The notes beneath the pieces are model-generated. The model searched no databases. It was not told where the DNA came from and saw nothing but the letters and a program-made list of their open reading frames with translations. The position numbers were made by a program, and so were the translations under genes. Positions 1 through 64,000 of a stretch of DNA of 64,000 bases are shown piece after piece; the stretch's first letter is position 1, and each line of letters begins with the position of its first letter. The DNA is taken from contig CP130629.1 of the NCBI GenBank assembly GCA_030644725.1, positions 1,233,572-1,297,571 on the forward strand. The letters are read 5' to 3'. This DNA is from Candidatus Electrothrix communis (GTDB lineage: Bacteria > Desulfobacterota > Desulfobulbia > Desulfobulbales > Desulfobulbaceae).

Positions 1-270
1 TGCACACCCAATTTCACTAGGTAATATTTTTCGTTCTACCAATTTTTCTAACGTTTTTATGTCTGCAAACGAGCTAAGTTGAAACTGAGTTGCAAGACGA
101 CAATCTGAGGCTTTAAAATAGTTATCGACCCATACCGACGGTATTTTGTTTTTTTTCAGCAAGTTGCGCCTTTCATCTTGGTCTTCTAACGAAATTAAAG
201 CGACTGGCAGGGTATCTGTTTCCCCAGTTTTTTTGTGATGTTCTAATAGAGAAAAAGAAGAAATATTCAA
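1..270 (-). CDS. glycosyltransferase family 25 (LPS-type), partial at window edge
   Basis: The reading frame is open from a TTG at 270 to the window edge, about 90 codons, and its 3' end lies outside. The peptide has the GT25 pattern: an early LPVALISLEDQDERR segment, then VWVDNYFKASD, then LPSEIGCA, which in this family precedes a Ser-His pair. GT25 enzymes transfer sugars to lipooligosaccharide or protein at the cytoplasmic face. An in-frame TAA lies at 286-288, so the start must be downstream of it. TTG is chosen because AGAGAG sits about 9 bases upstream and no ATG is available. It follows the FkbM gene by 5 bases, so the two are probably cotranscribed. The family call is by motif and the start is less certain. 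Confidence 0.6.
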   Translation of the reverse strand, partial: MNISSFSLLEHHKKTGETDTLPVALISLEDQDERRNLLKKNKIPSVWVDNYFKASDCRLATQFQLSSFADIKTLEKLVERKILPSEIGCA

Positions 271-275
271 TTTGG

Positions 276-1211
276 TTAACTCTCTTTAAAGGCATAAATC
301 ATTCCAACATCCTGCCGATCACCGTATATAGTAATAGCTCTAAAATTATTCCGTTTCAAGATGCTCAATAATTCGTTCGGTGCTTTTCTGTGCCACTCCA
401 TCATGATAATTTTAATGGGATCAGGTATACCGCACTTCGAAAATGATTCAAAAAAATCATATTCACCCCCTTCGCAATCAATTTTACAAACCAAATCCAT
501 CCCTAGATGGTGCTCAATTATTTTATGAATTTCTGATAAAATAGGAAACAACTCTATCTTCTCCTTAGTTATCAATTTCATCGACGATCTGATGAGCCCA
601 GTACCATGTATACCCACCTGTCCCTTGTTATCAAAATTGTAATCAACTTCAAGAGCTTTTCTGTTGTGAGACAAGCCAAAATTATTTGCTGTTATTTTGT
701 TAGCAAGGTTTTTATTCTTGTTCATATTTCGTATACATTGTTTATATGTTGGCTTAAACGGTTCAAAGCCATAAACATGTTCAACATCTTCGCGTGATGC
801 AAAATAAAGACTCGCTAATCCAACATTCATTCCGATATCTACTACAACGACTCTATCCAACGCCTGAAAATTATAATCTTTGTTGAGCAAAATTTCTTTT
901 AAAATAAAGAGTTCTTCTGCTGTTTGAATTTCCGCATCAAAATCATTGCCTCTCGCATTAACAATTCCATTGGAAATTATAAATGAAAAACCTCCCCATT
1001 TATTAAGCTGTCTCAGATAGTCAAAACCATCCAGTAAAAACTCATATTCCCCTGCCTTAATTTCTAAATTCAAAAAATTAAAGGTAAGGAGTCTATTTCC
1101 ATAAGATATATATTCTGGATAATCTGCTGCTAACCAAATGGCTTTTTTCTCCCATGTGGTTTTTGAAATTATTGATAGCAAGTTTTTTTTAATCAATTTG
1201 TATAGCGACAT
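276..1211 (-). CDS. FkbM-family SAM-dependent methyltransferase
   Basis: 311 aa. The SAM-binding motif I is VVVVDIGMNVGLASLYFAS near residues 121-139, followed by an acidic loop (YGFEPFKPTY) and the later KIDCEGGEYDFFES motif, which together are the FkbM signature. The family O-methylates sugars or polyketides. Here, beside a GT25 gene and an ABC flippase, methylation of a surface glycan is the likely role, as an inference. No signal peptide is visible, so it is cytoplasmic. The gene is AT-rich compared with hrpB or pabBC downstream, typical of glycan loci that spread horizontally. The substrate cannot be read from the sequence. Confidence 0.85.
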   Translation of the reverse strand: MSLYKLIKKNLLSIISKTTWEKKAIWLAADYPEYISYGNRLLTFNFLNLEIKAGEYEFLLDGFDYLRQLNKWGGFSFIISNGIVNARGNDFDAEIQTAEELFILKEILLNKDYNFQALDRVVVVDIGMNVGLASLYFASREDVEHVYGFEPFKPTYKQCIRNMNKNKNLANKITANNFGLSHNRKALEVDYNFDNKGQVGIHGTGLIRSSMKLITKEKIELFPILSEIHKIIEHHLGMDLVCKIDCEGGEYDFFESFSKCGIPDPIKIIMMEWHRKAPNELLSILKRNNFRAITIYGDRQDVGMIYAFKES

Positions 1212-1682
1212 AACAATTTAACGTTGAAATATTTTCAAATTCCTCTTGATGGGTACTGGGCTTCCAGTATTCCATCAGGAAAATAGTTCCTTTGATATCA
1301 AGCATTTAGCTATCAAGGCGCGATTTGTAACATCTTGACATTAAAGCATGTTCTAAAAGCAATAACGGTGGGGGCCCAATGCCCTATTTTTTGAACGGCT
1401 CTATTTTTAATGACTGACATTCGGGACAATGGAGTTTGGTAAGTAGCTGACCAGATATAATCGACACTTTTGAATCTGAAAAACGATGAGAAATCAATGT
1501 GTAATCCAGAAAAGAAAGTGTCGATTATATTTAGCTGAGTACTTAAGTGTATTCATACCCTGAGATTAACACAGCACCGTCCTGAAAAAAACCATTTGCA
1601 GCAGTTGGAGCCCAGTACCACGTAGTCATCGCGCACTGTAAACGGAGAGGTCATGCAGATCGATTTCTCATCCTGCGCTCAA
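1212..1682. other. intergenic region, no gene seen
   Basis: About 470 bases between the FkbM gene and the ABC transporter, both on the minus strand. I see no convincing ORF on either strand. The notable content is the inverted-repeat element at 1441-1545. The FkbM promoter must lie near its left end, but no clear -35/-10 pair was identified. Confidence 0.6.
1441..1545. repeat. inverted-repeat element, MITE-like or IS remnant
   Basis: A perfect 16-bp inverted repeat (ATATAATCGACACTTT at 1455-1470, its complement at 1515-1530) encloses a 44-base spacer. Similarity continues outward imperfectly: both arms run on to AAGTA at the outer edge (1441 and 1545) with GCTGACCAG on one side and CTCAGCTAA on the other. 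Arms of about 30 bases with no coding capacity suggest a miniature inverted-repeat element or the ends of an IS that lost its middle. It could also simply form a stem-loop. No target duplication is obvious. Confidence 0.5.
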
Positions 1683-3446
1683 TCATATCCACATACCCCC
1701 TGTTCTAGCAATCTCACCCTGCGCCAATTCGATAATTTGATCACACCCAGCCAAAGTAGAAAGCCGATGGGCAATAATCAAGACCGTCAGACTCTCATCC
1801 AAACTATCAATAGCCGCCATCACCGCCTTTTCCGTTGTATCATCAAGGGCACTGGTCGCTTCGTCCAGCACAAGGATTTTCGCCTCTTTATACAAGGCAC
1901 GGGCAATCCCAATACGCTGCCGTTGACCGCCGGAGATCCGCACTCCCCGTTCGCCAACAAGGGTTTGATATCCGTCTGGCAAGGTCTCTATAAAATCATG
2001 AATCTGAGCTAGCTTGGCAGCTTTTTGGACCTGCTCTATATCAATTTTGGTTACTGGTATTCCAAAGGCAATATTCTCCAGCATTGATCCGTCGGCCAGG
2101 AAAATCGTTTGTGAAACATGGGCAATGTTCCGTTGCCAAGCTTTCACGTTAGCCGAATCAACATTCCTTCCATCCACTTGCAGCTGTCCCCCTGCTGGGG
2201 TCAACAGACCCATAATAACATCAAGCAAGGTGCTCTTGCCGCTCCCCGTCTCTCCAATAAATCCTACTCTGGAACCTTTCGGTATGGTCAGTCGAACATT
2301 GGACAGAACTTTTTTCTCAGTCCCTGCATACTGAAAACTGATATCTTGCAGTTTAATCTTTTCCCTAAAGTCCAATGACGAGACAAGAGGATTCTCTGTC
2401 TTTACGGCCTTGTTCGCAGCAGTCAGCCAAGCGATGACATCCTCCAACACGGCATGGTTACCGTTAATAAGGGACCAGGAATAATAAATCTGCTGAAGGC
2501 CAGGTAAAAGACGCTGGGCACCCAAAGCAAAGGCACCCAGTAAGGGTAAGGCGTTCTGGCCGGATGAGGGACCAGTCTGCATTGCATAGGCCAGCAAGGC
2601 TATCAGAGTAATACCCAAGACTTCAAGTAAATTTTTTGGCACCACGCTTAAGAAGGAATTTTGGACAGCGGCATATTGGATTCTGCTAACCGTCTTTGCA
2701 TACCCCTGACTAAAGACCTTCTGGCTGTTATCCAAAATAACATCTCGAATCCCCCCAAGGCCTTCTTGCATACATTTGACTGATTGGGGTTGATTTTCAC
2801 GTATAATATCACTGTTCTTTCTGACTTGTTTTCGAACAAGACGGGCAATGAGGATATATCCACCACCCCAGCTGATAAAGGCAATCAAGGCAACAAAAGG
2901 ATGGATATAAATAAGCGTGGTGACAATGGCAAGGCTCATAACCAAAGCTGTCAGCAAAGAAAGAACCTGCATAATTCCTGCGCCAATGGCAGCACCAACC
3001 TTCTCGGTTGTCAGACTGATCAAATCACTACTATTATGGGCGAGATGAAACTCATAGGGCTTATTAAGGGCCATTACGTAGATATCATGGCGTAACTGGG
3101 TACCCATGGCAGCCGTTAACCTGCTATTATACCAGAGCTGTGAAATACGAATTGCCGACGAAAATATAGCGATAAGAATAAAGGCAAGGGTAAGAGGTAA
3201 GAGGAGCTCTCTAGCTTCCTCCGCTTCCAACATATGTATCAGGGGCTTTATCCAGGAAAGCTTAAAAAGCTGTTCCGGGGCGGTTAACACCCCGAGAAAG
3301 GGGATAACAGCCCCTATGGTTATAACCTCAGCAAAGACGGAGAGAAGCATAAGTAAAAAAAGCACGATAAATTGATTCCGGCGTTTTTTCCCTAGATACC
3401 TCCACAGGATAATTATATTATTAATCAGACTAGAGTTTCGTAACAT
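1683..3446 (-). CDS. ABC transporter, fused permease/ATPase, PglK/MsbA-like flippase
   Basis: 587 aa, a half-transporter expected to dimerise in the inner membrane. Residues about 1-330 carry hydrophobic segments of an exporter-type membrane domain, starting LLMLLSVFAEVITIGAVIPF. Residues about 360-587 are the nucleotide-binding domain: Walker A GETGSGKST at 398-406, signature ISGGQRQRIGIARAL, Walker B ILVLDEATSALD and switch His in IIAHRLSTL. Length and N-terminus resemble PglK (WlaB), which flips lipid-linked oligosaccharides. The adjoining GT25 and FkbM genes support a glycan-export role. MsbA-like lipid export is the alternative. It is transcribed divergently from the metallophosphoesterase, with 43 bases between their starts. 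Confidence 0.85.
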   Translation of the reverse strand: MLRNSSLINNIIILWRYLGKKRRNQFIVLFLLMLLSVFAEVITIGAVIPFLGVLTAPEQLFKLSWIKPLIHMLEAEEARELLLPLTLAFILIAIFSSAIRISQLWYNSRLTAAMGTQLRHDIYVMALNKPYEFHLAHNSSDLISLTTEKVGAAIGAGIMQVLSLLTALVMSLAIVTTLIYIHPFVALIAFISWGGGYILIARLVRKQVRKNSDIIRENQPQSVKCMQEGLGGIRDVILDNSQKVFSQGYAKTVSRIQYAAVQNSFLSVVPKNLLEVLGITLIALLAYAMQTGPSSGQNALPLLGAFALGAQRLLPGLQQIYYSWSLINGNHAVLEDVIAWLTAANKAVKTENPLVSSLDFREKIKLQDISFQYAGTEKKVLSNVRLTIPKGSRVGFIGETGSGKSTLLDVIMGLLTPAGGQLQVDGRNVDSANVKAWQRNIAHVSQTIFLADGSMLENIAFGIPVTKIDIEQVQKAAKLAQIHDFIETLPDGYQTLVGERGVRISGGQRQRIGIARALYKEAKILVLDEATSALDDTTEKAVMAAIDSLDESLTVLIIAHRLSTLAGCDQIIELAQGEIARTGGMWI

Positions 3447-3489
3447 AATATGAAAAGACTTTACTCACACTTCTTCCGGGAGAAAAAAA

Positions 3490-4272
3490 ATGACGCAGAA
3501 AACAACAATTACCCGGCGCAGGTTCTTCCGCTTGGGCGTATATGCCTTAGCCCCTTACGGTTTTGCCTTTCTTAACGGATTTTTTATTGAACGCAAATGG
3601 ATTCACCTCAACCACATCGTTCTGAGCAAAAAACCGACTTGCCGCATTGCTCATTTCACTGACGTTCATCATAAAGGTGACATGGCCTATTTCAAGAAGG
3701 TCATTGCCAAGATCAACAGCCTCCAACCGGACTTTGTCTGCTTTACCGGCGATCTCATCGAAGAGGCCTCCTACCTTGAAGAAGCCATATCCTGCTTACA
3801 GGAGATACAATACCCGCTTTTTGGTATACCTGGCAATCATGATTATTGGAGCGGTATATCATTTACTGCCCTGCAAACATGTTGCGAGAAAACCGGAGGC
3901 GCTTGGCTCTTGGACCAAGAAGTATTATCGCCTGACGGAGAAATAGCCATTATCGGCTCAGCAGGTCAGAGTGTCAGCTCTCAGCCACCTCTGAATAAGG
4001 GAGCACTTAAACGTATATTGCTACACCATTACCCGGCTTCTGTCGATAATATACCGCAAAAGTTTGATCTTATTCTCTCTGGACACTCACATGGAGGACA
4101 GGTTCGCCTGCCGTTTTACGGTGCGATAACTTTGCCTTATGGGGTGGGGAAGTATGACATGGGATTGTTTCAAACAAAGGCAGGACCGCTCTTTGTTAAT
4201 GCTGGGATAGGGTACTGGGCGCTTCCTATACGTATTCTTTGCCGACCGGAGATTGCCCTGATAGAGATATAA
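3490..4272 (+). CDS. metallophosphoesterase, YaeI-like, possible Tat signal
   Basis: 260 aa calcineurin-like phosphoesterase. The metal-binding motifs appear in order: FTDVHHKGD, FTGDLI, GNHDYW, LLHHYP and SGHSHGGQ. The N-terminus begins TRRRFFRLG followed by a hydrophobic stretch (ALAPYGFAFLNGFF), which fits a twin-arginine signal or membrane anchor and a periplasmic active site. The family includes E. coli YaeI (UDP-2,3-diacylglucosamine or cyclic-nucleotide hydrolase activities are known among relatives), but the substrate here is unknown. The run GGGAGAAAAAAA lies just before the ATG. The gene is divergent from the ABC flippase, so a lipid-linked substrate is possible but speculative. Confidence 0.85.
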   Translation: MTQKTTITRRRFFRLGVYALAPYGFAFLNGFFIERKWIHLNHIVLSKKPTCRIAHFTDVHHKGDMAYFKKVIAKINSLQPDFVCFTGDLIEEASYLEEAISCLQEIQYPLFGIPGNHDYWSGISFTALQTCCEKTGGAWLLDQEVLSPDGEIAIIGSAGQSVSSQPPLNKGALKRILLHHYPASVDNIPQKFDLILSGHSHGGQVRLPFYGAITLPYGVGKYDMGLFQTKAGPLFVNAGIGYWALPIRILCRPEIALIEI

Positions 4273-4345
4273 CTCAGCCTGTGCTGGAATTTCACAGGCA
4301 AAGAGTCTCGATACAGCTTGCCTGGAAATCAGACGTTTTCTTTTC

Positions 4346-4612
4346 TCAATCACGGCGCGAAAATAATGAAAAATCCCCAAGCAATGAGCCGGTTATTCGA
4401 ATAAAACCAAACTGATGCCTCTCTAGTATATCTAAGGCCTCCTTCACCTGATCGCTATCCTTCTTATTCATTGTCAGTTGCACATACCCTGTTATTATAA
4501 TGAGTGGTCTTTCTGTCTCTACGTAGAAATTTACTATACGATAAAATATTTTCTTAATGGTATCAACGCTCTCGCTCATCAAATACAACTCGCTCATACT
4601 AATAATTTTCAT
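4346..4612 (-). CDS. small hypothetical protein, 88 aa
   Basis: The ATG at 4612 is preceded by AAGGAGG with 7 bases of spacing, a far better start than the longer frame that begins at 4708. The protein (MKIISMSELYLMSES...) has no signal peptide or membrane segment. It mixes beta-like (RPLIIITGYVQLTM) and helical (DQVKEALDILERH) stretches, compatible with a small alpha/beta fold. I do not recognise the family. A Fur-like palindrome lies directly upstream at 4630-4646, so iron regulation is possible. It is convergent with the phosphoesterase, with a short GCCTGTG/CACAGGC hairpin at 4277-4299 between them. Confidence 0.55.
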   Translation of the reverse strand: MKIISMSELYLMSESVDTIKKIFYRIVNFYVETERPLIIITGYVQLTMNKKDSDQVKEALDILERHQFGFIRITGSLLGDFSLFSRRD

Positions 4613-4629
4613 TGCACCCCCTCCTTGCA

Positions 4630-4646
4630 AGCAATAATCATTATCA
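4630..4646. promoter_or_regulatory. Fur-box-like palindrome
   Basis: The minus-strand sequence ATGATAATGATTATTGC contains GATAATGAT, the left nine bases of the classical 19-bp Fur consensus, followed by a degenerate right half. It lies just upstream of the strong ribosome-binding site of the 88-aa gene. One half-site match is weak evidence. Confidence 0.35.
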
Positions 4647-4778
4647 TACAGAAGAATATTACCACACCGTATTACTGCAAGCAAAGAAATATCATGAAAG
4701 ACCTGCAAAGGTGCTCATTAAAAAACATATTGACCAAGGGATGTTACACAAAACAAAAAGCACAGGGGAAGGAAAGAA

Positions 4779-7295
4779 TCATTTTTTGCGCTTTATTCGG
4801 GCTGTGGCCTCAGCCGACCAAGGTTCCTCGGGCCAATGGTGCTTGGGATAGCGTCCCTTCATTTCCTTGCGCACCGCAAAATAACTGCTCTGCCAGAAGC
4901 CACGCAAATCCTGAGTGATCTGCACCGGTCTCCGGGCAGGCGAGAGAAGGTGGAGCACCACCGGAATCCGGCCTTGGCAGACCGCAGGGGTTTCAGCCAG
5001 CCCAAAGACCTCCTGAAGACGAACAGCCAGGATCGGCGGTTCGCCGGGACGGTACTCCAAACGAATCCTGGAACCGCTGGGTACCTGGATATGGGTAGGC
5101 GCGTCCTTTTCAACGCGTTGCTGTTGCCGGAAATCCAAGCGGGATCGGAGGATCTGCTCCAAATTCAACGCGGCACATCCCTTGATCGTGCGGATACCGC
5201 TCAGATAGGGGAGCAGCCAATCCTCCAGCTCAGCCAGCAGGGTTGCGTCGGACAGATCCGGCCAATCAGCCGACGGCTGCCAAGCTCGAAGACAGAGCAA
5301 GCGGACCTGAAGCTGCCGGGCCTTTGCAGACCAATGCAGGATTTCGATACCCAGCTCCCGAATTCCTGAAAGCAGAGCATGCTGGACCGCAGCCGGGTCA
5401 GGATCAGCGAGCGGCTTTTCACTGACCAGCAATTGCCCCAGCCGGACAACAGCACGACTGACCACCCTTTCTGCCGTGCTGTCCCAGAACACCTCGTCCT
5501 GCTCTGCAAGTTCGTCCTGAAACAGGATCTCCAACTCATCCTGATCAAGCTGGGCAGCGAGAAAAATTCGCCCATCCTGGTGACCTGCATCAAGGGAAGG
5601 CACCACCAATAATTGGGAAGCTGCCAAGGGATCATGGGGCCGGAGAAGGCCACCGCGCCCGGAAACCAGTTTATAGCTTCCGTGGCTTCGGCGAAGGGCT
5701 ACCCGATCCGGCCAGGCCAGAGCCAGTAGGCCACCGACAGAAAGCTGGTGGGTCTTTTGCGCTGATTTCCCTTTAAGCAGAGAGGCCAGCTGCCGGGTGC
5801 TCTGTTCCACCCGCGCACAGGTTCCCATGTGCCCACCCAAGGCGCGAACCGCTGCCCTGCCTTGGGTGCGAAAACGGTGCAGGCAAGAGAGCCGATCCTC
5901 CAGATCAGCGCTGTCATTGCCCGATAACAGATCCGGCTCGGAAAGCAGGGCTGCCAGATCAAGGGCTGTGTGCCGATTTTCCTTATCTGCCAGCAGAAGC
6001 ATCCTGGCCAAGCGGGGATGAAGCGAAAAATCGGCCATCGCTCGGCCCATCTTGGTAATTCTTCCCTGCCGGTCCAAAGCGCCCAGCCGCTGGAGCAATT
6101 CCTTGCCTTGGGCAAAGGAAGCCGCTGGAGGCGAGGTCAGCCAAGAAAGCTGCGCCGGATCAAGCACCCCCCAGTTGGCCAATTCCAAAACCATGGGTGC
6201 CAGATCAGCCTGAGAAATCTCCGGCTGATCAAAGGCCTGGAGTCCGACATCAACGCCCTTATCCCAGAGCTGGTAACAGACTCCCGGCCCAAGCCGCCCT
6301 GCCCTGCCTGCCCGCTGTTCTGCCGAGGCCTTGGAGATCCGCACGGTCTCCAAACGAGAAAGCCCGGAATTATTATCAAAGCGAGGCACCCGCTTCCAGC
6401 CGCAATCAATCACAGCGGTAATTCCCTCAATAGTGACACTGGTCTCGGCAATGGTAGTCGCCAGGATAACCCGCTGTCTGCCCGCCGCATCAGGCTGAAT
6501 GGCCAGTTCCTGCTCTGCCGGTTTCAGGCTGCCGTGCAGGGGGCGAACGATAATCTTTTCCACATCAGCAAGCTGCTCCTGCACCCGTCTGATTTCCCCC
6601 ATGCCGGGCAGAAAGACCAGCAGGTCACCCTGTTCCTGCCCAAGAACCTGACGAATTGCCCGGCTTGTACTTCGCGCCAGCTGATCAGGTCGGCTGGAAG
6701 CGAATTGTGGCAAGGGCGGGAGATACTCCTTACGCACCGGAAACATCCGCCCTTGCCCGTTGATGATCGGGGCATCATCCAGCAAACTGCTCACCGCTTC
6801 CGCATCCATGGTGGCGGACATAACTAAGAGGCGGAGGTCATCCCGCAGGCCGGAAAGCACATCCAGGCAGAGGGTAAAGGCCAGATCCGAATTCAAGCTG
6901 CGCTCATGAAACTCATCAAAAATAACCAGCCCGATATCGCTCAGCTCCGGGTCCTGCTGAAGACGACGACAAAGAATGCCCTCAGTGATCACCTCCACCT
7001 TGGTTCGGGCCGAAATCCGGCGATCAAAACGGATCTGGTAGCCCACAGTATTACCGACCTTTTCCTGGCAGAGCTTGCTCATGTATTCCGCTGCCAGCCG
7101 GGCCGCAATCCTACGGGGCTCAAGCAGGAGGATCTTTTTGCCTTGCAGCCAGGAGGCATCCTGCAAGGCAAGGGGAGCCAAGGTGGTTTTGCCGGAACCG
7201 GGCGGAGCCGTCAGGACAGCGCGGCCCTTCCGGGCCAAGGCCTCTTTAAGCTGGGGGAGGATCTTATAAACAGGGAGATGATCAGGGAGGTGCAA
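4779..7295 (-). CDS. hrpB: ATP-dependent RNA helicase HrpB
   Basis: 838 aa, the usual length for HrpB, a DEAH-box (DExH) helicase of the HrpA/HrpB group. Visible motifs: Walker A TAPPGSGKTTLAPLAL near residue 30, DEFHERSLNSDLAF (motif II), SATMDA (motif III), ATTIAETSVTIEGI (motif V) and QRAGRAGRLGPGVCY (motif VI). The C-terminal region ending YFAVRKEMKGRYPKHHWPE is the typical HrpB tail. HrpB enzymes are thought to act on RNA, but their precise role is poorly known. The gene begins 8 bases after the stop of the upstream glycosylase/YbgA gene, suggesting one transcript. Confidence 0.95.
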   Translation of the reverse strand: MHLPDHLPVYKILPQLKEALARKGRAVLTAPPGSGKTTLAPLALQDASWLQGKKILLLEPRRIAARLAAEYMSKLCQEKVGNTVGYQIRFDRRISARTKVEVITEGILCRRLQQDPELSDIGLVIFDEFHERSLNSDLAFTLCLDVLSGLRDDLRLLVMSATMDAEAVSSLLDDAPIINGQGRMFPVRKEYLPPLPQFASSRPDQLARSTSRAIRQVLGQEQGDLLVFLPGMGEIRRVQEQLADVEKIIVRPLHGSLKPAEQELAIQPDAAGRQRVILATTIAETSVTIEGITAVIDCGWKRVPRFDNNSGLSRLETVRISKASAEQRAGRAGRLGPGVCYQLWDKGVDVGLQAFDQPEISQADLAPMVLELANWGVLDPAQLSWLTSPPAASFAQGKELLQRLGALDRQGRITKMGRAMADFSLHPRLARMLLLADKENRHTALDLAALLSEPDLLSGNDSADLEDRLSCLHRFRTQGRAAVRALGGHMGTCARVEQSTRQLASLLKGKSAQKTHQLSVGGLLALAWPDRVALRRSHGSYKLVSGRGGLLRPHDPLAASQLLVVPSLDAGHQDGRIFLAAQLDQDELEILFQDELAEQDEVFWDSTAERVVSRAVVRLGQLLVSEKPLADPDPAAVQHALLSGIRELGIEILHWSAKARQLQVRLLCLRAWQPSADWPDLSDATLLAELEDWLLPYLSGIRTIKGCAALNLEQILRSRLDFRQQQRVEKDAPTHIQVPSGSRIRLEYRPGEPPILAVRLQEVFGLAETPAVCQGRIPVVLHLLSPARRPVQITQDLRGFWQSSYFAVRKEMKGRYPKHHWPEEPWSAEATARIKRKK

Positions 7296-7303
7296 AATAT
7301 TTT

Positions 7304-8017
7304 TTATGTTTTAGGTATCCATATTTTCAGCTCACTGAGAGCTGTTGAAGCCAGCAAATACGGTTCCTGATTTCCCACGGCTCCTTGCTGAACATTCTGA
7401 AGGAGTTTGCTCAAGGACCAATCCTCCGTGTTTCTTTCTGAACCGGGAACATGATCAGAAACATAGCCCCACATATGTTGGAGGGCGTTGCGGATACCAC
7501 CGGGTGAAGGGGCTGTTCTCAGCGTTTCTGTGAGCAGGGTGACGAGTGCGGAGAATTCATCAGTCGAATCAAGCGAAGATATGTTCGCAACCTCTCTGCC
7601 TATCTTTTTATAGAGTTGTACATTGCGTGCCATGACGGAATACTTATGCTGACTCCATACCTGCTGGCCATTTTTTGGGAGGGGAATACGCCCCTGTTCT
7701 TTTTGCTTATATTTTTCTGCAAGAAGGGCAAGCTGTTCCCAAGGAGCATCAATGTAATTTTTCGGCCAAGCCCCTTCGTTGGAGTCTGTTACCACAGGTG
7801 TTTTTTCCTTAAAACCTCGTAGCGACATCTCAGCTGCGAGCAGTTCATGCCGCATTTTGAGTGCCCATCCGTAACCAACCCACCTGAGCGTCTCCGGGTG
7901 TTTGGAGTATCCCTTTTTACCGTTAACGATGATAGAGATAATGCCGTGCAGTTCACGGTGCTCACCAAGCAAACTTTGGCGGTTCAGGTAGCCTGGATTG
8001 ATGTCCCAGATTCGCAT
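7304..8017 (-). CDS. pyrimidine-dimer DNA glycosylase domain fused to DUF1722 (YbgA)
   Basis: 237 aa in two parts. Residues about 1-75 (RIWDINPGYLNRQSLLGEHR, then HPETLRWVGYGWAL and RHELLAAEM) match the Pyr_excise family, related to T4 endonuclease V, which cuts UV-induced cyclobutane dimers. Residues about 110-220 (WSQHKYSVMARN, LLTETLRTAPSPGGIRNALQHMWGYVSDHV) match DUF1722/YbgA, a domain of unknown function often found near photolyase genes. The combination argues for a UV-repair role. It is upstream of hrpB in the same direction with an 8-base gap. ATG at 8017 opens the family's typical N-terminus, so the start is well supported. Confidence 0.8.
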   Translation of the reverse strand: MRIWDINPGYLNRQSLLGEHRELHGIISIIVNGKKGYSKHPETLRWVGYGWALKMRHELLAAEMSLRGFKEKTPVVTDSNEGAWPKNYIDAPWEQLALLAEKYKQKEQGRIPLPKNGQQVWSQHKYSVMARNVQLYKKIGREVANISSLDSTDEFSALVTLLTETLRTAPSPGGIRNALQHMWGYVSDHVPGSERNTEDWSLSKLLQNVQQGAVGNQEPYLLASTALSELKIWIPKT

Positions 8018-8254
8018 ATTGTCTTTTTCTCAGGGAGAGTTAGCCTGCGAGAGAAACTGTGAATTATAGCCGTCATCCTGCTGCAACAAAACAGTACCAT
8101 CGTCATCAAGAAAAGCAACTTGAAATTCGACACATTCCGATTAACCCTACCCAGAAGAGTCCCGACTGTGCAATTCCCTTGCGCAGAATTTCAGTCCTTA
8201 GTAGAAAACAGGCGGTTGTCCGTATTTAAAAAATGAACCGTCCGTATCCTGTGC

Positions 8255-10231
8255 ATGAAGCCCTTAAACGATACCACTATACTCCGACTGACCTCCCGAC
8301 TGGAACAAGAGGATGATTTTGTCTTTTTAGAAAGCTCCCGGCTGAGCGAGGAAAATCACCGCTCCTTTCTTTTCCGCAAGCCCTCTGCGCATCTCTGCTG
8401 CCGACCCGGCGATTCTGTACCCGACTTTCTTGATCAGGTTGATCAGGCTCGGGCCCAAGGTCAGCATCTTGCCGGCTGGCTGACCTATGAATTCGGTTAT
8501 CTTCTGGAGCCCTGTCTGTGTCGCTTCCTTCCCGAATCTCCGATTGCGGATAAACCCCTGGCCATACTTGGGGTTTACGAGGCCCCGCTCATCTTTGATC
8601 ATAAAACCGGGCTGTTCAACAATGGGACAGGATGGCCCCTCGGGGACCTTGGAGAAAAAAAGAATGCATCCTATTCCTGTACCGATCTGGAAACCACTAT
8701 CACCCGCCAGGAATACATCCGGGCAATTCAAGCTATCCAGGATTATATCCAGGCCGGGGACACCTATCAGGTCAATTTCACCCTCCATTTCGATTTCCGA
8801 TTCCAGGGCTCGGTTGCTGCCCTGTATCGGGCCCTGCGCCGCAATCAATCCGTGGCCTACAGCGCCTGGATTCGCCATCAGGGGCAGGATATACTCAGTT
8901 TTTCACCGGAACTTTTTTTTGCCGCAGATACAAAAAAGGTCCGGGTCAGACCCATGAAGGGCACCATGTCTCGTGGGAGGACAAACGCAGAAGATGAAAC
9001 GCGTCAGCACGAGCTGCGTACTGATCCAAAAAATAAAAGCGAGAACGTCATGATCGTTGACCTGCTCCGTAATGATCTTGGGCGACTCCTTTATGTGGAT
9101 GATCAGGAAAAGCAGAAAAAAATGCAAGGCCAGGTGCAGCCCCGATCACTCTTTGATGTGGAAATCTATGAATCTCTCCTGCAAATGACCTCGACCATTG
9201 ACGGGGTATTGGAGCAACAGGGGCAAGGGACGGCAGGCACCGGTCCGCTTTCTTTCCGACGGCTTATCGAGGCCCTTTTCCCCTGCGGATCAGTGACCGG
9301 TGCCCCGAAAATCCGCACCATGGAAATTATTCGTGAGCTGGAGCAACAGCCCAGAGGGGTCTACTGCGGGGCCATCGGCTATACCGGGCCGGAGCAGAGC
9401 TGCTTCAACGTGCCGATCCGCACCTTGGAATTGGGCAAGGGACAGGGCAGGATGGGAATCGGCTCAGGCATTGTTACGGACTCGGTTGCTGAGGCTGAAT
9501 GGGAGGAATGCCTACTCAAGAGCCATTTTCTTACCAAGAGCAAGGCAGATTTCCAGCTCATCGAAACCCTGCTCTGGCACCCTGAAAACGGTTATTTCCT
9601 CTTGGAATACCATCTGGAGCGATTGCAGGATTCTGCCCGCTATTTTCATTTCTGCCATGATCCCGAGGAAATTCGGGGATGTTTAGATAAGAGAGCGGCG
9701 GAACTGAGCGTGGACGTAAAAAATAAAGAAGGAGCCGGACAATGGCGGGTCCGCCTGCTGCTTCATCGGGACGGTCGCCTAGAGATAAGCTCAGTGCCCT
9801 TACCTGAGCCTGAGTTATCTGATACGGTCTCGGAAAAGCCTGCTGAGGTTATCTTTTCCCAAGAGCAGTTGGATGCAAGCGATCCCCATCGTCTCCATAA
9901 GACAACTCGTCGGGAACTCTATAACCGAGAATTCCAGCGAGCCGTAGAGCAGGGCTGCTACGATATCCTCTTCACCAATACAGCCGGAGAAATCACTGAG
10001 GGCGCGATCACCAATATCTTTCTTCGCCGAAAAAAGAATAAGCCCCTCCTGACCCCGCCGACTGGTTGCGGCCTGCTGGCAGGTACCTATAGGCGGATGC
10101 TCCTAGAACAGGGCAAAGCGATCGAACAGGTACTGCGAATGGAGGATCTCCTCAAGGCAGAAGAGCTGTATGTGGCCAATTCCGTACGCGGGCTTGTGCC
10201 GGTCCGGTTACGACAGGGGCAGGTAGAGTAA
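8255..10231 (+). CDS. pabB: bifunctional aminodeoxychorismate synthase component I / aminodeoxychorismate lyase
   Basis: 658 aa PabB-PabC fusion for p-aminobenzoate (folate) synthesis. Residues about 120-420 are the chorismate-binding domain (YIQAGDTYQVNFTL, RPMKGTMSRG, CGSVTGAPKIRTMEI beginning at residue 344, PIRTLELGKG, GIGSGIVTDS). Residues about 430-655 are a class IV aminotransferase-fold PLP lyase (LIETLLWHPENGYFLLEYHLERL, ITEGAITNIF, GLLAGTYRR), with probable PLP lysine K549 in LHKTTRRE. The first half makes aminodeoxychorismate using ammonia from a PabA glutaminase not in this window. The second releases pyruvate. No good ribosome-binding site precedes the ATG, which is supported by homology. 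Confidence 0.92.
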   Translation: MKPLNDTTILRLTSRLEQEDDFVFLESSRLSEENHRSFLFRKPSAHLCCRPGDSVPDFLDQVDQARAQGQHLAGWLTYEFGYLLEPCLCRFLPESPIADKPLAILGVYEAPLIFDHKTGLFNNGTGWPLGDLGEKKNASYSCTDLETTITRQEYIRAIQAIQDYIQAGDTYQVNFTLHFDFRFQGSVAALYRALRRNQSVAYSAWIRHQGQDILSFSPELFFAADTKKVRVRPMKGTMSRGRTNAEDETRQHELRTDPKNKSENVMIVDLLRNDLGRLLYVDDQEKQKKMQGQVQPRSLFDVEIYESLLQMTSTIDGVLEQQGQGTAGTGPLSFRRLIEALFPCGSVTGAPKIRTMEIIRELEQQPRGVYCGAIGYTGPEQSCFNVPIRTLELGKGQGRMGIGSGIVTDSVAEAEWEECLLKSHFLTKSKADFQLIETLLWHPENGYFLLEYHLERLQDSARYFHFCHDPEEIRGCLDKRAAELSVDVKNKEGAGQWRVRLLLHRDGRLEISSVPLPEPELSDTVSEKPAEVIFSQEQLDASDPHRLHKTTRRELYNREFQRAVEQGCYDILFTNTAGEITEGAITNIFLRRKKNKPLLTPPTGCGLLAGTYRRMLLEQGKAIEQVLRMEDLLKAEELYVANSVRGLVPVRLRQGQVE

Positions 10232-10389
10232 AACCTGTCCTACAACGGGCTTCATCAGCCTTTTTACTGGCAATCCACCGCCTCAACGTTTACTATTTGG
10301 GAATTACCGTCTGATCCCATTATCCTGCTCACCGAAAAGCAGGAAAAATCAGGTGCCATCTTGAACTCGCATCGCAGCAGAAGACCTCT

Positions 10390-11844
10390 ATGAACGAACA
10401 ACCTGATCCGTCCTGGAAGCCTGAAGAACAGCGAGGGGTACAACCCTTTGCCCTGGTAAAATACTTCTCTTTCACTTCGCTCTCTGTCATCCTGGTGGCC
10501 TCCTTTGTTTTAACCTGGAGTTTTTCCAATAATGCCCGAGACACCATGCTGGATCGAAGTGAGAGCTATTCCCGCATGTTTGCTGAGAACCTGAATCGTC
10601 AGGTTTTTCATAGCTTTGTCATTCCTACGGTTATCCGCTTCGGACGTATTGCGCTTTCTGATGATACCCAGTTTGAGCTGCTGGATCAGATGGTGCATAA
10701 TATCACCCGAGGCATGAACATCGAAGCGGTCACCATCTTTGACTCCCGGGAGAATATCGTCTCCTACTCCACAGATGCAGCCTTGGTGGGCAAAAAGAAT
10801 ATCGGCGGCCTTGAATACAAGAAGGCCCTGGCTGGAGAAAGCACCTCCGTGCTGATCTCCAACGGGTCCATGCTCAATCTGTTGCCCGGCGCTTCCCCGA
10901 TGTTCTGTACCCTCAAAACCTATGTCCCTTTTCGCCAGGAGCGACGGGTCGGTGATCGTTCCGGAGAGATTATGGGTGTCATTCTGGTGGTCAAAGATTT
11001 ATCAGAGGACCTGGCAGCGGTTGTCTCCTTGCAGCTCAGGGTCATGTTGCTTTCCCTGACTGTTATGGGTATCCTATTTGCCGTCCTCAGTGCCATCGTG
11101 ATTCGGGCTAACCGAATTATGGAGGCTCGTGCTGAGGAGCGACGAGAACTGGAGCAGCAGTTACATGAGGCCCAACGGCTGGCCGTGCTAGGCAGCATGG
11201 TCGCCTCTGTTTCCCATGAGATCAAGAATCCCTTGGGCATTGTCCGCTCCACAGCGGAAATCCTTGGCAAACGGCTCGCCAAACTGGCACCGGGTAACGA
11301 GCATCTCGCCAAGATTATTGTTGATGAAATTACCCGGCTGGACGGTATTGTCCGAGAATTTCTCGACTTTGCCCGGCCCAAAACCCCGACCAAGACTTCC
11401 GGCTCCTTCAATCGCCTTGTGAAACGGTTGTCCCTGTTTATGAACGTTGAGTTCAGCGATAAGCATATTGAACTGATTGACGACCTGGATCCTGAGCTGC
11501 CTGAATGCGCTATGGACGAGGATCAGTTCTATCAGGTGCTGCTCAATATCGTTTTTAACGCCATCCATGCCATGCCTGAGGGCGGTAAATTAACGGTTCG
11601 CACCTTTACAGGGCCTGAAGGGCTCTCGCTGGCGATCACGGATACCGGATCCGGTATGCCGCCGGAAAAACTGGAGCAGATTTTTATTCCCTTCTTTACC
11701 GATAAAAATCGAGGTACCGGCCTGGGACTGGCTATCACCAAGAATATTGTGGAGCAGCATGGGGGTGAGATCGCGGTTGAGAGTGAGGAAGGGGTTGGGA
11801 CTACTTTTACTGTGACGTTGCCTGGGGAGAGTGATAATGCGTGA
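10390..11844 (+). CDS. membrane sensor histidine kinase (orphan)
   Basis: 484 aa. One membrane segment near residues 20-40 and another near 205-230 bracket a periplasmic sensor region of about 165 residues (contains FDSRENIVSYSTDAALVGKK, suggestive of a PAS/Cache-like fold). A coiled linker leads to the HisKA motif SVSHEIKNPLGIVRSTAEIL with phosphoacceptor His276, then HATPase motifs NIVFNAIHAMP (N box), DTGSGMP (G1) and GTGLGLAITKNIV (G2). It resembles ZraS/AtoS-type kinases that partner sigma-54 regulators. No response regulator is adjacent, so its partner is elsewhere. The stop codon lies in a short 10-bp repeat. Confidence 0.88.
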   Translation: MNEQPDPSWKPEEQRGVQPFALVKYFSFTSLSVILVASFVLTWSFSNNARDTMLDRSESYSRMFAENLNRQVFHSFVIPTVIRFGRIALSDDTQFELLDQMVHNITRGMNIEAVTIFDSRENIVSYSTDAALVGKKNIGGLEYKKALAGESTSVLISNGSMLNLLPGASPMFCTLKTYVPFRQERRVGDRSGEIMGVILVVKDLSEDLAAVVSLQLRVMLLSLTVMGILFAVLSAIVIRANRIMEARAEERRELEQQLHEAQRLAVLGSMVASVSHEIKNPLGIVRSTAEILGKRLAKLAPGNEHLAKIIVDEITRLDGIVREFLDFARPKTPTKTSGSFNRLVKRLSLFMNVEFSDKHIELIDDLDPELPECAMDEDQFYQVLLNIVFNAIHAMPEGGKLTVRTFTGPEGLSLAITDTGSGMPPEKLEQIFIPFFTDKNRGTGLGLAITKNIVEQHGGEIAVESEEGVGTTFTVTLPGESDNA

Positions 11845-11857
11845 TAATGCGTGATAA
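11831..11857 (+). repeat. 10-bp tandem repeat across kinase stop codon
   Basis: GTGATAATGC occurs twice in tandem followed by a partial third unit. It contains the kinase TGA stop and a possible GTG start for the next gene. Copy-number change would alter the tail of the kinase or the spacing to the ATPase gene. Confidence 0.6.
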
Positions 11858-11895
11858 ACAGTCTCATGGGGTATAAAAAAACTTATTATGTGCCG

Positions 11896-13135
11896 ATGGA
11901 TTTCCAGATGCTAGCGTTTATACGCATTCAAGGTTTCAAAACATTACTTGATGCCAGTTTCCCCTTAACAGCCCTGAATATATTTACCGGGTTGAACGGG
12001 ATGGGCAAGTCCACCCTGATTCAGGCTTTGCTCTTATTGAGGCAGTCCTATGAGCGCAATACCCTGTTTGACAAGGGACTGCTCTTGAAGGGAGAGTATG
12101 TCTCCCTTGGAACGGGACTTGATGTCACTGCAAAAAAAATAGACTCTCTGAGATTTATTTTAACGTGGTCAGAGCAAAAACCATTACACCTTTGTTTTAA
12201 GTATGCTCCCCAATCAGATCTTCAGCCGCTGGAGGAGTCTATTTCCCTTGGAGAATATCGTTCGCCGGAAACAATAAGTTTGTTTAATAAAAAATTCCAA
12301 TATCTCTCCGCTGACCGAGTAAGCCCTGAACCCTCCTATGAGGCATCCCGTTACTCGATATATGATCTTAATTCATTAGGAAATCATGGAGAATACACGG
12401 CTCATTTTATCGCGGAGAACGGACAAGAATCTCTTACAGTACCTGCCTTGCGACATCCAGGCATCCCGTTACTCGATATATGATCTTAATTCATTAGGAA
12501 ATCATGGAGAATACACGGCTCATTTTATCGCGGAGAACGGACAAGAATCTCTTACAGTACCTGCCTTGCGACATCCCAATGCGATTTCTTCAACGTTATT
12601 GGAAAATCTTGACTGCTGGATGGCGGAAATATCCCCTGGTCTACGTATACATGCAAGCATGCAGCCTACCACGAATTCGGTATCTCTTGGTTATGCCTTC
12701 GACCAAGGCAAAGAAACCACCGCTGATTTCAAACCGCAGAATGTCGGGTTCGGTATAACCTATGTATTACCCGTTATTACGGCCATTCTCCGCGCACAAC
12801 CGGAAGACATGCTGATTATCGAAAACCCGGAATCGCATCTCCACCCTGCCGGACAAGCTTTGGTGGGAAAATTATGTGCAATCGCAGCAAAAAGCGGAGT
12901 GCAGCTGTTTATTGAAACCCACTCAGATCATTTCCTCAACGGGGTACGGGTTGCAGTAAAAGACAAGATCGTTGAACCGGAAGACGTGAAGTTCTTTTTC
13001 CTTGAGCGAGACAAAGGATCTGCCGCCCATGCCTCGACGGTTATTTCACCGGAGATTGATAGCAACGGACGAATGAGCTGCTGGCCCGATGGTTTTTTTG
13101 ATGAATGGGATCGTCAGCTGGAGAAGCTGTTGTGA
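11896..13135 (+). pseudogene. AAA ATPase, DUF3696/OLD-like, frame broken by a tandem duplication
   Basis: Two overlapping frames (to 12483 and from about 12386) encode the halves of one ATPase. Residues at the start carry FTGLNGMGKSTLIQALLLL (Walker A). The second half has DMLIIENPESHLHP (Walker B with signature), LFIETHSDHFLNG (switch His) and GRMSCWPDGFFDEWD, the DUF3696 tail. The break is caused by a perfect 118-bp tandem repeat at 12341-12576. Removing one copy restores one frame of roughly 370-390 codons depending on the start. Candidate starts are GTG 11851, ATG 11866, 11896 and 11908. 11896 is a compromise because homologous sequence begins at LAFIRIQGF. The gene overlaps the partner gene by 4 bases (GTGA), a sign of translational coupling. 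Such ATPases occur in defence and toxin modules. Confidence 0.8.
12341..12576 (+). repeat. 118-bp perfect tandem direct duplication
   Basis: 12341-12458 is repeated base for base at 12459-12576. The length is 118 = 3x39+1, so it shifts the frame by one and introduces a stop a few codons into the second copy (TGA at 12481-12483). Identity is complete, so the duplication is recent, or it is an assembly artefact. Confidence 0.95.
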
Positions 13136-14112
13136 GTCATCCGCTCGTCTTTAATCATCATTCCCTGCCCTTAAATTCGGCTGAAGATATTCACCCGGCA
13201 ATTACCGAGTTTTTAAAACTCTGTTTAAGCACGCAACGAATAGGGTTCACAGTTATTCTGGTAGATGAAACCGTTGACGGAGATTGGTTTCGGCTTAAAC
13301 TGGTGAGGGGGTGTTTCTGGCAGGACTGGTATCAGCAGCATAGCAATGATCCGAAATACCGGGAGAGCATCAGTACCTTTCGCAGCATCAAAACCAGCCA
13401 ACCGTTTTTTACATCTGAAGACAGCGCAAAAGATGTTGAACTGTTTGATGCCTACCTGCCGAATACACGAAAAAACTTATCGGCTCTTAAAGCTGCGGCA
13501 TGGCACGAATCCCCCTTGTTAAGTTTTTCGACCCGCCCGCCTTGGACATCTTCCCCTATCGTAGTTTTTCTTGCAAAAATGTCTGATGACGGCGAAATCG
13601 TTAACTCAACAGACCAATTATGCAACCTGTATTCCGTTGAGCAGTTTAAAAAGGAAAAGCCGGAATTACAGGAAAAGGTGCAAAGGCGAATCCGTTCTGG
13701 AAGAGAGTTGCTTGAGCAATCGCAGGCTCTCTATCCCCGTTTATGTTTTTGCGGCAAATCGCAGGAGCAGCTCAGAGCGTGGCCCTACCCGATAAGTTTG
13801 CTTGAGCAGGTCAAAGACGCCCTGAATATCCTCAATAACTTTGCGGAGGATTGGCGAGAAGGACGTGTTTCCCAATATACTCATGATACCTTGCGCGAGC
13901 TTGGTCTACAAAATGAAGTCAGCGGCGAATCAAAATCAATTAAGCAAGATCCAAAACTGAAAAAAATACGAGAATTTTATCTTCCGACCGGCGAAAAAGC
14001 CTTTTTTGAAAATCACGTCAAGTTCGGCAGAGCAATTAGAATGCATTTCTTTGTCCAACCCGAGAATCATACGTTCTTTATCGGGTACATAGGAAGCCAT
14101 CTCCCTTTGTAA
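13132..14112 (+). CDS. unknown partner protein of the DUF3696 ATPase
   Basis: 326 aa from GTG 13132, chosen because GTGA overlaps the ATPase stop. The frame itself is open from 13105. No signal peptide or membrane helices. I do not recognise the whole protein. It contains a CFCG dyad near residue 207, and the C-terminal region (FFENHVKFGRAIRMHFF, then HTFFIGYIGSHLPL) has the beta-rich ending with IG-x-HL seen in RelE-like and related small toxin or nuclease folds. That resemblance is by eye only. Strict coupling to an OLD-like ATPase suggests the two work together, perhaps as an ATPase-regulated effector against phage or plasmids. This is inference. Confidence 0.6.
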   Translation: MSHPLVFNHHSLPLNSAEDIHPAITEFLKLCLSTQRIGFTVILVDETVDGDWFRLKLVRGCFWQDWYQQHSNDPKYRESISTFRSIKTSQPFFTSEDSAKDVELFDAYLPNTRKNLSALKAAAWHESPLLSFSTRPPWTSSPIVVFLAKMSDDGEIVNSTDQLCNLYSVEQFKKEKPELQEKVQRRIRSGRELLEQSQALYPRLCFCGKSQEQLRAWPYPISLLEQVKDALNILNNFAEDWREGRVSQYTHDTLRELGLQNEVSGESKSIKQDPKLKKIREFYLPTGEKAFFENHVKFGRAIRMHFFVQPENHTFFIGYIGSHLPL

Positions 14113-14443
14113 CAACCGAGTAAGGAATGAGATTTTAATAACTGCCCCATTTGCCTAACCGGGCAACACGCGGTGACTGATGTCGCCAGCAACTCAAAAA
14201 AAACCATCAAGTCGGGGTCGGAAACTCCATTGAGCGAAAAAAGTATTTGAAAAAAAAGAAAAGAAACCTATAGTGTAACTTTTATATACAGTCAAAGCCG
14301 TCCTCTATAAACGCAACTCGCTGTTTTTTTGTTTCGAATATTAAAACAGATAAACAAAAGAGCATATTGCTCGCCCGTTCCGCTGATCGGCAAACGACAT
14401 AACTGCGGCTCTTCGTCGTAAGGTAACCAATAGACAGAACTCT
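14113..14443. other. intergenic region, no gene seen
   Basis: About 330 AT-rich bases before glgB. I see no ORF with a ribosome-binding site, no clear terminator and no convincing promoter. It presumably holds the glgB leader. Confidence 0.5.
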
Positions 14444-16369
14444 ATGAAACCAAATCATTATCAAGGAATCGCTGCCCCTAAAAGCTGGCTTGGAGATCTG
14501 GACAAATACCTGTTCGGTGAAGGCACCCATGAACGCGCCTATGAAAAACTCGGTGCCCACTTGGTCACGTTTAATCAGCAGAAGGGCGTGGTGTTCTCGG
14601 TCTGGGCACCCAATGCCCGGCAGGTCTCCGTCATAGGCGATTTTAATGAATGGAACGATGATGTCTGCCCCATGCAGCCCAGCAACGCGGGTATCTGGAC
14701 GATTTTCATCCCAGGACTGAAAGAGCACACTGTTTATAAATATAGAATTACCACCCAGGAGAACGAGCAGTTCGACAAATCCGACCCCTACGGCTTTGCA
14801 ATGGAGCTTCGCCCCAATACCGGTTCGGTTGTCGCAAATCTCAACGAATATCAATGGCAAGATAAAGATTGGGTCAAGGAGCGTCCGCAACGGCAAACGT
14901 TAGACGGCCCTATTTCCGTCTACGAGGTCCATATCGGCTCCTGGCGCAGGGAACCAGATAAACAATGGGGAAGCCGTTATCTCACCTATCGGGAACTTGC
15001 CGAGACATTGATCCCCTACGTGCTGGAGATGGGCTATACCCATATCGAGCTGCTGCCGATCTCCGAATACCCCTTTGACGGGTCCTGGGGATACCAAGTT
15101 CTGGGTTTTTTCGCCCCGACCAGTCGCTACGGCACCCCGCAGGACTTTATGTATTTCATCGATCAATGCCATCAGCATAATATCGGCGTGATCCTGGACT
15201 GGGTTCCGGCCCATTTTCCCAAAGACGGTGCCGGCCTGAATTATTTTGACGGCACCCATCTCTATGCCCATGAAGACCCCCGCCAAGGCGAGCATCAGGA
15301 CTGGGGCACCATGATCTTTAATTACGGTCGTAATGAGGTTCGTTCCTTCCTGATTTCCAATGCTTTGTTCTGGATTGATAAATATCATATCGACGGACTC
15401 CGGGTTGACGCGGTGGCCTCCATGCTCTATCTGGACTACTCACGAGAAGAGGGAGAATGGCTGCCCAATGAACACGGAGGTCGAGAAAATCTGGCGGCTA
15501 TCAGCTTTCTCCGTAAAACAAACGAGGTGGTCCACGGCATCTACCCAGGTGTGCTGACCATTGCCGAGGAATCCACCTCCTGGCCCATGGTCTCCCGACC
15601 GACCTGGTTAGGTGGTCTTGGTTTCAGCCTGAAATGGAACATGGGTTGGATGCACGACACCCTCAATTATATGGAGCACAATGCGATCCACCGTCGCTTT
15701 CATCATAATGAGATGACCTTTGGCATGCTCTATGCCTTTCAGGAGAACTTCACTCTGCCCATTTCCCATGATGAGGTGGTGCATGGCAAGGGATCGCTGA
15801 TTAACAAGATGTCCGGGGATGAATGGCAGAAATTCGCCAACCTCCGCGCCTATTTTGGTTTTATGTGGGGCTATCCCGGAAAAAAACTGCTTTTCATGGG
15901 CTGTGAATTCGGTCAATGGCAAGAATGGAATCATGACAAAGGGCTTGAATGGGATGCCCTGACAGCAGGAACTCACCAGGGAGTGCAACGGTATGTCTCC
16001 GATCTGAACAAGGTTTACAAACACGAACCTGCTCTACATGAAAACGACTATGAGTGGTCTGGTTTTTCCTGGATTAATGCCAACGACTCGGACAACTCTA
16101 TTTTTTCATTCATCCGCAAGGCGAAAAAAACTGATGACTTTCTTGTTGTAATCTGTAATTTTACTCCGGTAATACGTGAGCAATATCGTATCGGCGTACC
16201 CAAGGGTGGTCAATACCGAGAAATTATCAACAGTGACCTAACCGTTTATCAAGGCAGTGGTGTGAGCAACAACGAACTGCACACGGTCTCCGAGCAATCC
16301 TATGGTATGGATCACTCTCTTATACTTACCTTGCCCCCTCTGGCGACCCTGATTTTAAAACCAGAATAA
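14444..16369 (+). CDS. glgB: 1,4-alpha-glucan branching enzyme
   Basis: 641 aa GH13 glycogen branching enzyme. It makes alpha-1,6 branches in glycogen in the cytoplasm. An N-terminal CBM48 ([20 protein letters not shown], residues about 45-130) is followed by the barrel: [49 protein letters not shown] (nucleophile D322), AEEST (acid E375) and SHDEVVHGK (D443). All three catalytic carboxylates are present. The length is typical of the shorter GlgB class. No other glycogen genes are adjacent, so it is a stand-alone member here. Confidence 0.95.
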
Positions 16370-16425
16370 TGCTTTATCAGACATTTTCTTATCTTTAACC
16401 CGTAAACGAACCTATAGGCTCTGAT

Positions 16426-19400
16426 ATGAAACTCATGCAAAAAATAACGCCACGCACAGCGCTTTTCATCTCGATCTGTATCCTGCTCTATATAGCTCTT
16501 GCAAGCTACCATGCTCAGAGCAAGAAAAAATATAAAGAACAGATTGCTGAAACCCAGCGCCAGGAAAAAATAATCGGCTTACAGAGCAAGGAACTGGAAT
16601 ACAAGCAGGAACTGACCGATGCGCAGGCCGAGGACAAGCGTTTACGCACAGAGCTGAGCAGAGCACAGCAAGAGGCTGTATCCGGTGCGGTTGTCCAGGA
16701 AGCTGCGGACAACGTTTCTACACAACAGCTGCAAAAAGCTCAATATCGCATCAATCAGCTTCAGGAGCAGTTGGCCTCTGCCAAGAAAAAGCTGAGCGCT
16801 CAGGCGGATAAAGAAAACAATGCCAGTAGAAAACTCCTGCAAAAATTAAAAGAACGCGAGCAGGAACTGCTGGGCCAGAAAGAGTTGCTCGCCCAGATGC
16901 AGGAAAGACGCCGGGCGGACCTGCAAAAAATAGCACAGCAGGAAAAAGTACAGCAGCAAAAGGCTGAGCAGATCAAAGAAACAGAACAGCTGGTTACTGA
17001 ATTGACAGGCCGACTGGAACAATCCCGAGCCCGCCTCGCTGATGCCACCACCAAGCTTTCCGTGGCCAACAACGCTGTGCAGAAAGCTCGACTCAAAGCA
17101 GAGGCCATGCTCCATTACGGCAAGGAAAAAGACCGGATGCTGGCACCGTCTGAACAGAAAGCAGCCACGTTGGAAGAACAGCTTATCGTCCAACAGGCCC
17201 AGGTTGAGCAACTTACTGTCGAACTGGCAAGCGCCCGCAAAGAAATTGAAAAAGGCAACCAAAATAATCAGCAGTTAGCAGAGCAGGTCACCTCATTAAG
17301 CGCAACAGGGACTGGCCAACAAGAAGAACTTGCAATTCTGAAAGAACAATTGCAAAAATTCGGTCGCGAACAGCGGGAAAAGCAAATCGCCTCTACCAGC
17401 CAGGAAGCGGCATTAACAGAAGCCCAAGCCCAGCTGGAAAAACTGACAGCTGAAAAGGAGCGTCTGACTGGAAAAGTGGACGAGCTCTCCGAGGTCATCG
17501 AAGCGCAGAAAACCCTCAGCCAAGCCGAGCTTGAAAAAGAAAAACTGGCGCTCCATAATAATATTGCCCAACTTACTGCTCAACGGGTAGAAAAAGAAAA
17601 GGAACTGAGGCAGCAAAAAGAGCTGCTTACTGAAGCAGCAGCCAGACTGACTATCCTCCAGGATGCTGAGAAAAGATCCCAGCTGAAGATTGAGGCCCTG
17701 CTGCAGTACGGTAAAGAAAAAGAACGCCTGTTGGCTCCTTCCCAGGAACAGATTACTACTCTGCAAAAACAGCTTGAGGAAAAACAGCAGCAACTCGTAG
17801 CCACCCAGGAAGAACTGGAGGAAAATTCTGCTCATGGCAAAGAGCTGGTTAATCAGGTTGCCAGCCTCACAGAATCAGCCGTTGTTCGAAACAAGGAAGC
17901 TGAAAAATTGCATGGGGAGCTTGCTGAGGCAAAGGCCACCATCGAACAACTGAACAGCGAACTTGCTGAGACCAAAGCTACTTTGGAGACTGCGGAAGCA
18001 ACCCTTGCTGCTACCCAGGAAAAGGAGCAGGGCCTGCAGCAAAGCCTGACTGGCAAGGATGAAGAGCTGACCGTGATCCGAACTGAGATCGAGCGGTTAA
18101 CAGCAGAACTTGTCGAGCAGAAGACCAAGAACGATGAGCTGACACAACAACAGGAGAGCATAGCTGCTGAACTTGAAGCAGCAAAGGCCAAAGAGGCCGA
18201 GATTAGCCAACGGCAGCAGGCGCAGGCTGAGGAATTGGCCGCCGCCGCAACTGTTACAGAGGAAGCAAAGGCTTCTGTTCTTGCTGCTCAGGAAAAGGTC
18301 ACAACCTTGGAAGCACAACTTGCTGAAAAGGAAGCAGCCCAGGCAGCTGTTCAGGAGAAAGCTACTACTCTGGAAGCACAGGTTGCTGACCTCCTTCCCT
18401 TACAGGAACAGCTTCAGGCTGCTCAGGAACAGGTAGCGACCCTGGATGCGGAACTGGCAAACACTGAAGGCTTGCAGGCACAGCTAACAGCCAACCAGGA
18501 AAAAATTACCGCTCTTGAAAGCCAACTTGCCGAGCTCCCCACCACGGTTGAGGAGTTCAACGCAATCCAGGGAAAAGTTGAAAACCTGGAAGCACTGTTG
18601 GCCCAAGCACAAACCCAAGCAGAGCAGCTGACTGCTGAGCAGGAAAAAGCTGCTGCTTTGGAGGCACAGGTTACTGAGCTCCAGCAGGAGGCAGCAAAGA
18701 TCACTGTGGCCCAAGAGAAGCTTGCGAACATGGAAGCAAAGTTGGCTGAAGCAACCACGCAAGCTGAGCAGCTGATCACAGAGCAGCAAAAGACAGTTGC
18801 CTTGGAAGCCAAGCTCACTGAACTTCAGGCAATCGAGCAGCAATCAGCTGCTACAAAAGAAAAAATGGCCGCCTTGACAGAAGAACTGGACAAGGCCAAG
18901 ACCAAAATCGCAGAGCTCACTGCTGCTGGCGAAGAAAAAGAAAAACTGGCTACCGAGCTTGCGACGGCGCAAACACAGCTTGCTGAATTGACTGTGGCTC
19001 AGCAAGCAGCGGGAAGCAAAACCGCTACTCTTGAGGAAGAGCTCAATACTCTGAAGACCAGTTTGACAGAAAAAGAGCAGGCTCTGACCGCCAAGACAGA
19101 AGCACTGACCCAAACCAAGACAGCTTTGGAAGAGCAGACCGCAACAGCAGCGCTAGCAAAAGAGGCGCAGAAAAACGCTGAGCAAGTGACTGCCGAGCTG
19201 GCAACCTCAAAAGAGGAACTCACTGCCTTACAGACACGGGTTAAAGAGCTGGAACAAGAAATAGCGCGTTTAAAAGAACAGCTGAGCCAACAGAGTGCGC
19301 AACAAGCTGTACAACAAGCCGTGCCAGCTGAGATCCCTGGAAATAATGCAGAGCAGCAGGCTGCGGCAGCTGCAACGGCTGCCAGCCAAACTGAGCCGGA

Positions 19401-19824
19401 GCAGGTCGCCCCACCAGTTCAACAGGAAACTCAGCCATCAGCAACTCTGGATAATGACAATGATGGTAATGTCGATGCAACCATCATCCTCTCTGGGGTA
19501 AATTTTAAGGTGGGCACAGCTAAACTCACCGAACAGGCAACAGCCAGCCTGCAAACAACTGCGGTCCTCCTGAAAAAGCATGCCTCAGGTCAACGCTTCG
19601 AGGTTGCCGGTTATACCGACAGCCTGGGCACCCCTGCAAGGAATCAGCAAATATCCGAAAAACGGGCAGAGACCGTACGCAATTTTCTGATTGAGCAAGG
19701 AATAGAGGCAAAGCTTCTGGTCAGTAAGGGATATGGCCATGAGAATCCCATTGCCGTCAATGGAACCCCGGAAGGACGAGCCATGAATCGGCGGGTTGAG
19801 CTGCATCAGCTTACCGCAGAGTAA
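16426..19824 (+). CDS. very long coiled-coil protein with C-terminal OmpA domain
   Basis: 1132 aa. One N-terminal membrane anchor (ALFISICILLYIALASY, residues about 14-30). Residues about 35-970 are almost unbroken E/Q/A/K/L-rich heptads, then a low-complexity linker, then an OmpA-like peptidoglycan-binding domain (FKVGTAKLTEQA, VAGYTDSLGTPARNQQISEK, GHENPIAVNGTPEGRAMNRR, residues about 1020-1130). The coiled coil contains an internal duplication: AEAMLHYGKEKDRMLAPS near 223 recurs as IEALLQYGKEKERLLAPS near 420. The design is an inner-membrane-anchored rod reaching into the periplasm and holding the cell wall. A terminator follows at 19902. The function is unknown. Confidence 0.8.
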   Translation: MKLMQKITPRTALFISICILLYIALASYHAQSKKKYKEQIAETQRQEKIIGLQSKELEYKQELTDAQAEDKRLRTELSRAQQEAVSGAVVQEAADNVSTQQLQKAQYRINQLQEQLASAKKKLSAQADKENNASRKLLQKLKEREQELLGQKELLAQMQERRRADLQKIAQQEKVQQQKAEQIKETEQLVTELTGRLEQSRARLADATTKLSVANNAVQKARLKAEAMLHYGKEKDRMLAPSEQKAATLEEQLIVQQAQVEQLTVELASARKEIEKGNQNNQQLAEQVTSLSATGTGQQEELAILKEQLQKFGREQREKQIASTSQEAALTEAQAQLEKLTAEKERLTGKVDELSEVIEAQKTLSQAELEKEKLALHNNIAQLTAQRVEKEKELRQQKELLTEAAARLTILQDAEKRSQLKIEALLQYGKEKERLLAPSQEQITTLQKQLEEKQQQLVATQEELEENSAHGKELVNQVASLTESAVVRNKEAEKLHGELAEAKATIEQLNSELAETKATLETAEATLAATQEKEQGLQQSLTGKDEELTVIRTEIERLTAELVEQKTKNDELTQQQESIAAELEAAKAKEAEISQRQQAQAEELAAAATVTEEAKASVLAAQEKVTTLEAQLAEKEAAQAAVQEKATTLEAQVADLLPLQEQLQAAQEQVATLDAELANTEGLQAQLTANQEKITALESQLAELPTTVEEFNAIQGKVENLEALLAQAQTQAEQLTAEQEKAAALEAQVTELQQEAAKITVAQEKLANMEAKLAEATTQAEQLITEQQKTVALEAKLTELQAIEQQSAATKEKMAALTEELDKAKTKIAELTAAGEEKEKLATELATAQTQLAELTVAQQAAGSKTATLEEELNTLKTSLTEKEQALTAKTEALTQTKTALEEQTATAALAKEAQKNAEQVTAELATSKEELTALQTRVKELEQEIARLKEQLSQQSAQQAVQQAVPAEIPGNNAEQQAAAAATAASQTEPEQVAPPVQQETQPSATLDNDNDGNVDATIILSGVNFKVGTAKLTEQATASLQTTAVLLKKHASGQRFEVAGYTDSLGTPARNQQISEKRAETVRNFLIEQGIEAKLLVSKGYGHENPIAVNGTPEGRAMNRRVELHQLTAE

Positions 19825-19901
19825 TCCCTATGATTCTATGAGTATTTCCCGGCGTTGCCGGGGGAATGCTTAATGCTTATTTTTTCCTCCTTGCCCCCAT
19901 G

Positions 19902-19937
19902 AAAAGCCCGGTGCTCATAGCATCGGGCTTTTTTTAT
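19902..19937 (+). terminator. rho-independent terminator after the OmpA-domain gene
   Basis: The stem AAAGCCCGGTG pairs with CATCGGGCTTT (one G-T pair) across a short loop and runs into a T tract. A second hairpin (CCCGGCGTTGCCGGG near 19850) precedes it. Confidence 0.8.
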
Positions 19938-20088
19938 TGGGACCTGCCCGACCTTCAAGTGCATAACCACTTTTCGGCATGATGGGATAAAGGTGTTGCG
20001 TCACACATGTAAATGCTATAAAAGCATACAAAACAGAGAGCAACATATCAGAAAAAATTTAGATAACATGAAGTAGAGCCCTTTCCCA

Positions 20089-23000
20089 ATGAACGCCTCA
20101 GAAAAAACCACCTCCCAACGAATAGATGAATACACAGCTTTAGCCCCGGTCCAAAAAGCTATCGTTGGTATTCTGGCCGTCAATGTTGCGTATTGCGCTG
20201 CAAAGCGGATGCTTACCTGCCTTGAGGAACTGGGTTTCACCTGCCCTGAAACCGATGCGCCCTATCATGTCCGCAATATTCAGCCCCTCCAAAATGAACT
20301 GATTGACAAGGGGCTGTTGCTCAAATCCAATAAGGGGCTTTGTTGTCCTGAATCCATCCGGCAGCCAGTAACGCGAGACTGCTTGCTCCAAGGAGATTTC
20401 CCTCGTATTGCTCAAGCGGTTCAGAAGACAATGATGGAGGGTAAACCGCCCCATAATATAGGCATCTACACCTATAAACAGTACGCCCGCAGCATGCAGA
20501 TGGCCCTGTTCAGCGGCAAGTCCATAGAAGATGTCTATTCCGTCCTCAATAATGTGAAGCAATACTTCAGCGATACCCCTCCTGAAGAAAGTATTTTCAT
20601 CCATCTGTTAAGCCGTCCTTTTTCTTCCCAGGTTATCGACAAAATCAGTCCGACAATGCGCTGTTCGGTTATGGGACTCCTGCTCAATGCAACAATGAAT
20701 CGTCTAGAACCGGCAGAAGAGATCGTTGACTACCTGCTGACCTCCTTTGATAAGACCCTTTATGAGGCCCCGGAAATCCTGAACCTCATCTCCTATTGCC
20801 TGCTTAGCGGTGATACCGGCAGTGCTATTTCGCTGATCAGCAGGTTATCGGAAGAACGGGAGCTGGAACGGCTCAGTCGGACAGGCTGGCTGGCCTTCAA
20901 TTCTGGCCATTACGAGGAGGCCCGGACATATTTTGAGCAGAACCTTCAGCTCTTCAGGAAAATGAGCCGACAAAAAAAGGTCTTCTTCCAAAATGAAGTT
21001 GGCCTTATTCACCTGCTCACCCTTCTGCATGGTAATGACAGAATATTGCTCAGTCAAGGCCTGGAGTATATTGAGATCGTCCAAAAAAAAGGCTATCACT
21101 ACGCTTCCTTGACGCAGGCAATAAAACCAGTTTTTCAGCAGCAACTCGGACTGGATGAAACCGGAGCGTACACGAGCTCTCTTGATACCTTGGCTGATCA
21201 ACCGCTTCCTTTTCTCATTTCCCACCTCCTTCTTCTCTGGACAGATAAAGCGAAGGCTCAAAAAAATATTCCTGCTCTTGAGGAGGTGAGGGATAGGGCG
21301 AAAAAAAACGGCTACACCTGGATGGCGGCTGAACTTTCTTCCATCTTGGCCGCGCTGACCCACAATGAGAAAAAGAAAATCAATACCGCCTTAGCAAAAA
21401 AACTACATACCTCCTGCGACACGGTGAGCTGTGTCGGGCTGGTGAAAAAGGTGCCGAAATGGGAAAAAACGCTGAACGGATTGCTCACCATCACTGACCC
21501 GTCTGCTGTGCAGGCTGTTCAGGGGGAACAGCGGCTGATATGGCTGCTCGACTATGAAGAGCATTATAATGAATGCGTTTTTACTCCAAAAATGCAGAAA
21601 AAAACCAAACGCGGCACGTGGACCAAGGGACGTCCGGTGGGAATGAAAAACCTCTACAATAACTTCCAGAGCATGGAGGGCCTCAGACCTCAGGATCGCC
21701 AGGTATGTCAGGCTATCAAGGTGGAATACTACAGCTCATGGGGATATGGGTACGGTACAAAAGAATATGAGATTGATCAGAACCTGGCCCTTCCTGCTCT
21801 GGTAGGGCATCCTCTGCTCTTTCTCGCAGATGCTCCAGATGTTAAAGTCGAATTGGTCATGGCGGAACCGGAACTAGAGATCAGGGAGGAGAAAGGGCGG
21901 TTACGGATGTGTCTCACCCCTCTGCCCCCGGCGGATGACGATGATGAGATCCGGGTGATCAGAGATACCCCGACCCGCTTTAAACTTTTTCGTTTTACTG
22001 CAAAACATTGGGAGATCGCCAGCTTTATTGGCAAGGGCATGACCATCCCCAAGTCAGGTGCCCAAAAGGCCAGAAAGGTGGTGGAGTCCCTCTCCTCCGT
22101 GGTCACGGTGCTGTCTGATCTTGATGGAACAGCTGAGGCGGAAACCCGTGAGGCCGATTCCCGGCCCCATGCCCATATCATTCCCTGTCATAACGGGATT
22201 CAGGTGGAATTCCTGGTCAAACCCTGCGGTGATAGCGGTTCCAGCTTCAGAGCTGGCCGGGGCAGCAAGAATGTTCTGTCCGAGATTGAGGGCAAAAAGA
22301 TCCAGACCGTCCGTGATTTTGTAAAAGAGCAAAAACAGCTCGTTGCCATTACCAAGGCCTGCCCTACCCTGACCCGCATCAAACCTATGGATGACCAGTG
22401 GCAGGTCGAAGACCCGGAATATGCCTTAGAGCTGCTCCTGGAACTGAAAAACTGCGACGATGCCCTTGTTCTGGAATGGCCCCAAGGGGAGAAATTCTCC
22501 GTGCGCAAAGAAACATCGTCCTCTGCCTTTTCCCTCCAGATCAAAAAGGAACGGGACTGGTTCAAGGCCACCGGCTCTCTGGAGATTGATGATACCCTGT
22601 CCCTGGATCTGCAAAAACTGCTCAGCATGCTCAATCAGGAGACCGGTCGCTTTATTCAGCTGGATGACGGCACCTTTCTCAGTATCACCAAGGCCCTGCG
22701 CAAACGGCTAGATGAACTTGCTGCCTTTTCTGAAAAACACGGCAAAGGGGTCCGTTTTGCCCCCCTGGCCGCCCTGGCCCTGGAGGATCTCACCGATGAG
22801 GCTGGACAGATTAAGACGGATCGGGCCTGGAAACAGCATTGCAAACACCTGCAAGAGGTTGTCCAGCCTGAGGTGCCCGGCACCCTGCAAGGGTCTCTCC
22901 GTGATTACCAGCAAGCTGGCTTCAACTGGCTGGCCCAGCTCTCCCATTGGGGGGTGGGCGGTTGTCTTGCCGATGATATGGGGCTGGGTAAAACCGTACA

Positions 23001-24273
23001 GGCCTTGGCTGCAATCCTCCTTCGAGCTGCACAGGGACCGACCCTCGTCATTGCCCCCCTCTCTGTGACCTCCAACTGGCAGGAAGAAGCCCGGCGTTTT
23101 GCGCCCACCCTGAACGTACTCCTGTTTGGGTCCGAGGATCGAAAGCAAATGATCGAAAATCTCCAGCCCTTTGATCTGGTGATTGTCAGCTACGGACTCC
23201 TGCCCCTTGAGGCAGAACTGCTCACTGGTGTGGATTGGCAGACCGTGGTTCTGGATGAGGCCCAGGCTATTAAAAATATGCAGACCAAGCGCTCCAAGGC
23301 GGCAATGCAGCTCAAGGCAGAATTCCGCCTGATCACCACTGGCACGCCGGTGGAAAATCACCTCGGCGAGCTATGGACCCTGTTTCATTTTCTCAACCCT
23401 GGTCTGCTTGGTTCCTTTAAGCGATTTAATGAAAAATTTGCTGGTCCCATAGAGCGGGACCAAGATGCTGAAGCCCGCAGCCGACTCCGTAAGCTGATTC
23501 GCCCCTTTATTCTTCGGCGTTTGAAAAGCGATGTGCTCCAGGAACTGCCACCCAAGACCGAGATTAATCTTGAGGTGGAGATGAGCAAAGAGGAACTGGT
23601 GCTCTACGAGGCCCAACGGATCAAGGCCCTGGAAACCATCAGCAACCATGATGAGGAAGGGGCTGGGCAGCAGCATCTCCGTATTTTGGCAGAGATCATG
23701 AAGCTACGCCGTTTATGCTGCAATCCCGCCCTTGTTCTGCCGGACTGCGGGATCAACAGCTCCAAGCTCAAGGTCTTTGCCAGCACCCTGGAGGAGCTGC
23801 TCTCTAATAAGCACAAGGCCCTCATCTTCAGCCAGTTTGTTGATCATCTGAAAATAATCAGGCAGCATCTGGACAGTAAAGGAATAAGTTATCAGTATTT
23901 GGACGGTTCAACTCCTATCAAAAAAAGAAAGAATCGGATCAATCGTTTTCAGAACGGCGAGGGAGAGGTTTTTCTCATCAGCCTCAAGGCCGGTGGATCA
24001 GGCCTGAACCTGACAGCGGCGGATTATGTCATCCATATGGACCCGTGGTGGAATCCAGCTGTGGAGGATCAGGCCTCGGATCGGGCCCATCGGATCGGGC
24101 AGGAACGCCCGGTCACGGTCTATCGACTGGTGGTCAAGGACTCCATTGAGGAGCAGATTGTGGCCCTGCATAAGGAGAAGCGGGATCTGGCAGACAGCCT
24201 GCTGGAAGGCACAGATTCTGCGGGCAAAGTTTCTGCCAAAGAGCTACTGGGCTTGTTGCAGGGGGAGAAGTAA
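20089..24273 (+). CDS. SNF2-family DEAD/DEAH-box helicase, long N-terminal extension
   Basis: 1394 aa. The last 500 residues are a complete Swi2/Snf2 ATPase: DDMGLGKTVQALAAILL (motif I), VIAPLSVTSNW (Ia), VVLDEAQAIKN (II), ITTGTPVENHLGELW (III), KALIFSQFVDHLKII (IV), SLKAGGSGLNLTAADYVIHM (V) and DRAHRIGQERPVTVYRL (VI). The first 890 residues include helical, TPR-like stretches and an uncharacterised region typical of large bacterial SNF2 proteins. They translocate on DNA or displace bound proteins, but the target is unknown. No methylase or nuclease gene adjoins, so this does not look like a DISARM-type defence locus. Confidence 0.85.
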   Translation: MNASEKTTSQRIDEYTALAPVQKAIVGILAVNVAYCAAKRMLTCLEELGFTCPETDAPYHVRNIQPLQNELIDKGLLLKSNKGLCCPESIRQPVTRDCLLQGDFPRIAQAVQKTMMEGKPPHNIGIYTYKQYARSMQMALFSGKSIEDVYSVLNNVKQYFSDTPPEESIFIHLLSRPFSSQVIDKISPTMRCSVMGLLLNATMNRLEPAEEIVDYLLTSFDKTLYEAPEILNLISYCLLSGDTGSAISLISRLSEERELERLSRTGWLAFNSGHYEEARTYFEQNLQLFRKMSRQKKVFFQNEVGLIHLLTLLHGNDRILLSQGLEYIEIVQKKGYHYASLTQAIKPVFQQQLGLDETGAYTSSLDTLADQPLPFLISHLLLLWTDKAKAQKNIPALEEVRDRAKKNGYTWMAAELSSILAALTHNEKKKINTALAKKLHTSCDTVSCVGLVKKVPKWEKTLNGLLTITDPSAVQAVQGEQRLIWLLDYEEHYNECVFTPKMQKKTKRGTWTKGRPVGMKNLYNNFQSMEGLRPQDRQVCQAIKVEYYSSWGYGYGTKEYEIDQNLALPALVGHPLLFLADAPDVKVELVMAEPELEIREEKGRLRMCLTPLPPADDDDEIRVIRDTPTRFKLFRFTAKHWEIASFIGKGMTIPKSGAQKARKVVESLSSVVTVLSDLDGTAEAETREADSRPHAHIIPCHNGIQVEFLVKPCGDSGSSFRAGRGSKNVLSEIEGKKIQTVRDFVKEQKQLVAITKACPTLTRIKPMDDQWQVEDPEYALELLLELKNCDDALVLEWPQGEKFSVRKETSSSAFSLQIKKERDWFKATGSLEIDDTLSLDLQKLLSMLNQETGRFIQLDDGTFLSITKALRKRLDELAAFSEKHGKGVRFAPLAALALEDLTDEAGQIKTDRAWKQHCKHLQEVVQPEVPGTLQGSLRDYQQAGFNWLAQLSHWGVGGCLADDMGLGKTVQALAAILLRAAQGPTLVIAPLSVTSNWQEEARRFAPTLNVLLFGSEDRKQMIENLQPFDLVIVSYGLLPLEAELLTGVDWQTVVLDEAQAIKNMQTKRSKAAMQLKAEFRLITTGTPVENHLGELWTLFHFLNPGLLGSFKRFNEKFAGPIERDQDAEARSRLRKLIRPFILRRLKSDVLQELPPKTEINLEVEMSKEELVLYEAQRIKALETISNHDEEGAGQQHLRILAEIMKLRRLCCNPALVLPDCGINSSKLKVFASTLEELLSNKHKALIFSQFVDHLKIIRQHLDSKGISYQYLDGSTPIKKRKNRINRFQNGEGEVFLISLKAGGSGLNLTAADYVIHMDPWWNPAVEDQASDRAHRIGQERPVTVYRLVVKDSIEEQIVALHKEKRDLADSLLEGTDSAGKVSAKELLGLLQGEK

Positions 24274-24345
24274 GAGGTCCATAAAAGTTCCTTATACTCA
24301 GGCTAACACCCTGAGTACGGAATATATCCGAGCTGATGAATTTAT

Positions 24346-25677
24346 CTAACGGCTAAATCGTACGGTCCGGTTCCGCCCGCTCCTCTTTGCCTCGTAGAGA
24401 GCCTGGTCCGCCAGCCTAACTAAATCATCACAGCTACCCGGAACCACTATCTGGCCAGCTGTCGCTACACCAACAGACAGCGTAACCATCTCTGCACAAT
24501 CCGAGGCGCTGTGCGGCATAGCCATCTTTTCTACAGTCTGACGAGCGTGTTCTGCCACTTTCACAGCCTGCTCTATGTCAGTGCCCGGCAGGATAATGAC
24601 AAACTCTTCACCGCCGTACCGGGCTGTAAAATCATTATGCCTCGCTGCCGTCTTCTGCAAGGCCTGGGCTATCTTCCGCAGGCAGATATCACCGTCCAGG
24701 TGACCATAGGTGTCATTGTACTTTTTAAAGAAATCAATATCTGCAATCAGCAGAGAAAAAACCGTCTGCTCTCTGCGCCAGCGTTCCCACTCCTCTCGGA
24801 GTTGCCGATCAAAGGCACGGCGGTTGTGGACGTGGGTCAAGCCGTCATACATGGCCTGGTGAGCGAGTAAATTATTCAGTCGTTCCAGTTCGCTGGCCTG
24901 GTCACGCAGAGCTTTTTCTGTCTGCCGTCGCTGGCTGATCTGCTTCATGACAATACGATCGACAAGAAAGATACCGAACAGTCCGACCAACCACAGGATG
25001 CCGTAAGAATACATCAGCACCCGGATTGTAGAGTTCTTTAACTTGGTATACGGCTCCAGAGGGACAGAAACGCCCATACCACCCCGGACATCGCCCACAG
25101 TGTATCCTTGACCAATATGGCACTTCAGGCACGGCTCCCTGGCATAGAAGGCCTGCATATAACGGAGATAGGCCCTGCCGTTAATAGAAGAAACTTCAGA
25201 GACTTCCTTCACGCCCCGCTCGAACTGCTGCAAGGCCTTGACCTCCCAGGCATCAGGAGTATTGATCGGATTCAAAACGTTAAGGCTGGTGATCCGCCCT
25301 TTCACACCGTATAGCTCAGAGAATTCCTGCATGGTCTCCCTCAGCATATAGGCCGGATTCATCAGAGTAAGCTTCCTGCCGGAAGGGGTTTCGATGTCTC
25401 TCTCAAGAACGTGCTCCAGATAGGGATTGGGTGGCGTATCCCCGGAAACCGGGACATACACACCTCCTCTTCTGGCGACCCAGTTCCGCAGGGCAATATC
25501 TTTGTTGAAATTGGCCCTGGCCTCCATTCTCGCATAATTGAGAATCTGACGTTTCTCCTTTGTAACCGCCCAGAGCAGCAGGCCGGTCAAGGCGGCAGTC
25601 CAGAACAGGGGGGCGGCCGCAGCAAGAAAACTGAGTATTTTGCGCTGCCCTGTTGCCTGTCTGGAATACATGTCCAC
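24346..25677 (-). CDS. diguanylate cyclase with periplasmic c-type heme (DUF3365) sensor
   Basis: 443 aa. Membrane helix near residues 15-35, then a periplasmic domain of about 180 residues with a CLKCH heme-attachment motif at 183-187 followed by GDVRGGMGVSVPLEPY, the DUF3365/Tll0287-like pattern. A second helix (about 215-235) leads to a GGDEF domain. GGEEF at 355-359 is intact and RHND eight residues earlier is a canonical RxxD inhibitory site, so the enzyme should make c-di-GMP with product feedback. The heme implies redox, NO or O2 sensing. The latter points are inference from family knowledge. It is convergent with the SNF2 gene. Confidence 0.85.
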   Translation of the reverse strand: MDMYSRQATGQRKILSFLAAAAPLFWTAALTGLLLWAVTKEKRQILNYARMEARANFNKDIALRNWVARRGGVYVPVSGDTPPNPYLEHVLERDIETPSGRKLTLMNPAYMLRETMQEFSELYGVKGRITSLNVLNPINTPDAWEVKALQQFERGVKEVSEVSSINGRAYLRYMQAFYAREPCLKCHIGQGYTVGDVRGGMGVSVPLEPYTKLKNSTIRVLMYSYGILWLVGLFGIFLVDRIVMKQISQRRQTEKALRDQASELERLNNLLAHQAMYDGLTHVHNRRAFDRQLREEWERWRREQTVFSLLIADIDFFKKYNDTYGHLDGDICLRKIAQALQKTAARHNDFTARYGGEEFVIILPGTDIEQAVKVAEHARQTVEKMAMPHSASDCAEMVTLSVGVATAGQIVVPGSCDDLVRLADQALYEAKRSGRNRTVRFSR

Positions 25678-25730
25678 AGATGCCCCCTTTTTTGAGAAGC
25701 TTTCTCCTCTGTATCAGAATACAGCAAACA

Positions 25731-26984
25731 TCATTTTCTTCCGGTTATTATGGTGATGGGGTTCAGCAGAATGCCCGGCTCCCCATAATTGGTATAACGT
25801 ATTTCTTCACGGGTGACAGCCACGGTGCGCGAATCCACGTCCAGGCCATTGGCGGTCATCAGCAAGGGGGCCTGCTCTGCTGTATTTTTCAGCACTGCAC
25901 TGGCCACCATTCTGCCCGTGCCGGTCAAGCGCTTAGCACAGTAAGGAATAATCTCTGCTAACAACCCCTTACTGCCGCCTATAAAAACCCGATCAGGATC
26001 AGGCAGGTCAGCAAAGGCTTCAGGAGCCAGCCCGCAGATCAGCTTAATATTATAAAGGTTATAACGAAGAATATTGGCCCGGATATTCTTATGCCCTTCT
26101 TCTTTCTGCTCAATAATATAGATGGTCAGATCCGGGCAAAGGCGTGCCGCCTCGACAGAAACAGAGCCGGAGCCTCCTCCCACATCCCAGAAAACACCGG
26201 TCCTGGGCAAACGCAGACGATGGAGGATCACAGCGCGAATCTCATCCTTGGTGATCAGGCCCCGTGAATGGGCAATCTCGTCTTCCTGAAGCCCAAAAAC
26301 ACATCCGGCGTCGGAAGCTTCAGCCGCCTCATTCTCTTTACCCTCCGCCTGCCTCTGTTCAATCAGCATCATATTGAGCGGGGAAAATTCCTGCTTGGCA
26401 ACGTCTGCCAAGGTGCCGCTGCACAGGCGCTCATCCTTGAGCCCGAGATTCTCTGCGATCCGTATCCGGATGCTCTTTATCCGGGCAGTGTCATGATGCT
26501 CCTCCAAAACCGCAAGCAGCTCTTGGGCAATACGGTCCGGGGTGTAGTGATGGTCAGTAAAGAGCATCACCTTGGGCTTATTTAGGATTTTCCCGACGAT
26601 ATCGCCAGGGGAACGACCGTGCAGGCTGATCAGGGGCAGGTCGTCCCAGGGCAGTTTGAAACGAGTGCAGGCCAGCTGGACTGCAGACAGGGCCGGATAA
26701 ATATGAACCCGTTCAGGACCGAAACGTTCCAACAAGGTGCGACCAATGCCGAAAAAAAGCGGGTCACCAGAGGCCAGAATGGCGACATCACCTTGGTTCA
26801 GGGCCACGGCCAGTTCAAACACCATCTCTTCCACTGGGGCAATGGGAATCCGATGGATCTCCATCCCTTTGAGCAAAACCTGATGCCGCGATGACACCAC
26901 CACAGCACTGCATGAGGCAATCGTTCGCAGCTGCTCCTTGGGCAGCTCTTCACCGCTGACACCGAATATGAAAACTTCAGACAT
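25731..26984 (-). CDS. cobL: precorrin-6Y C5,15-methyltransferase (CbiE-CbiT fusion)
   Basis: About 417 aa. Residues about 1-200 are the CbiE tetrapyrrole methylase (VFIFGVSGEELP, ILASGDPLFFGIGRTLL, LPLISLHGRSPG). Residues about 225-417 are CbiT (GLITKDEIRAVILHRLRL, FWDVGGGSGSVSVEAARLCP, RVFIGGSKG). Together they methylate C5 and C15 and decarboxylate precorrin-6Y in cobalamin synthesis. The start at 26984 gives the family-like MSEVFIF. A longer frame from 26999 would have its GGAGG directly against the ATG, which is unlikely. No B12 riboswitch was recognised upstream, and no other cobalamin genes adjoin. Confidence 0.9.
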   Translation of the reverse strand: MSEVFIFGVSGEELPKEQLRTIASCSAVVVSSRHQVLLKGMEIHRIPIAPVEEMVFELAVALNQGDVAILASGDPLFFGIGRTLLERFGPERVHIYPALSAVQLACTRFKLPWDDLPLISLHGRSPGDIVGKILNKPKVMLFTDHHYTPDRIAQELLAVLEEHHDTARIKSIRIRIAENLGLKDERLCSGTLADVAKQEFSPLNMMLIEQRQAEGKENEAAEASDAGCVFGLQEDEIAHSRGLITKDEIRAVILHRLRLPRTGVFWDVGGGSGSVSVEAARLCPDLTIYIIEQKEEGHKNIRANILRYNLYNIKLICGLAPEAFADLPDPDRVFIGGSKGLLAEIIPYCAKRLTGTGRMVASAVLKNTAEQAPLLMTANGLDVDSRTVAVTREEIRYTNYGEPGILLNPITIITGRK

Positions 26985-27443
26985 CCTTTCTCGCTCCATC
27001 CTCCGGGGTTTATCGTCCTTGAACTCTCCTACACATCCCCTTTTACCTTGTGGTACAAAATACGAAGGCCCAGTATAGAGGAAAAGCGCTCTTTTGTCAT
27101 TAAGTTCTGTAGGACAAACCGTGCCCTAGACGACAGAAACAACATATGCTTGCTGGCGGAAACGAGCACGACGAGTTGCTTTTCTTTCGGGCACCTATTG
27201 CTTGTTATTACTTGCACATTGGATTTTTTAGAGTATCTTTAATATCGTCGTCTTGAGATTCTTCTTGAGATAATGCAATCGCAAAAAAAAGGTACCAGAT
27301 ACCAGACACAATTGTACAACTTGCGCAACCAAGGAGGATTGGGATTGATACGAGCTCATGCTTTGTTGTGACCGCAGGTCATGGTCGTTGGAGCGTATTC
27401 CTCATAGGTAACATGAAATCAAAATTTCCAGTGGAATGATATT
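26985..27443. other. intergenic region, no gene seen
   Basis: About 460 bases between the divergent cobL and SAP-domain genes. I see no ORF with supporting features. It contains a short direct repeat (ACCAGATACCAGA near 27295), but no B12 box or recognisable riboswitch core. Confidence 0.5.
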
Positions 27444-27911
27444 ATGAAAATGAAACGAATCAGACAGAAAGCAGAAAAACTCGGCCTGGACAGCAATAAT
27501 ATAAAAAAAACAGAGTTGATTCAAGCCATTCAGGTCGAAGAGGGCAATTTCCCTTGCTTCCGAACAGAAAGGAATTCCTGTGACCAGGTCAATTGTTGCT
27601 GGCGCAATGATTGTCTCTCCCCAGGATGGTGTAAAGGAGCACGTCTTGAGCAGGTGAAGGAAGAATTGGAAAACCTCATGGAAAATATTGATGAACTCAA
27701 GACAAAAACCAGGATATTGGTCGGACAGAATAAAGACGACGTATTAAAGGAGTTCAAAAAGATCGAGAAACAGGGCGAAGAAGAAATAATATCGACGATT
27801 CAAACACTTGGCAAGGCAAGCGAGAAGGCTTGGAAAAACACCAAAAAGGGCCTTGATCATTCCTGGGAAGATATCGCTAAGGCCTTAAAAAAGCTGACGG
27901 CAAAATTCTGA
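27444..27911 (+). CDS. SAP-like domain protein with cysteine cluster
   Basis: 155 aa. Residues about 1-35 (IRQKAEKLGLDSNNIKKTEL) match the SAP/Rho-N-like helix pair, and are followed by GNFPCFRT, then CDQVNCCWRNDCL, a cysteine-rich segment that may bind metal. The rest is a charged helix (LENLMENIDELKTKTRIL) and a second amphipathic helix. This layout recurs in small proteins of sulfate reducers and methanotrophs. The function is unknown, and nucleic-acid binding is plausible from the SAP motif. It lies upstream of the CHAD-ParA pair in the same direction. Confidence 0.65.
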   Translation: MKMKRIRQKAEKLGLDSNNIKKTELIQAIQVEEGNFPCFRTERNSCDQVNCCWRNDCLSPGWCKGARLEQVKEELENLMENIDELKTKTRILVGQNKDDVLKEFKKIEKQGEEEIISTIQTLGKASEKAWKNTKKGLDHSWEDIAKALKKLTAKF

Positions 27912-28051
27912 AGCTGCAAGGGAGTGCTGTTCAAGGTTTTGCTTGCCTCTCCAGTCATTTTTCTTTTATACTTTTGACCTGATTGTACCATATAGCAACC
28001 TACTTCGGCCCCCGACTTGGCATCCTGAAACCACAGAACTGGACTCCTTTT

Positions 28052-29620
28052 ATGAAAACTCTTGCCCAACTTTCCAGGCAACTTCCCGATCCTTCCGCTC
28101 TTCAGGAGCTAGCAGATCAACTGGAAAAAAAATATACTGTTCAGGACGCTCCTCAGCAGCCAACAATCCTTACTTTTTACGACAGCTTTGATTGGCGCCT
28201 CTATTCCGAAAACCTCCTCTGTTTTCAACAAAACAACAGGCTGTACCTGACTGACCTGGTCGGTCGTGAGCGTGTTCCCTCCTTACCGATCTCCGGGGAG
28301 CGCCTGGGATTTTTCCAGCTTTTGCCCAACTCAGCCCTGAAACGCAAACTCGCCCCTGTTCTGGAAATGCGTATCCTGCTTTTGCAAAGCAGCTTTTCTC
28401 AAACAACACGGCAGCTCCGCATCCTCAATAAGGATAAAAAGACCGTGGCTACGATTCTCCTCACTGAGCTTATTCCAGAAAACAATGAGCCGCTCTGTTC
28501 CGTGCAGCTGCACGAGGTACGCGGCTACGAAAAATGGTTTCAACGACTAGAGCGTGATCTGGAAAAATTCGGCACCCCCCAGCCCTGTACCAGAGAACAG
28601 GATCTGAAAACTGCGCTGGCCACCAAGGGACGTACGCCCCTGGACTACAGTTCAAAATTCTCGGTTACCCTGAAGCCGGATATGGATGCCCTGACAGCAA
28701 CCAAAACCATCTACCGCGACCTTTTGGCTATTATGCGGAAAAATGAACAGGGTATTCTTGATGATCTGGACAGTGAGTTTCTTCACGATTTCCGGGTGGC
28801 GATCCGCCGAACCCGATCCGGGCTCGATATGATCAAGAACGTGCTGGAACCAAAGATCAGCACCCGTTTTAAAGAAGAGTTTCGTTTTCTCGGCAAAATC
28901 ACCGGCCCGATGCGCGATCTGGATGTCTATCTGCTCATGGAGGATGATTACAAGGTAAGGTTACCGGATCATCTACAAAAGGGACTCAGTTATTTCTTCA
29001 CGGATCTGGTCAAACAGTGGAAAGATGAACAGCAAAAGCTGGCTCAGGCCTTGCAATCCTCTCGTTATCGAACGATCATCAAGGACTGGGAAAAATATCT
29101 GGACCATAAAGAGACGGTGCCTCGGAAAAAAAAGCAGGGAAAAGCACAACAATCGGTGACCATCGGCACGATGGCTAACAGCATTATTCAAAAGCGCTTT
29201 GAACGTGTTCTCCGTGATGGCCAGGCCATTGATAGCAACTCACCGGACGAGAGCCTGCACCGTCTCCGCATTCAAGGAAAAAAACTCCGCTACTGCTTGG
29301 AATTTTTCAGTTCCCTGTATTCCAAAAACGAGGTGAAACTTCTGATAAAGCAGCTCAAACTTCTCCAAAATAATCTCGGATTGTTCAACGACCTTTCAGT
29401 GCAGCAGGATATGCTCAACAACTACCTTGCCGGTCTTGAACCAGGATCAAGTAAGGTAAAAAAAATGGGTGCAGCCATTGGCGGCCTGTTGACCAACCTT
29501 TATCATGAGCAACAGCACGTCCGCACCGAATTTGAAGCCGCTTTTAACCAATTTTCCTCTCAGGAGAATGTCGCGCTGTATCGAAGTCTTTTTGCAGCAG
29601 AACAGAAGACGGACAAATAA
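28052..29620 (+). CDS. CHAD-domain protein
   Basis: 522 aa from ATG 28052. A longer frame from TTG 27983 lacks support. The N-terminal 200 residues resemble a degenerate CYTH-like beta domain. Residues about 235-515 are CHAD: the paired conserved histidine/arginine motifs HDFRVAIRRTRSGLDMIKNV and LHRLRIQGKKLRYCLEFFSS. CHAD proteins bind inorganic polyphosphate and target polyP granules. The gene is followed 32 bases later by a ParA-type ATPase, so the pair may position granules or another cargo. That link is inference. Confidence 0.8.
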   Translation: MKTLAQLSRQLPDPSALQELADQLEKKYTVQDAPQQPTILTFYDSFDWRLYSENLLCFQQNNRLYLTDLVGRERVPSLPISGERLGFFQLLPNSALKRKLAPVLEMRILLLQSSFSQTTRQLRILNKDKKTVATILLTELIPENNEPLCSVQLHEVRGYEKWFQRLERDLEKFGTPQPCTREQDLKTALATKGRTPLDYSSKFSVTLKPDMDALTATKTIYRDLLAIMRKNEQGILDDLDSEFLHDFRVAIRRTRSGLDMIKNVLEPKISTRFKEEFRFLGKITGPMRDLDVYLLMEDDYKVRLPDHLQKGLSYFFTDLVKQWKDEQQKLAQALQSSRYRTIIKDWEKYLDHKETVPRKKKQGKAQQSVTIGTMANSIIQKRFERVLRDGQAIDSNSPDESLHRLRIQGKKLRYCLEFFSSLYSKNEVKLLIKQLKLLQNNLGLFNDLSVQQDMLNNYLAGLEPGSSKVKKMGAAIGGLLTNLYHEQQHVRTEFEAAFNQFSSQENVALYRSLFAAEQKTDK

Positions 29621-29652
29621 CTTTTTCCTTCCCCATCGTTTGAGGAGCTCCC

Positions 29653-30393
29653 ATGGCAATTATTGCTGTTTACAATATTAAAGGCGGTGTCGGCAAGACC
29701 GCCACCTCTGTTAACCTCTCCTATATGTCGGCTGCGACCGGCAATAATACCCTGCTCTGTGATCTTGATCCCCAGGGATCATCCAGCTATTATTTCCGGG
29801 TGAAATCGAAAAAAAAATTCTCTGCTGATCACTTCCTAGAGGGCGGCAGCAGTCTGGAACGGAGCATTCGCGGTACAGATTACCAGCATCTGGATATTCT
29901 GCCAGCAGATTTTTCCTATCGCAATCTGGATATTGCTCTCAACCATATGAAAAAGTCGAGAAAACGCCTGGGCCGGGTTCTTGACCCGTTGACCGCTGAA
30001 TACCGACATGTCTTTCTTGATTGCCCGCCCAATATCACCCTGCTTTCGGAAAATATCTTCTACGCAGCAGATATGATCCTGATCCCCTTCATCCCCACGA
30101 CCCTGTCCATGCTTTCTTTTACCAAGCTTCTGGAATTTTTTAAAGAAAGTGGGATTGATCGGCGCAAGCTCTTTGTTGTCTTTTCCATGGTTGAGCAAAA
30201 AAAGAAGATCCACCAGGAAATGATGGAGCATTTCAAGGGAAGGAAGCGCATTCTCAATACCTTTATTCCCTATGTAACCGATATTGAAAAGATGGGGATA
30301 TACCGCCAGCCGGTACCGGCGTATCAGCCCAACTCAAAGGCCGGACAAACCTATGCCGAGCTTTGGCGGGAGATTGAAGAAGAGCTGCCCTAG
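29653..30393 (+). CDS. ParA-family ATPase
   Basis: 246 aa. The deviant Walker A KGGVGKTATSVNLSYMS (with signature lysine) is at residues about 9-25, switch I-like LLCDLDPQGSSSYY follows, and VFLDCPPNITLLSENIFYAAD is the Walker B region. There is no N-terminal DNA-binding domain and no parB nearby, so it is not a chromosome partition pair but an orphan positioning ATPase. It sits directly after a CHAD gene, GAGGAG precedes the ATG, and a weak hairpin follows the stop. Confidence 0.85.
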   Translation: MAIIAVYNIKGGVGKTATSVNLSYMSAATGNNTLLCDLDPQGSSSYYFRVKSKKKFSADHFLEGGSSLERSIRGTDYQHLDILPADFSYRNLDIALNHMKKSRKRLGRVLDPLTAEYRHVFLDCPPNITLLSENIFYAADMILIPFIPTTLSMLSFTKLLEFFKESGIDRRKLFVVFSMVEQKKKIHQEMMEHFKGRKRILNTFIPYVTDIEKMGIYRQPVPAYQPNSKAGQTYAELWREIEEELP

Positions 30394-30408
30394 GGGATAA
30401 ATGATTTT

Positions 30409-30442
30409 CCCGGTGATTTATCACGGGGAGGGCTCCCTTTTA
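30409..30442 (+). terminator. possible weak terminator after parA
   Basis: CCCGGTGAT pairs with ATCACGGGG with one mismatch, then GGGAG/CTCCC and a short TTTT. The stem is imperfect and the T run short. Confidence 0.35.
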
Positions 30443-30498
30443 TCATAATTACCGACTGGTGTAGGGTGATAAATGAAGGCTACCGAAGTTACTTACGA

Positions 30499-31200
30499 TC
30501 AACTCCTCCGAAACCACGAAGTAACCCGCGCGAAGAGTCCCTCAGATGATTTTTTCTTTTTGCCGCCGGTGATCTCTTCAAGACAGTCGACCGCATAATT
30601 GCGGTCGACGTGCAGGTATTTACCGCGCAGGCTGTTTTTCTCAGAAAGCTGATCAATAAAGTCCTGCTCGTGTTTGCAGTGCATACAGGTCACAGACTCT
30701 GCAAATGGCCTTGTCATCATTCCCACAGCACCCGGCACCGCACTCATCTTCATCTCTTCCTCAAAGGCATCTGCCAGACCGTTGGGGAAACTCGCTACAT
30801 AGAAGGGTACCCCCTCCCCCTTCGGCTTTCCCCAACCCATCCCTTCAGGAACCAGGCCCGACTGCCCCTCATGGTACATATCCAGATACAACACATGGCC
30901 ATGCTTGCTTTTCTTACAGGCAAGCTCATATTTATCGACCATATGACCATCCGGCCCTATGCCGACATTGCCAACACGATGAAAATCAAAGGGTTCCTTG
31001 CACTGGCAACGAAGACAGGCAAGGTACTCCAGCTGACCTAACTGATCATCCACGGGAATAGGGTTGCTCTTACTGTACCCAAAAGGACCCTGCGCATGAG
31101 GTATCGTGTCAACCCTTGGCCCCTTGCCTAAGCTCAACATCACATGAAGATCCTGACCATTGATCTCTTCAGCTTGTGCTCTTTCATCCCAAACAGACAT
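30499..31200 (-). CDS. hypothetical protein with two Cys-pair zinc-ribbon-like motifs
   Basis: 233 aa, no signal peptide. It has CLRCQC near residue 63 and CMHCKHE near residue 172, possibly one bipartite zinc site. Between them is a G/P-rich region (GMGWGKPKGEG). The C-terminus is basic (GGKKKKSSEGLFARV...WFRRS). I do not recognise the family. It reads convergently with parA, and the IS copy at 31406 lies about 200 bases upstream of its start, so its promoter is retained between 31201 and 31405. Confidence 0.6.
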   Translation of the reverse strand: MSVWDERAQAEEINGQDLHVMLSLGKGPRVDTIPHAQGPFGYSKSNPIPVDDQLGQLEYLACLRCQCKEPFDFHRVGNVGIGPDGHMVDKYELACKKSKHGHVLYLDMYHEGQSGLVPEGMGWGKPKGEGVPFYVASFPNGLADAFEEEMKMSAVPGAVGMMTRPFAESVTCMHCKHEQDFIDQLSEKNSLRGKYLHVDRNYAVDCLEEITGGKKKKSSEGLFARVTSWFRRS

Positions 31201-31405
31201 TCTCTCTCCCCCCTTTTTAGCGAAAAAAAAATGTGTCCCCGCCCAGGCTCGACCAGCTTTTTGAGCGGCACCACAGCACGTACGTTTTCGACAATTGCGG
31301 ATAAAACACTATTAATTTGTATCAAGGCAAAGAAGAGACCGCAAGTTTTTTTCGTGAAAACAGAGAGATGATAATAGTTCACATTCTTCCGACGATGAAG
31401 TTTTG

Positions 31406-32820
31406 CAACCTGTGCGGTTAGCCATTTTTTAGTCTAAGCAGCCAGTTTAAAATCAATATCCTTTTCCTCAAACCACTTTCTGTATTCATTATTTTGCTTA
31501 AGGGCAGTAATCGTAGCCAAGGCCACTGTTCCCTTTTTGGTCCAGCTCATCCCATTATGTTTTTGTCGTTCTGACACAATCAGATCATTCGCCTTTTCAC
31601 CGACAGCACTCGAATTACAAAGTCCGAGTTCTTTTCGGGCAGCATAGCAGGGGATATAAGGTCGGTTCCTTTCCAGGAATAAAAATTTATAATTGCTGTA
31701 TTCAGGACTGTATGACCATCAGTAAAAAACTGGAATCGTTTCCCGGAAAGACCGTTAGCAAGTAAAAAAGACATTATAATAGGAAGAAGAGAGGTTATGG
31801 GCGCTCCGTTTAAGACATATTTTGTCCCGTTGTGAGAAAGACGAGCGATTGTGTTATGTGCGTATTTCCTTGTATGCGCGGTTCTTTTCTGCCCCGGAAT
31901 TCTGTTATCTTCCTGTCTTTTTACATTAACATCATCCACCGCTATGTTGATTGTTTCAGAAGGATCCTCGTAGCCTATCGGATTATCTATGTAACCATCA
32001 GAAAAGCCACATACTTCTGTACAAAGAGAGACTGCGTCGTCAATCTTCTCCTGATCCAGAAAAACAGGGACTGATTGAGTATACTCTGGATTCTCTTCTT
32101 GATATATCCCGGTCTCTTCAAAGCCATGCCGGGATAATATTTGTTCGGATTTTTTTGTTATATGCTCAAGCAGGGCAGTTCCTTCCCGCTCTGTAGCTTC
32201 ATGAAGTGTACGGGATGGGGTGCCGTCTTTTTCCTGGTACCGGATGCGATTGATTAATCGTGTTGTTTTTCTGTATGATTCTTCCGTATCACCGTAACTC
32301 AAAGCTATTTCTTTGAAACCTGTGGTTCGGTAATACTCTTTCCCATGCAGGCACGAAAAAACATCTTGACCGGTGTTGTATCGCACGTCGGCACCCTTCA
32401 GGATACTATGGGTAAAGAATGTAAATCGTCCGACTTCCCCATCAACTTTGTATGGACAACTGTTTTGAATTACTTGTTCTCCTGCTTCACTCATCTCACC
32501 AGCTTTTTTTTTGAGACACCCCGGTAAGGTGCTCGGATAAAGCAGACCGTATTGTCGGATATGCGGTTTGCAAAATGGTTTTCTCGCACTTGTCTATACT
32601 TACAGCATCTTTATCACTGATCACCATACTAAAACTTCCATCCTGCTGCTCTGTCGGGATATCGTTAATGGATTCGTTACACTCTACAAGTTCAACGCTT
32701 ACTTTAACTTTATATCGAGTCATTCTGATCCCTCCACATGAAATATGAGTCTATCCTTCTATAATATTAATCGCATGTCACGCGTGAGGGTAGTGAAAAT
32801 TAATCTAACCGCACAGGTCG
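31406..32820 (-). mobile_element. insertion sequence copy 1, internally deleted (ISLre2/ISKra4-like)
   Basis: 1415 bp with terminal inverted repeats CAACCTGTGCGGTTAG and CGACCTGTGCGGTTAG (15/16). It matches copy 2 (47919-49556) almost perfectly but lacks 226 bp. The deletion joins the two CTTTCCAGG direct repeats that bracket the segment in copy 2 (48182 and 48408). No target duplication is seen (left GAAGTTTTG, right ACCACTCAAT), unlike copy 2. Its right end lies 5 bases from the uvrD-like stop codon. Family assignment is tentative: DDE-type transposase, with the copy 2 duplication of 8-9 bp favouring ISLre2-like. Confidence 0.9.
31434..32723 (-). pseudogene. transposase remnant of IS copy 1
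   Basis: The N-terminal piece (32496-32723, MTRYKVKVSVELVECNES...) goes out of frame where copy 1 has nine T residues (plus strand, about 32504-32512) against eight in copy 2. The central piece (to 31580) is read correctly through CGFSDGYIDNPIGYEDPSE and FTDGHTVLNTAIINFYSW. The 226-bp deletion then shifts the frame again, and the segment with DWYHLGKKCGELL is missing. It cannot make active transposase. Confidence 0.85.
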
Positions 32821-32825
32821 ACCAC

Positions 32826-35057
32826 TCAATCCATCACTTCCAGCTTGGCATAATCCAGATGAAGGAGCTTATCCCCGTGCCGGTCAAAGCGAACCTCAAC
32901 CCGGCGAGGAGCAGGAATCTCTTTGACCTTGCCAATCCCAAAAAAAGGATGACGCACAGCCATACCCTTACAGAATTCGATACGAGCAGATTGCATGGCT
33001 GCTTTTTTTAGAGTGGGTGGTTCTGGAACAACGCCCTCTGTATTGCTGCGATACGAGGCAATGTTTCCCCCTGCTGCAGTAGGGGTGGGATTTTCATTGA
33101 CATACAAGCCCGGATTGATCTCCCGAAGAAAGGGCGACATAACCACATTAAGGAATTTCCGATCCGGGGTCATGATGGTCCTGGGATAAGTGAGAAAGAG
33201 CTGCTTCTTAGCTCTAGTTGCTGCCACATAGAGCAGCCGCCGCTCCTCTTCCCATTGCTCGCCGCCGGGCACGGTTTTTTGATGGGGAAACCGCCCCTCA
33301 GATAATCCAATAACAAAGACCGCATCCCATTCCAGGCCCTTGGCCGAGTGGATGGTGGAAAGGATCAATTTCTCCGGTGCTGTTTCCACGGTGCTGGGCG
33401 CAGGATCAGGCGGATCCAGGGCCGTATCATCAACAAAGGACTGAAGATCGCCGTAGCCACCGATCAGGGCCTTGAGCTGCTCAAGATCACGCCGCCGTTT
33501 CGGGTAATCATCATGATAAATCCGCTCAAAGATGGGCTCATAATACTCCATGACCAGATCAAAAACACCTGATGGGGTCAGTTCACGGCGATCCATAGCA
33601 GCCAGGGCCTCGGCCAAGCGCTGAAGGGGCTCCTTCCACTTGGCACCGGTCTTATATTCAGCTAGGGCTTTAATCGGCTTATCCTCGGCCATGACCGTCT
33701 CAAGAATCTTTTGGGACGTCTTGGGGCCGACCTTGTCCAATTGCAGGAGAAGTCGGTTCCAGGAGAGATTATCCCAGGGATTAATCAGCACCCGCAAAAA
33801 GGAGAGCGCATCCTTGATATGGGCAGCCTCGGTGAGCTTCATCCCGCCACGCTTTTCAAACTCCAACGAATGGGCGGCCAGCTCCATTTCTAGCTTATAG
33901 GAATGAAAGCCGGAGCGAAACAGGACCGCTATCTCCTTGCCAGCCGTGCCTGCTTGCAGCAAATCATTGACCTTATCCACAATGAAGCGGGCCTCGCTGG
34001 CCTCGTTGCGGGCAGAGTAAACAACCGGCTTGACCCCGCCCTCAATTTCACTGAACAGCTCCTTGGTATATTTTTCCTCAGCCTGGTCAATAATGGCATT
34101 GGTCAGGGCCAAGACAGGCTGGACCGAGCGGTAATTCTGCTCCAGCTTGATGATCTCGGCACCAGGAAACTGCTCAGGAAAACGCATGATATTATAAAAA
34201 TCCGCACCACGAAAACTGTAGATGGACTGGGCATCATCACCAACCACCATCACGTTATCATGGCCATGAGCCAGCAGCCGGACGATCTGGGCCTGTATCA
34301 GGTTGGTGTCCTGGTATTCATCCACCAGGATGTAACGGAACTGGGAGGAGATTTCGGTGCGGGCCAGAGCTGATTCACCGAGTAGACGCTGCCAATTAAC
34401 TAGCAGATCATCATAATCCATCAGGGCGTTATTCAGCTTAAACGCAACGTATTCTTTCTGTATTTTAACGATATCCTGAGCAAACTCGACAAGATGGGGT
34501 TGGGTCTCAAAGATCAGATCTTCCAGCTCAAAGGACTTATTAATTGCCCCGGAAAGAAGATTAAGAATAACCCGCTTGGTGGGAAAGCGCTTGCCAGCCC
34601 CGGCAAGGCCAAGGGAGTTGCGGAGCAGGTTGACAATCCCCTCGGCATCGCCCCGGTCAATAATGGTGAATCCACCACCAAAGCCCAGATGGTGCCCATG
34701 TCTGCGCAACAGCATATTGGCGGTAGCATGAAAAGTGCCGCCCACAACCCGGCTGCAGGATTGGCCCGATATACGGGCAGCCCGATGAAGCATTTCCTGG
34801 GCTGATCGGCGAGTAAAAGTCAGCAGGAGAATGGATTCCGGGGGCACGTCCTGGTCCAGCAGCCAGGCCATGCGATGCACCAGGGTTCGGGTCTTGCCAC
34901 TGCCTGCTCCGGCAATCACCAGCACCGGTCCGTCCCCATGGGTGACCGCCTTGCGCTGGGAAGGATTTAGGCCTTCCATGTTCACGGCACCCTGCCCTTC
35001 CAGCCTTTCCGAGCTCTCCGGCTTTGCCGGATGAGTAAAAAATATGTTCTGTTCCAT
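32826..35057 (-). CDS. UvrD/PcrA/Rep-family 3'-5' DNA helicase
   Basis: 743 aa from ATG 35057. A longer frame from TTG 35093 is less likely. SF1A motifs: LNPSQRKAV (Q), VIAGAGSGKTRTLVHRMAWLL (I), LTFTRRSAQEM (Ia), YILVDEYQDTN (II), VVGDDAQSIYSFRGAD (III), IKLEQNYRS (IV), STIHSAKGLEWDAVFVIGLSEG (V) and LLYVAATRAKKQLFL (VI). The C-terminal VRHPFFGIGKVKEI is the Tudor-like PcrA/UvrD tail. It unwinds DNA in repair or replication restart. The stop codon is only 5 bases from the IS, but the coding sequence appears complete. Confidence 0.9.
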   Translation of the reverse strand: MEQNIFFTHPAKPESSERLEGQGAVNMEGLNPSQRKAVTHGDGPVLVIAGAGSGKTRTLVHRMAWLLDQDVPPESILLLTFTRRSAQEMLHRAARISGQSCSRVVGGTFHATANMLLRRHGHHLGFGGGFTIIDRGDAEGIVNLLRNSLGLAGAGKRFPTKRVILNLLSGAINKSFELEDLIFETQPHLVEFAQDIVKIQKEYVAFKLNNALMDYDDLLVNWQRLLGESALARTEISSQFRYILVDEYQDTNLIQAQIVRLLAHGHDNVMVVGDDAQSIYSFRGADFYNIMRFPEQFPGAEIIKLEQNYRSVQPVLALTNAIIDQAEEKYTKELFSEIEGGVKPVVYSARNEASEARFIVDKVNDLLQAGTAGKEIAVLFRSGFHSYKLEMELAAHSLEFEKRGGMKLTEAAHIKDALSFLRVLINPWDNLSWNRLLLQLDKVGPKTSQKILETVMAEDKPIKALAEYKTGAKWKEPLQRLAEALAAMDRRELTPSGVFDLVMEYYEPIFERIYHDDYPKRRRDLEQLKALIGGYGDLQSFVDDTALDPPDPAPSTVETAPEKLILSTIHSAKGLEWDAVFVIGLSEGRFPHQKTVPGGEQWEEERRLLYVAATRAKKQLFLTYPRTIMTPDRKFLNVVMSPFLREINPGLYVNENPTPTAAGGNIASYRSNTEGVVPEPPTLKKAAMQSARIEFCKGMAVRHPFFGIGKVKEIPAPRRVEVRFDRHGDKLLHLDYAKLEVMD

Positions 35058-35268
35058 AGGCCGTTTTTTACCATAACACCCCGGCCACTGCAATGAATGT
35101 TGACAGCCCTTGCATCTCAGATTAAATTTCTCCCAAGATCTCTATAAATCGACAGGTACATTGCACGGGCTTGGCCTGCGGAATCGGCAGACTGCTCTGC
35201 CCGGTGCGGCTACCCGGCTGCGCTGCCTGCGAACTTCCCCAACAGCAAAAAGAAGCGAAGAAAAAGCT

Positions 35269-35661
35269 ATGAATTCCATGAATGATGTGTTTACAGATGA
35301 AGCGTTGCAGGAACTTTTCCCGTCACAGCGTGCGAATGATTTTTTCGAGGCACTGTTCGGTGATGCGGACGAAGGTGCTTATGATATATCCCTAAGCTTT
35401 CAGGGATATAACGAGCAAAGCAAGACTCTGCATTTCAATCTGGACCTGCACGAGCGACCGGGTTGCTGTCTGGCCTGTAATCTGACCAGCGGTCTGCCGG
35501 ATGTCTTTTCCCGCCATAAAGTGATCAATATTGAAGGACTGGTCACGGATGTGGAAAAAAAGCTGGACGGCAAGGCCAAATGCGGGGCCTGGAAACTGGG
35601 CAGGACCCAACAGCCAGAAAAAAGCCTGCACAGCATTCCCTTACAGATTGATCTGGCCTGA
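35269..35661 (+). CDS. conserved hypothetical protein (family often mislabelled pancreas/duodenum homeobox)
   Basis: 130 aa from ATG 35269, chosen over a longer frame because the upstream part (from 35110) looks non-coding. It begins NSMNDVFTDEALQELFP, continues ANDFFEALFGDADEGAYDIS and contains RPGCCLACNLTSGLPDVFSR. This matches, from memory, a family found in Desulfobulbales and Geobacter relatives that databases sometimes call pancreas/duodenum homeobox protein 1, which is a mislabel. No membrane segment. The function is unknown. It is divergent from the helicase gene. Confidence 0.65.
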   Translation: MNSMNDVFTDEALQELFPSQRANDFFEALFGDADEGAYDISLSFQGYNEQSKTLHFNLDLHERPGCCLACNLTSGLPDVFSRHKVINIEGLVTDVEKKLDGKAKCGAWKLGRTQQPEKSLHSIPLQIDLA

Positions 35662-35689
35662 GCAGTCCTCAAACGGCGCGTTCAGTCTG

Positions 35690-35725
35690 CGGTGTAGGGT
35701 GATCGCAAGGATCCGCCCTACACCG
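35690..35725. repeat. REP-like palindrome
   Basis: CGGTGTAGGG at 35690 pairs perfectly with CCCTACACCG at 35716, around a GC-rich loop. The left arm (GGTGTAGGGTGA) recurs near 30456, again between genes, so this may be one of a dispersed palindromic family. It could also act as a stem-loop after the 35269 gene. Confidence 0.55.
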
Positions 35726-35801
35726 CGCACCCCGCCAAAGCCGCATCCCGACCTTTCCCCTCCGGGAGGTCCAGGAAGGCATGCCACGCAAAGGAGACGT
35801 C

Positions 35802-36569
35802 ATGATCAGCAGACGATTATCCCTGCACCTTCTTTTCATCCTCTTCTTTTTCACATCCTCTGATGCAAGCAATGCTGTCGCACAGCCAAGAGGAGCAGTC
35901 CCAACCTTTTCCCTGGGAACAGGAGCCGTTTTTTCAACATCCCTCTACCAAGGGGCAGACAACAATGTCATCGCGATTCCGCTGATCATGTTTTCTGGAG
36001 AACAATTTTTCATCAGAGGAACTGGGGCAGGAGTGCATGTTTATCAGGATGAACGTCTCTCGGTTGACCTGCTGGGGAAATATCGTTTTGAGGCCTATGA
36101 GGAAGGAGACAGCGCATTATTGATTGGGATGAAGGATAGGGACAGCACCGTAGAAACAGGTTTGGCAGCCCAGTGGCGCTTTGAGCAGGCTACCCTCTCC
36201 TGCCAAGTTTTTACGGACCTGCTCAATAAACACGGCGGGCAAGAGATCAATCTTAGAATCAAGAAACCCTTTCGCTGGCGCATGCTCTTTGTTACGCCGT
36301 ATCTTGGAATTTCCCTACAGAGTGATGCCTTTTCAAATTATTATTATGGGGTTGACACCTCAGAGGCCATTGCCGGGCGGCCGGAATACGATCTTGGCTG
36401 GACCGCCAATTGGCAGGCAGGGCTTGCGCTTCGGATCGGCCTGACCCAAAACATCATGATCAGCACCCTGTTCGGTCTGGAGCTCCTTGATCAAGAGATT
36501 ACTGATAGCCCCATCGTTGATCAGGATGCGCTGCTCTTCGGCTTGATCGGGATTGTCTTTGGGCTTTAG
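35802..36569 (+). CDS. MipA/OmpV-family outer-membrane protein
   Basis: 255 aa from ATG 35802, which has AAGGAGA six bases upstream. An in-frame ATG at 35781 lacks this. The signal peptide is SRRLSLHLLFILFFFTSSDA followed by a likely cleavage near SNAVAQ. The mature part alternates polar and aromatic residues in short strands (FSLGTGAVFSTSLYQG, LGKYRFEAYEEGD, YLGISLQSDAFSNYYYG) and ends in a hydrophobic GLIGIVFGL, typical of a beta-barrel. MipA relatives scaffold murein enzymes or act as porins, and the role here is unknown. Confidence 0.8.
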   Translation: MISRRLSLHLLFILFFFTSSDASNAVAQPRGAVPTFSLGTGAVFSTSLYQGADNNVIAIPLIMFSGEQFFIRGTGAGVHVYQDERLSVDLLGKYRFEAYEEGDSALLIGMKDRDSTVETGLAAQWRFEQATLSCQVFTDLLNKHGGQEINLRIKKPFRWRMLFVTPYLGISLQSDAFSNYYYGVDTSEAIAGRPEYDLGWTANWQAGLALRIGLTQNIMISTLFGLELLDQEITDSPIVDQDALLFGLIGIVFGL

Positions 36570-36697
36570 GGGTTGTTCTACCGTCCTTATTTCCCGACGT
36601 CATGCCCTGTCACTATGAATCAACTGCTGCCAAACAGAAATATGTCGTCACAGAAATTGAATATTACTTTTCTTATAACGAATAGACTTCTCAATAC

Positions 36698-37129
36698 TTA
36701 AAGCCAGATATGGTAAACGTACTCTGCCCCATCAATATGGTAACCATTTTTTTCATACAACTGACAAGCGGCCTTATTGCAGTCCTGTGTCGCAATTGTT
36801 ATTTTATCGCACCCAGCTTCATATAAATAATATTCAGCGGCAGTTAACAAGAAAGACCCGACACTTCGCCTTCTATAACATTTATCAACGGCAATAATCC
36901 CTATTTTCCCAACTCCGTGAGATTTATCAAAGGTTATCAGTCCGGCTAGTTTATTATCGATCTCATATATCAAAACTCCTGCTGCGATCTCCTTTTTTAC
37001 TGAATTAACAATCCATTTTTTATATAAATCATTAAATTTAATTTCATCAATATTTTCATCTAATTTAAAACGCGAATAGATACCGCTCTCAATTGCCAAA
37101 TCAATCATCTTGTCAGTCGGATATGGCAT
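36698..37129 (-). CDS. GNAT N-acetyltransferase, WecD-like C-terminal half
   Basis: 143 aa. The GNAT core is visible: GVLIYEIDNKLAGLITF, VGKIGIIAVDKCYRRRSVGSFLL (acetyl-CoA loop) and AACQLYEKNGYHIDG. ESGIYSRFKLDEN and YKKWIVNSV match the middle of WecD (dTDP-fucosamine acetyltransferase). The ATG at 37129 has no convincing ribosome-binding site. The upstream gene is in the same frame, separated only by TGA-TAA and six codons, so this is probably the second half of a once-continuous gene. WecD makes a sugar for enterobacterial common antigen. A related amino-sugar is likely here. Confidence 0.7.
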   Translation of the reverse strand: MPYPTDKMIDLAIESGIYSRFKLDENIDEIKFNDLYKKWIVNSVKKEIAAGVLIYEIDNKLAGLITFDKSHGVGKIGIIAVDKCYRRRSVGSFLLTAAEYYLYEAGCDKITIATQDCNKAACQLYEKNGYHIDGAEYVYHIWL

Positions 37130-37150
37130 TTCATATTTTTTATTTTGTTA

Positions 37151-37399
37151 TCAATAAGGTACGGTGGAACTATTTTTTTCATATCTTATTTTTTCATGTA
37201 TATATTTCATATCAACATGTTGAAAGAAATATGTGATCCTCTTAGAGACGAAGATATATACTAATCGATAATTTTCCTTTTTCAATCCCGTCAATATTGC
37301 AGCAAGCTCTTCTCTTGGAAGAATTTCTCTGTTGATCTGAGCCACGTTAAATTCAAAAAAATCACTGTCCCATCCAACAAGGAAATCAGTATGTTTCAT
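37151..37399 (-). CDS. WecD-like acetyltransferase, N-terminal half (split gene)
   Basis: 82 aa. VGWDSDFFEFNVAQI and LKKENYRLVYIFV resemble the N-terminal domain that precedes the GNAT fold in WecD. The frame ends TGA-TAA, then continues in the same frame into the 36698-37129 gene. The start overlaps the GT2 stop by 4 bases (ATGA), a normal operon junction. Alone it lacks a catalytic core. It could be a broken gene or a genuine two-chain enzyme. Confidence 0.6.
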   Translation of the reverse strand: MKHTDFLVGWDSDFFEFNVAQINREILPREELAAILTGLKKENYRLVYIFVSKRITYFFQHVDMKYIHEKIRYEKNSSTVPY

Positions 37400-38325
37400 A
37401 CATTCACCTCCTCCTTTACAATGTAACTTGGTCTTTCTTTTACTTTTTCATATATTTTACCTATATATATTCCAACAATACCAAGCGTCATTATTATGAC
37501 TCCGGAAAGGAACCATATCGATATAATGACACTTGAATACCCCAAAACAGACACATCCCCCTTAAAATATTTAAGAAGAAAATAAAGAGCAAGAAGCAGA
37601 GATAATAATACGATTACAAATCCAAACTTTACAACAAGTCTCAGCGGCTTATTGGAGAAAGCTATTAAATTATCAAATGCCAGGCTGAAAAGTTTTTTCA
37701 GACTATATGACGATTTTCCCAGACTACGCCTCTCATGTTGGACAGGCAGCATTGTTTTATTGAAACCTACCCAGTGCAACATTGTCGGAAGAAATTTTAC
37801 ATTGTCATGCATCAATAAAACCGCATTAATAACAGCTCGTCTATAGATACCGAAATTTGCAACAGAAGGATCTTGCTGAGTATCTGTAAAATAGCTAAAA
37901 ATCTTGTAAAAAACAAATGAACCGGTTCGCTTTACAAAAGTATCTTTCCTGTCGATACGTTGAGCAAAAACAATATCAAACCCCTCCTGTACTTTACTAT
38001 AAAGATTAATAATTTCTTCAGGTCGGTCTTGCAAATCACCATCCATGATTACAATCCAGTCCCCTTGACTCCTTGCAAGCCCTGCCGTTATCGCGTAATG
38101 CTGGCCAAAATTTCTGCTCAAATTCAGACCTTTAATCCTCATATCCTTTTCCGAGAGAAAAACTATCTTTTCCCAATCGTTCTCAGGACTCGCGTCGTTC
38201 ACATAGATGATTTCAAAATCATCTGTTATACAGCTGACTGAAGCTGTCAATCTTGCAGTAAGCTCATATATTGAATGACTACATTTATATACAGGAATCA
38301 CAATAGATATACTTGTCATTTTCAT
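37396..38325 (-). CDS. glycosyltransferase family 2, GtrB/ArnC-like, with membrane anchor
   Basis: 309 aa. N-terminal GT-A fold: ISIVIPVYKCSHSIYEL, IIYVNDASPENDW, IVIMDGDLQDRPEEI (the DGDLQ metal site). Two C-terminal hydrophobic segments (LVVKFGFVIVLLSLLLALYF and SVIISIWFLSGVIIMTLGIV) place it in the polyprenyl-phosphate glucosyltransferase group, which loads undecaprenyl phosphate with a sugar. It is AT-rich. The operon continues into the WecD-like gene by an ATGA overlap. Confidence 0.88.
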   Translation of the reverse strand: MKMTSISIVIPVYKCSHSIYELTARLTASVSCITDDFEIIYVNDASPENDWEKIVFLSEKDMRIKGLNLSRNFGQHYAITAGLARSQGDWIVIMDGDLQDRPEEIINLYSKVQEGFDIVFAQRIDRKDTFVKRTGSFVFYKIFSYFTDTQQDPSVANFGIYRRAVINAVLLMHDNVKFLPTMLHWVGFNKTMLPVQHERRSLGKSSYSLKKLFSLAFDNLIAFSNKPLRLVVKFGFVIVLLSLLLALYFLLKYFKGDVSVLGYSSVIISIWFLSGVIIMTLGIVGIYIGKIYEKVKERPSYIVKEEVNV

Positions 38326-38381
38326 ACAAACTCGTTACAACTGTTTGTTAAAATTTAACCTTTTCAAGTAAAGCAAGAGCT

Positions 38382-39260
38382 CTACTTGACATCCTTTATC
38401 GGTTTCCTACCAATATAAACAAAGCTTGAGGCGATATTTTTTGCCTTTGGATGTTTTACCAGAAGAAAATCAAGAAACTTAAATGGCCAGCAAAGGAACA
38501 TTATGAGCAAGTGAAGTATATTATATAGGGGGACGATTCCAAAGGAAAGGGCTATAGCCAACCATTCTTCAAAAATCCACAGGAGTGCCGAGGTGGGACC
38601 GCCTGCTGAAGAAATTTCTTGCGTATCAAAATGAGCTAATAAGCCACGAAGACCTGGCTCCGTCATCCGGGTAAAATCGTAAGGTGCTGCATGAAACCCC
38701 TGTATAAAGGGAAAAACGCAGTATAAAATACCACCAGGCTTCAAAACTCGATATATCTCGCTTACAACTTTGTCAGGTTCAGAGACATGCTCTAGCACGG
38801 CTATATTCAGTATCATATCAACAGAGTTATCCTTAAAAGGCAGCCTGCTAATATCACAAACTGAATCCACGTTTACATATGGAAACATATCAACATTAGA
38901 GACATCTGCGGAGATATCTGTCGAGCCGCTTCCTAGATTTAGGATAATGGCATGTTTGTTTTCCTGCAAAAGTCTCTTAACTATCTTCTTCTGTTTAAAA
39001 TAGTCAGTTTGACAAACAGGACTGATAAAAAGAACAAGTAGCCTGTATACTCCTGGATACTTTTTAACGGTTTCCTTTATCCTTTCAATAAACGAGGTAC
39101 CACTTTCTGATGGCGTAACAAAAAAATATTTGTTACCGTTTTGAATACTATACTGCTTACCACATTGTTGACAAAGAATCGTCTTCTCGTCAGGAAATGA
39201 AAGCTGTTCTGTTCGGCATGAAGGACAACTCAGCAACTCTCTTGGTATTGGTCTAGCCAT
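38382..39260 (-). CDS. class I SAM methyltransferase with Trm112-like zinc N-terminus
   Basis: 292 aa. Residues about 10-45 hold two cysteine pairs (CPSCRTEQ and CQQCGKQY), a Trm112-like zinc ribbon. The Rossmann fold follows: IILNLGSGSTDISADV (motif I), VDMILNIAVLEHVSEPDKVVSEIYRVLKPGG (post-II/IV). The C-terminal tail is hydrophobic. The context of glycan genes suggests modification of a surface saccharide, and the substrate is unknown. The start (39260) is 24 bases from the divergent methyltransferase start at 39285, so both promoters must overlap the genes. Confidence 0.82.
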   Translation of the reverse strand: MARPIPRELLSCPSCRTEQLSFPDEKTILCQQCGKQYSIQNGNKYFFVTPSESGTSFIERIKETVKKYPGVYRLLVLFISPVCQTDYFKQKKIVKRLLQENKHAIILNLGSGSTDISADVSNVDMFPYVNVDSVCDISRLPFKDNSVDMILNIAVLEHVSEPDKVVSEIYRVLKPGGILYCVFPFIQGFHAAPYDFTRMTEPGLRGLLAHFDTQEISSAGGPTSALLWIFEEWLAIALSFGIVPLYNILHLLIMFLCWPFKFLDFLLVKHPKAKNIASSFVYIGRKPIKDVK

Positions 39261-39284
39261 GTCTCTTTCTTCGCCCCTCTTATT

Positions 39285-40160
39285 ATGTCAAAACTTATAG
39301 AAAACTTTGATTATTATATTCTATCAATCCCTCTCGAATCAATCACAAAGAAAATATGTCAAGCAACAGGGAAACCAACAAGATATACTCAAGAAACAAT
39401 AGAAACCTACATCAATGAAGCTCGGGCCGCTTTGAATTTTATTCACCCGTTATTATCCCAACGCAACGCACGTATTCTTGAAGTTGGGGCTGGTATATGT
39501 ATTTTGAGTTTGTTTCTCAAGAAAGAAGGATTTGATATTATCGCATTGGAGCCCGCCACAGCAGGCTTTGGTTTTTTTTCCACCTTTCAAAGATTTTTTA
39601 TCGAGTATTACAAGGAAATAGCGCTTGAAATTCTGCCCTATCCAGCAAAAGATTTATCCAAAAATAACGTCGGTACATTCGATCTTATTTTCAGCTTCAA
39701 TGTCATGGAACATATTCCAGATCCGCTTTCAACGCTACATGTCCTTCTCGATGTACTCAACAGGAAAGGAAAAATGGCCCACTCATGCCCTAACTATTCT
39801 ATTCCCTATGAACCACACTTCGGGGTACCAGTACTGGCGAGCTCGCCGAGATTAAGCTACCTCCTTTTTTTCAAAAAAATATCCCGAAATATGGCACTAT
39901 GGAATTCTCTCAACTTTATTACGTACCAGGAGGTAATAAAGTTTACTCACCAACATAACCTCACGGTTTATTTTCAACAAGGGCTTCTCTATAAGGTTTT
40001 CTCAAGAATTGAATATGATCCCATTTTTCGAGAACGACAAAAAAGTTTTTTTATCATGGCACTGTTCTCGATGTTACGCTTAACAGGTACAATCAACCTG
40101 TTAAAGATACTACCTCCACGCTGTGCAACGCCAATGCAGTTCATTATTTCCAAAGCATAA
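39285..40160 (+). CDS. class I SAM methyltransferase
   Basis: 291 aa. Motif I is ARILEVGAGICILSLFLKKEG, followed by FDLIFSFNVMEHIPDPLSTLHVLLDVLNRKGKM (the VMEH turn). No membrane segment. Strongly AT-rich (many AAT, ATA and TTT codons) against the flanking housekeeping genes. No good ribosome-binding site precedes the ATG at 39285. It is the first of a plus-strand run of glycan and export genes to 46199. The exact substrate cannot be read. Confidence 0.78.
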   Translation: MSKLIENFDYYILSIPLESITKKICQATGKPTRYTQETIETYINEARAALNFIHPLLSQRNARILEVGAGICILSLFLKKEGFDIIALEPATAGFGFFSTFQRFFIEYYKEIALEILPYPAKDLSKNNVGTFDLIFSFNVMEHIPDPLSTLHVLLDVLNRKGKMAHSCPNYSIPYEPHFGVPVLASSPRLSYLLFFKKISRNMALWNSLNFITYQEVIKFTHQHNLTVYFQQGLLYKVFSRIEYDPIFRERQKSFFIMALFSMLRLTGTINLLKILPPRCATPMQFIISKA

Positions 40161-40215
40161 AGACTCAGAACCTACTGATTTATAGACTCATCATTATCCG
40201 ATTAAGCACCGAAAA

Positions 40216-42024
40216 ATGCATAACCAACTAACTACAGAGCACCCTACGTCAAAGAGCAACCCATCACAACGGAGCTGGGCTGTTGCACTCTTTCTTCTTA
40301 CGTTGGTAATAGTTGCCTTACGTTATGCCATCCCCCTTAAGGACGGTGATATATGGTTCCACATTCTTTATGGCGAATATTGCTGGCAGAATAAAACCCT
40401 GATTCCCGATCACACCCTCTACTCCTGGACACCTTCAATCAATGATAATATCTACTGCACTTGGCTGTCAGATATTTTTCTCTCTTTTTATTACAAGGTA
40501 TCAAGCATAAAAGGTCTTTTTCTTTTGCGCTATGTATGTATCTATAGCTTAGTATTGGCCTGCTTTCTTTTTGCCAAAAAGATGAAAATTGCCTCTCGTC
40601 CAGAAACCTGGCTCTTCTGCCTGCTGGCATCGCTCATGTCTTATACCGGCATTGCGGCAAAGTCGGAAATATTTACCTTTGTTTTTATGACACTAACGAC
40701 GTGGAACTGGTGGTATATCCGGACCGAAAAAAATAGCAGAGTGTGGAAAAACTGCTATCTCTTTCCCTTGATGATGCTGGTCTGGGTAAACAGCCACGGC
40801 GGTTTCATTTTCGGAGCTATTTTTCTCGCCACCATTGGTATCGGAGAAATACTCAATACCTGGTTAAGCCCTGCCAACAGACTTTCTCCTGTTGTTCAAA
40901 AACATCTTTTTATCGCAGCATTATTAACTGTATTTTCCCTATTTATCACTCCATATGGATTTGACTATCTTTACCAAATCTTTCTCTATTTCCTGCCAAC
41001 ACAGGAAAATATAACAGAAGTAACCAGAATTACCGCCTACAAATCCCCCTTTGCCAATAATGACCCGATGGGGCTCATTATGCTCTTGAACATCAGTATC
41101 TGTTCCCTTGTTTACCTGTACAGCAGAAATTTTCGGAGAATTGAATGGTCATCGTTGCTGGCAAATCTCATTTTCATCTTTCTCTATACCCGCCTCCTGC
41201 GCACAACATTTTATTGGGCACCAATCTTTCTTTTCTCATCCCTGACGCTCTTGTCTGATACGCAGAATGCCTCGCTCCCTCTGTCAAATCGGTTGAGCAA
41301 ATTACCATCCCGACTTTGGCCAATCCTTATTTTCTCCCTGGCAGTTTGGGTTTCCGGCATGACTATGTATAAAGCCATCAGCAAGCCGGAGATGGGATGC
41401 TGGACAGGATTCGGTATTGCAGAATCAAGCCCGGTTAATGAGTCGAAATATATCAAAAAGCATTTCCCAACAGCCAAAGTAGGCAATACCTATAATCAGG
41501 GAGCATACCTGATGTGGGAATTATGGCCAACAAACAAGGTGTTCATAGATTCTCGTCATTTCCCGTATAGGGAATGGTTGGATGAATATTGGCATTATTT
41601 CAATACCGATACCATCCGTAGGCAACCGAAACAATTTGCAGACTATATTACCCGCCAGGACTGTGACATCTGGCTGATCGGGCATGAAGACATGGTGATA
41701 GGTCAATGGTTTTACCTGTCATCGAAATGGAAATTGGTATATTATGGAAAAAATGCCTCTGTTTTCCTCCGACAAGACATCCAGTATCCCGAACATCTTG
41801 ACGATACAGAGATACATCAGGGAATTCGTCACATAAAAAATTTTATCTACGCCAGCCAAGCACTCAAGTGGACCTTAATTATTCAGGACTGGACAGCAGC
41901 TGAAATAATACTTAATGATATGAAGGAGCGATTTGTTTTTCCGCAACAGCGTGAAAAAATACGCAAGCTTGATCATCTTGTTCAGTTACTGAAACAAAAA
42001 AATACAGGCTTGATATTACATTAA
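40216..42024 (+). CDS. polytopic membrane protein, GT-C-like glycosyltransferase
   Basis: 602 aa with about ten hydrophobic helices from residue 20 to 420, then a soluble C-terminal domain of about 180 residues. The first periplasmic loop has the GT-C feature LKDGDIWFHILYGEYCW followed by PDHTLYSWTP, resembling the DxD-type catalytic loop of lipid-linked sugar transferases. Later motif: VFIDSRHFPYREWLDEYW. No family member is recognised precisely. Flanked by methyltransferase and VKOR-thioredoxin genes in one direction. A periplasmic glycan-adding role is inferred. Confidence 0.65.
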   Translation: MHNQLTTEHPTSKSNPSQRSWAVALFLLTLVIVALRYAIPLKDGDIWFHILYGEYCWQNKTLIPDHTLYSWTPSINDNIYCTWLSDIFLSFYYKVSSIKGLFLLRYVCIYSLVLACFLFAKKMKIASRPETWLFCLLASLMSYTGIAAKSEIFTFVFMTLTTWNWWYIRTEKNSRVWKNCYLFPLMMLVWVNSHGGFIFGAIFLATIGIGEILNTWLSPANRLSPVVQKHLFIAALLTVFSLFITPYGFDYLYQIFLYFLPTQENITEVTRITAYKSPFANNDPMGLIMLLNISICSLVYLYSRNFRRIEWSSLLANLIFIFLYTRLLRTTFYWAPIFLFSSLTLLSDTQNASLPLSNRLSKLPSRLWPILIFSLAVWVSGMTMYKAISKPEMGCWTGFGIAESSPVNESKYIKKHFPTAKVGNTYNQGAYLMWELWPTNKVFIDSRHFPYREWLDEYWHYFNTDTIRRQPKQFADYITRQDCDIWLIGHEDMVIGQWFYLSSKWKLVYYGKNASVFLRQDIQYPEHLDDTEIHQGIRHIKNFIYASQALKWTLIIQDWTAAEIILNDMKERFVFPQQREKIRKLDHLVQLLKQKNTGLILH

Positions 42025-42050
42025 TTTTTTCTTCAAAAAGCACTCTCACC

Positions 42051-43211
42051 ATGAAGCAAAAAACACTCCCCTATCGTGTCTACACTGTTCCGATACTTGT
42101 TCTTGCCGCTATTGGCATCGCGGCCTCGGCTTACCTAGGCCTGTCTCATTACCGAAACTATACAGATATCGGTTACAGCAGTTTTTGTGCTCTCTCTCAA
42201 TCCATCAATTGCGATACAGTATCACAAAGCCCTTGGTCGATCCTACTCGGTCTCCCCGTGGCGTTCTGGGGCATTCTTGGCTATACAATATTATTTCTTC
42301 TCGCTCTGCCTGCTCAAGTCAATACAGAGGGACGTAGAGGGCTCTGGGAACTCCTGTTCCTCCTCTCTCTGCTCTTCTCCCTTGTCGCCCTCTATTTCGG
42401 CTACATCACCGCCACAAAAATCGGATCTTACTGTATAGTCTGTATTCTAACCTATGTAGTCAGTTTTTCTCTTCTTTTCTCAACCTGGATAATCAGGAGA
42501 CGGTTTAACAGCCACTCATTTTTCGCCGGAATACAAAAAGGATTGAAATTCCTGCTCCGACAAAAAATCACGCTGTCCCTGCTTGTCCTTCTTCTTCTTT
42601 CCTTTGGCGCACTGAGAATACTTATTCCGGCCTACTGGGAGTATCAGTACCCGCAATTATCAGAAAAGATAGCAAAGGGTGTCACAGAAGAAGGACATCC
42701 TTGGATTGGAGCAAAAAATCCTAAACTTGTAATTAAGGAATTTACGGATTACCAGTGCTTTCAATGCAGCAAAGCCCATTTCTTTTTACGCCTTCTTGTT
42801 GATAAATATCCAGATAAGATCCGCTTAGTCCATTATCATTATCCTATGGACGAAAAATTCAATACCGTGCTGGTCAAAGAACCTTTTCATACCGGCTCTG
42901 GAATGCTGGCCCTACTGACAATTGCAGCTGCCGGGCAGAATAAATTCTGGGAAGCCAATGACGCACTGTACGCAGTGATTCAGAACGGAATAACCACCTT
43001 TAATATCAAAGAATTTTCCGAAAAAATCCAACTTGATGCAGAACAACTCAAAAAGGATATGCATTCCGAATCCGCACTTAAACGGGTCGAGTCCGACATC
43101 CGTACTGGCCTGAAAAACAATATTCTCGGCACACCTTCTTTTATCGTTGGTGACAAAATGTACGCAGGACGTCTTCCCAACGAAATCCTCGACATCATCA
43201 ACGAAGAATAA
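42051..43211 (+). CDS. VKOR domain fused to DsbA/thioredoxin-like domain
   Basis: 386 aa. Residues about 10-165 form a four- or five-helix VKOR domain: FCALSQSINCDTVSQS supplies the loop cysteines and GSYCIVCILTY the CxxC (CIVC) facing the quinone. Residues about 215-386 are a thioredoxin fold with CFQC at 236-239 in FTDYQCFQCSKAHFFL and a cis-Pro region NILGTPSFIVGD. Such fusions oxidise periplasmic thiols and pass electrons to quinones in bacteria without DsbB. It is 26 bases after the membrane protein and 3 bases before the next gene, clearly in an operon. Confidence 0.9.
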   Translation: MKQKTLPYRVYTVPILVLAAIGIAASAYLGLSHYRNYTDIGYSSFCALSQSINCDTVSQSPWSILLGLPVAFWGILGYTILFLLALPAQVNTEGRRGLWELLFLLSLLFSLVALYFGYITATKIGSYCIVCILTYVVSFSLLFSTWIIRRRFNSHSFFAGIQKGLKFLLRQKITLSLLVLLLLSFGALRILIPAYWEYQYPQLSEKIAKGVTEEGHPWIGAKNPKLVIKEFTDYQCFQCSKAHFFLRLLVDKYPDKIRLVHYHYPMDEKFNTVLVKEPFHTGSGMLALLTIAAAGQNKFWEANDALYAVIQNGITTFNIKEFSEKIQLDAEQLKKDMHSESALKRVESDIRTGLKNNILGTPSFIVGDKMYAGRLPNEILDIINEE

Positions 43212-43214
43212 TCA

Positions 43215-44927
43215 TTGCAAAACACTGTCTCTACAAAACGCGGATTTTTTATCCTTATTGGGGTACTTCTTGCAGGCCTGCTTGTCTGCCTTGCCTTACT
43301 AGCCTATACGCCCCCTTTTAGCCGAGATGCCCTGATTCATCATCTCCAGCTCCCCAAGCTCTACCTCCAGCATGGCGGTATTTATGAGCTACCGAACTTA
43401 AAATTCTCGTATTACCCCATGAATCTGGACCTGCTCTACATGGGGGCTTTATGGCTCGGCAGCGGCATCCTGGCTAAATATATCCATATGGTCTTCGGCC
43501 TTGGAACGGCCTTGCTGCTCTATGCTCACATGAGGAAGCGATTATCCATCTCCTACGGGTTGCTTGGCGCCTTATTTTTTCTCAGCATCCCGATCATCGT
43601 CAAGCTTTCTATCACCGTTTACGTAGACCTTGGTCTTCTCTTTTTCAGCACAGCATCCCTGCTCCTCCTTTTTCACTGGCTGGAGACAGGAAAGCAAAAA
43701 AAACATCTTATCCTTGCCGGACTCTCCTGCGGCTTGGCCATCGGAACAAAGTACAACGGGCTCTTGGTTCTCTTTCTTCTGGCCCTCATGCTCCCGATCC
43801 TCATTATCCGCAGTCAGCCGCAAACCAAAAAAGATACAGGCACAGCTCTCAGGGCAACGGTTTTCTTTTGCCTTGCAGCCCTGCTCAGCGCCTCACCCTG
43901 GCTGATCAAAAATGCTCTTTGGACCGGAAATCCGATCTACCCACTCTATAACGGATTCTTTAACCGCACCCATACAGCCCCACCGCCATACCAGCAACCC
44001 AGTACAACAACAGAAAAAGAAGTGAAAACTGATGAGGAGAAAAACAGCAGCGGTGCCCGTGGAGTTTTTACCAGAAGATATATGCTTTACCGGGAAAATA
44101 TCTGGCAGCTTCTCCTTTTACCTGTACGCATTTTCTTTGAGGGACAGGACAATGATCCCCGCTATTTTGACGGTCGCCTCAATCCCTTTCTCTTTTTTCT
44201 CCCGCTCCTCAGTTTTCTAGGCATCACGCAGGAAAAGAAACAGCTCCGTCTTGAAAAAACGACGCTGGTCGCTTTCTCTGTTTTCTATTTCCTCTTTGCC
44301 TTTAACACCGGTGTGCTACGCATCCGCTACTTGGCCCCTATCCTGCCTTTCCTCGTGATTCTCTCCATGTACGGACTCAAAAATCTAGAAAAACTGGGTG
44401 AAAAATATGCAACGAGAATTGGCTTAGCCAAGCTGGTTTGGCCGCTGACAGTCTGCCTGCTTCTTCTCTGGAATGGCAGCTATCTCTCGCAACAATTCAA
44501 AAAAATTGACCCGTTCAGCTATATCACAGGCCGCTTAAGCCGGGATGAATATCTGACTCAACAGATTCCGGAATATTCGGTCATGCAGTATGCAAACAAC
44601 AACCTTCCTGAGTCTTCGAAAATACTCTGTCTGTTTCTTGGCTCACGAGGATATTATCTAGACAGGCCACATCTCTTCGACTCCCACGGCAACCCAAATC
44701 TCCTTCTCTCCTGGCTCAAACAGCCTAAGGGGAATGTCGAAACGGTTCTGCAAAATCTCCGAGAGCAGCAAATCACCCACCTCCTCGTTCGGACTGATCT
44801 TACGGCGCAATGGCTGTATAATGCAGAAAATCACCAGCAGGAACTCTGGAATCAACTCAGCAGAAATCATTTGATTGCAGTACATACACATCTCAACTAT
44901 ATTCTTTATCAAGTCACGTTTCGCTAA
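43215..44927 (+). CDS. GT-C/GT39-like membrane glycosyltransferase
   Basis: 570 aa with about ten hydrophobic segments. The start is TTG 43215, 3 bases after the VKOR stop. No earlier ATG exists in frame. PFSRDALIHHLQLPKLYLQHGG holds the acidic residue of the first periplasmic loop of ArnT/PMT-type (GT39/GT83) enzymes, and KYNGLLVLFLLALMLPILII is one of several helices. A soluble C-terminal part ends LIAVHTHLNYILYQ. It likely moves a sugar from a lipid carrier to protein or LPS, the acceptor being unknown. Confidence 0.7.
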   Translation: MQNTVSTKRGFFILIGVLLAGLLVCLALLAYTPPFSRDALIHHLQLPKLYLQHGGIYELPNLKFSYYPMNLDLLYMGALWLGSGILAKYIHMVFGLGTALLLYAHMRKRLSISYGLLGALFFLSIPIIVKLSITVYVDLGLLFFSTASLLLLFHWLETGKQKKHLILAGLSCGLAIGTKYNGLLVLFLLALMLPILIIRSQPQTKKDTGTALRATVFFCLAALLSASPWLIKNALWTGNPIYPLYNGFFNRTHTAPPPYQQPSTTTEKEVKTDEEKNSSGARGVFTRRYMLYRENIWQLLLLPVRIFFEGQDNDPRYFDGRLNPFLFFLPLLSFLGITQEKKQLRLEKTTLVAFSVFYFLFAFNTGVLRIRYLAPILPFLVILSMYGLKNLEKLGEKYATRIGLAKLVWPLTVCLLLLWNGSYLSQQFKKIDPFSYITGRLSRDEYLTQQIPEYSVMQYANNNLPESSKILCLFLGSRGYYLDRPHLFDSHGNPNLLLSWLKQPKGNVETVLQNLREQQITHLLVRTDLTAQWLYNAENHQQELWNQLSRNHLIAVHTHLNYILYQVTFR

Positions 44928-44960
44928 GCTTTTTCTTCAGCCCCAATCCCTACATCTCAT

Positions 44961-46199
44961 ATGCCTGTTTACGAATATACCGCCCTGAATGCGCAGGGGA
45001 AAAAACATAAAGGAGTACTGGATGCTGACTCCACGTCAGCTGCCCGCCAAAAAATCCGCAAGGATGGCAGCTATCCGGTTGAGATCAAAGAAACCTTTCC
45101 AAGGGGAAGAAAAAAAAGGAAAGAGGCCGATAAAAAAAATCTCATTTCCCTCCAATTCGGCGCACGAATCAAGCAGCAGGAAATCCATGTGGCGACTCGT
45201 CAACTTGCCACCTTGCTCGGCGCTGGTATCCCCCTTGTCCCGGCCCTGAGTGGCTTAATTGAGCAAACCACCAACAAAGCACTGCAAACCAAGATCACCC
45301 AGATCAAGGAGTCAGTCAATGAGGGTAACTCTTTGACCTCCTCCCTGGCAGAACATCCCCGCCTCTTTTCCAAGATCTATGTCAATATGGTCCAGGCTGG
45401 TGAGGCTTCAGGCTCACTGGACGTGGTTCTTGAAAGACTGGCCGAGGTCGGTGAGCGACAGCAGGCCATGCGTTCGCGAATTGCTGCGGCCCTCATCTAC
45501 CCGATCTTTATGGCCGTTGTGGGTATCGGGGTCCTGTTTCTTCTCATCACCTTTATCGTGCCCTCAATCACTAAGGTTTTTACAGACCGAGACCAAGCCC
45601 TACCCCTGCCGACAACAATCCTGATCAGCCTGAGTGATTTTCTCCAGAGCTATTGGATTATCCTGGTATTCCTGATTATCGGCCTGATCATAGGTATCCG
45701 TTTTTTTATCCAACAACCCAAGGGCCAACGGCTCTGGGATACCCTGAAACTTTCCTTTCCAGTGCTCAGAGATCTGAATATAAAAATTGCAGCAGCCACC
45801 TTGGGACGTACCATGTCCAGCCTGCTGGAATCTGGTGTCCCCTTGATTACCTCCTTGGGGATTGTCAAAAACATCCTCAATAATGTACTGTTAGCCGATG
45901 TTATGGACTTAGCCACTGAAGAGCTGGAAAAAGGGAAAAGCCTGTCCAGTGTCCTGCGCGGCAATAAGTACTTCACCCCCATGCTTGTCCAGATGATTGC
46001 GGTGGGGGAGCAGAGCGGTTCCTTGGAAAAAATGCTTGAAAAGGCGGCTGATAGCTATGAGAAGGAAGTGGAAACCAAGGTCTTGGCCATGACCTCAATG
46101 ATTGAGCCCATCATGATCCTGGTTATGGGCTTGGCAGTGAGTTTTATCGTTATCTCTATCCTGCTGCCGATCTTTGAGATGAATCAGCTTATTAAGTAA
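44961..46199 (+). CDS. type IV pilus/type II secretion inner-membrane protein PilC/GspF family
   Basis: 412 aa. The N-terminus PVYEYTALNAQGKKHKGVL is the usual GspF/PilC opening. Two T2SSF domains follow at residues about 72-195 and 275-398, each with a GASGSLD / GEQSGSLEKML type motif (QAGEASGSLDVVLERLAEV, AVGEQSGSLEKMLEKAAD). Three membrane helices. It is the platform protein that pairs with PilB/GspE. No other pilus gene adjoins, and it ends the glycosyltransferase run by 33 bases, which suggests but does not show glycosylation of the exported product. Confidence 0.88.
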   Translation: MPVYEYTALNAQGKKHKGVLDADSTSAARQKIRKDGSYPVEIKETFPRGRKKRKEADKKNLISLQFGARIKQQEIHVATRQLATLLGAGIPLVPALSGLIEQTTNKALQTKITQIKESVNEGNSLTSSLAEHPRLFSKIYVNMVQAGEASGSLDVVLERLAEVGERQQAMRSRIAAALIYPIFMAVVGIGVLFLLITFIVPSITKVFTDRDQALPLPTTILISLSDFLQSYWIILVFLIIGLIIGIRFFIQQPKGQRLWDTLKLSFPVLRDLNIKIAAATLGRTMSSLLESGVPLITSLGIVKNILNNVLLADVMDLATEELEKGKSLSSVLRGNKYFTPMLVQMIAVGEQSGSLEKMLEKAADSYEKEVETKVLAMTSMIEPIMILVMGLAVSFIVISILLPIFEMNQLIK

Positions 46200-46385
46200 A
46201 GCGGCCAATTACCAATCAGGTAAATTCTTCTCTCAGGGACGTAGTGTATTGTTTGAAGGGATTGCAAGAAAAGAACGGCAGAGGCGGGAAGCCCGGAAAG
46301 CGGAAAGGAAACCGACCGGCGCAGGGATACCCTCCTCGGTCAGAAAAACAGTTCCGCCCCGTTTTCCACAAGGATTTGTTAGAAT

Positions 46386-46676
46386 TTATTCTCTTTTCTT
46401 CCAGTAATCAGGATCTCTATGCATATGCATTACAGCGGTGATTCTTATCTCAAATGATACAATGCGATAAATAACAGCGAAAGGAAAGTGCGTAAATTCA
46501 TGTCTTCTGTAATCGTCTTCAAGTACAAGCCAAGTTTCCGGAAAGTCAACTATATCCTCAACGGTTTTATCCAAGTCATCTAAAAACTTAAAGCCGAGGT
46601 TTTCCGCCTGACGTTCATAATACCTTGCAGCAGCCAACATTTCTTCTTCTGCATCAGGATGGTATATTACCTGCAC
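46386..46676 (-). CDS. ParE/RelE-family toxin
   Basis: 96 aa from GTG 46676, which overlaps the antitoxin stop by 10 bases. A longer frame starting at 46724 reads through the antitoxin. The ParE pattern is clear: IYHPDAEEEMLAAARYYE, FLDDLDKTVEDIVDFPE, HEFTHFPFAVIYRI and AVMHMHRDPDYWKKR. ParE toxins inhibit DNA gyrase, while RelE relatives cut mRNA. Paired with the antitoxin immediately upstream. Confidence 0.85.
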   Translation of the reverse strand: MQVIYHPDAEEEMLAAARYYERQAENLGFKFLDDLDKTVEDIVDFPETWLVLEDDYRRHEFTHFPFAVIYRIVSFEIRITAVMHMHRDPDYWKKRE

Positions 46677-46900
46677 TTTAATATTTCTCCGGCATTCTTC
46701 ATGACTTCCGAGTGAGACTTGCATTGAACTTTATTGTCGGATATTTCTTTATCTCTTTTTTTAGCTTCATCCAGCCATATTTGATCATAATTCTTTATTT
46801 CAACTTCAGCTAAACTGTCCAATAAAACATCTGCTAAAAGAGCTCTGGATTTGACAGGAAGAGATAAGGCATATGTAGTAACTTCAGCAATTGTAGGCAT
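46667..46900 (-). CDS. antitoxin of the addiction-module (CHP02574) type
   Basis: 77 aa. TTYALSLPVKSRALLADVLLDSLAE is the helical core typical of the putative addiction-module component family that neighbours ParE toxins, followed by a charged tail that would wrap the toxin. It is upstream of and overlaps the toxin, the usual order. Autoregulation is expected from family knowledge, though no operator was identified. Confidence 0.8.
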   Translation of the reverse strand: MPTIAEVTTYALSLPVKSRALLADVLLDSLAEVEIKNYDQIWLDEAKKRDKEISDNKVQCKSHSEVMKNAGEILKCR

Positions 46901-46982
46901 TCTGAACTCCTTGTATAAAATATTTTTCAGTATTTCTTTTTATTGTAATCCGATGGATTATTTTTGACAAGGGGGAGAGGCG

Positions 46983-47023
46983 GGATAAAAAAAACCGGGT
47001 TACGTGCTGGGCATGTAACCGGT
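46983..47023 (-). terminator. rho-independent terminator, distal of a tandem pair
   Basis: On the minus strand, ACCGGTTACATGC pairs with GCACGTAACCCGGT (one bulge, one wobble) across a CCCA loop, then a run of eight T. It follows the 47145-47921 gene. Confidence 0.7.
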
Positions 47024-47077
47024 GAAGCTTGTTGGTTGAGATTATTTGCAGGTGGGATTTGACCCTGAACTTCAGTA

Positions 47078-47113
47078 GAAAATAAAAAAAGGTTACGCGC
47101 TATACGCGTAACC
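47078..47113 (-). terminator. rho-independent terminator, proximal of a tandem pair
   Basis: On the minus strand GGTTACGCG pairs with CGCGTAACC around a 5-base loop and is followed by T7ATTTTC. The stem core (GGTTACG...GTAACC) is shared with the distal hairpin, so the two look like copies of one sequence. Confidence 0.8.
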
Positions 47114-47144
47114 GGAACAAAGTGTAGAGAAGATTTATCTACTT

Positions 47145-47921
47145 CTAGTCCTTGATACAACGGACTGATGCGCCGAATAAACGCGCACGCTCATTTATAT
47201 CCTGCATAAAGAGACCCGTTTCCTCTAAGGCATACAACAACATATCAGCAGAGGCAGTTGACGACTCACTCACAGAACTGCTCCAGTAATGCCCTGCCCT
47301 GATGACGGTGGGCAAAGGAAGTTGTTTTATTTCACCATTTATGTGACGGTACCCCGCTGGAACAAGCTTCAACGGCGAATTAAACAAATCATCTTCAGTT
47401 CTACCATACTGAAGAATCTCAGCCTCCCATTCACCCCTCGTTGGTAATCTAAATCCTTGTGGGCAAGGATTATTGATACCCCTTACGCCTTGCCAAAAAA
47501 AGTCGTTCTGGGGGGATCGCCAGTCCATAAACAATATTTCGCCAGGGCCAATAAAATAACCATGCCCAGTGTTATCAGTCTCCGACTGAACATTAGTAAC
47601 CTCTGTTGCTGGATCCAAATTTCGTCTCTCATGCCCATCAGCACGTCGTCCCCATTGATAAAGATCTCCATATGCTGCCTCATCGTCGATGGATATAGCG
47701 ACTCGTGTTGCCCCTAGATTAAACGCCATCCAACACTTTCCCGTATCTGAAAGCACCTCGTAACCATCGTTTGCACATGGTGTGGCAGTAGGCGCAGAAT
47801 CACGAACTACAGGAATTACATAAAATCCTGCTTGTCCTGTCCCGTAAGTCATGGCAAGAAAACAAATACACAAGACCATATAGAACATCTTTTTTTTACT
47901 TTTAACCGCAAACTTTTTCAA
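47145..47921 (-). CDS. secreted FISUMP-domain protein, 5' end displaced by IS copy 2
   Basis: The frame runs from TTG 47921 (inside the IS end) to 47145. The first ATG is at 47888. Signal peptide: KKKMFYMVLCICFLAMTYG, cleavage after a QAG-like site. The body has GDLYQWGRRADGHE, NPCPQGFRLPTRGEWEAE, GHYWSSS and FGASVRCIKD, the Fibrobacter succinogenes major paralogous (FISUMP, TIGR02145) pattern, a secreted or surface domain of unknown role. The IS lies in the first codons. The ancestral start, with an AAGGAG site, is on its far side (49557-49573) and rejoins in frame. Expression now depends on a fortuitous promoter and start. Two terminators follow. Confidence 0.8.
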   Translation of the reverse strand: MKKFAVKSKKKMFYMVLCICFLAMTYGTGQAGFYVIPVVRDSAPTATPCANDGYEVLSDTGKCWMAFNLGATRVAISIDDEAAYGDLYQWGRRADGHERRNLDPATEVTNVQSETDNTGHGYFIGPGEILFMDWRSPQNDFFWQGVRGINNPCPQGFRLPTRGEWEAEILQYGRTEDDLFNSPLKLVPAGYRHINGEIKQLPLPTVIRAGHYWSSSVSESSTASADMLLYALEETGLFMQDINERARLFGASVRCIKD

Positions 47922-49556
47922 CCTGTGCGGTTAGCCATTTTTTAGTCTAAGCAGCCAGTTTAAAATCAATATCCTTTTCCTCAAACCACTTTCTGTATTC
48001 ATTATTTTGCTTAAGGGCAGTAATCGTAGCCAAGGCCACTGTTCCCTTTTTGGTCCAGCTCATCCCATTATGTTTTTGTCGTTCTGACACAATCAGATCA
48101 TTCGCCTTTTCACCGACAGCACTCGAATTACAAAGTCCGAGTTCTTTTCGGGCAGCATAGCAGGGGATATAAGGTCGGTTCCTTTCCAGGTAGGCAATGA
48201 GTTTCTCTAATGATTGAACGTTCTTTATATCCTTCTCCGGGATCTCACGCAAAAACTCAATTGCTTTATCTGTGAGACCGTACCAAAGCAACGGCTTGAG
48301 TTTATTGAGAACTTCATTGCGTAATTTCCGACCGTTCATTGTTTGACTCAGCAACTCCCCGCACTTCTTACCAAGGTGGTACCAGTCCAATATTATTCCC
48401 ATATTTTCTTTCCAGGAATAAAAATTTATAATTGCTGTATTCAGGACTGTATGACCATCAGTAAAAAACTGGAATCGTTTCCCGGAAAGACCGTTAGCAA
48501 GTAAAAAAGACATTATAATAGGAAGAAGAGAGGTTATGGACGCTCCGTTTAAGACATATTTTGTCCCGTTGTGAGAAAGACGAGCGATTGTGTTATGTGC
48601 GTATTTCCTTGTATGCGCGGTTCTTTTCTGCCCCGGAATTCTGTTATCTTCCTGTCTTTTACATTAACATCATCCACCGCTATGTTGATTGTTTCAGAAG
48701 GATCCTCGTAGCCTATCGGATTATCTATGTAACCATCAGAAAAGCCACATACTTCTGTACAAAGAGAGACTGCGTCGTCAATCTTCTCCTGATCCAGAAA
48801 AAAGGGACTGATTGAGTATACTCTGGATTCTCTTCTTGATATATCCCGGTCTCTTCAAAGCCATGCCGGGATAATATTTGTTCGGATTTTTTTGTTATAT
48901 GCTCAAGCAGGGCAGTTCCTTCCCGCTCTGTAGCTTCATGAAGTGTACGGGATGGGGTGCCGTCTTTTTCCTGGTACCGGATGCGATTGATTAATCGTGT
49001 TGTTTTTCTGTATGATTCTTCCGTATCACCGTAAATCAAAGCTATTTCTTTGAAACCTGTGGTTCGGTAATACTCTTTCCCATGCAGGCACGAAAAAACA
49101 TCTTGACCGGTGTTGTATCGCACGTCGGCACCCTTCAGGATACTATGAGTAAAGAATGCAAATCGTCCGGCTTCCCCATCAACTTTATATGGACAACTAT
49201 TTTGAATTACTTGTTCTCCGGCTTCACTCATCTCACCAGCTTTTTTTTGAGACACCCCGGTAAGGTGCTCGGTTAAAGCAGACCGTATTGTCGGATATGC
49301 GGTTTGTAAAATGGTTTTTTCGCACTTGTCTATACTTACAGCATCTTTCTCACTGATAACCATATTGAAACTGCCATCTTGCTGCTTCGTCGGGCTATCG
49401 CTAATAGATTCGTTACACTCTACAAGTTCAACGCTTACTTTGACTTTATACCCAGTCATTCTGATCCCTCCACATGAAATATCAGTCTATCCTTCTATAA
49501 TATTAATCGCATGTCACGCGTGAGGGTAGTGAAAATTAATCTAACCGCACAGGTCG
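47919..49556 (-). mobile_element. insertion sequence copy 2, full length, with target duplication
   Basis: 1638 bp bounded by CAACCTGTGCGGTTAG (left) and, on the other strand, CGACCTGTGCGGTTAG. The flanks carry a perfect 8-bp direct repeat AACTTTTT (47911-47918 and 49557-49564), 9 bp if the following C is counted as host. Same orientation as copy 1, about 16.5 kb away. The 226-bp segment missing from copy 1 is present. Duplication length fits an ISLre2-like element, and the protein also resembles ISKra4 transposases. I cannot separate these without a database. Confidence 0.93.
47947..49459 (-). pseudogene. transposase of IS copy 2, two -1 frameshifts
   Basis: A DDE-type transposase of about 504 aa can be reconstructed. 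The N-terminal frame (to 48725) breaks where AAAAACAGGG of copy 1 reads AAAAAAGGG here (near 48799), and a second loss lies in a T run near 48657-48660 (four T against five). The C-terminal frame (47947-48513) is intact: FTDGHTVLNTAIINFYSW, GIILDWYHLGKKCGELL, LCNSSAVGEKANDLIVSER and KHNGMSWTKKG. No full product, unless frameshifting or sequencing error intervenes. Confidence 0.8.
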
Positions 49557-49573
49557 AACTTTTTCCCTCTCAT
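49557..49573 (-). other. displaced start codons of the FISUMP gene
   Basis: Minus strand: AAGGAG, six bases, then ATG AGA GGG AAA AAG TT (49573-49557), ending in the IS target duplication. Joining it to 47910 without the IS gives MRGKKFAVKSKKKMFYM in one frame with the downstream signal peptide, a normal lipoprotein/secreted N-terminus. The original promoter presumably lies at 49574-49800. Confidence 0.75.
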
Positions 49574-49817
49574 TCTAATCTCCTTTTTTACGTTATTTAA
49601 CAATTGAACAAAAAAACAGGTTAAACTCGAAAAGTCAAACAAAAAAACATTATTGTAATAAAGAGTACTCACGCCGGTATCACACCCCAAAATCAAACCG
49701 CGCAGCCATGCGGATTGCAGGTTCGAATACCAATACCTTCCCCTCCACACCACCCCCGATCTGGCAAAAATTCATCGGATATGCCCCTGACAATTTCACG
49801 GACGTATTTCAGAGAAA

Positions 49818-49877
49818 AGTACCACCGTAGTTTAGATCAAACTACCGTAGTACTTTGGAGTAAAGTACGGTGGTACT
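49818..49877. repeat. nested palindromes
   Basis: AGTACCACCGTA (49818-49829) is the inverse of TACGGTGGTACT (49866-49877). Inside lie GTAGTTT/AAACTAC (49827-49845) and GTACTTT/AAAGTAC (49850-49868). The whole 60 bases can fold in competing ways. It abuts the GTG of the truncated DUF4469-like gene, marking the point where homology to the full protein stops. Confidence 0.7.
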
Positions 49878-50697
49878 CTACACCCTCTCTCTAAGCGGTC
49901 GGCTGGACAATCCCGACGACCCGCTACCGCCCGTTGCCGAGAGCCTGCATGTGCGGGTCCAGCCTACAGCGGGTTTTATGAAGGAGATTCACGCTCAGGC
50001 CAAATTGGAACGGGTGAGTATGACGGAGAAACTGCCGCAGATCAATCAGATTGAAAACAGTACCCTGCACCTTGATAATGTCCTGAGCAGCACCGACGTG
50101 CTCCAGCTCCACGGCGAGCATCTGGGTTTCGATCCGCAGTCGGGCAACGGGGAATGTGTGATCAGCGGCACCCGCAGCGGCAGCACGGTCCAGACCCAGT
50201 TCGGGCCGATCACAGACACCAGCATCATCCTGATCCCAACCATTCCGCCCCAGGACGATCCCTGGAATAATGAATACACCTTATCTGGCACCCTGCGTAC
50301 CGGCACCTACCGCCGCAGGCTGCGTACCCCGCTGGCAATACCCGGTCTGGGACAACAGCCTCCGCCTGAGACCGGTATCCTGAGCAGTAAGGCGGCTGCG
50401 CCCAATGTCGTCGTCACCGGCGGTACGCTCACGGCTGATGAACGCCTGCGTATTGAGGTGATTCAGGATCTGGCCGAGGAGCGACTGCTCTTTGCCCTGC
50501 TTGATATGCGGGAAGACGGTGCAACAGGTGAGGAGGTGGCAGTGAAGGAGAACGGGACGTACAGCCTGCCCGGTTTTGCTGATTCCGCTGTTGGCAGCCT
50601 GGAGATCAGGGTGGATCACTATCTCACCTTATGGAGCATGATCCGCAACGATTATGGCGGCAGACTGGTGGATGTGCTGGATGTAACGGTGGCGTAA
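49870..50697 (+). CDS. DUF4469-like protein, probably 5'-truncated
   Basis: 275 aa frame beginning GTG within a palindrome. YTLSLSGRLDNPDDPLPPVAE and VRVQPTAGFMKEIHAQAKLE resemble the middle of DUF4469/HU-related proteins that carry an N-terminal DNA-binding-like domain. DVLQLHGEHLGFDPQSGNGE and IIL..TIPPQDDPWNNEYTLSG resemble the Ig-like C-terminal domain. The N-terminal domain is absent and no ribosome-binding site precedes the GTG. GC content is much higher than in the adjacent IS and FISUMP genes. Likely a fragment, not a working gene. Family call is from memory of the fold pattern. Confidence 0.5.
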   Translation: MVLYTLSLSGRLDNPDDPLPPVAESLHVRVQPTAGFMKEIHAQAKLERVSMTEKLPQINQIENSTLHLDNVLSSTDVLQLHGEHLGFDPQSGNGECVISGTRSGSTVQTQFGPITDTSIILIPTIPPQDDPWNNEYTLSGTLRTGTYRRRLRTPLAIPGLGQQPPPETGILSSKAAAPNVVVTGGTLTADERLRIEVIQDLAEERLLFALLDMREDGATGEEVAVKENGTYSLPGFADSAVGSLEIRVDHYLTLWSMIRNDYGGRLVDVLDVTVA

Positions 50698-50712
50698 CTA
50701 GCGTAAAGGAAG

Positions 50713-50753
50713 AGGACGACAGATTCGGATGCCCTGATCGCTTCTGTCGTCCT
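50713..50753. terminator. stem-loop between convergent genes
   Basis: AGGACGACAGA pairs perfectly with TCTGTCGTCCT, 11 bp, loop of 19 bases. It lies between the 3' ends of the DUF4469-like gene and murJ. No strong T run on either side, so terminator function is uncertain. Confidence 0.5.
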
Positions 50754-50766
50754 GCATAGCAGGTCT

Positions 50767-52377
50767 CTATCTCCGCAAACGCTGCCTAACCTTACCGGTA
50801 ACCTCGTCAAACTCAGGCAGCTTGAGCAGATGCAGCACAACGCCGTAGAGCAGGGCCGCAACGGCAATCGCCGTAAAAACCCCGACCAATTGCAACGGAA
50901 TCCCCCCGGAGAATAAAGGATGAAGCCCCTGCTTCAGGCCGATCACGCCCAGCCCCATAGCCATGCTTGCCAGTAAAATTTTCAACACGCCCTGCCCCAG
51001 ATAGGCCAGAGAAAACCCGGTCAGTTTACGATAGAGAACTGTACCCAAAAAGAGAAAGTTCAGGCCCATTGAACAGGAAGTGGATAGGGCAATGGAGCGA
51101 AAGGTGAGGATGTCGATGGTCAAGCTGATAAAGATGATATTGGCGGTCACAGCAAGAAATGAGGCGATAACGGGATACTTAGTATCCTTGAGCGCATAAA
51201 AGACCGGGACCATGATCTTAACTGCTGAATAGGCGAACAGGCCGTAGGCATAACAGGTGAGGGCCTGGGCCGTTTGCAGGGTGTCAGCGGCGGTAAAGGC
51301 ACCGTGTTCAAAGATAAGCCGGATGATAGGTTGGGACAGGAGAATCAAGCCAACTGTGGCCGGAATAGTCAGGCTGAAAACCATGACCAGAGAAGAGGCA
51401 AAGGTCTTGCGCAGGCCATCGAGATCCTTTTCAGCGGCATGACGGGCCAGCACCGGCATGGCGGCAATAGAAAAGGCCACCCCGAACACCCCAATGGGCA
51501 ATTGAACCATCCGGAAGGCATAGTTGAGCCAGGAAACCGAGCCTTCGCCACAGCTTGCCGCGAAATTGGTGTTCACAAAGATATTAATCTGGGTGGCGGA
51601 CAAGCCGATGGTTGCGGGCAGCATGAGCCAGAGAATCCGTCGCAGACCCGGATCGCCCAGATTGAGACGGGGTTTAAAGCGAAAGCCTATTTTACGAAGG
51701 GTGGGCAGCTGGATCATAAGCTGAAGCAGCCCGCCTACTAGCGTCCCCCAGGCCATACCGACAATGGCCGGTACGCCAAATTTCGGGAGAAGCAAGGCCA
51801 ACGAGGTCCCGCCGATAATAGAGCCGAGATTAAAAAAGGATGAAGAAATAGCCGGAACAAAGAATTTCCCCTTGGTGTTCAGCATGCCCATAACCACAGC
51901 TGCCAAAGACACAAAGACGAGAAAGGGAAACATGATCCGGGTCAGCCAGACTGTCAGAGCGGTTTTGCCAGCAATAGCATCAAAGTCTGGGGCCAGCAAG
52001 GTAACAACAGGCTCGGCAAAAAAGATACCAAGCAGGGTGATCGTGCTCAGCAAGATCGCCATAAAGACCAGAATGTTGGAAGCCAGCTTCCAGGTTGCTT
52101 CTGTGCCCTTATTGGTATCATAATCAGAAAAAACCGTGACAAAGGCGGCAGACAAGGCCCCTTCGCCGAAGAGATCTCTGAGCAAGTTGGGAATCCGGAA
52201 GGCGACCACAAAGGCATCATAGGCGTATCCGGCCCCGAATAAGCCAGCAAAAACCTGTTCTCGCACCAACCCGAGAACCCGGCTGCACATCACCGCCACA
52301 CTGACTGCTCCGGCTGATCGCGCTATCTTTCCTGTTGAACTTCCAGTTGTTTCTGCTTTTTCCGCTTTTTTTGTCAT
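50767..52377 (-). CDS. murJ: lipid II flippase MurJ
   Basis: 536 aa, the usual length, with about 14 membrane helices. N-terminal motifs SRVLGLVREQVFAGLFGAGYAYDAFVVAFRIPNLLRDLFGEGALSAAF are characteristic of MurJ (MviN) and contain the conserved arginine and acidic residues of the lipid-carrying cavity. MurJ moves lipid II across the inner membrane for peptidoglycan synthesis. The start ATG 52377 is well placed (MTKKAEKAETTGSSTGKIAR, a basic tail). It is divergent from the EF-G-like gene across 238 bases. Confidence 0.95.
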   Translation of the reverse strand: MTKKAEKAETTGSSTGKIARSAGAVSVAVMCSRVLGLVREQVFAGLFGAGYAYDAFVVAFRIPNLLRDLFGEGALSAAFVTVFSDYDTNKGTEATWKLASNILVFMAILLSTITLLGIFFAEPVVTLLAPDFDAIAGKTALTVWLTRIMFPFLVFVSLAAVVMGMLNTKGKFFVPAISSSFFNLGSIIGGTSLALLLPKFGVPAIVGMAWGTLVGGLLQLMIQLPTLRKIGFRFKPRLNLGDPGLRRILWLMLPATIGLSATQINIFVNTNFAASCGEGSVSWLNYAFRMVQLPIGVFGVAFSIAAMPVLARHAAEKDLDGLRKTFASSLVMVFSLTIPATVGLILLSQPIIRLIFEHGAFTAADTLQTAQALTCYAYGLFAYSAVKIMVPVFYALKDTKYPVIASFLAVTANIIFISLTIDILTFRSIALSTSCSMGLNFLFLGTVLYRKLTGFSLAYLGQGVLKILLASMAMGLGVIGLKQGLHPLFSGGIPLQLVGVFTAIAVAALLYGVVLHLLKLPEFDEVTGKVRQRLRR

Positions 52378-52615
52378 GGTTTATTTTCGTTCATGATAAG
52401 TCGGTCATAAGACTTGACTTTACAAAGATAATAAGAATATATAGAATGCTATAACGATATCATTTTTTCAGAAAAAACGACAAATGGTTACCATTCCCGG
52501 CGCAAAAGAGAAAGCTTTTTTCGTTAAGCAACCTTTTCTTTCTCGTCAAGAGGGAGGCAGGTGATACCTCCTCTCTGTTCATCATTAATTCAGCACCCGG
52601 TCACCGGAGGTTTAC

Positions 52616-54676
52616 ATGTACGATGTCAAACAGATCAGGAATACTGTCATTCTCGGCCATGGCAACAGCGGCAAAACAACCCTTGCCGAGGCCTTGCTTT
52701 TCACAGCCGGGGCAATCAATCGGCTCGGCAAAGTAGACGACGGCACCACTTCCATGGATTTTGAGGAAGAGGAGATAAAACGACAGATATCAATCAGTAC
52801 AGCATGTAATCATTTCCCTTGGAAGAAGCAGCAAATTTTTCTGGCCGACACGCCGGGTGATGATAATTTTTTTAATGAAGCCAAATTCGCTTCCCTTGTT
52901 GCGGACAGCGCAATCCTCACTGTCGGTTCCGTGCTCGGGGTCCGCAATCAGACCGAGCATTTTGTCGACCTTATCCAGAATCGACATCTGCCCTGCCTGA
53001 TCTGCATCACCAAGATTGACAGAGAGCGCTCCAATTTCCAAAAGACTGTTGATGAAATCAAAGAAGCATTCGATCTCAATCCGGTGGTCCTCTATCTGCC
53101 CATTGGGCAGGAACAGGAATTTAAAGGCGTTGTGGATATTGTCAATCAGCAAGCGCTCTTTTTCCAGGAAGACGGAACAGTCAAGGAAGGCGAAATTCCT
53201 GCGGACATGGCGGACGAAGTGGCTGTTCGGCGGGAAAACATGATGGAGTATGTGGCTGAAACCGATGATGACCTGATTGAAGTCTTTTTGGAGGAAGGTG
53301 AACTCTCCCTGGAAGAACTGACCTCTGGATTAATTGCCGGGGTAAGCCAAGGCAAAATCGCCCCTGTTTTCCCCTGTTCCTCGCTGCATAACGCGGGCAG
53401 CTCTTTGGTGCTCGACGCCATTGCCGAGCTCCTCCCGTCCCCGGATCAGCGACCGGCAGTCATCGGGACCGATCCTGTGTCAAAGGATTTGATTGAGCGG
53501 TCCGGAACCGCTGATGCACCCTTTTCCGCCCAGGTCTTCAAGACAATGGCAGATCCCTTTGCCGGTCGCCTGACGATCTTCCGGGTCCTTTCCGGCACCT
53601 TGGACGGAGATAGTTTTTATAACAGCAGCAAAGGCGAATCTGAACGCTTCGGCCATCTTTTTCTCATGCAGGGCAAGGAACATGAACAGGTGGAAAGCGC
53701 CGTGCCGGGTATGATCGTTGCCGTGGCCAAGCTCAAAGAAACCGAAACAGGCGACACCCTCTGCGATCAAAACGCCCCTATCCTCTATGATCGGCCTGAG
53801 CCCATGCCTTCGGTCATCTCCTATGCAGTCAGCGCAACCAATGAAAAAGATGAGGAAAAACTCTTTTCCGTCCTGACCCGCCTGCTTGATGAAGACCCAA
53901 CCCTGAAGATGACCCATGAACATCAGACCCATGAAGTCCTGATTTCTGGAGTGGGCCAGATTCATCTTGACGCTCTGAAAGACAAGCTGAAACGGAAATT
54001 CTCTGTGGAGATGAAGCTGGCTCAACCGAAGATCCCCTATAAGGAAACCCTCAAGGCCAAGGCGACGGCCCAGGGTAAGCATAAAAAACAGTCCGGCGGT
54101 CGAGGCCAGTACGGCGACTGCACTGTTGAGCTGGAGCCGCTGGGCAACGGCGATCATTTTGAATTTGTTGACAAGATCGTGGGCGGGGTCATTCCTCAGC
54201 AATACCGACCGGCAGTGGAAAAGGGTATCGTGGAGGCTATGGAGAAAGGTGTCATTGCTGGCTATCCTTTTGAGGGCCTCAAGGTTACCCTGATCGACGG
54301 CTCCTACCATAACGTGGATTCTTCGGAAATGGCCTTTAAAATCGCCGGATCCTTAGCCTTTAAGAAGGGTGTTATGGAGGCCGACCCGGCCCTACTGGAG
54401 CCGGTTATGGAGATGGAGATTCAGGTGGATAAAGATCATGTGGGTGATGTGATGGGCGATCTCAACTCCAGACGGGGCAGGGTCTTAGGGATGGACACGG
54501 CTGGTAAGTACGAGCTGGTCAAGGCCCAGGTTCCCCAGGCCGAGATCCACCACTACGCTCCTGACCTGACCTCCATGACCGGCGGGCGCGGTTCCTTCCG
54601 GGTCTGGTTCTCCCATTACGAGGAAGTGCCTGCGCATATTGCGGAGAAAATTGTAGCGGAGCATAATGCGGCGTAA
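52616..54676 (+). CDS. elongation-factor-G-like GTPase (EF-G2 type)
   Basis: 686 aa. GTPase motifs: G1 GHGNSGKTTLAEALLFTAG, G3 DTPGDDNFF, G4 TKIDRERSNF. The G2 region around STACNHFPW differs from true EF-G, and the protein carries the EF-G-like family pattern of domain II (FRVLSGTLDGDSFYNSSKGE), domain IV (GGRGQYGDCTVELEPLG, GVIPQQYRPAVEKGI) and domain V (VMGDLNSRRGRVLGMDTAG). Such paralogs lack proven translocation activity and may act in ribosome rescue. GGAGG lies 7 bases before the ATG. The main fusA must be elsewhere. Confidence 0.85.
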   Translation: MYDVKQIRNTVILGHGNSGKTTLAEALLFTAGAINRLGKVDDGTTSMDFEEEEIKRQISISTACNHFPWKKQQIFLADTPGDDNFFNEAKFASLVADSAILTVGSVLGVRNQTEHFVDLIQNRHLPCLICITKIDRERSNFQKTVDEIKEAFDLNPVVLYLPIGQEQEFKGVVDIVNQQALFFQEDGTVKEGEIPADMADEVAVRRENMMEYVAETDDDLIEVFLEEGELSLEELTSGLIAGVSQGKIAPVFPCSSLHNAGSSLVLDAIAELLPSPDQRPAVIGTDPVSKDLIERSGTADAPFSAQVFKTMADPFAGRLTIFRVLSGTLDGDSFYNSSKGESERFGHLFLMQGKEHEQVESAVPGMIVAVAKLKETETGDTLCDQNAPILYDRPEPMPSVISYAVSATNEKDEEKLFSVLTRLLDEDPTLKMTHEHQTHEVLISGVGQIHLDALKDKLKRKFSVEMKLAQPKIPYKETLKAKATAQGKHKKQSGGRGQYGDCTVELEPLGNGDHFEFVDKIVGGVIPQQYRPAVEKGIVEAMEKGVIAGYPFEGLKVTLIDGSYHNVDSSEMAFKIAGSLAFKKGVMEADPALLEPVMEMEIQVDKDHVGDVMGDLNSRRGRVLGMDTAGKYELVKAQVPQAEIHHYAPDLTSMTGGRGSFRVWFSHYEEVPAHIAEKIVAEHNAA

Positions 54677-54841
54677 TTCCCTCCAGTACTTTTCCCGGAG
54701 CAGATTCGACTTCTCTCTTGTCGCCTGCTTCGGGATATCCCCTTCCATGACATCCATTCCCTGGAGAATAAATAAACCTATCAGGCTAAACTCAATTATC
54801 GCCTTACGCAATCTTACCTCTCATAAAACAAAAGGATAAAA

Positions 54842-56206
54842 ATGTCTGCAATAACTCCTTCCTGGAAAATCCTCAGTGAACTGATAGCACAAGAAAAAAG
54901 TACAGAGTTAGCAAAATTTCTTGAAACACTGCCCTCCCGTGACACTGCCAGAGCTGTGTCGCGACTGACTGAGAAGGAAAGAATCCGCTTGCTCACCCTG
55001 CTCAGCCCGCATGATGCAGCTGATGTTATTGAGTATATGCCTGAAGTCCAGGCAGCGGAAATGGTTGAAGACATGCCGTCCGAACAAGCTGCGGCAATAA
55101 TGGGGGAAATGACCAGTGATCATCTGACCCATGTGCTGGAAAAAATGGACAGCGGTGCAAGCGATGCTATTTTGCTCAAGATGCCCCATGATGATGCCGA
55201 AGAAGCAAGGCGGCTGTTGTCTTACAATGCAAACTGCGCTGGCGGTTTAATGATATCCGAGTTCCTCGCTTACTCCTCGGAAAACACCATCAGTGATGTC
55301 CTGGATGATTTGCAGAAAAACCATGAAAAATACCGTAGCTATCATGTACAGTATTTCTATGTGACCGATACAGAAAACAAACTGGTTGGTGTGCTTCGCA
55401 TCCATGATCTCCTTTTTCCTCCCCCGCATACCCGGCTCTCCAAGGTCATGGTCACTTCTCCTCTCAGCGTACCAGACACGGCAAATTTATCAGAATTGCG
55501 AGAATTTTTCGAAGAGCATACTATGTTCGGCGTACCTGTTGTGGACCGAGAAGGAACGCTCGTCGGTGTAGTGTTACCACAGAGTATTGAAGAGGCTGTA
55601 CGGAAACAGAGAACAAACGTTTTCCTGCATCTGAACGGAATTATCGGCGGTGAAGAATTCCGTACCATGCCTTTGCTTTCCCGTTCAGGACGCCGTCTGT
55701 CCTGGTTAAGCTTAAATATTATCCTCAATATTATAGCTGCAAGTGTTATCGCTCTCTATCAGGACACACTGGCGGCAGCCATTACATTGGCTGTTTTTTT
55801 ACCTATGGTCAGTGATATGAGCGGTTGTTCCGGCAATCAGGCCGTGGCGGTTTCGATGCGTGAACTTTCTCTTGGTTTGGTCCGACCAAAAGAGTTGCTC
55901 TGGGTGCTGGCCAAAGAAGTCAAGGTCGGAATAATCAACGGTCTGGTACTCGGACTGATGCTTGGCGGAGTTGCCTATGTATGGAAAGGAAATCCTTGGC
56001 TCGGACTTGTTGTCGGAGGAGCTTTGGCTGCAAACACATTAATTTCTGTGAGTCTTGGCGGGATGCTCCCTCTGATTTTAAAAAGGTTGAAACTCGACCC
56101 GGCTTTGGTCTCAGGGCCGCTGCTGACCACTGTCACTGATATGTGCGGCTTCTTCCTGGTTTTGAGTTTTGCAAGTGCTGTTCTGCCGAAACTGACAGGT
56201 ATGTGA
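54842..56206 (+). CDS. mgtE: magnesium transporter MgtE
   Basis: 454 aa, typical length. N domain (superhelical, residues about 10-130: LTEKERIRLLTLLSPHDAADVIEYM, EMVEDMPSEQAAAIM), paired CBS domains (about 135-265) and five C-terminal helices (about 285-454) with FLPMVSDMSGCSGNQA and the pore sequence ALAANTLISVSLGGMLPL. It takes up Mg2+, gated by the cytosolic domains. No recognisable M-box riboswitch upstream. An AAAGGAT site precedes the ATG. Confidence 0.93.
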   Translation: MSAITPSWKILSELIAQEKSTELAKFLETLPSRDTARAVSRLTEKERIRLLTLLSPHDAADVIEYMPEVQAAEMVEDMPSEQAAAIMGEMTSDHLTHVLEKMDSGASDAILLKMPHDDAEEARRLLSYNANCAGGLMISEFLAYSSENTISDVLDDLQKNHEKYRSYHVQYFYVTDTENKLVGVLRIHDLLFPPPHTRLSKVMVTSPLSVPDTANLSELREFFEEHTMFGVPVVDREGTLVGVVLPQSIEEAVRKQRTNVFLHLNGIIGGEEFRTMPLLSRSGRRLSWLSLNIILNIIAASVIALYQDTLAAAITLAVFLPMVSDMSGCSGNQAVAVSMRELSLGLVRPKELLWVLAKEVKVGIINGLVLGLMLGGVAYVWKGNPWLGLVVGGALAANTLISVSLGGMLPLILKRLKLDPALVSGPLLTTVTDMCGFFLVLSFASAVLPKLTGM

Positions 56207-56289
56207 CGCGAGTCATCCATCAGGGTATGCGTGAAAACAGGACGACCTGAAACCCGATCGTATGTTGGGCAGTGCTTCTTTCCAGTTTT

Positions 56290-56949
56290 TTATGTATCCT
56301 GAACAGAGGAAGACAGCTCTTCCGCAGAAGCTGGAGAAGAAACAGCATCCTCCTGTTCCCTCTCCTTCAGCCTCTTGCGGATGCCCCAGGCGAAAATCAT
56401 AGGCAGCAGTTGTTGTAACGGGAAGGCGATAAACAATATTCCTGCACTGAGGATAAATAAAGTGTTGGGAAATTCCGATACATCAAAGAGGGACGCAATG
56501 CTAACGAGAGATACAAATATTGCCAGTATTCCGAATAGCACTATTGGAATAAGTAATGCTGCCATAATCTTTTCTATCCATGAAAATCTGACCTCTGCTC
56601 TTGCATTTTTTTCATATATGTAAATAGAGGCATGGCGAATCGCCTCAACTGAAGCTAGACCGTCCGTCACGAGCTTCTGACACATCCGGCGGTATTTTTT
56701 ACTACAACGTATTCGTGTAGCTGTATGGAATAGCTCCTGACGTACAGCTTCGTCGTAGAACGCGGCCTCCTCTGGAATATCCTTGAGTTCCTCTCGCGCC
56801 TTCTTCAGTTCCTCTGATCTATCTTTGCTGAAAAAGTTCTTCAGGGTTTCAAGCTCATTGATTTTAGTCAGCAGCCATCCAAGACCATAAAAAGCAAGAA
56901 CAACACTTATAGCTATAGGATTCTTAATGCTTTCAAGTAGAGCATTCAT
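56290..56949 (-). CDS. hypothetical membrane protein
   Basis: 219 aa. Three hydrophobic segments: AISVVLAFYGLGWLLT (residues about 14-29), IMAALLIPIVLFGILAIFVSLVSIASLF (about 128-155) and TLFILSAGILFIAFPLQQLLPMIFAW (about 163-188). The stretch between the first and second is helical and charged, presumably cytoplasmic. The C-terminus is acidic. I do not recognise the family. It is convergent with mgtE and has no obvious partner. Confidence 0.6.
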   Translation of the reverse strand: MNALLESIKNPIAISVVLAFYGLGWLLTKINELETLKNFFSKDRSEELKKAREELKDIPEEAAFYDEAVRQELFHTATRIRCSKKYRRMCQKLVTDGLASVEAIRHASIYIYEKNARAEVRFSWIEKIMAALLIPIVLFGILAIFVSLVSIASLFDVSEFPNTLFILSAGILFIAFPLQQLLPMIFAWGIRKRLKEREQEDAVSSPASAEELSSSVQDT

Positions 56950-57008
56950 AATCGTTCAAAGAGGTAGGCAACTTGTAAAGATCAGCGTAGGACAGCGGCG
57001 GGGCTTTG

Positions 57009-58046
57009 TCAAGCATCATTCAAGTCACCCTCTACCCGCCCTTTTTCTCTCTTTTTCACAGCCTGACCAGTCAAGGTCAAACGGTAGCATTGCCTGGGAC
57101 TACGCGGTTTATCCGGGATGGTCATTTCAATCAACCCCATATCTAAAGCCGGACGCAGATAAAGAAGCCGAAAGTTTTTTTCCGCCTTCAACCTAAGTAG
57201 TCCCTGGATTTCACGACGATTAATCTCCCCATCAAGCACGTCAATGAGCCGCTGAACTTCGGGTGTAACTTCAGGTGCAGCTTCGGGTGTGGATAATTCC
57301 TCACAGGCGGCTAAAATGGCCGAGAGCATGAAGTCAACAAAGAGTGTGGACGAACCTTCACTGTCGCTCCGGTGAAGGGCGCGGTAATATTCCTCCTGCC
57401 GATTGTGGATCACGGTTTCAATGGGGATAAAAAAGAAAACAGCTCGCCATCGCCCAAGAATCAAGGTCTGCCAAAGTCGGCCCAACCGACCGTTCCCGTC
57501 CATAAAGGGATGAATGAACTCCAGCTCGTAATGAAACACCGAACTAGCCACCAAAGGATGAAGATCTGTAGAGGTCAACCAACTCAGCAGGGACCCCAGC
57601 AGAGCGGGCAGGTTCTCAGCTGGCGGAGCAATATGAATCACCTCCCCCTTCCGCTTGATACCCACGCTGCCGCGACGCAAACGCCCCGGATCATCAAGGA
57701 GACCTGTCATAAGTGCCTTGTGAGCCGCGCAAAGATGCTCCAGCTTTCCGGGCTGCCATTGATCCAGCTGCTCATAGGCGACAAAACCGTTACGCACCTC
57801 CTGAACTTCATGAGGTGTCCCCAGCACCCGTTTGCCAGCCAGCACTGCTGTGACTTGGTCTATGCTCAGGGTATTTCCCTCTATTGCCAAGGAGGCCTGG
57901 ATAGTACGAATGCGGTTGTTCCGGCGTAAATGGGGCGCGACCTGCTGTTCCTTGCTCATGTGCAGACGCCCTAGGGCTTCACCTATCCGTTCCACCGAGT
58001 CAAGAATCCGCGTTGTCAGGGTAAAGGGAGGGGTGTAGGAACTCAT
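57009..58046 (-). CDS. Fic-family AMPylase-like protein with inhibitory motif and winged-helix tail
   Basis: 345 aa. The active motif HPFMDGNGRLGR starts at His179, complete with the catalytic His and phosphate-binding GNGR. SLAIEGN near residues 53-59 fits the (S/T)xxxE(G/N) inhibitory helix of class II Fic enzymes. The last 80 residues (DVLDGEINRREIQGLL, RLLYLRPALDMGLIEMTIP, YRLTLTGQAVKKRE) are a winged-helix-like DNA- or partner-binding tail. The catalytic core transfers AMP to target proteins. It follows the AstE-like gene by 12 bases. A diverged copy of its 3' end lies at 61025. Confidence 0.9.
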   Translation of the reverse strand: MSSYTPPFTLTTRILDSVERIGEALGRLHMSKEQQVAPHLRRNNRIRTIQASLAIEGNTLSIDQVTAVLAGKRVLGTPHEVQEVRNGFVAYEQLDQWQPGKLEHLCAAHKALMTGLLDDPGRLRRGSVGIKRKGEVIHIAPPAENLPALLGSLLSWLTSTDLHPLVASSVFHYELEFIHPFMDGNGRLGRLWQTLILGRWRAVFFFIPIETVIHNRQEEYYRALHRSDSEGSSTLFVDFMLSAILAACEELSTPEAAPEVTPEVQRLIDVLDGEINRREIQGLLRLKAEKNFRLLYLRPALDMGLIEMTIPDKPRSPRQCYRLTLTGQAVKKREKGRVEGDLNDA

Positions 58047-58058
58047 AAAAAACGCCTC

Positions 58059-59150
58059 TCAGGATGAAGCCATCTTGTCAGGCGGGCCAGTTACAAGAAC
58101 GTTTGTGCCCAGATCGTCCAAAACCTGTTGTTCCAACCCGTCTTCCTTTGCCCGCAATCGTGCCAATTTCTCTGGACTGTATTGTATCGGTAATTTACCG
58201 AGGTTGCAGATAGGTTCGCCCGGACTGATGGAGGGCAGACTTGTCATGCCCATCACCACCCCGTTAAAGGGTGCATAAAGCGTATCCTGGCTTTCACCGA
58301 GAAGAGTTGTATTGGTTATTATAGGCTGACCTTTTTTTACGATGTCACCGGGTTTGATATGAAAATCAAGAAATCCCCCCCGCTCCGACCGAATCCATTT
58401 TGATTTCTCAATCACAATCTGATAGGCAGGGCTTTCTATCTCGCCGTCCAGCATGTTCAGTTCACGCAGTACATTTTTTATACCACGAACTTCGGTTTCC
58501 ACAATGCCGGGCTCTACTTTCCATACTTCGCCGCCTTCCATAATAATTGTCGGGCATCCGGCATTGCATGCTTCCCGACGAAAGGAATTTTTCGGGCCTT
58601 TATTGTTCATTATGATTTCAACACCGAAGGCTTCGGCCAGTCGGCGAACTTCAGAGTTTGTCAGGTCACCACGAACTGTCGGGTAGTTGGTTCGCCGGAC
58701 CGATGCTGTATGTAAATCAATACCGTAATCACACCTCTTTACAATCTCGTTAAAGATTGTAAACGCCATACGACTGGCAAGGCTCCCATCAACAGAGCCG
58801 GGAAAGGAACGGTTCAAATCCCGACGATCCGGGAGATAGCGGGAATGGCGCTCAAAGGCGGGTAAATTCAGCACCGGAATTAAGACAAGAGCCCCTCTCT
58901 GAACCTGAAAAGTATCATCCTGAATGAGTTGGCGAATAGCTCCGCAACCATTGATCTCATCACCGTGCAAGGCCCCGGTTACAAACACGACCGGTCCGTC
59001 TTCTAGTGCGCGTCGTACGTGGATTTGAATATCCACTGTCATGCTGCTGTAACTTTCGCCCACAACAAGATGTACATTACGTGATTCACCGGGCTCGATT
59101 TTTTCACCGAACCAATCAAACATCGACTTTCGAGGAGCAGGCCTATTCAT
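58059..59150 (-). CDS. succinylglutamate desuccinylase/aspartoacylase (AstE/AspA)-family hydrolase
   Basis: 363 aa from ATG 59150, which overlaps the rimK stop (ATGAATAG). A longer frame from 59219 runs back through rimK and is less likely. Zinc-hydrolase motifs: VTGALHGDEINGCGAIRQL (H-x-x-E), NRSFPGSVDGSLASRMAF, IDLHTA (His) and PTIIMEGGE (catalytic Glu region). The C-terminal part resembles a lipoyl-like beta domain (FHIKPGDIVKKGQPII). In rimK neighbourhoods such enzymes are thought to remove or trim the amino-acid tags added by the ligase. Confidence 0.85.
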   Translation of the reverse strand: MNRPAPRKSMFDWFGEKIEPGESRNVHLVVGESYSSMTVDIQIHVRRALEDGPVVFVTGALHGDEINGCGAIRQLIQDDTFQVQRGALVLIPVLNLPAFERHSRYLPDRRDLNRSFPGSVDGSLASRMAFTIFNEIVKRCDYGIDLHTASVRRTNYPTVRGDLTNSEVRRLAEAFGVEIIMNNKGPKNSFRREACNAGCPTIIMEGGEVWKVEPGIVETEVRGIKNVLRELNMLDGEIESPAYQIVIEKSKWIRSERGGFLDFHIKPGDIVKKGQPIITNTTLLGESQDTLYAPFNGVVMGMTSLPSISPGEPICNLGKLPIQYSPEKLARLRAKEDGLEQQVLDDLGTNVLVTGPPDKMASS

Positions 59151-60408
59151 GGTCGTTCCCATCTGTCTCTGACGGTATTGCAACAGACTCGATTGTCCCG
59201 GATTCTTTGTAGACTTCATCGGCCACAGGCAGATCGGGTAAGTGCTTAATTTTCGGTTGTCGCTTACGGCGAACCTTCTTCGGCGTCATGTCACGCATCA
59301 ATTCAAGTTTGCCGAAGCAGAGTAGACGATCACCTGCAAATAACTCCCGTTCTGGTTTCGGATTAGGGATGACCTTTGCGTTCCGATGGAGGGTCAGCAC
59401 CACAATATCTTTTTCGCGGAGCCGTGACTCAGTAATAGTTTTTCCTATATACTCAGATCCTTCAGGGATATGAATTTCTGCAACGCCATAGCCGCTGCTC
59501 ACTGTTAACCGTTGCCGAAGATCAATCTCTGGAAAATTCACCTGCGCAGCAATATAGTCAACTATTGATCCGGCAATATCAAGTTGCGTACACCCTTCAA
59601 TTCCCTCTAAACCCGGTGAGGAATTCACTTCCATAATCTGCGGTCCATCTTTCCCTTCAAGAAGATCCACACCCGCCACCCGAAGCCCTAATATCTGCGC
59701 TGCCCGCACAGCCGTCTCGGTGTACAATTCATCAAGCTGCACCGGCTCGGTGATGCCACCTCTATGGACGTTGCTGCGAAATTCCTGTCCCTGCGCGACT
59801 CGTCGCATCGCTCCCACGACCCGATCACCGACAACAAAGGCTCTGATATCTTTCCCCTTGCTTTCCTTGACAAATTTCTGAATAAGAACACTCTGTTTCT
59901 GACTCTGCAAAAGTTCAACGATTCCAGCGGCAGTACTGAGCGAATTCGCCAAGATGACGCCGATCCCCTGCGTCCCTTCAATTAATTTGATGACAACAGG
60001 TGCCCCGCCAACTCGCTCAATTGCTGGCAGGACATCCTTTTTATCTCGGACAAAAGTCGTTTGCGGAATACCGATAGAATGCCGACTGAGTATCTGCAAA
60101 CTCCTGAGTTTATCTCTTGAATTTCCAATACTCGCGGATGAGTTCGCACAAAACACATCCATTTGTTCGAATTGCCGTACAACAGCAGTACCATAATAGG
60201 TGATTGAGGAGCCGATTCTCGGCAAGACGGCATCATATTGAGAAAGGTGTTTTTGGCGAAAATACAGGTCAGGCATGCCCTGGTCCAGATCTATGGCAAA
60301 CTTCAGCGTATTGAGCACCTTAACCTTATGGCCCCGTTGCAGCGCAGCCTCACGAAGTCGGCGTGTGCTGTAACTTTGGCCGTTGCATGAGAGAATAGCG
60401 AGTTTCAT
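59143..60408 (-). CDS. rimK: RimK-family alpha-L-glutamate ligase with C-terminal TrkA-C-like domain
   Basis: 421 aa ATP-grasp ligase. Motifs: NGQSYSTRRLREAAL, LPRIGSSITYYGTAVVRQFE, GGAPVVIKLIEGTQGIGVIL (ATP-binding), VGAMRRVAQGQEFRSNVHRGG and GVDLLEGKDGPQIMEVNSSPGLEGIEG (metal-binding NxSPG). Residues about 320-395 (AEIHIPEGSEYIGKTI, LTLHRNAKVIPNP, LFAGDRLLCFGK) match the RCK_C/TrkA-C ligand-binding domain, a fusion seen in some RimK proteins. RimK adds glutamates to ribosomal protein S6 or other acceptors. It starts 4 bases inside the upstream rimB-like gene. Confidence 0.92.
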   Translation of the reverse strand: MKLAILSCNGQSYSTRRLREAALQRGHKVKVLNTLKFAIDLDQGMPDLYFRQKHLSQYDAVLPRIGSSITYYGTAVVRQFEQMDVFCANSSASIGNSRDKLRSLQILSRHSIGIPQTTFVRDKKDVLPAIERVGGAPVVIKLIEGTQGIGVILANSLSTAAGIVELLQSQKQSVLIQKFVKESKGKDIRAFVVGDRVVGAMRRVAQGQEFRSNVHRGGITEPVQLDELYTETAVRAAQILGLRVAGVDLLEGKDGPQIMEVNSSPGLEGIEGCTQLDIAGSIVDYIAAQVNFPEIDLRQRLTVSSGYGVAEIHIPEGSEYIGKTITESRLREKDIVVLTLHRNAKVIPNPKPERELFAGDRLLCFGKLELMRDMTPKKVRRKRQPKIKHLPDLPVADEVYKESGTIESVAIPSETDGNDHE

Positions 60409-60914
60409 GATTTTCCTTGATTTTGAGGTTCAGAATCTGTTTTTGGGCCTCTATTTACCTTTTTCTTCCGATCCGGTCTACCACCATAATAAGATCTCCC
60501 CCCGTCAACCATAAATCGATCCCTGAATGCTTCACGACCAAGAAGCATCCTGAACCCCATATTATCACGACTTGCAAGAGTCAGTTCCACCTCCCACACT
60601 TGCCCGAGTAACTCTATATCCGCCAAAATGACCGGCCTGATTTTAGCTATTCCATTTGAACTCTTAATAGATCTGAACTCAAGTACTCTGGCTTCTGCGT
60701 CAAGAGTACCCTTGATCGAACGCTGGATAGGGTGAATTTTGAAACGCACCCATTGTTCTCCATCTCGATCAAATGTCTTGAGGTTGACTGCCTGTATCGA
60801 TGAGGAACGTGCTCCGGAATCGACCTTTACTTTAATTTTGTCAACACCGAGACTTGGAAGTTTAACCCACTCCCGCCAACCGATAATCGGCAGCTCAACT
60901 TTTCTTTTTCTCAC
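60405..60914 (-). CDS. RimB-like retropepsin-type protein (DUF785, ATP-dependent zinc protease family)
   Basis: 169 aa. GTG 60914 is the start, with GAGGG 9 bases upstream. IIGWREWVKLPSLGVDKIKVKVDSGARSSSI contains the DSGAR aspartate loop, and MLLGREAFRDRFMVDGGRSYYGGRP is the family tail. These small single-aspartate-fold proteins resemble retroviral aspartic peptidases and accompany RimK in many bacteria, probably processing the poly-glutamate tag. ATGA overlap with rimK shows tight operon packing. Confidence 0.85.
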   Translation of the reverse strand: MRKRKVELPIIGWREWVKLPSLGVDKIKVKVDSGARSSSIQAVNLKTFDRDGEQWVRFKIHPIQRSIKGTLDAEARVLEFRSIKSSNGIAKIRPVILADIELLGQVWEVELTLASRDNMGFRMLLGREAFRDRFMVDGGRSYYGGRPDRKKKVNRGPKTDSEPQNQGKS

Positions 60915-61024
60915 TATTATCCCTCAACTCTCAGCTGATCACAGGGCACTAAAATTTTCAGGGTTATCCTGACTATAATCTATGAACGTTACAGGCATTA
61001 CGATGAAATATCGTTCTTCACAAT

Positions 61025-61267
61025 TCATCTCACACCTCTCTTTTTCACCGTCTGACCAGCCAGGGTCAAACGATAGCATTGCTTGGGACTGCGCGGTTTA
61101 CCTGGCAGAGTCATCTCAATCAAGCCTGCATCCAAAGCGGGTCGCAGATAGAGAAGCCGAAAATTCTTTTCTGCCTTCAACCCCAGTTGCTCCTGGATTT
61201 CACGAGGATTCATTTCTCCCTCAAGCACCTCAAGCAATCGGTATATCTCCGATGCAGCTTCGGGTGT
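61025..61267 (-). pseudogene. remnant of a second fic 3' end
   Basis: TPEAASEIYRLLEVLEGEMNP and RLLYLRPALDAGLIEMTLP, ending YRLTLAGQTVKKRG, align with the winged-helix tail of the Fic gene at 57009 (about 80% identical at the base level by eye) with no Fic core upstream. The open frame continues to 61378 but that part overlaps nhaA and is unrelated. A degenerate copy, in the same direction as the intact gene. Confidence 0.8.
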
Positions 61268-61319
61268 GAAAGCCCATAACACCTTGTTACCAAAGCACTG
61301 CGTGAAATTCAGACAGGGC

Positions 61320-62525
61320 TCATTTTGCAGCAGCAGCTCTCCCCGCCACCATCCGCAGAACCGCATAACCAGCCCCACCTGAAATCAGGGAACCAAGAAT
61401 AATGCCGATCCGTTCATCAAAAAGTTTTTCTGCCCCACCACCCTGAAAAGCCAGCCCGCCGATGAACAGGCTCATGGTGAAACCGATCCCGCAAAGCAAG
61501 GAGGCCCCGTAGAGATGACCCATATTGATTCCCTTGGGCAACTGGGCGATCTTCAATTTGAGGGAAAGAAAGCAGAGACCGAACACTCCTATCTGTTTGC
61601 CGACAACCAAGCCGAGAGCGATACCCAGCGGCACTGAATGCAGCACCTGATCCATGCCCACTCCTTTCAGATTCAGGCCGGAGTTGGCAAAGGCAAAGAC
61701 AGGGAGGATACAATAGGCAACAACCGTGTGCAGGCTGTGCTCAAGGCTTTTCAGCGGTGAAATTTCTGGATTCTTCGCAGAGGAAAGCGGAATGAACATG
61801 GCCAGGAGCACACCGGCAAGGGTGGCATGGACCCCCGATTTCAGGGTGGCAAACCACATGATTGCACCGACCAGTAAATAAGGGGCCTTGGCAAGCACCT
61901 GCATACGATTAAGCATAGCCAGTACGACCACGCAACCGGCAACCACTGCCAGCGGTACAGCAAAAATTTTACTGGTATAAAAGAAGGCAATGATCAGAAC
62001 GGCACCAAGATCATCAAAAATTGCCAGGGAAGTAAGAAAAATCTTTAAAGAATTCGGCACCCCCGAACCCAACAAAGTCAGTACCCCCAGAGCAAAGGCA
62101 ATATCCGTTGCTGTGGGAACGGCCCAGCCTCGCATTGCCGTGGCATCCCCGATATTCAACGCCGTGTAGATCAGTGCTGGGATCAGCATCCCGCCCACTG
62201 CCCCGATCACCGGCAGCATAATATTCTGCCTGTTCGAAAGCTCACCTTCTAACATTTCCCGTTTTAATTCCAGGCCCACCAAGAAGAAAAAGACCGCCAT
62301 CAGGCCGTCATTAATAATATGGTGCAAAGAAAGGTTGAGACCGACAGCCTTAATGCCAGGTATCCAGGAAAACGGATAAAGATGAAGAAAAGCCTCATAG
62401 AGACTGCTCAAGTCGGAAATATTGGCGCTGATAACAGCCAAGGCAGCTGTAAGCATCAGGAGAATCCCCCCGGCTGCTTCCATTTTTAAAAACTCGGTGA
62501 TAAATCTTGTTGTTTTCTTCTTCAT
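61320..62525 (-). CDS. nhaA: Na+/H+ antiporter NhaA
   Basis: 401 aa with about 12 membrane helices. Key motifs: GLMAVFFFLVGLELKREML, RGWAVPTATDIAFALGVLTLLG and the transport site AIFDDLGAVLIIAFFYT (paired Asp), plus LCGIGFTMSLFIGGLAF. It exchanges two H+ for one Na+ across the inner membrane. The ATG at 62525 opens a typical KKKTTRFITEF N-terminus. No Na+-responsive regulator (nhaR) adjoins. Confidence 0.95.
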   Translation of the reverse strand: MKKKTTRFITEFLKMEAAGGILLMLTAALAVISANISDLSSLYEAFLHLYPFSWIPGIKAVGLNLSLHHIINDGLMAVFFFLVGLELKREMLEGELSNRQNIMLPVIGAVGGMLIPALIYTALNIGDATAMRGWAVPTATDIAFALGVLTLLGSGVPNSLKIFLTSLAIFDDLGAVLIIAFFYTSKIFAVPLAVVAGCVVVLAMLNRMQVLAKAPYLLVGAIMWFATLKSGVHATLAGVLLAMFIPLSSAKNPEISPLKSLEHSLHTVVAYCILPVFAFANSGLNLKGVGMDQVLHSVPLGIALGLVVGKQIGVFGLCFLSLKLKIAQLPKGINMGHLYGASLLCGIGFTMSLFIGGLAFQGGGAEKLFDERIGIILGSLISGGAGYAVLRMVAGRAAAAK

Positions 62526-62666
62526 ATTCTCCCCCTTTGTAAGTACTACTTAACCCTCATTTTTTATTTTACTTCTTCGTATAAATATTAGGGATATTAT
62601 CCTTTGTGCCTTCCTGGCATGTCAAGTAAGAAGAGAGCAGATCGACGTATATTTTTTCAAATCAAC

Positions 62667-62695
62667 TTGACTTGATAATTGCTACCATCTAACAT
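62667..62695 (+). promoter_or_regulatory. possible sigma-70 promoter of the first PASTA-like gene
   Basis: TTGACT (62667), 17-base spacer, TAACAT (62690). An inverted repeat ATCATT/AATGAT at about 62703-62720 lies downstream and could be an operator. The -10 is weak. Confidence 0.45.
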
Positions 62696-62769
62696 CTAAC
62701 TATCATTTACTGAACAATGATGGTTTGAACATAGGCGGGATAAAGCTACCAAAAAAAGAGGAGTGTAAG

Positions 62770-63141
62770 ATGAGAATAAACAGAAAACTACTTATAACGA
62801 CTGCTATATTAGTATCATGCGCAACATGGTCTCCCAATGCATTCGCCGGATTAGATTTTCTTCCTAAGCCTAATGTTGAGGGATTAACCGTAGAAAAGGC
62901 CACAAAAAAATATGGCCCAGAGTCTGGATACGAACAGCCGATGAGATTTGAAGTAAACACTCAGGTAGGAAGTCCTGACTGCAGGATAATCGCGCCTGAC
63001 TGCAGTAAAGCCTGTCCAAAAGAAAAAATTTATTACCAATCACCCCACTATTACCTGAACAGAGATGGAAGCCGTACTGTAAAGGTGGACATTCTTTTCG
63101 ATGTAAATGATGTCATAACCTCAAGGGAGCCATCCTGCTAA
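62770..63141 (+). CDS. secreted PASTA-like small protein, paralog 1
   Basis: 123 aa from ATG 62770 (AGAGGAG about 8 bases upstream. An in-frame ATG at 62725 lacks one). Signal peptide KLLITTAILVSCATWSPNAFA, cleaved near FAG. The mature part has PNVEGLTVEKATKKYG, a PASTA-like strand-helix motif (VPNVxGLTxxxAxxxL), then a six-cysteine-like region APDCSKACPKEK and a C-terminal Cys. PASTA domains bind peptidoglycan fragments or beta-lactams. Here a single copy in a free secreted protein is unusual. A terminator follows. Confidence 0.7.
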   Translation: MRINRKLLITTAILVSCATWSPNAFAGLDFLPKPNVEGLTVEKATKKYGPESGYEQPMRFEVNTQVGSPDCRIIAPDCSKACPKEKIYYQSPHYYLNRDGSRTVKVDILFDVNDVITSREPSC

Positions 63142-63173
63142 AAAAACGCTAATATAGCGCAACAACAAACTCA

Positions 63174-63203
63174 AAAGGCGGACAGATTTCCGCCTTTCTT
63201 TAT
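63174..63203 (+). terminator. rho-independent terminator after paralog 1
   Basis: AAAGGCGGA (63174-63182) pairs with TCCGCCTTT (63189-63197), followed by CTTTATT. It is nearly the same as the hairpin after paralog 2. Confidence 0.8.
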
Positions 63204-63422
63204 TCCTTCCTTACTCCTCCGCTAGCCGTCTCTCAACGCTCTACTGATATTAATTAATGCCTACGAGAAATCGGTTATAGCAATTCTAATATAGACACCA
63301 TCTTTTAACTCCTCATTTTTCGTTGCCAGAGAGAAAATTATTACTTTTCGTACCAAATGCAACATTCTCTAGACGTAACATAATAATATTAAATATTTTA
63401 TATTTTATATTTTACATTTTAC

Positions 63423-63451
63423 TTGACACCTCTTCCTTCGCCCGTTATTAT
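63423..63451 (+). promoter_or_regulatory. sigma-70 promoter of paralog 2
   Basis: TTGACA (63423-63428), 17 bases, TATTAT (63446-63451): consensus -35, one mismatch in the -10, optimal spacing. Transcription would begin near 63458-63460, 45-50 bases before the start codon. Confidence 0.7.
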
Positions 63452-63461
63452 TTTATTAAGA

Positions 63462-63480
63462 GGTAATCATTATCAATAAT
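63462..63480. promoter_or_regulatory. Fur-box-like site over the transcription start
   Basis: The minus strand reads ATTGATAATGATTACC, containing GATAATGAT of the Fur consensus. It lies immediately downstream of the -10, where a bound repressor would block transcription. Confidence 0.4.
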
Positions 63481-63505
63481 ATTTTCGCCTAAAAAGGAGG
63501 AGAAA

Positions 63506-63874
63506 ATGATTAAATTTAACCTGTTGTTACTAACCATCATGCTGGCATCATCTGGAGTATGGGCTCAAAATTCTTTTGCTGCCTTAGGCCCTGATCCTAT
63601 GCCTAATCTTGTGGGTTTGACGGTAGAAGAGGCTGAAAAAAAATATGGGCCTGAATCCGGATTCGACCATCCACTGCTTTTTGAGGTGAACCGCAGATTA
63701 GGAAATAAAAAATGTGAGATAATAGGACCTGACTGCAGTAAGGCTTGCCCGACAGCAAAGATCTATCACCAATCACCTCACCATTACCTGAACAACGATG
63801 ACAGTCGTACAGTAAGGGTCGATATTTATTTTGATGTCAATCAGGTAACAACTTCATGGGCTCCATCCTGCTGA
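63506..63874 (+). CDS. secreted PASTA-like small protein, paralog 2
   Basis: 122 aa, about 55-60% identical to paralog 1 by eye. AAGGAGG lies 6 bases before the ATG. Signal peptide FNLLLLTIMLASSGVWA. PNLVGLTVEEAEKKYGPESG is the PASTA-like core, then GPDCSKACPTAK, QSPHHYLN and a terminal Cys, as in paralog 1. The repeated cysteines suggest a disulfide-locked periplasmic or extracellular protein. Its promoter and a Fur-like site are visible upstream and a terminator downstream, so the gene is a separate transcription unit that could respond to iron. Confidence 0.72.
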   Translation: MIKFNLLLLTIMLASSGVWAQNSFAALGPDPMPNLVGLTVEEAEKKYGPESGFDHPLLFEVNRRLGNKKCEIIGPDCSKACPTAKIYHQSPHHYLNNDDSRTVRVDIYFDVNQVTTSWAPSC

Positions 63875-63912
63875 AGAAAAGCCTTGCTGGTACAACAGAA
63901 TAACAGATAGAG

Positions 63913-63940
63913 AAAGGCGGACCGATGTCCGCCTTTTTTT
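63913..63940 (+). terminator. rho-independent terminator after paralog 2
   Basis: AAAGGCGGAC (63913) pairs with GTCCGCCTTT across CGAT and runs into a T tract of seven or more, a strong terminator. Confidence 0.88.
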
Positions 63941-64000
63941 TATTCATACCCCTAATTTCTCCGACTTCTCCGGCTGCCCCCCTCCCCTATCTCATCAAAA

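What the first reader, a model, noticed from the sequence alone, without database searches (positions are those of the whole stretch)
62770..63874. Tandem paralogs of secreted single-PASTA-like proteins with iron-type control
Two small exported proteins with a PASTA-like core and conserved cysteines are each flanked by matching terminators. The second has a near-consensus promoter overlapped by a Fur-like site; the first has none visible. Free-standing single PASTA proteins are uncommon, since PASTA repeats usually sit on kinases or PBPs.
Basis: partly seen in the sequence, partly recalled or inferred. Interest (0 to 1): 0.55.

Follow-up and report, generated by a model that had tools for sequence, protein, structure and literature searches.

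The report
Cable-bacterium secreted protein pair, PASTA-like
Two neighbouring genes of a marine cable bacterium encode small, apparently secreted, cysteine-containing proteins of a family seen so far only in that genus; they faintly resemble cell-wall-binding PASTA domains and share a repressor site that may be a peroxide-stress switch rather than an iron switch.

Summary
Mostly confirmed, partly reinterpreted. The tandem genes (62770-63141, 63506-63874) are real, under purifying selection (dN/dS 0.22), with signal peptides by eye and near-identical terminators. They belong to a 14-gene family found in 7 of 8 genomes of this cable-bacterium genus (Candidatus Electrothrix) and in 0 of 249 other genomes searched in the order. 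Two cysteines are invariant in 12 of 12 aligned rows; two more occur together in 7 and are both absent in 5.

PASTA: no member passes Pfam (best 12.5 bits, cut-off 23.2). A profile comparison gives a clear but short similarity (16 columns); the rest is at chance. The fold is unresolved (pLDDT 40 and 42.5).

Feo operons of 8 genomes lack it; all 15 Fur-family proteins found have the PerR-type aspartate; the one beside rubrerythrin has a similar weak dyad at its own promoter. Peroxide-type control is therefore favoured over iron-type, not proven. Binding, expression and function are untested.

The parts
62667..62695 (+). promoter-like site of gene 1: TTGACT, 17 nt, TAACAT
   Evidence: 9 of 12; lines up with the promoters of other family members
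62673..62687 (+). degenerate Fur/PerR-like dyad TGATAATTGCTACCA between -35 and -10 of gene 1
   Evidence: (11 of 14), p 0.03 in 500 shuffles, 0.045 in 200; same placement as in L012/L013
62757..62763 (+). ribosome-binding site AGAGGAG of gene 1
   Evidence: read from the sequence
62770..63141 (+). gene 1 (W1): 123-aa protein, Cys71, 78, 82, 123 plus Cys17 in the signal region
   Evidence: dN/dS against gene 2 0.224
62770..62847 (+). signal peptide of gene 1, cut likely after NAFA (residue 26); an LVSC lipobox-like motif at 14-17 is an alternative
   Evidence: by eye; no predictor run
63174..63197 (.). terminator hairpin of gene 1, listed on both strands
63423..63451 (+). promoter-like site of gene 2: TTGACA, 17 nt, TATTAT
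   Evidence: 11 of 12
63461..63475 (+). Fur/PerR-like dyad AGGTAATCATTATCA just downstream of the -10 of gene 2
   Evidence: also found by the genome scans
63495..63502 (+). ribosome-binding site AGGAGGAG of gene 2
   Evidence: read from the sequence
63506..63874 (+). gene 2 (W2): 122-aa protein, Cys70, 77, 81, 122
   Evidence: dN/dS against the E. aarhusensis copy 0.217
63506..63580 (+). signal peptide of gene 2, cut likely after NSFA (residue 25)
   Evidence: by eye; no predictor run
63599..63643 (+). PASTA-like motif of gene 2, residues 32-46 (MPNLVGLTVEEAEKK)
   Evidence: Pfam PF03793 E 0.15; hhalign 25.6 against shuffle maximum 13.9
63913..63936 (+). terminator hairpin of gene 2

Best explanation
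A genus-restricted family of small periplasmic proteins in Candidatus Electrothrix. Each protein is exported by a signal peptide (inferred by eye) and folds as a compact helix-plus-strands domain, distantly PASTA-like at its start, with an inserted loop tied by Cys70-Cys81 and, in one subfamily, a second bond Cys77-Cys122 (pairings inferred). Each gene probably forms its own transcription unit with a sigma-70 promoter and a Fur-superfamily operator; the two window genes also have their own terminators. The repressor is most likely one of the two PerR-type proteins of the genus, so peroxide or oxygen exposure (or loss of the metal corepressor) would switch the gene on and fill the envelope with the protein. 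The most likely job is binding in the cell wall or envelope and protecting it when cells enter the oxic zone; this last step is inference. Shown by sequence: genes, family, restriction to the genus among genomes searched, cysteines, the dyad at every promoter, PerR-type residues. Not shown: export, binding, induction, fold, ligand.
For: Family in 7 of 8 genomes of the genus (the miss is 69% complete) and 0 of 249 others in the order (at most 17 candidates scored per genome). Cys70 and Cys81 in 12 of 12 rows; Cys77 and Cys122 together in 7, neither in 5. Dyad at 14 of 14 upstream regions, 11-13 of 14 positions; p 0.000-0.03 for 13 and 0.054 for L016 (500 shuffles). In 11 printed promoters, the hexamer read at a fixed 17 nt after TTGACN starts with TA in 11 of 11 (the spacing was set by my script). 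Regulators: 15 Fur-family proteins in 8 genomes, 15 of 15 with Asp at the PerR D104 position (meaning of that residue from passages of PMC4866751); best solved match of both G000 proteins is PerR 2fe3. The 219-aa one is followed by rubrerythrin (Pfam E 3.5e-31 for the G000 copy) in 6 of 7 loci read, the seventh being cut short. Its own promoter has a dyad in 8 of 8 genomes, p 0-0.065 for the Fur 15-mer and 0-0.03 for the Desulfotalea PerR consensus (orthologs, not independent). Feo: no dyad of 11 or more of 14 in 8 of 8 loci; p 0.46-1.0 at the operon starts I chose by eye. Rodionov 2004 (PMC545781, sections 20 and 29 and passages): scanning with the E. coli Fur profile found no Fur boxes in the delta-proteobacteria studied; the box found there was WTGAAAATNATTTTCAW; Desulfotalea psychrophila, same order, lacks that Fur branch and has PerR consensus GtTAATgATnATcATTAaC, listed with two sites.
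Against: The family dyads fit the Fur 15-mer better than the Desulfotalea PerR 19-mer, whose p is above 0.05 for 7 of 14 promoters; the other delta Fur box reaches p below 0.05 at 3 of 14. The PerR-like gene's own dyad is weak (11-12 of 14). In this genome 50 of 56 near-matches were read, 30 lie inside ORFs, and no peroxide-defence gene was recognised by eye; one intergenic match lies 230 nt upstream of the 146-aa Fur-family gene, but no match of 12 of 14 lies in the 330 nt before its six orthologs. The stricter pattern is not enriched in G000 itself (8 against 8 for the reversed control). The joint loss of two cysteines may be one event. No expression data. Envelope protection has no direct support; the PASTA similarity is short.
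Confidence: 0.4

Rival explanations
1. Iron-type control: a Fur-family protein represses the genes when iron is plentiful, and the protein helps iron handling in the periplasm.
For: The dyad matches the Fur-type 15-mer TGATAATNATTATCA at 11-13 of 14 positions in 14 of 14 upstream regions; most keep a G at position 2, which sets this 15-mer apart from the B. subtilis PerR box TTATAATNATTATAA (box quoted; the rule is recalled).
Against: No Feo region in 8 genomes carries it, nor the other delta Fur box above chance (p 0.21-0.975); 15 of 15 Fur-family proteins found have the PerR-type Asp; the published delta Fur box differs. A PerR-type protein can still respond to iron or manganese as corepressor (recalled).
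Confidence: 0.22
2. A true single-domain PASTA protein that binds peptidoglycan stems in the periplasm (compatible with either kind of control).
For: Local profile match 25.6 against shuffle maxima of 13.9 (150 shuffles) and 15.5 (40 shuffles); global 18.0 against 9.7, with QSP and the last strand in PASTA register; helix then three strands in both low-confidence models.
Against: Pfam cut-off missed by all 12 members and PASTA not reported for any of 4 consensus forms; without the first motif the match is at best equal to the shuffle maximum; with a profile of the 10 longest PASTA domains the global alignment takes another register; an insertion of about 27 residues; pLDDT 40 and 42.5; no PASTA among the 50 Foldseek rows shown of 297.
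Confidence: 0.3
3. A secreted serine-protease inhibitor of the potato inhibitor I (I13) fold with an enlarged disulfide-bonded loop.
For: The start PNLVGLTVEEA resembles PELVGKSVEEA of CI-2; hhalign 16.8 against a maximum of 15.6 in 150 shuffles with a 5-sequence profile; RVDIYFDVN aligns with RVRVFYN, not significantly.
Against: No Pfam PF00280 match; with 8 sequences 15.0 against a shuffle maximum of 16.6 (40 shuffles); global 6.1 against 10.1.
Confidence: 0.08
4. A structural part of the periplasmic conductive fibre or its sheath.
For: Apparently periplasmic, cysteine-bearing, found only in this cable-bacterium genus among 257 genomes of the order.
Against: Fibres also exist in the genus Electronema (start of the abstract of PMC11976967), while no other genus searched has the family (I could not tell whether an Electronema genome was among the unnamed ones); some genomes have a single copy; repressor control does not suit a permanent part.
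Confidence: 0.05

Closest known systems
PASTA domain, Pfam PF03793
   Same: P-x-V-x-G-L-T-x-E-E-A start, helix then strands in low-confidence models, QSP and later strand motifs in the same order, extracytoplasmic
   Different: below the Pfam cut-off, insertion of about 27 residues with the cysteines, free-standing; the one PASTA protein found in this genome is PBP-like (Pfam PBP_dimer and Transpeptidase)
Potato inhibitor I family, PF00280 / MEROPS I13 (CI-2, eglin c)
   Same: similar first 13 residues and, weakly, a last strand
   Different: profile score at the edge of chance, no Pfam match, much longer middle
PerR regulons of Desulfotalea psychrophila and other delta-proteobacteria (PMC545781)
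   Same: AT-rich dyad near the gene start, PerR-type regulator, same order
   Different: the target here is an uncharacterised secreted protein; the dyad fits the Fur-type 15-mer better

Membership tests
PASTA (PF03793) | whole-protein score above the Pfam gathering cut-off of 23.2 bits | tested here: not met
   12.5 bits for gene 2, no hit for gene 1; PASTA reported for 1 of 12 members and 0 of 4 consensus forms
PASTA (PF03793) | profile similarity along the whole domain | tested here: inconclusive
   16 columns strongly above shuffles, remainder at chance
PASTA (PF03793) | alpha-beta-beta-beta fold | tested here: inconclusive
   order of elements fits, but pLDDT 40.0 and 42.5
PASTA (PF03793) | binding of peptidoglycan fragments | not testable with these tools
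   needs protein
Potato inhibitor I (PF00280) | Pfam match | tested here: not met
   no hit for 12 members; eglin c and CI-2 as controls hit
Potato inhibitor I (PF00280) | profile similarity | tested here: inconclusive
   16.8 against 15.6 with 5 sequences, 15.0 against 16.6 with 8
Fur (iron) regulon | operator shared with ferrous iron uptake genes | tested here: not met
   0 of 8 Feo loci with 11 or more of 14
Fur (iron) regulon | a Fur protein with the Fur-type Glu | tested here: not met
   15 of 15 Fur-family proteins found have Asp
Fur (iron) regulon | Fur-type dyad at the promoter | tested here: met
   11-13 of 14 positions in 14 of 14
PerR regulon | PerR-type regulator present | tested here: met
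   both G000 proteins closest to 2fe3, Asp at D104 in 15 of 15
PerR regulon | operator shared with the regulator's own promoter | tested here: inconclusive
   similar but weak dyads in 8 of 8 orthologs
PerR regulon | induction by peroxide | not testable with these tools
   needs transcripts

The most novel reading that the evidence does not exclude
Electrothrix cable bacteria have a private family of disulfide-tied, PASTA-derived periplasmic proteins that a PerR-type switch turns on in oxygen-exposed cells: an envelope programme for the cathodic end of the filament.
Probability: 0.2. Interest if true: 0.6.

Novelty: new variant of a known kind. Interest (0 to 1): 0.4.

Why it matters
Cells of one cable-bacterium filament live in oxic or sulfidic zones while sharing periplasmic wires. 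A genus-wide secreted protein with a conserved, possibly peroxide-type switch would be a simple marker and test case for how the envelope differs between the two ends. It also cautions against reading a Fur-like box as iron control in this order.

Tried and rejected
PASTA by Pfam: missed by all 12 members and by four consensus sequences with and without the insertion. Potato inhibitor I: my own lead from memory, tested and not supported (PF00280 has one weak sub-cut-off hit in 395 genomes of the phylum, none in this genome). I78 inhibitors: 2 weak sub-cut-off hits in 297 genomes, none in this genome. NCBIfam: hits on only 1-2 of 12 members, best E 0.004, taken as chance. PHROGs, phages, plasmids, viral contigs: nothing. 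Solved structures by sequence: 4 hits at E 1 or worse. Foldseek on the second model: 0 of 297 matches at E 0.001 or better.

Regulon: in this genome 50 of 56 near-matches of the Fur 15-mer (56 against 13 for the reversed control) were read; 30 lie inside ORFs, 20 are intergenic, and none of these was recognised by eye as iron uptake. A stricter pattern gave 60 places in 8 genomes against 26 for the reversed control, but 8 against 8 in G000; 12 of the 60 are upstream of family genes. 36 of the 60 were read (one of them a family promoter): 22 inside ORFs, 14 intergenic, no iron or peroxide gene recognised by eye. A Ca. E. aarhusensis protein with E 0.006 to the profile (L031) was taken as chance and not pursued.

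Literature: no paper holds 'cable bacteria' with 'PASTA domain' or with 'small secreted protein'; 2 hold it with 'ferric uptake regulator', neither on this family by title; none holds 'Desulfobulbaceae' with 'Fur box'. Only openly licensed PMC papers were searchable. Papers, what was seen: PMC545781 sections 20 and 29 plus passages with tables; PMC10030654, PMC11247825, PMC11976967, PMC13047784, PMC10580974, PMC4866751 passages; PMC10926707 outline and abstract; the rest search listings only.

Full report
Where it is. The window lies in a single-contig genome of 4.85 Mb, G000. The one named relative found in the genome collection is Candidatus Electrothrix aarhusensis, 82% identical to gene 2; genome G004, in the same genus as G000, has a contig of the same length (69008) with that gene. 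So this is a cable bacterium of the genus Electrothrix; the species is not known.

The genes. Gene 1 (62770-63141, 123 aa) and gene 2 (63506-63874, 122 aa) are 59% identical. By eye each begins with a signal peptide ending NAFA or NSFA. dN/dS of the mature parts is 0.11-0.32 over the eight pairs of family members that gave a value; a ninth was saturated. Upstream lies nhaA on the other strand (Pfam E 1.3e-140); the next gene downstream, beyond the window, encodes 392 aa without a Pfam match.

The family. Searching 57 relatives with gene 2, then 73 genomes of the family and 257 of the order with a 12-row profile, found it in 7 of 8 genomes of the genus, the miss being 69% complete, and in 0 of the other 249 of the order (in one search at most 17 candidates per genome were scored). 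There are 14 genes: three each in G000, G005 and G007, two in G004 (one frameshifted in a run of A, which may be a sequencing error) and one each in G001, G002 and G003. The profile left out the frameshifted copy and one copy that duplicates another. Neighbourhoods were read for 9 regions of six genomes, not for G005. A copy lies between nhaA and the 392-aa gene in G000, G003, G004 and G007 (nhaA confirmed by Pfam in all four; the other neighbour by eye), doubled in G000 and G004. A second type lies convergent to a CO dehydrogenase, ferredoxin and oxidoreductase cluster in G001, G002 and G007 (Pfam for G007; by eye for the others); such a cluster is described as not found elsewhere in the order (PMC11247825, passage). 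A tree of the genes puts these and the third G000 copy in one clade (support 0.996).

Cysteines. Cys70 and Cys81 are invariant in 12 of 12 rows. Cys77 and Cys122 occur together in 7 rows and are both missing in 5. This fits two disulfides, but the five form one clade, so the joint change may be a single event.

PASTA or not. Pfam gives PASTA for gene 2 at E 0.15 over residues 32-46 and nothing for gene 1; no member reaches the cut-off. I built a PASTA profile from 29 domains of related genomes. hhalign gives 25.6 locally, against a maximum of 13.9 in 150 column shuffles, and 18.0 globally against 9.7. The local match is 16 columns long. With that motif removed, the rest scores no better than the shuffle maximum, although AKIYxQSP still aligns in PASTA register; with a profile of the 10 longest domains the global alignment takes another register. 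The potato-inhibitor family, which begins with a similar motif, scored 16.8 against a shuffle maximum of 15.6 with five sequences and 15.0 against 16.6 with eight. Both AlphaFold models show helix, strand, strand, strand, but at pLDDT 40.0 and 42.5, so the fold is open.

The promoter. All 14 upstream regions hold a dyad at 11-13 of the 14 positions of TGATAATNATTATCA. p is 0.000-0.03 for 13 and 0.054 for one in 500 shuffles; a repeat with 200 shuffles gave up to 0.06. In the 11 promoters printed, the hexamer read 17 nt after TTGACN begins with TA in 11 of 11; the spacing was fixed by my script. The dyad follows the -10 in most; in L012, L013 and gene 1 the best match lies between -35 and -10. 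Several promoters are orthologs and not independent.

Which regulator. The genus has 15 Fur-family proteins in 8 genomes, two in each but G004, where one was found. One type is about 219 aa with a second winged-helix domain and is followed by rubrerythrin in 6 of 7 loci read, the seventh being cut short; the other is about 146 aa. The G000 proteins of both types match the solved PerR 2fe3 best (E 1.2e-23 and 1.5e-25). All 15 have Asp where PerR has Asp104 and Fur has Glu (PMC4866751 passages). The promoter of the first type carries a weak similar dyad in 8 of 8 genomes (p 0-0.065), while the Feo operon start, chosen by eye, shows none in 8 of 8 (p 0.46-1.0) and no match of 11 or more of 14 lies anywhere in the 8 Feo loci. 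The other delta-proteobacterial Fur box is not above chance at Feo either (p 0.21-0.975). Earlier work, scanning with the E. coli Fur profile, found no Fur boxes in the delta-proteobacteria studied, described another box, and in Desulfotalea psychrophila, same order, found no member of that Fur branch and the PerR consensus GtTAATgATnATcATTAaC, listed with two sites (PMC545781).

Against this: the family dyads match the Fur 15-mer more consistently than that PerR consensus (7 of 14 have PerR p above 0.05); genome scans did not reveal a peroxide regulon; and the stricter pattern is not enriched in G000 itself (8 against 8).

Conclusion. The best reading is a genus-restricted, apparently periplasmic protein, faintly PASTA-like, under a Fur-superfamily repressor that is probably PerR-type. 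Function in the envelope at the oxic end is a hypothesis.

Noticed in passing
L056 (G000:C1:3947063-3947410 with flanks) and orthologs in the genus: A PerR-type Fur-family protein of about 219 aa with an extra C-terminal winged-helix (ArsR-like) domain, in front of rubrerythrin; an AhpC/TSA gene follows in L128.
   Followed up: partly
L005 4924-5292: The first of two tandem copies in Candidatus Electrothrix aarhusensis is frameshifted in a run of A; real decay or sequencing error.
   Followed up: no
L037 7951-9829: In G003 the neighbouring nhaA reads as two ORFs (294 and 118 aa) around an IS200-like transposase ORF of 142 aa.
   Followed up: partly
L036, L038, L039: The two-cysteine family members lie convergent to a CO dehydrogenase gene cluster.
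   Followed up: partly
62770-62820 (gene 1), L003, L007: Three members have an L-x-S-C lipobox-like motif in the signal region where others have Ser; some may be lipoproteins (by eye).
   Followed up: no
58059-60914: Cluster of AstE/AspA-like, RimK-like and Zn-protease-like genes on the minus strand.
   Followed up: no
L033 7559-8737 (just past the window end): 392-aa neighbour without any Pfam match; its counterpart in G007 (421 aa, L034) has none either.
   Followed up: partly
L156 and L165: In G007 and G005 a dyad GGTAATTATTATC lies 30 nt before a 147-aa gene, a possible further target of the same regulator.
   Followed up: no
L058: A 552-aa frame in G007 with several PASTA matches and no sign by eye of a kinase or PBP part.
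   Followed up: no
L143, L154 and other places: The palindrome GGTAACTGTTACC is listed once in each of 7 of 8 genomes of the genus (not in G001); the two copies read lie inside ORFs.
   Followed up: no
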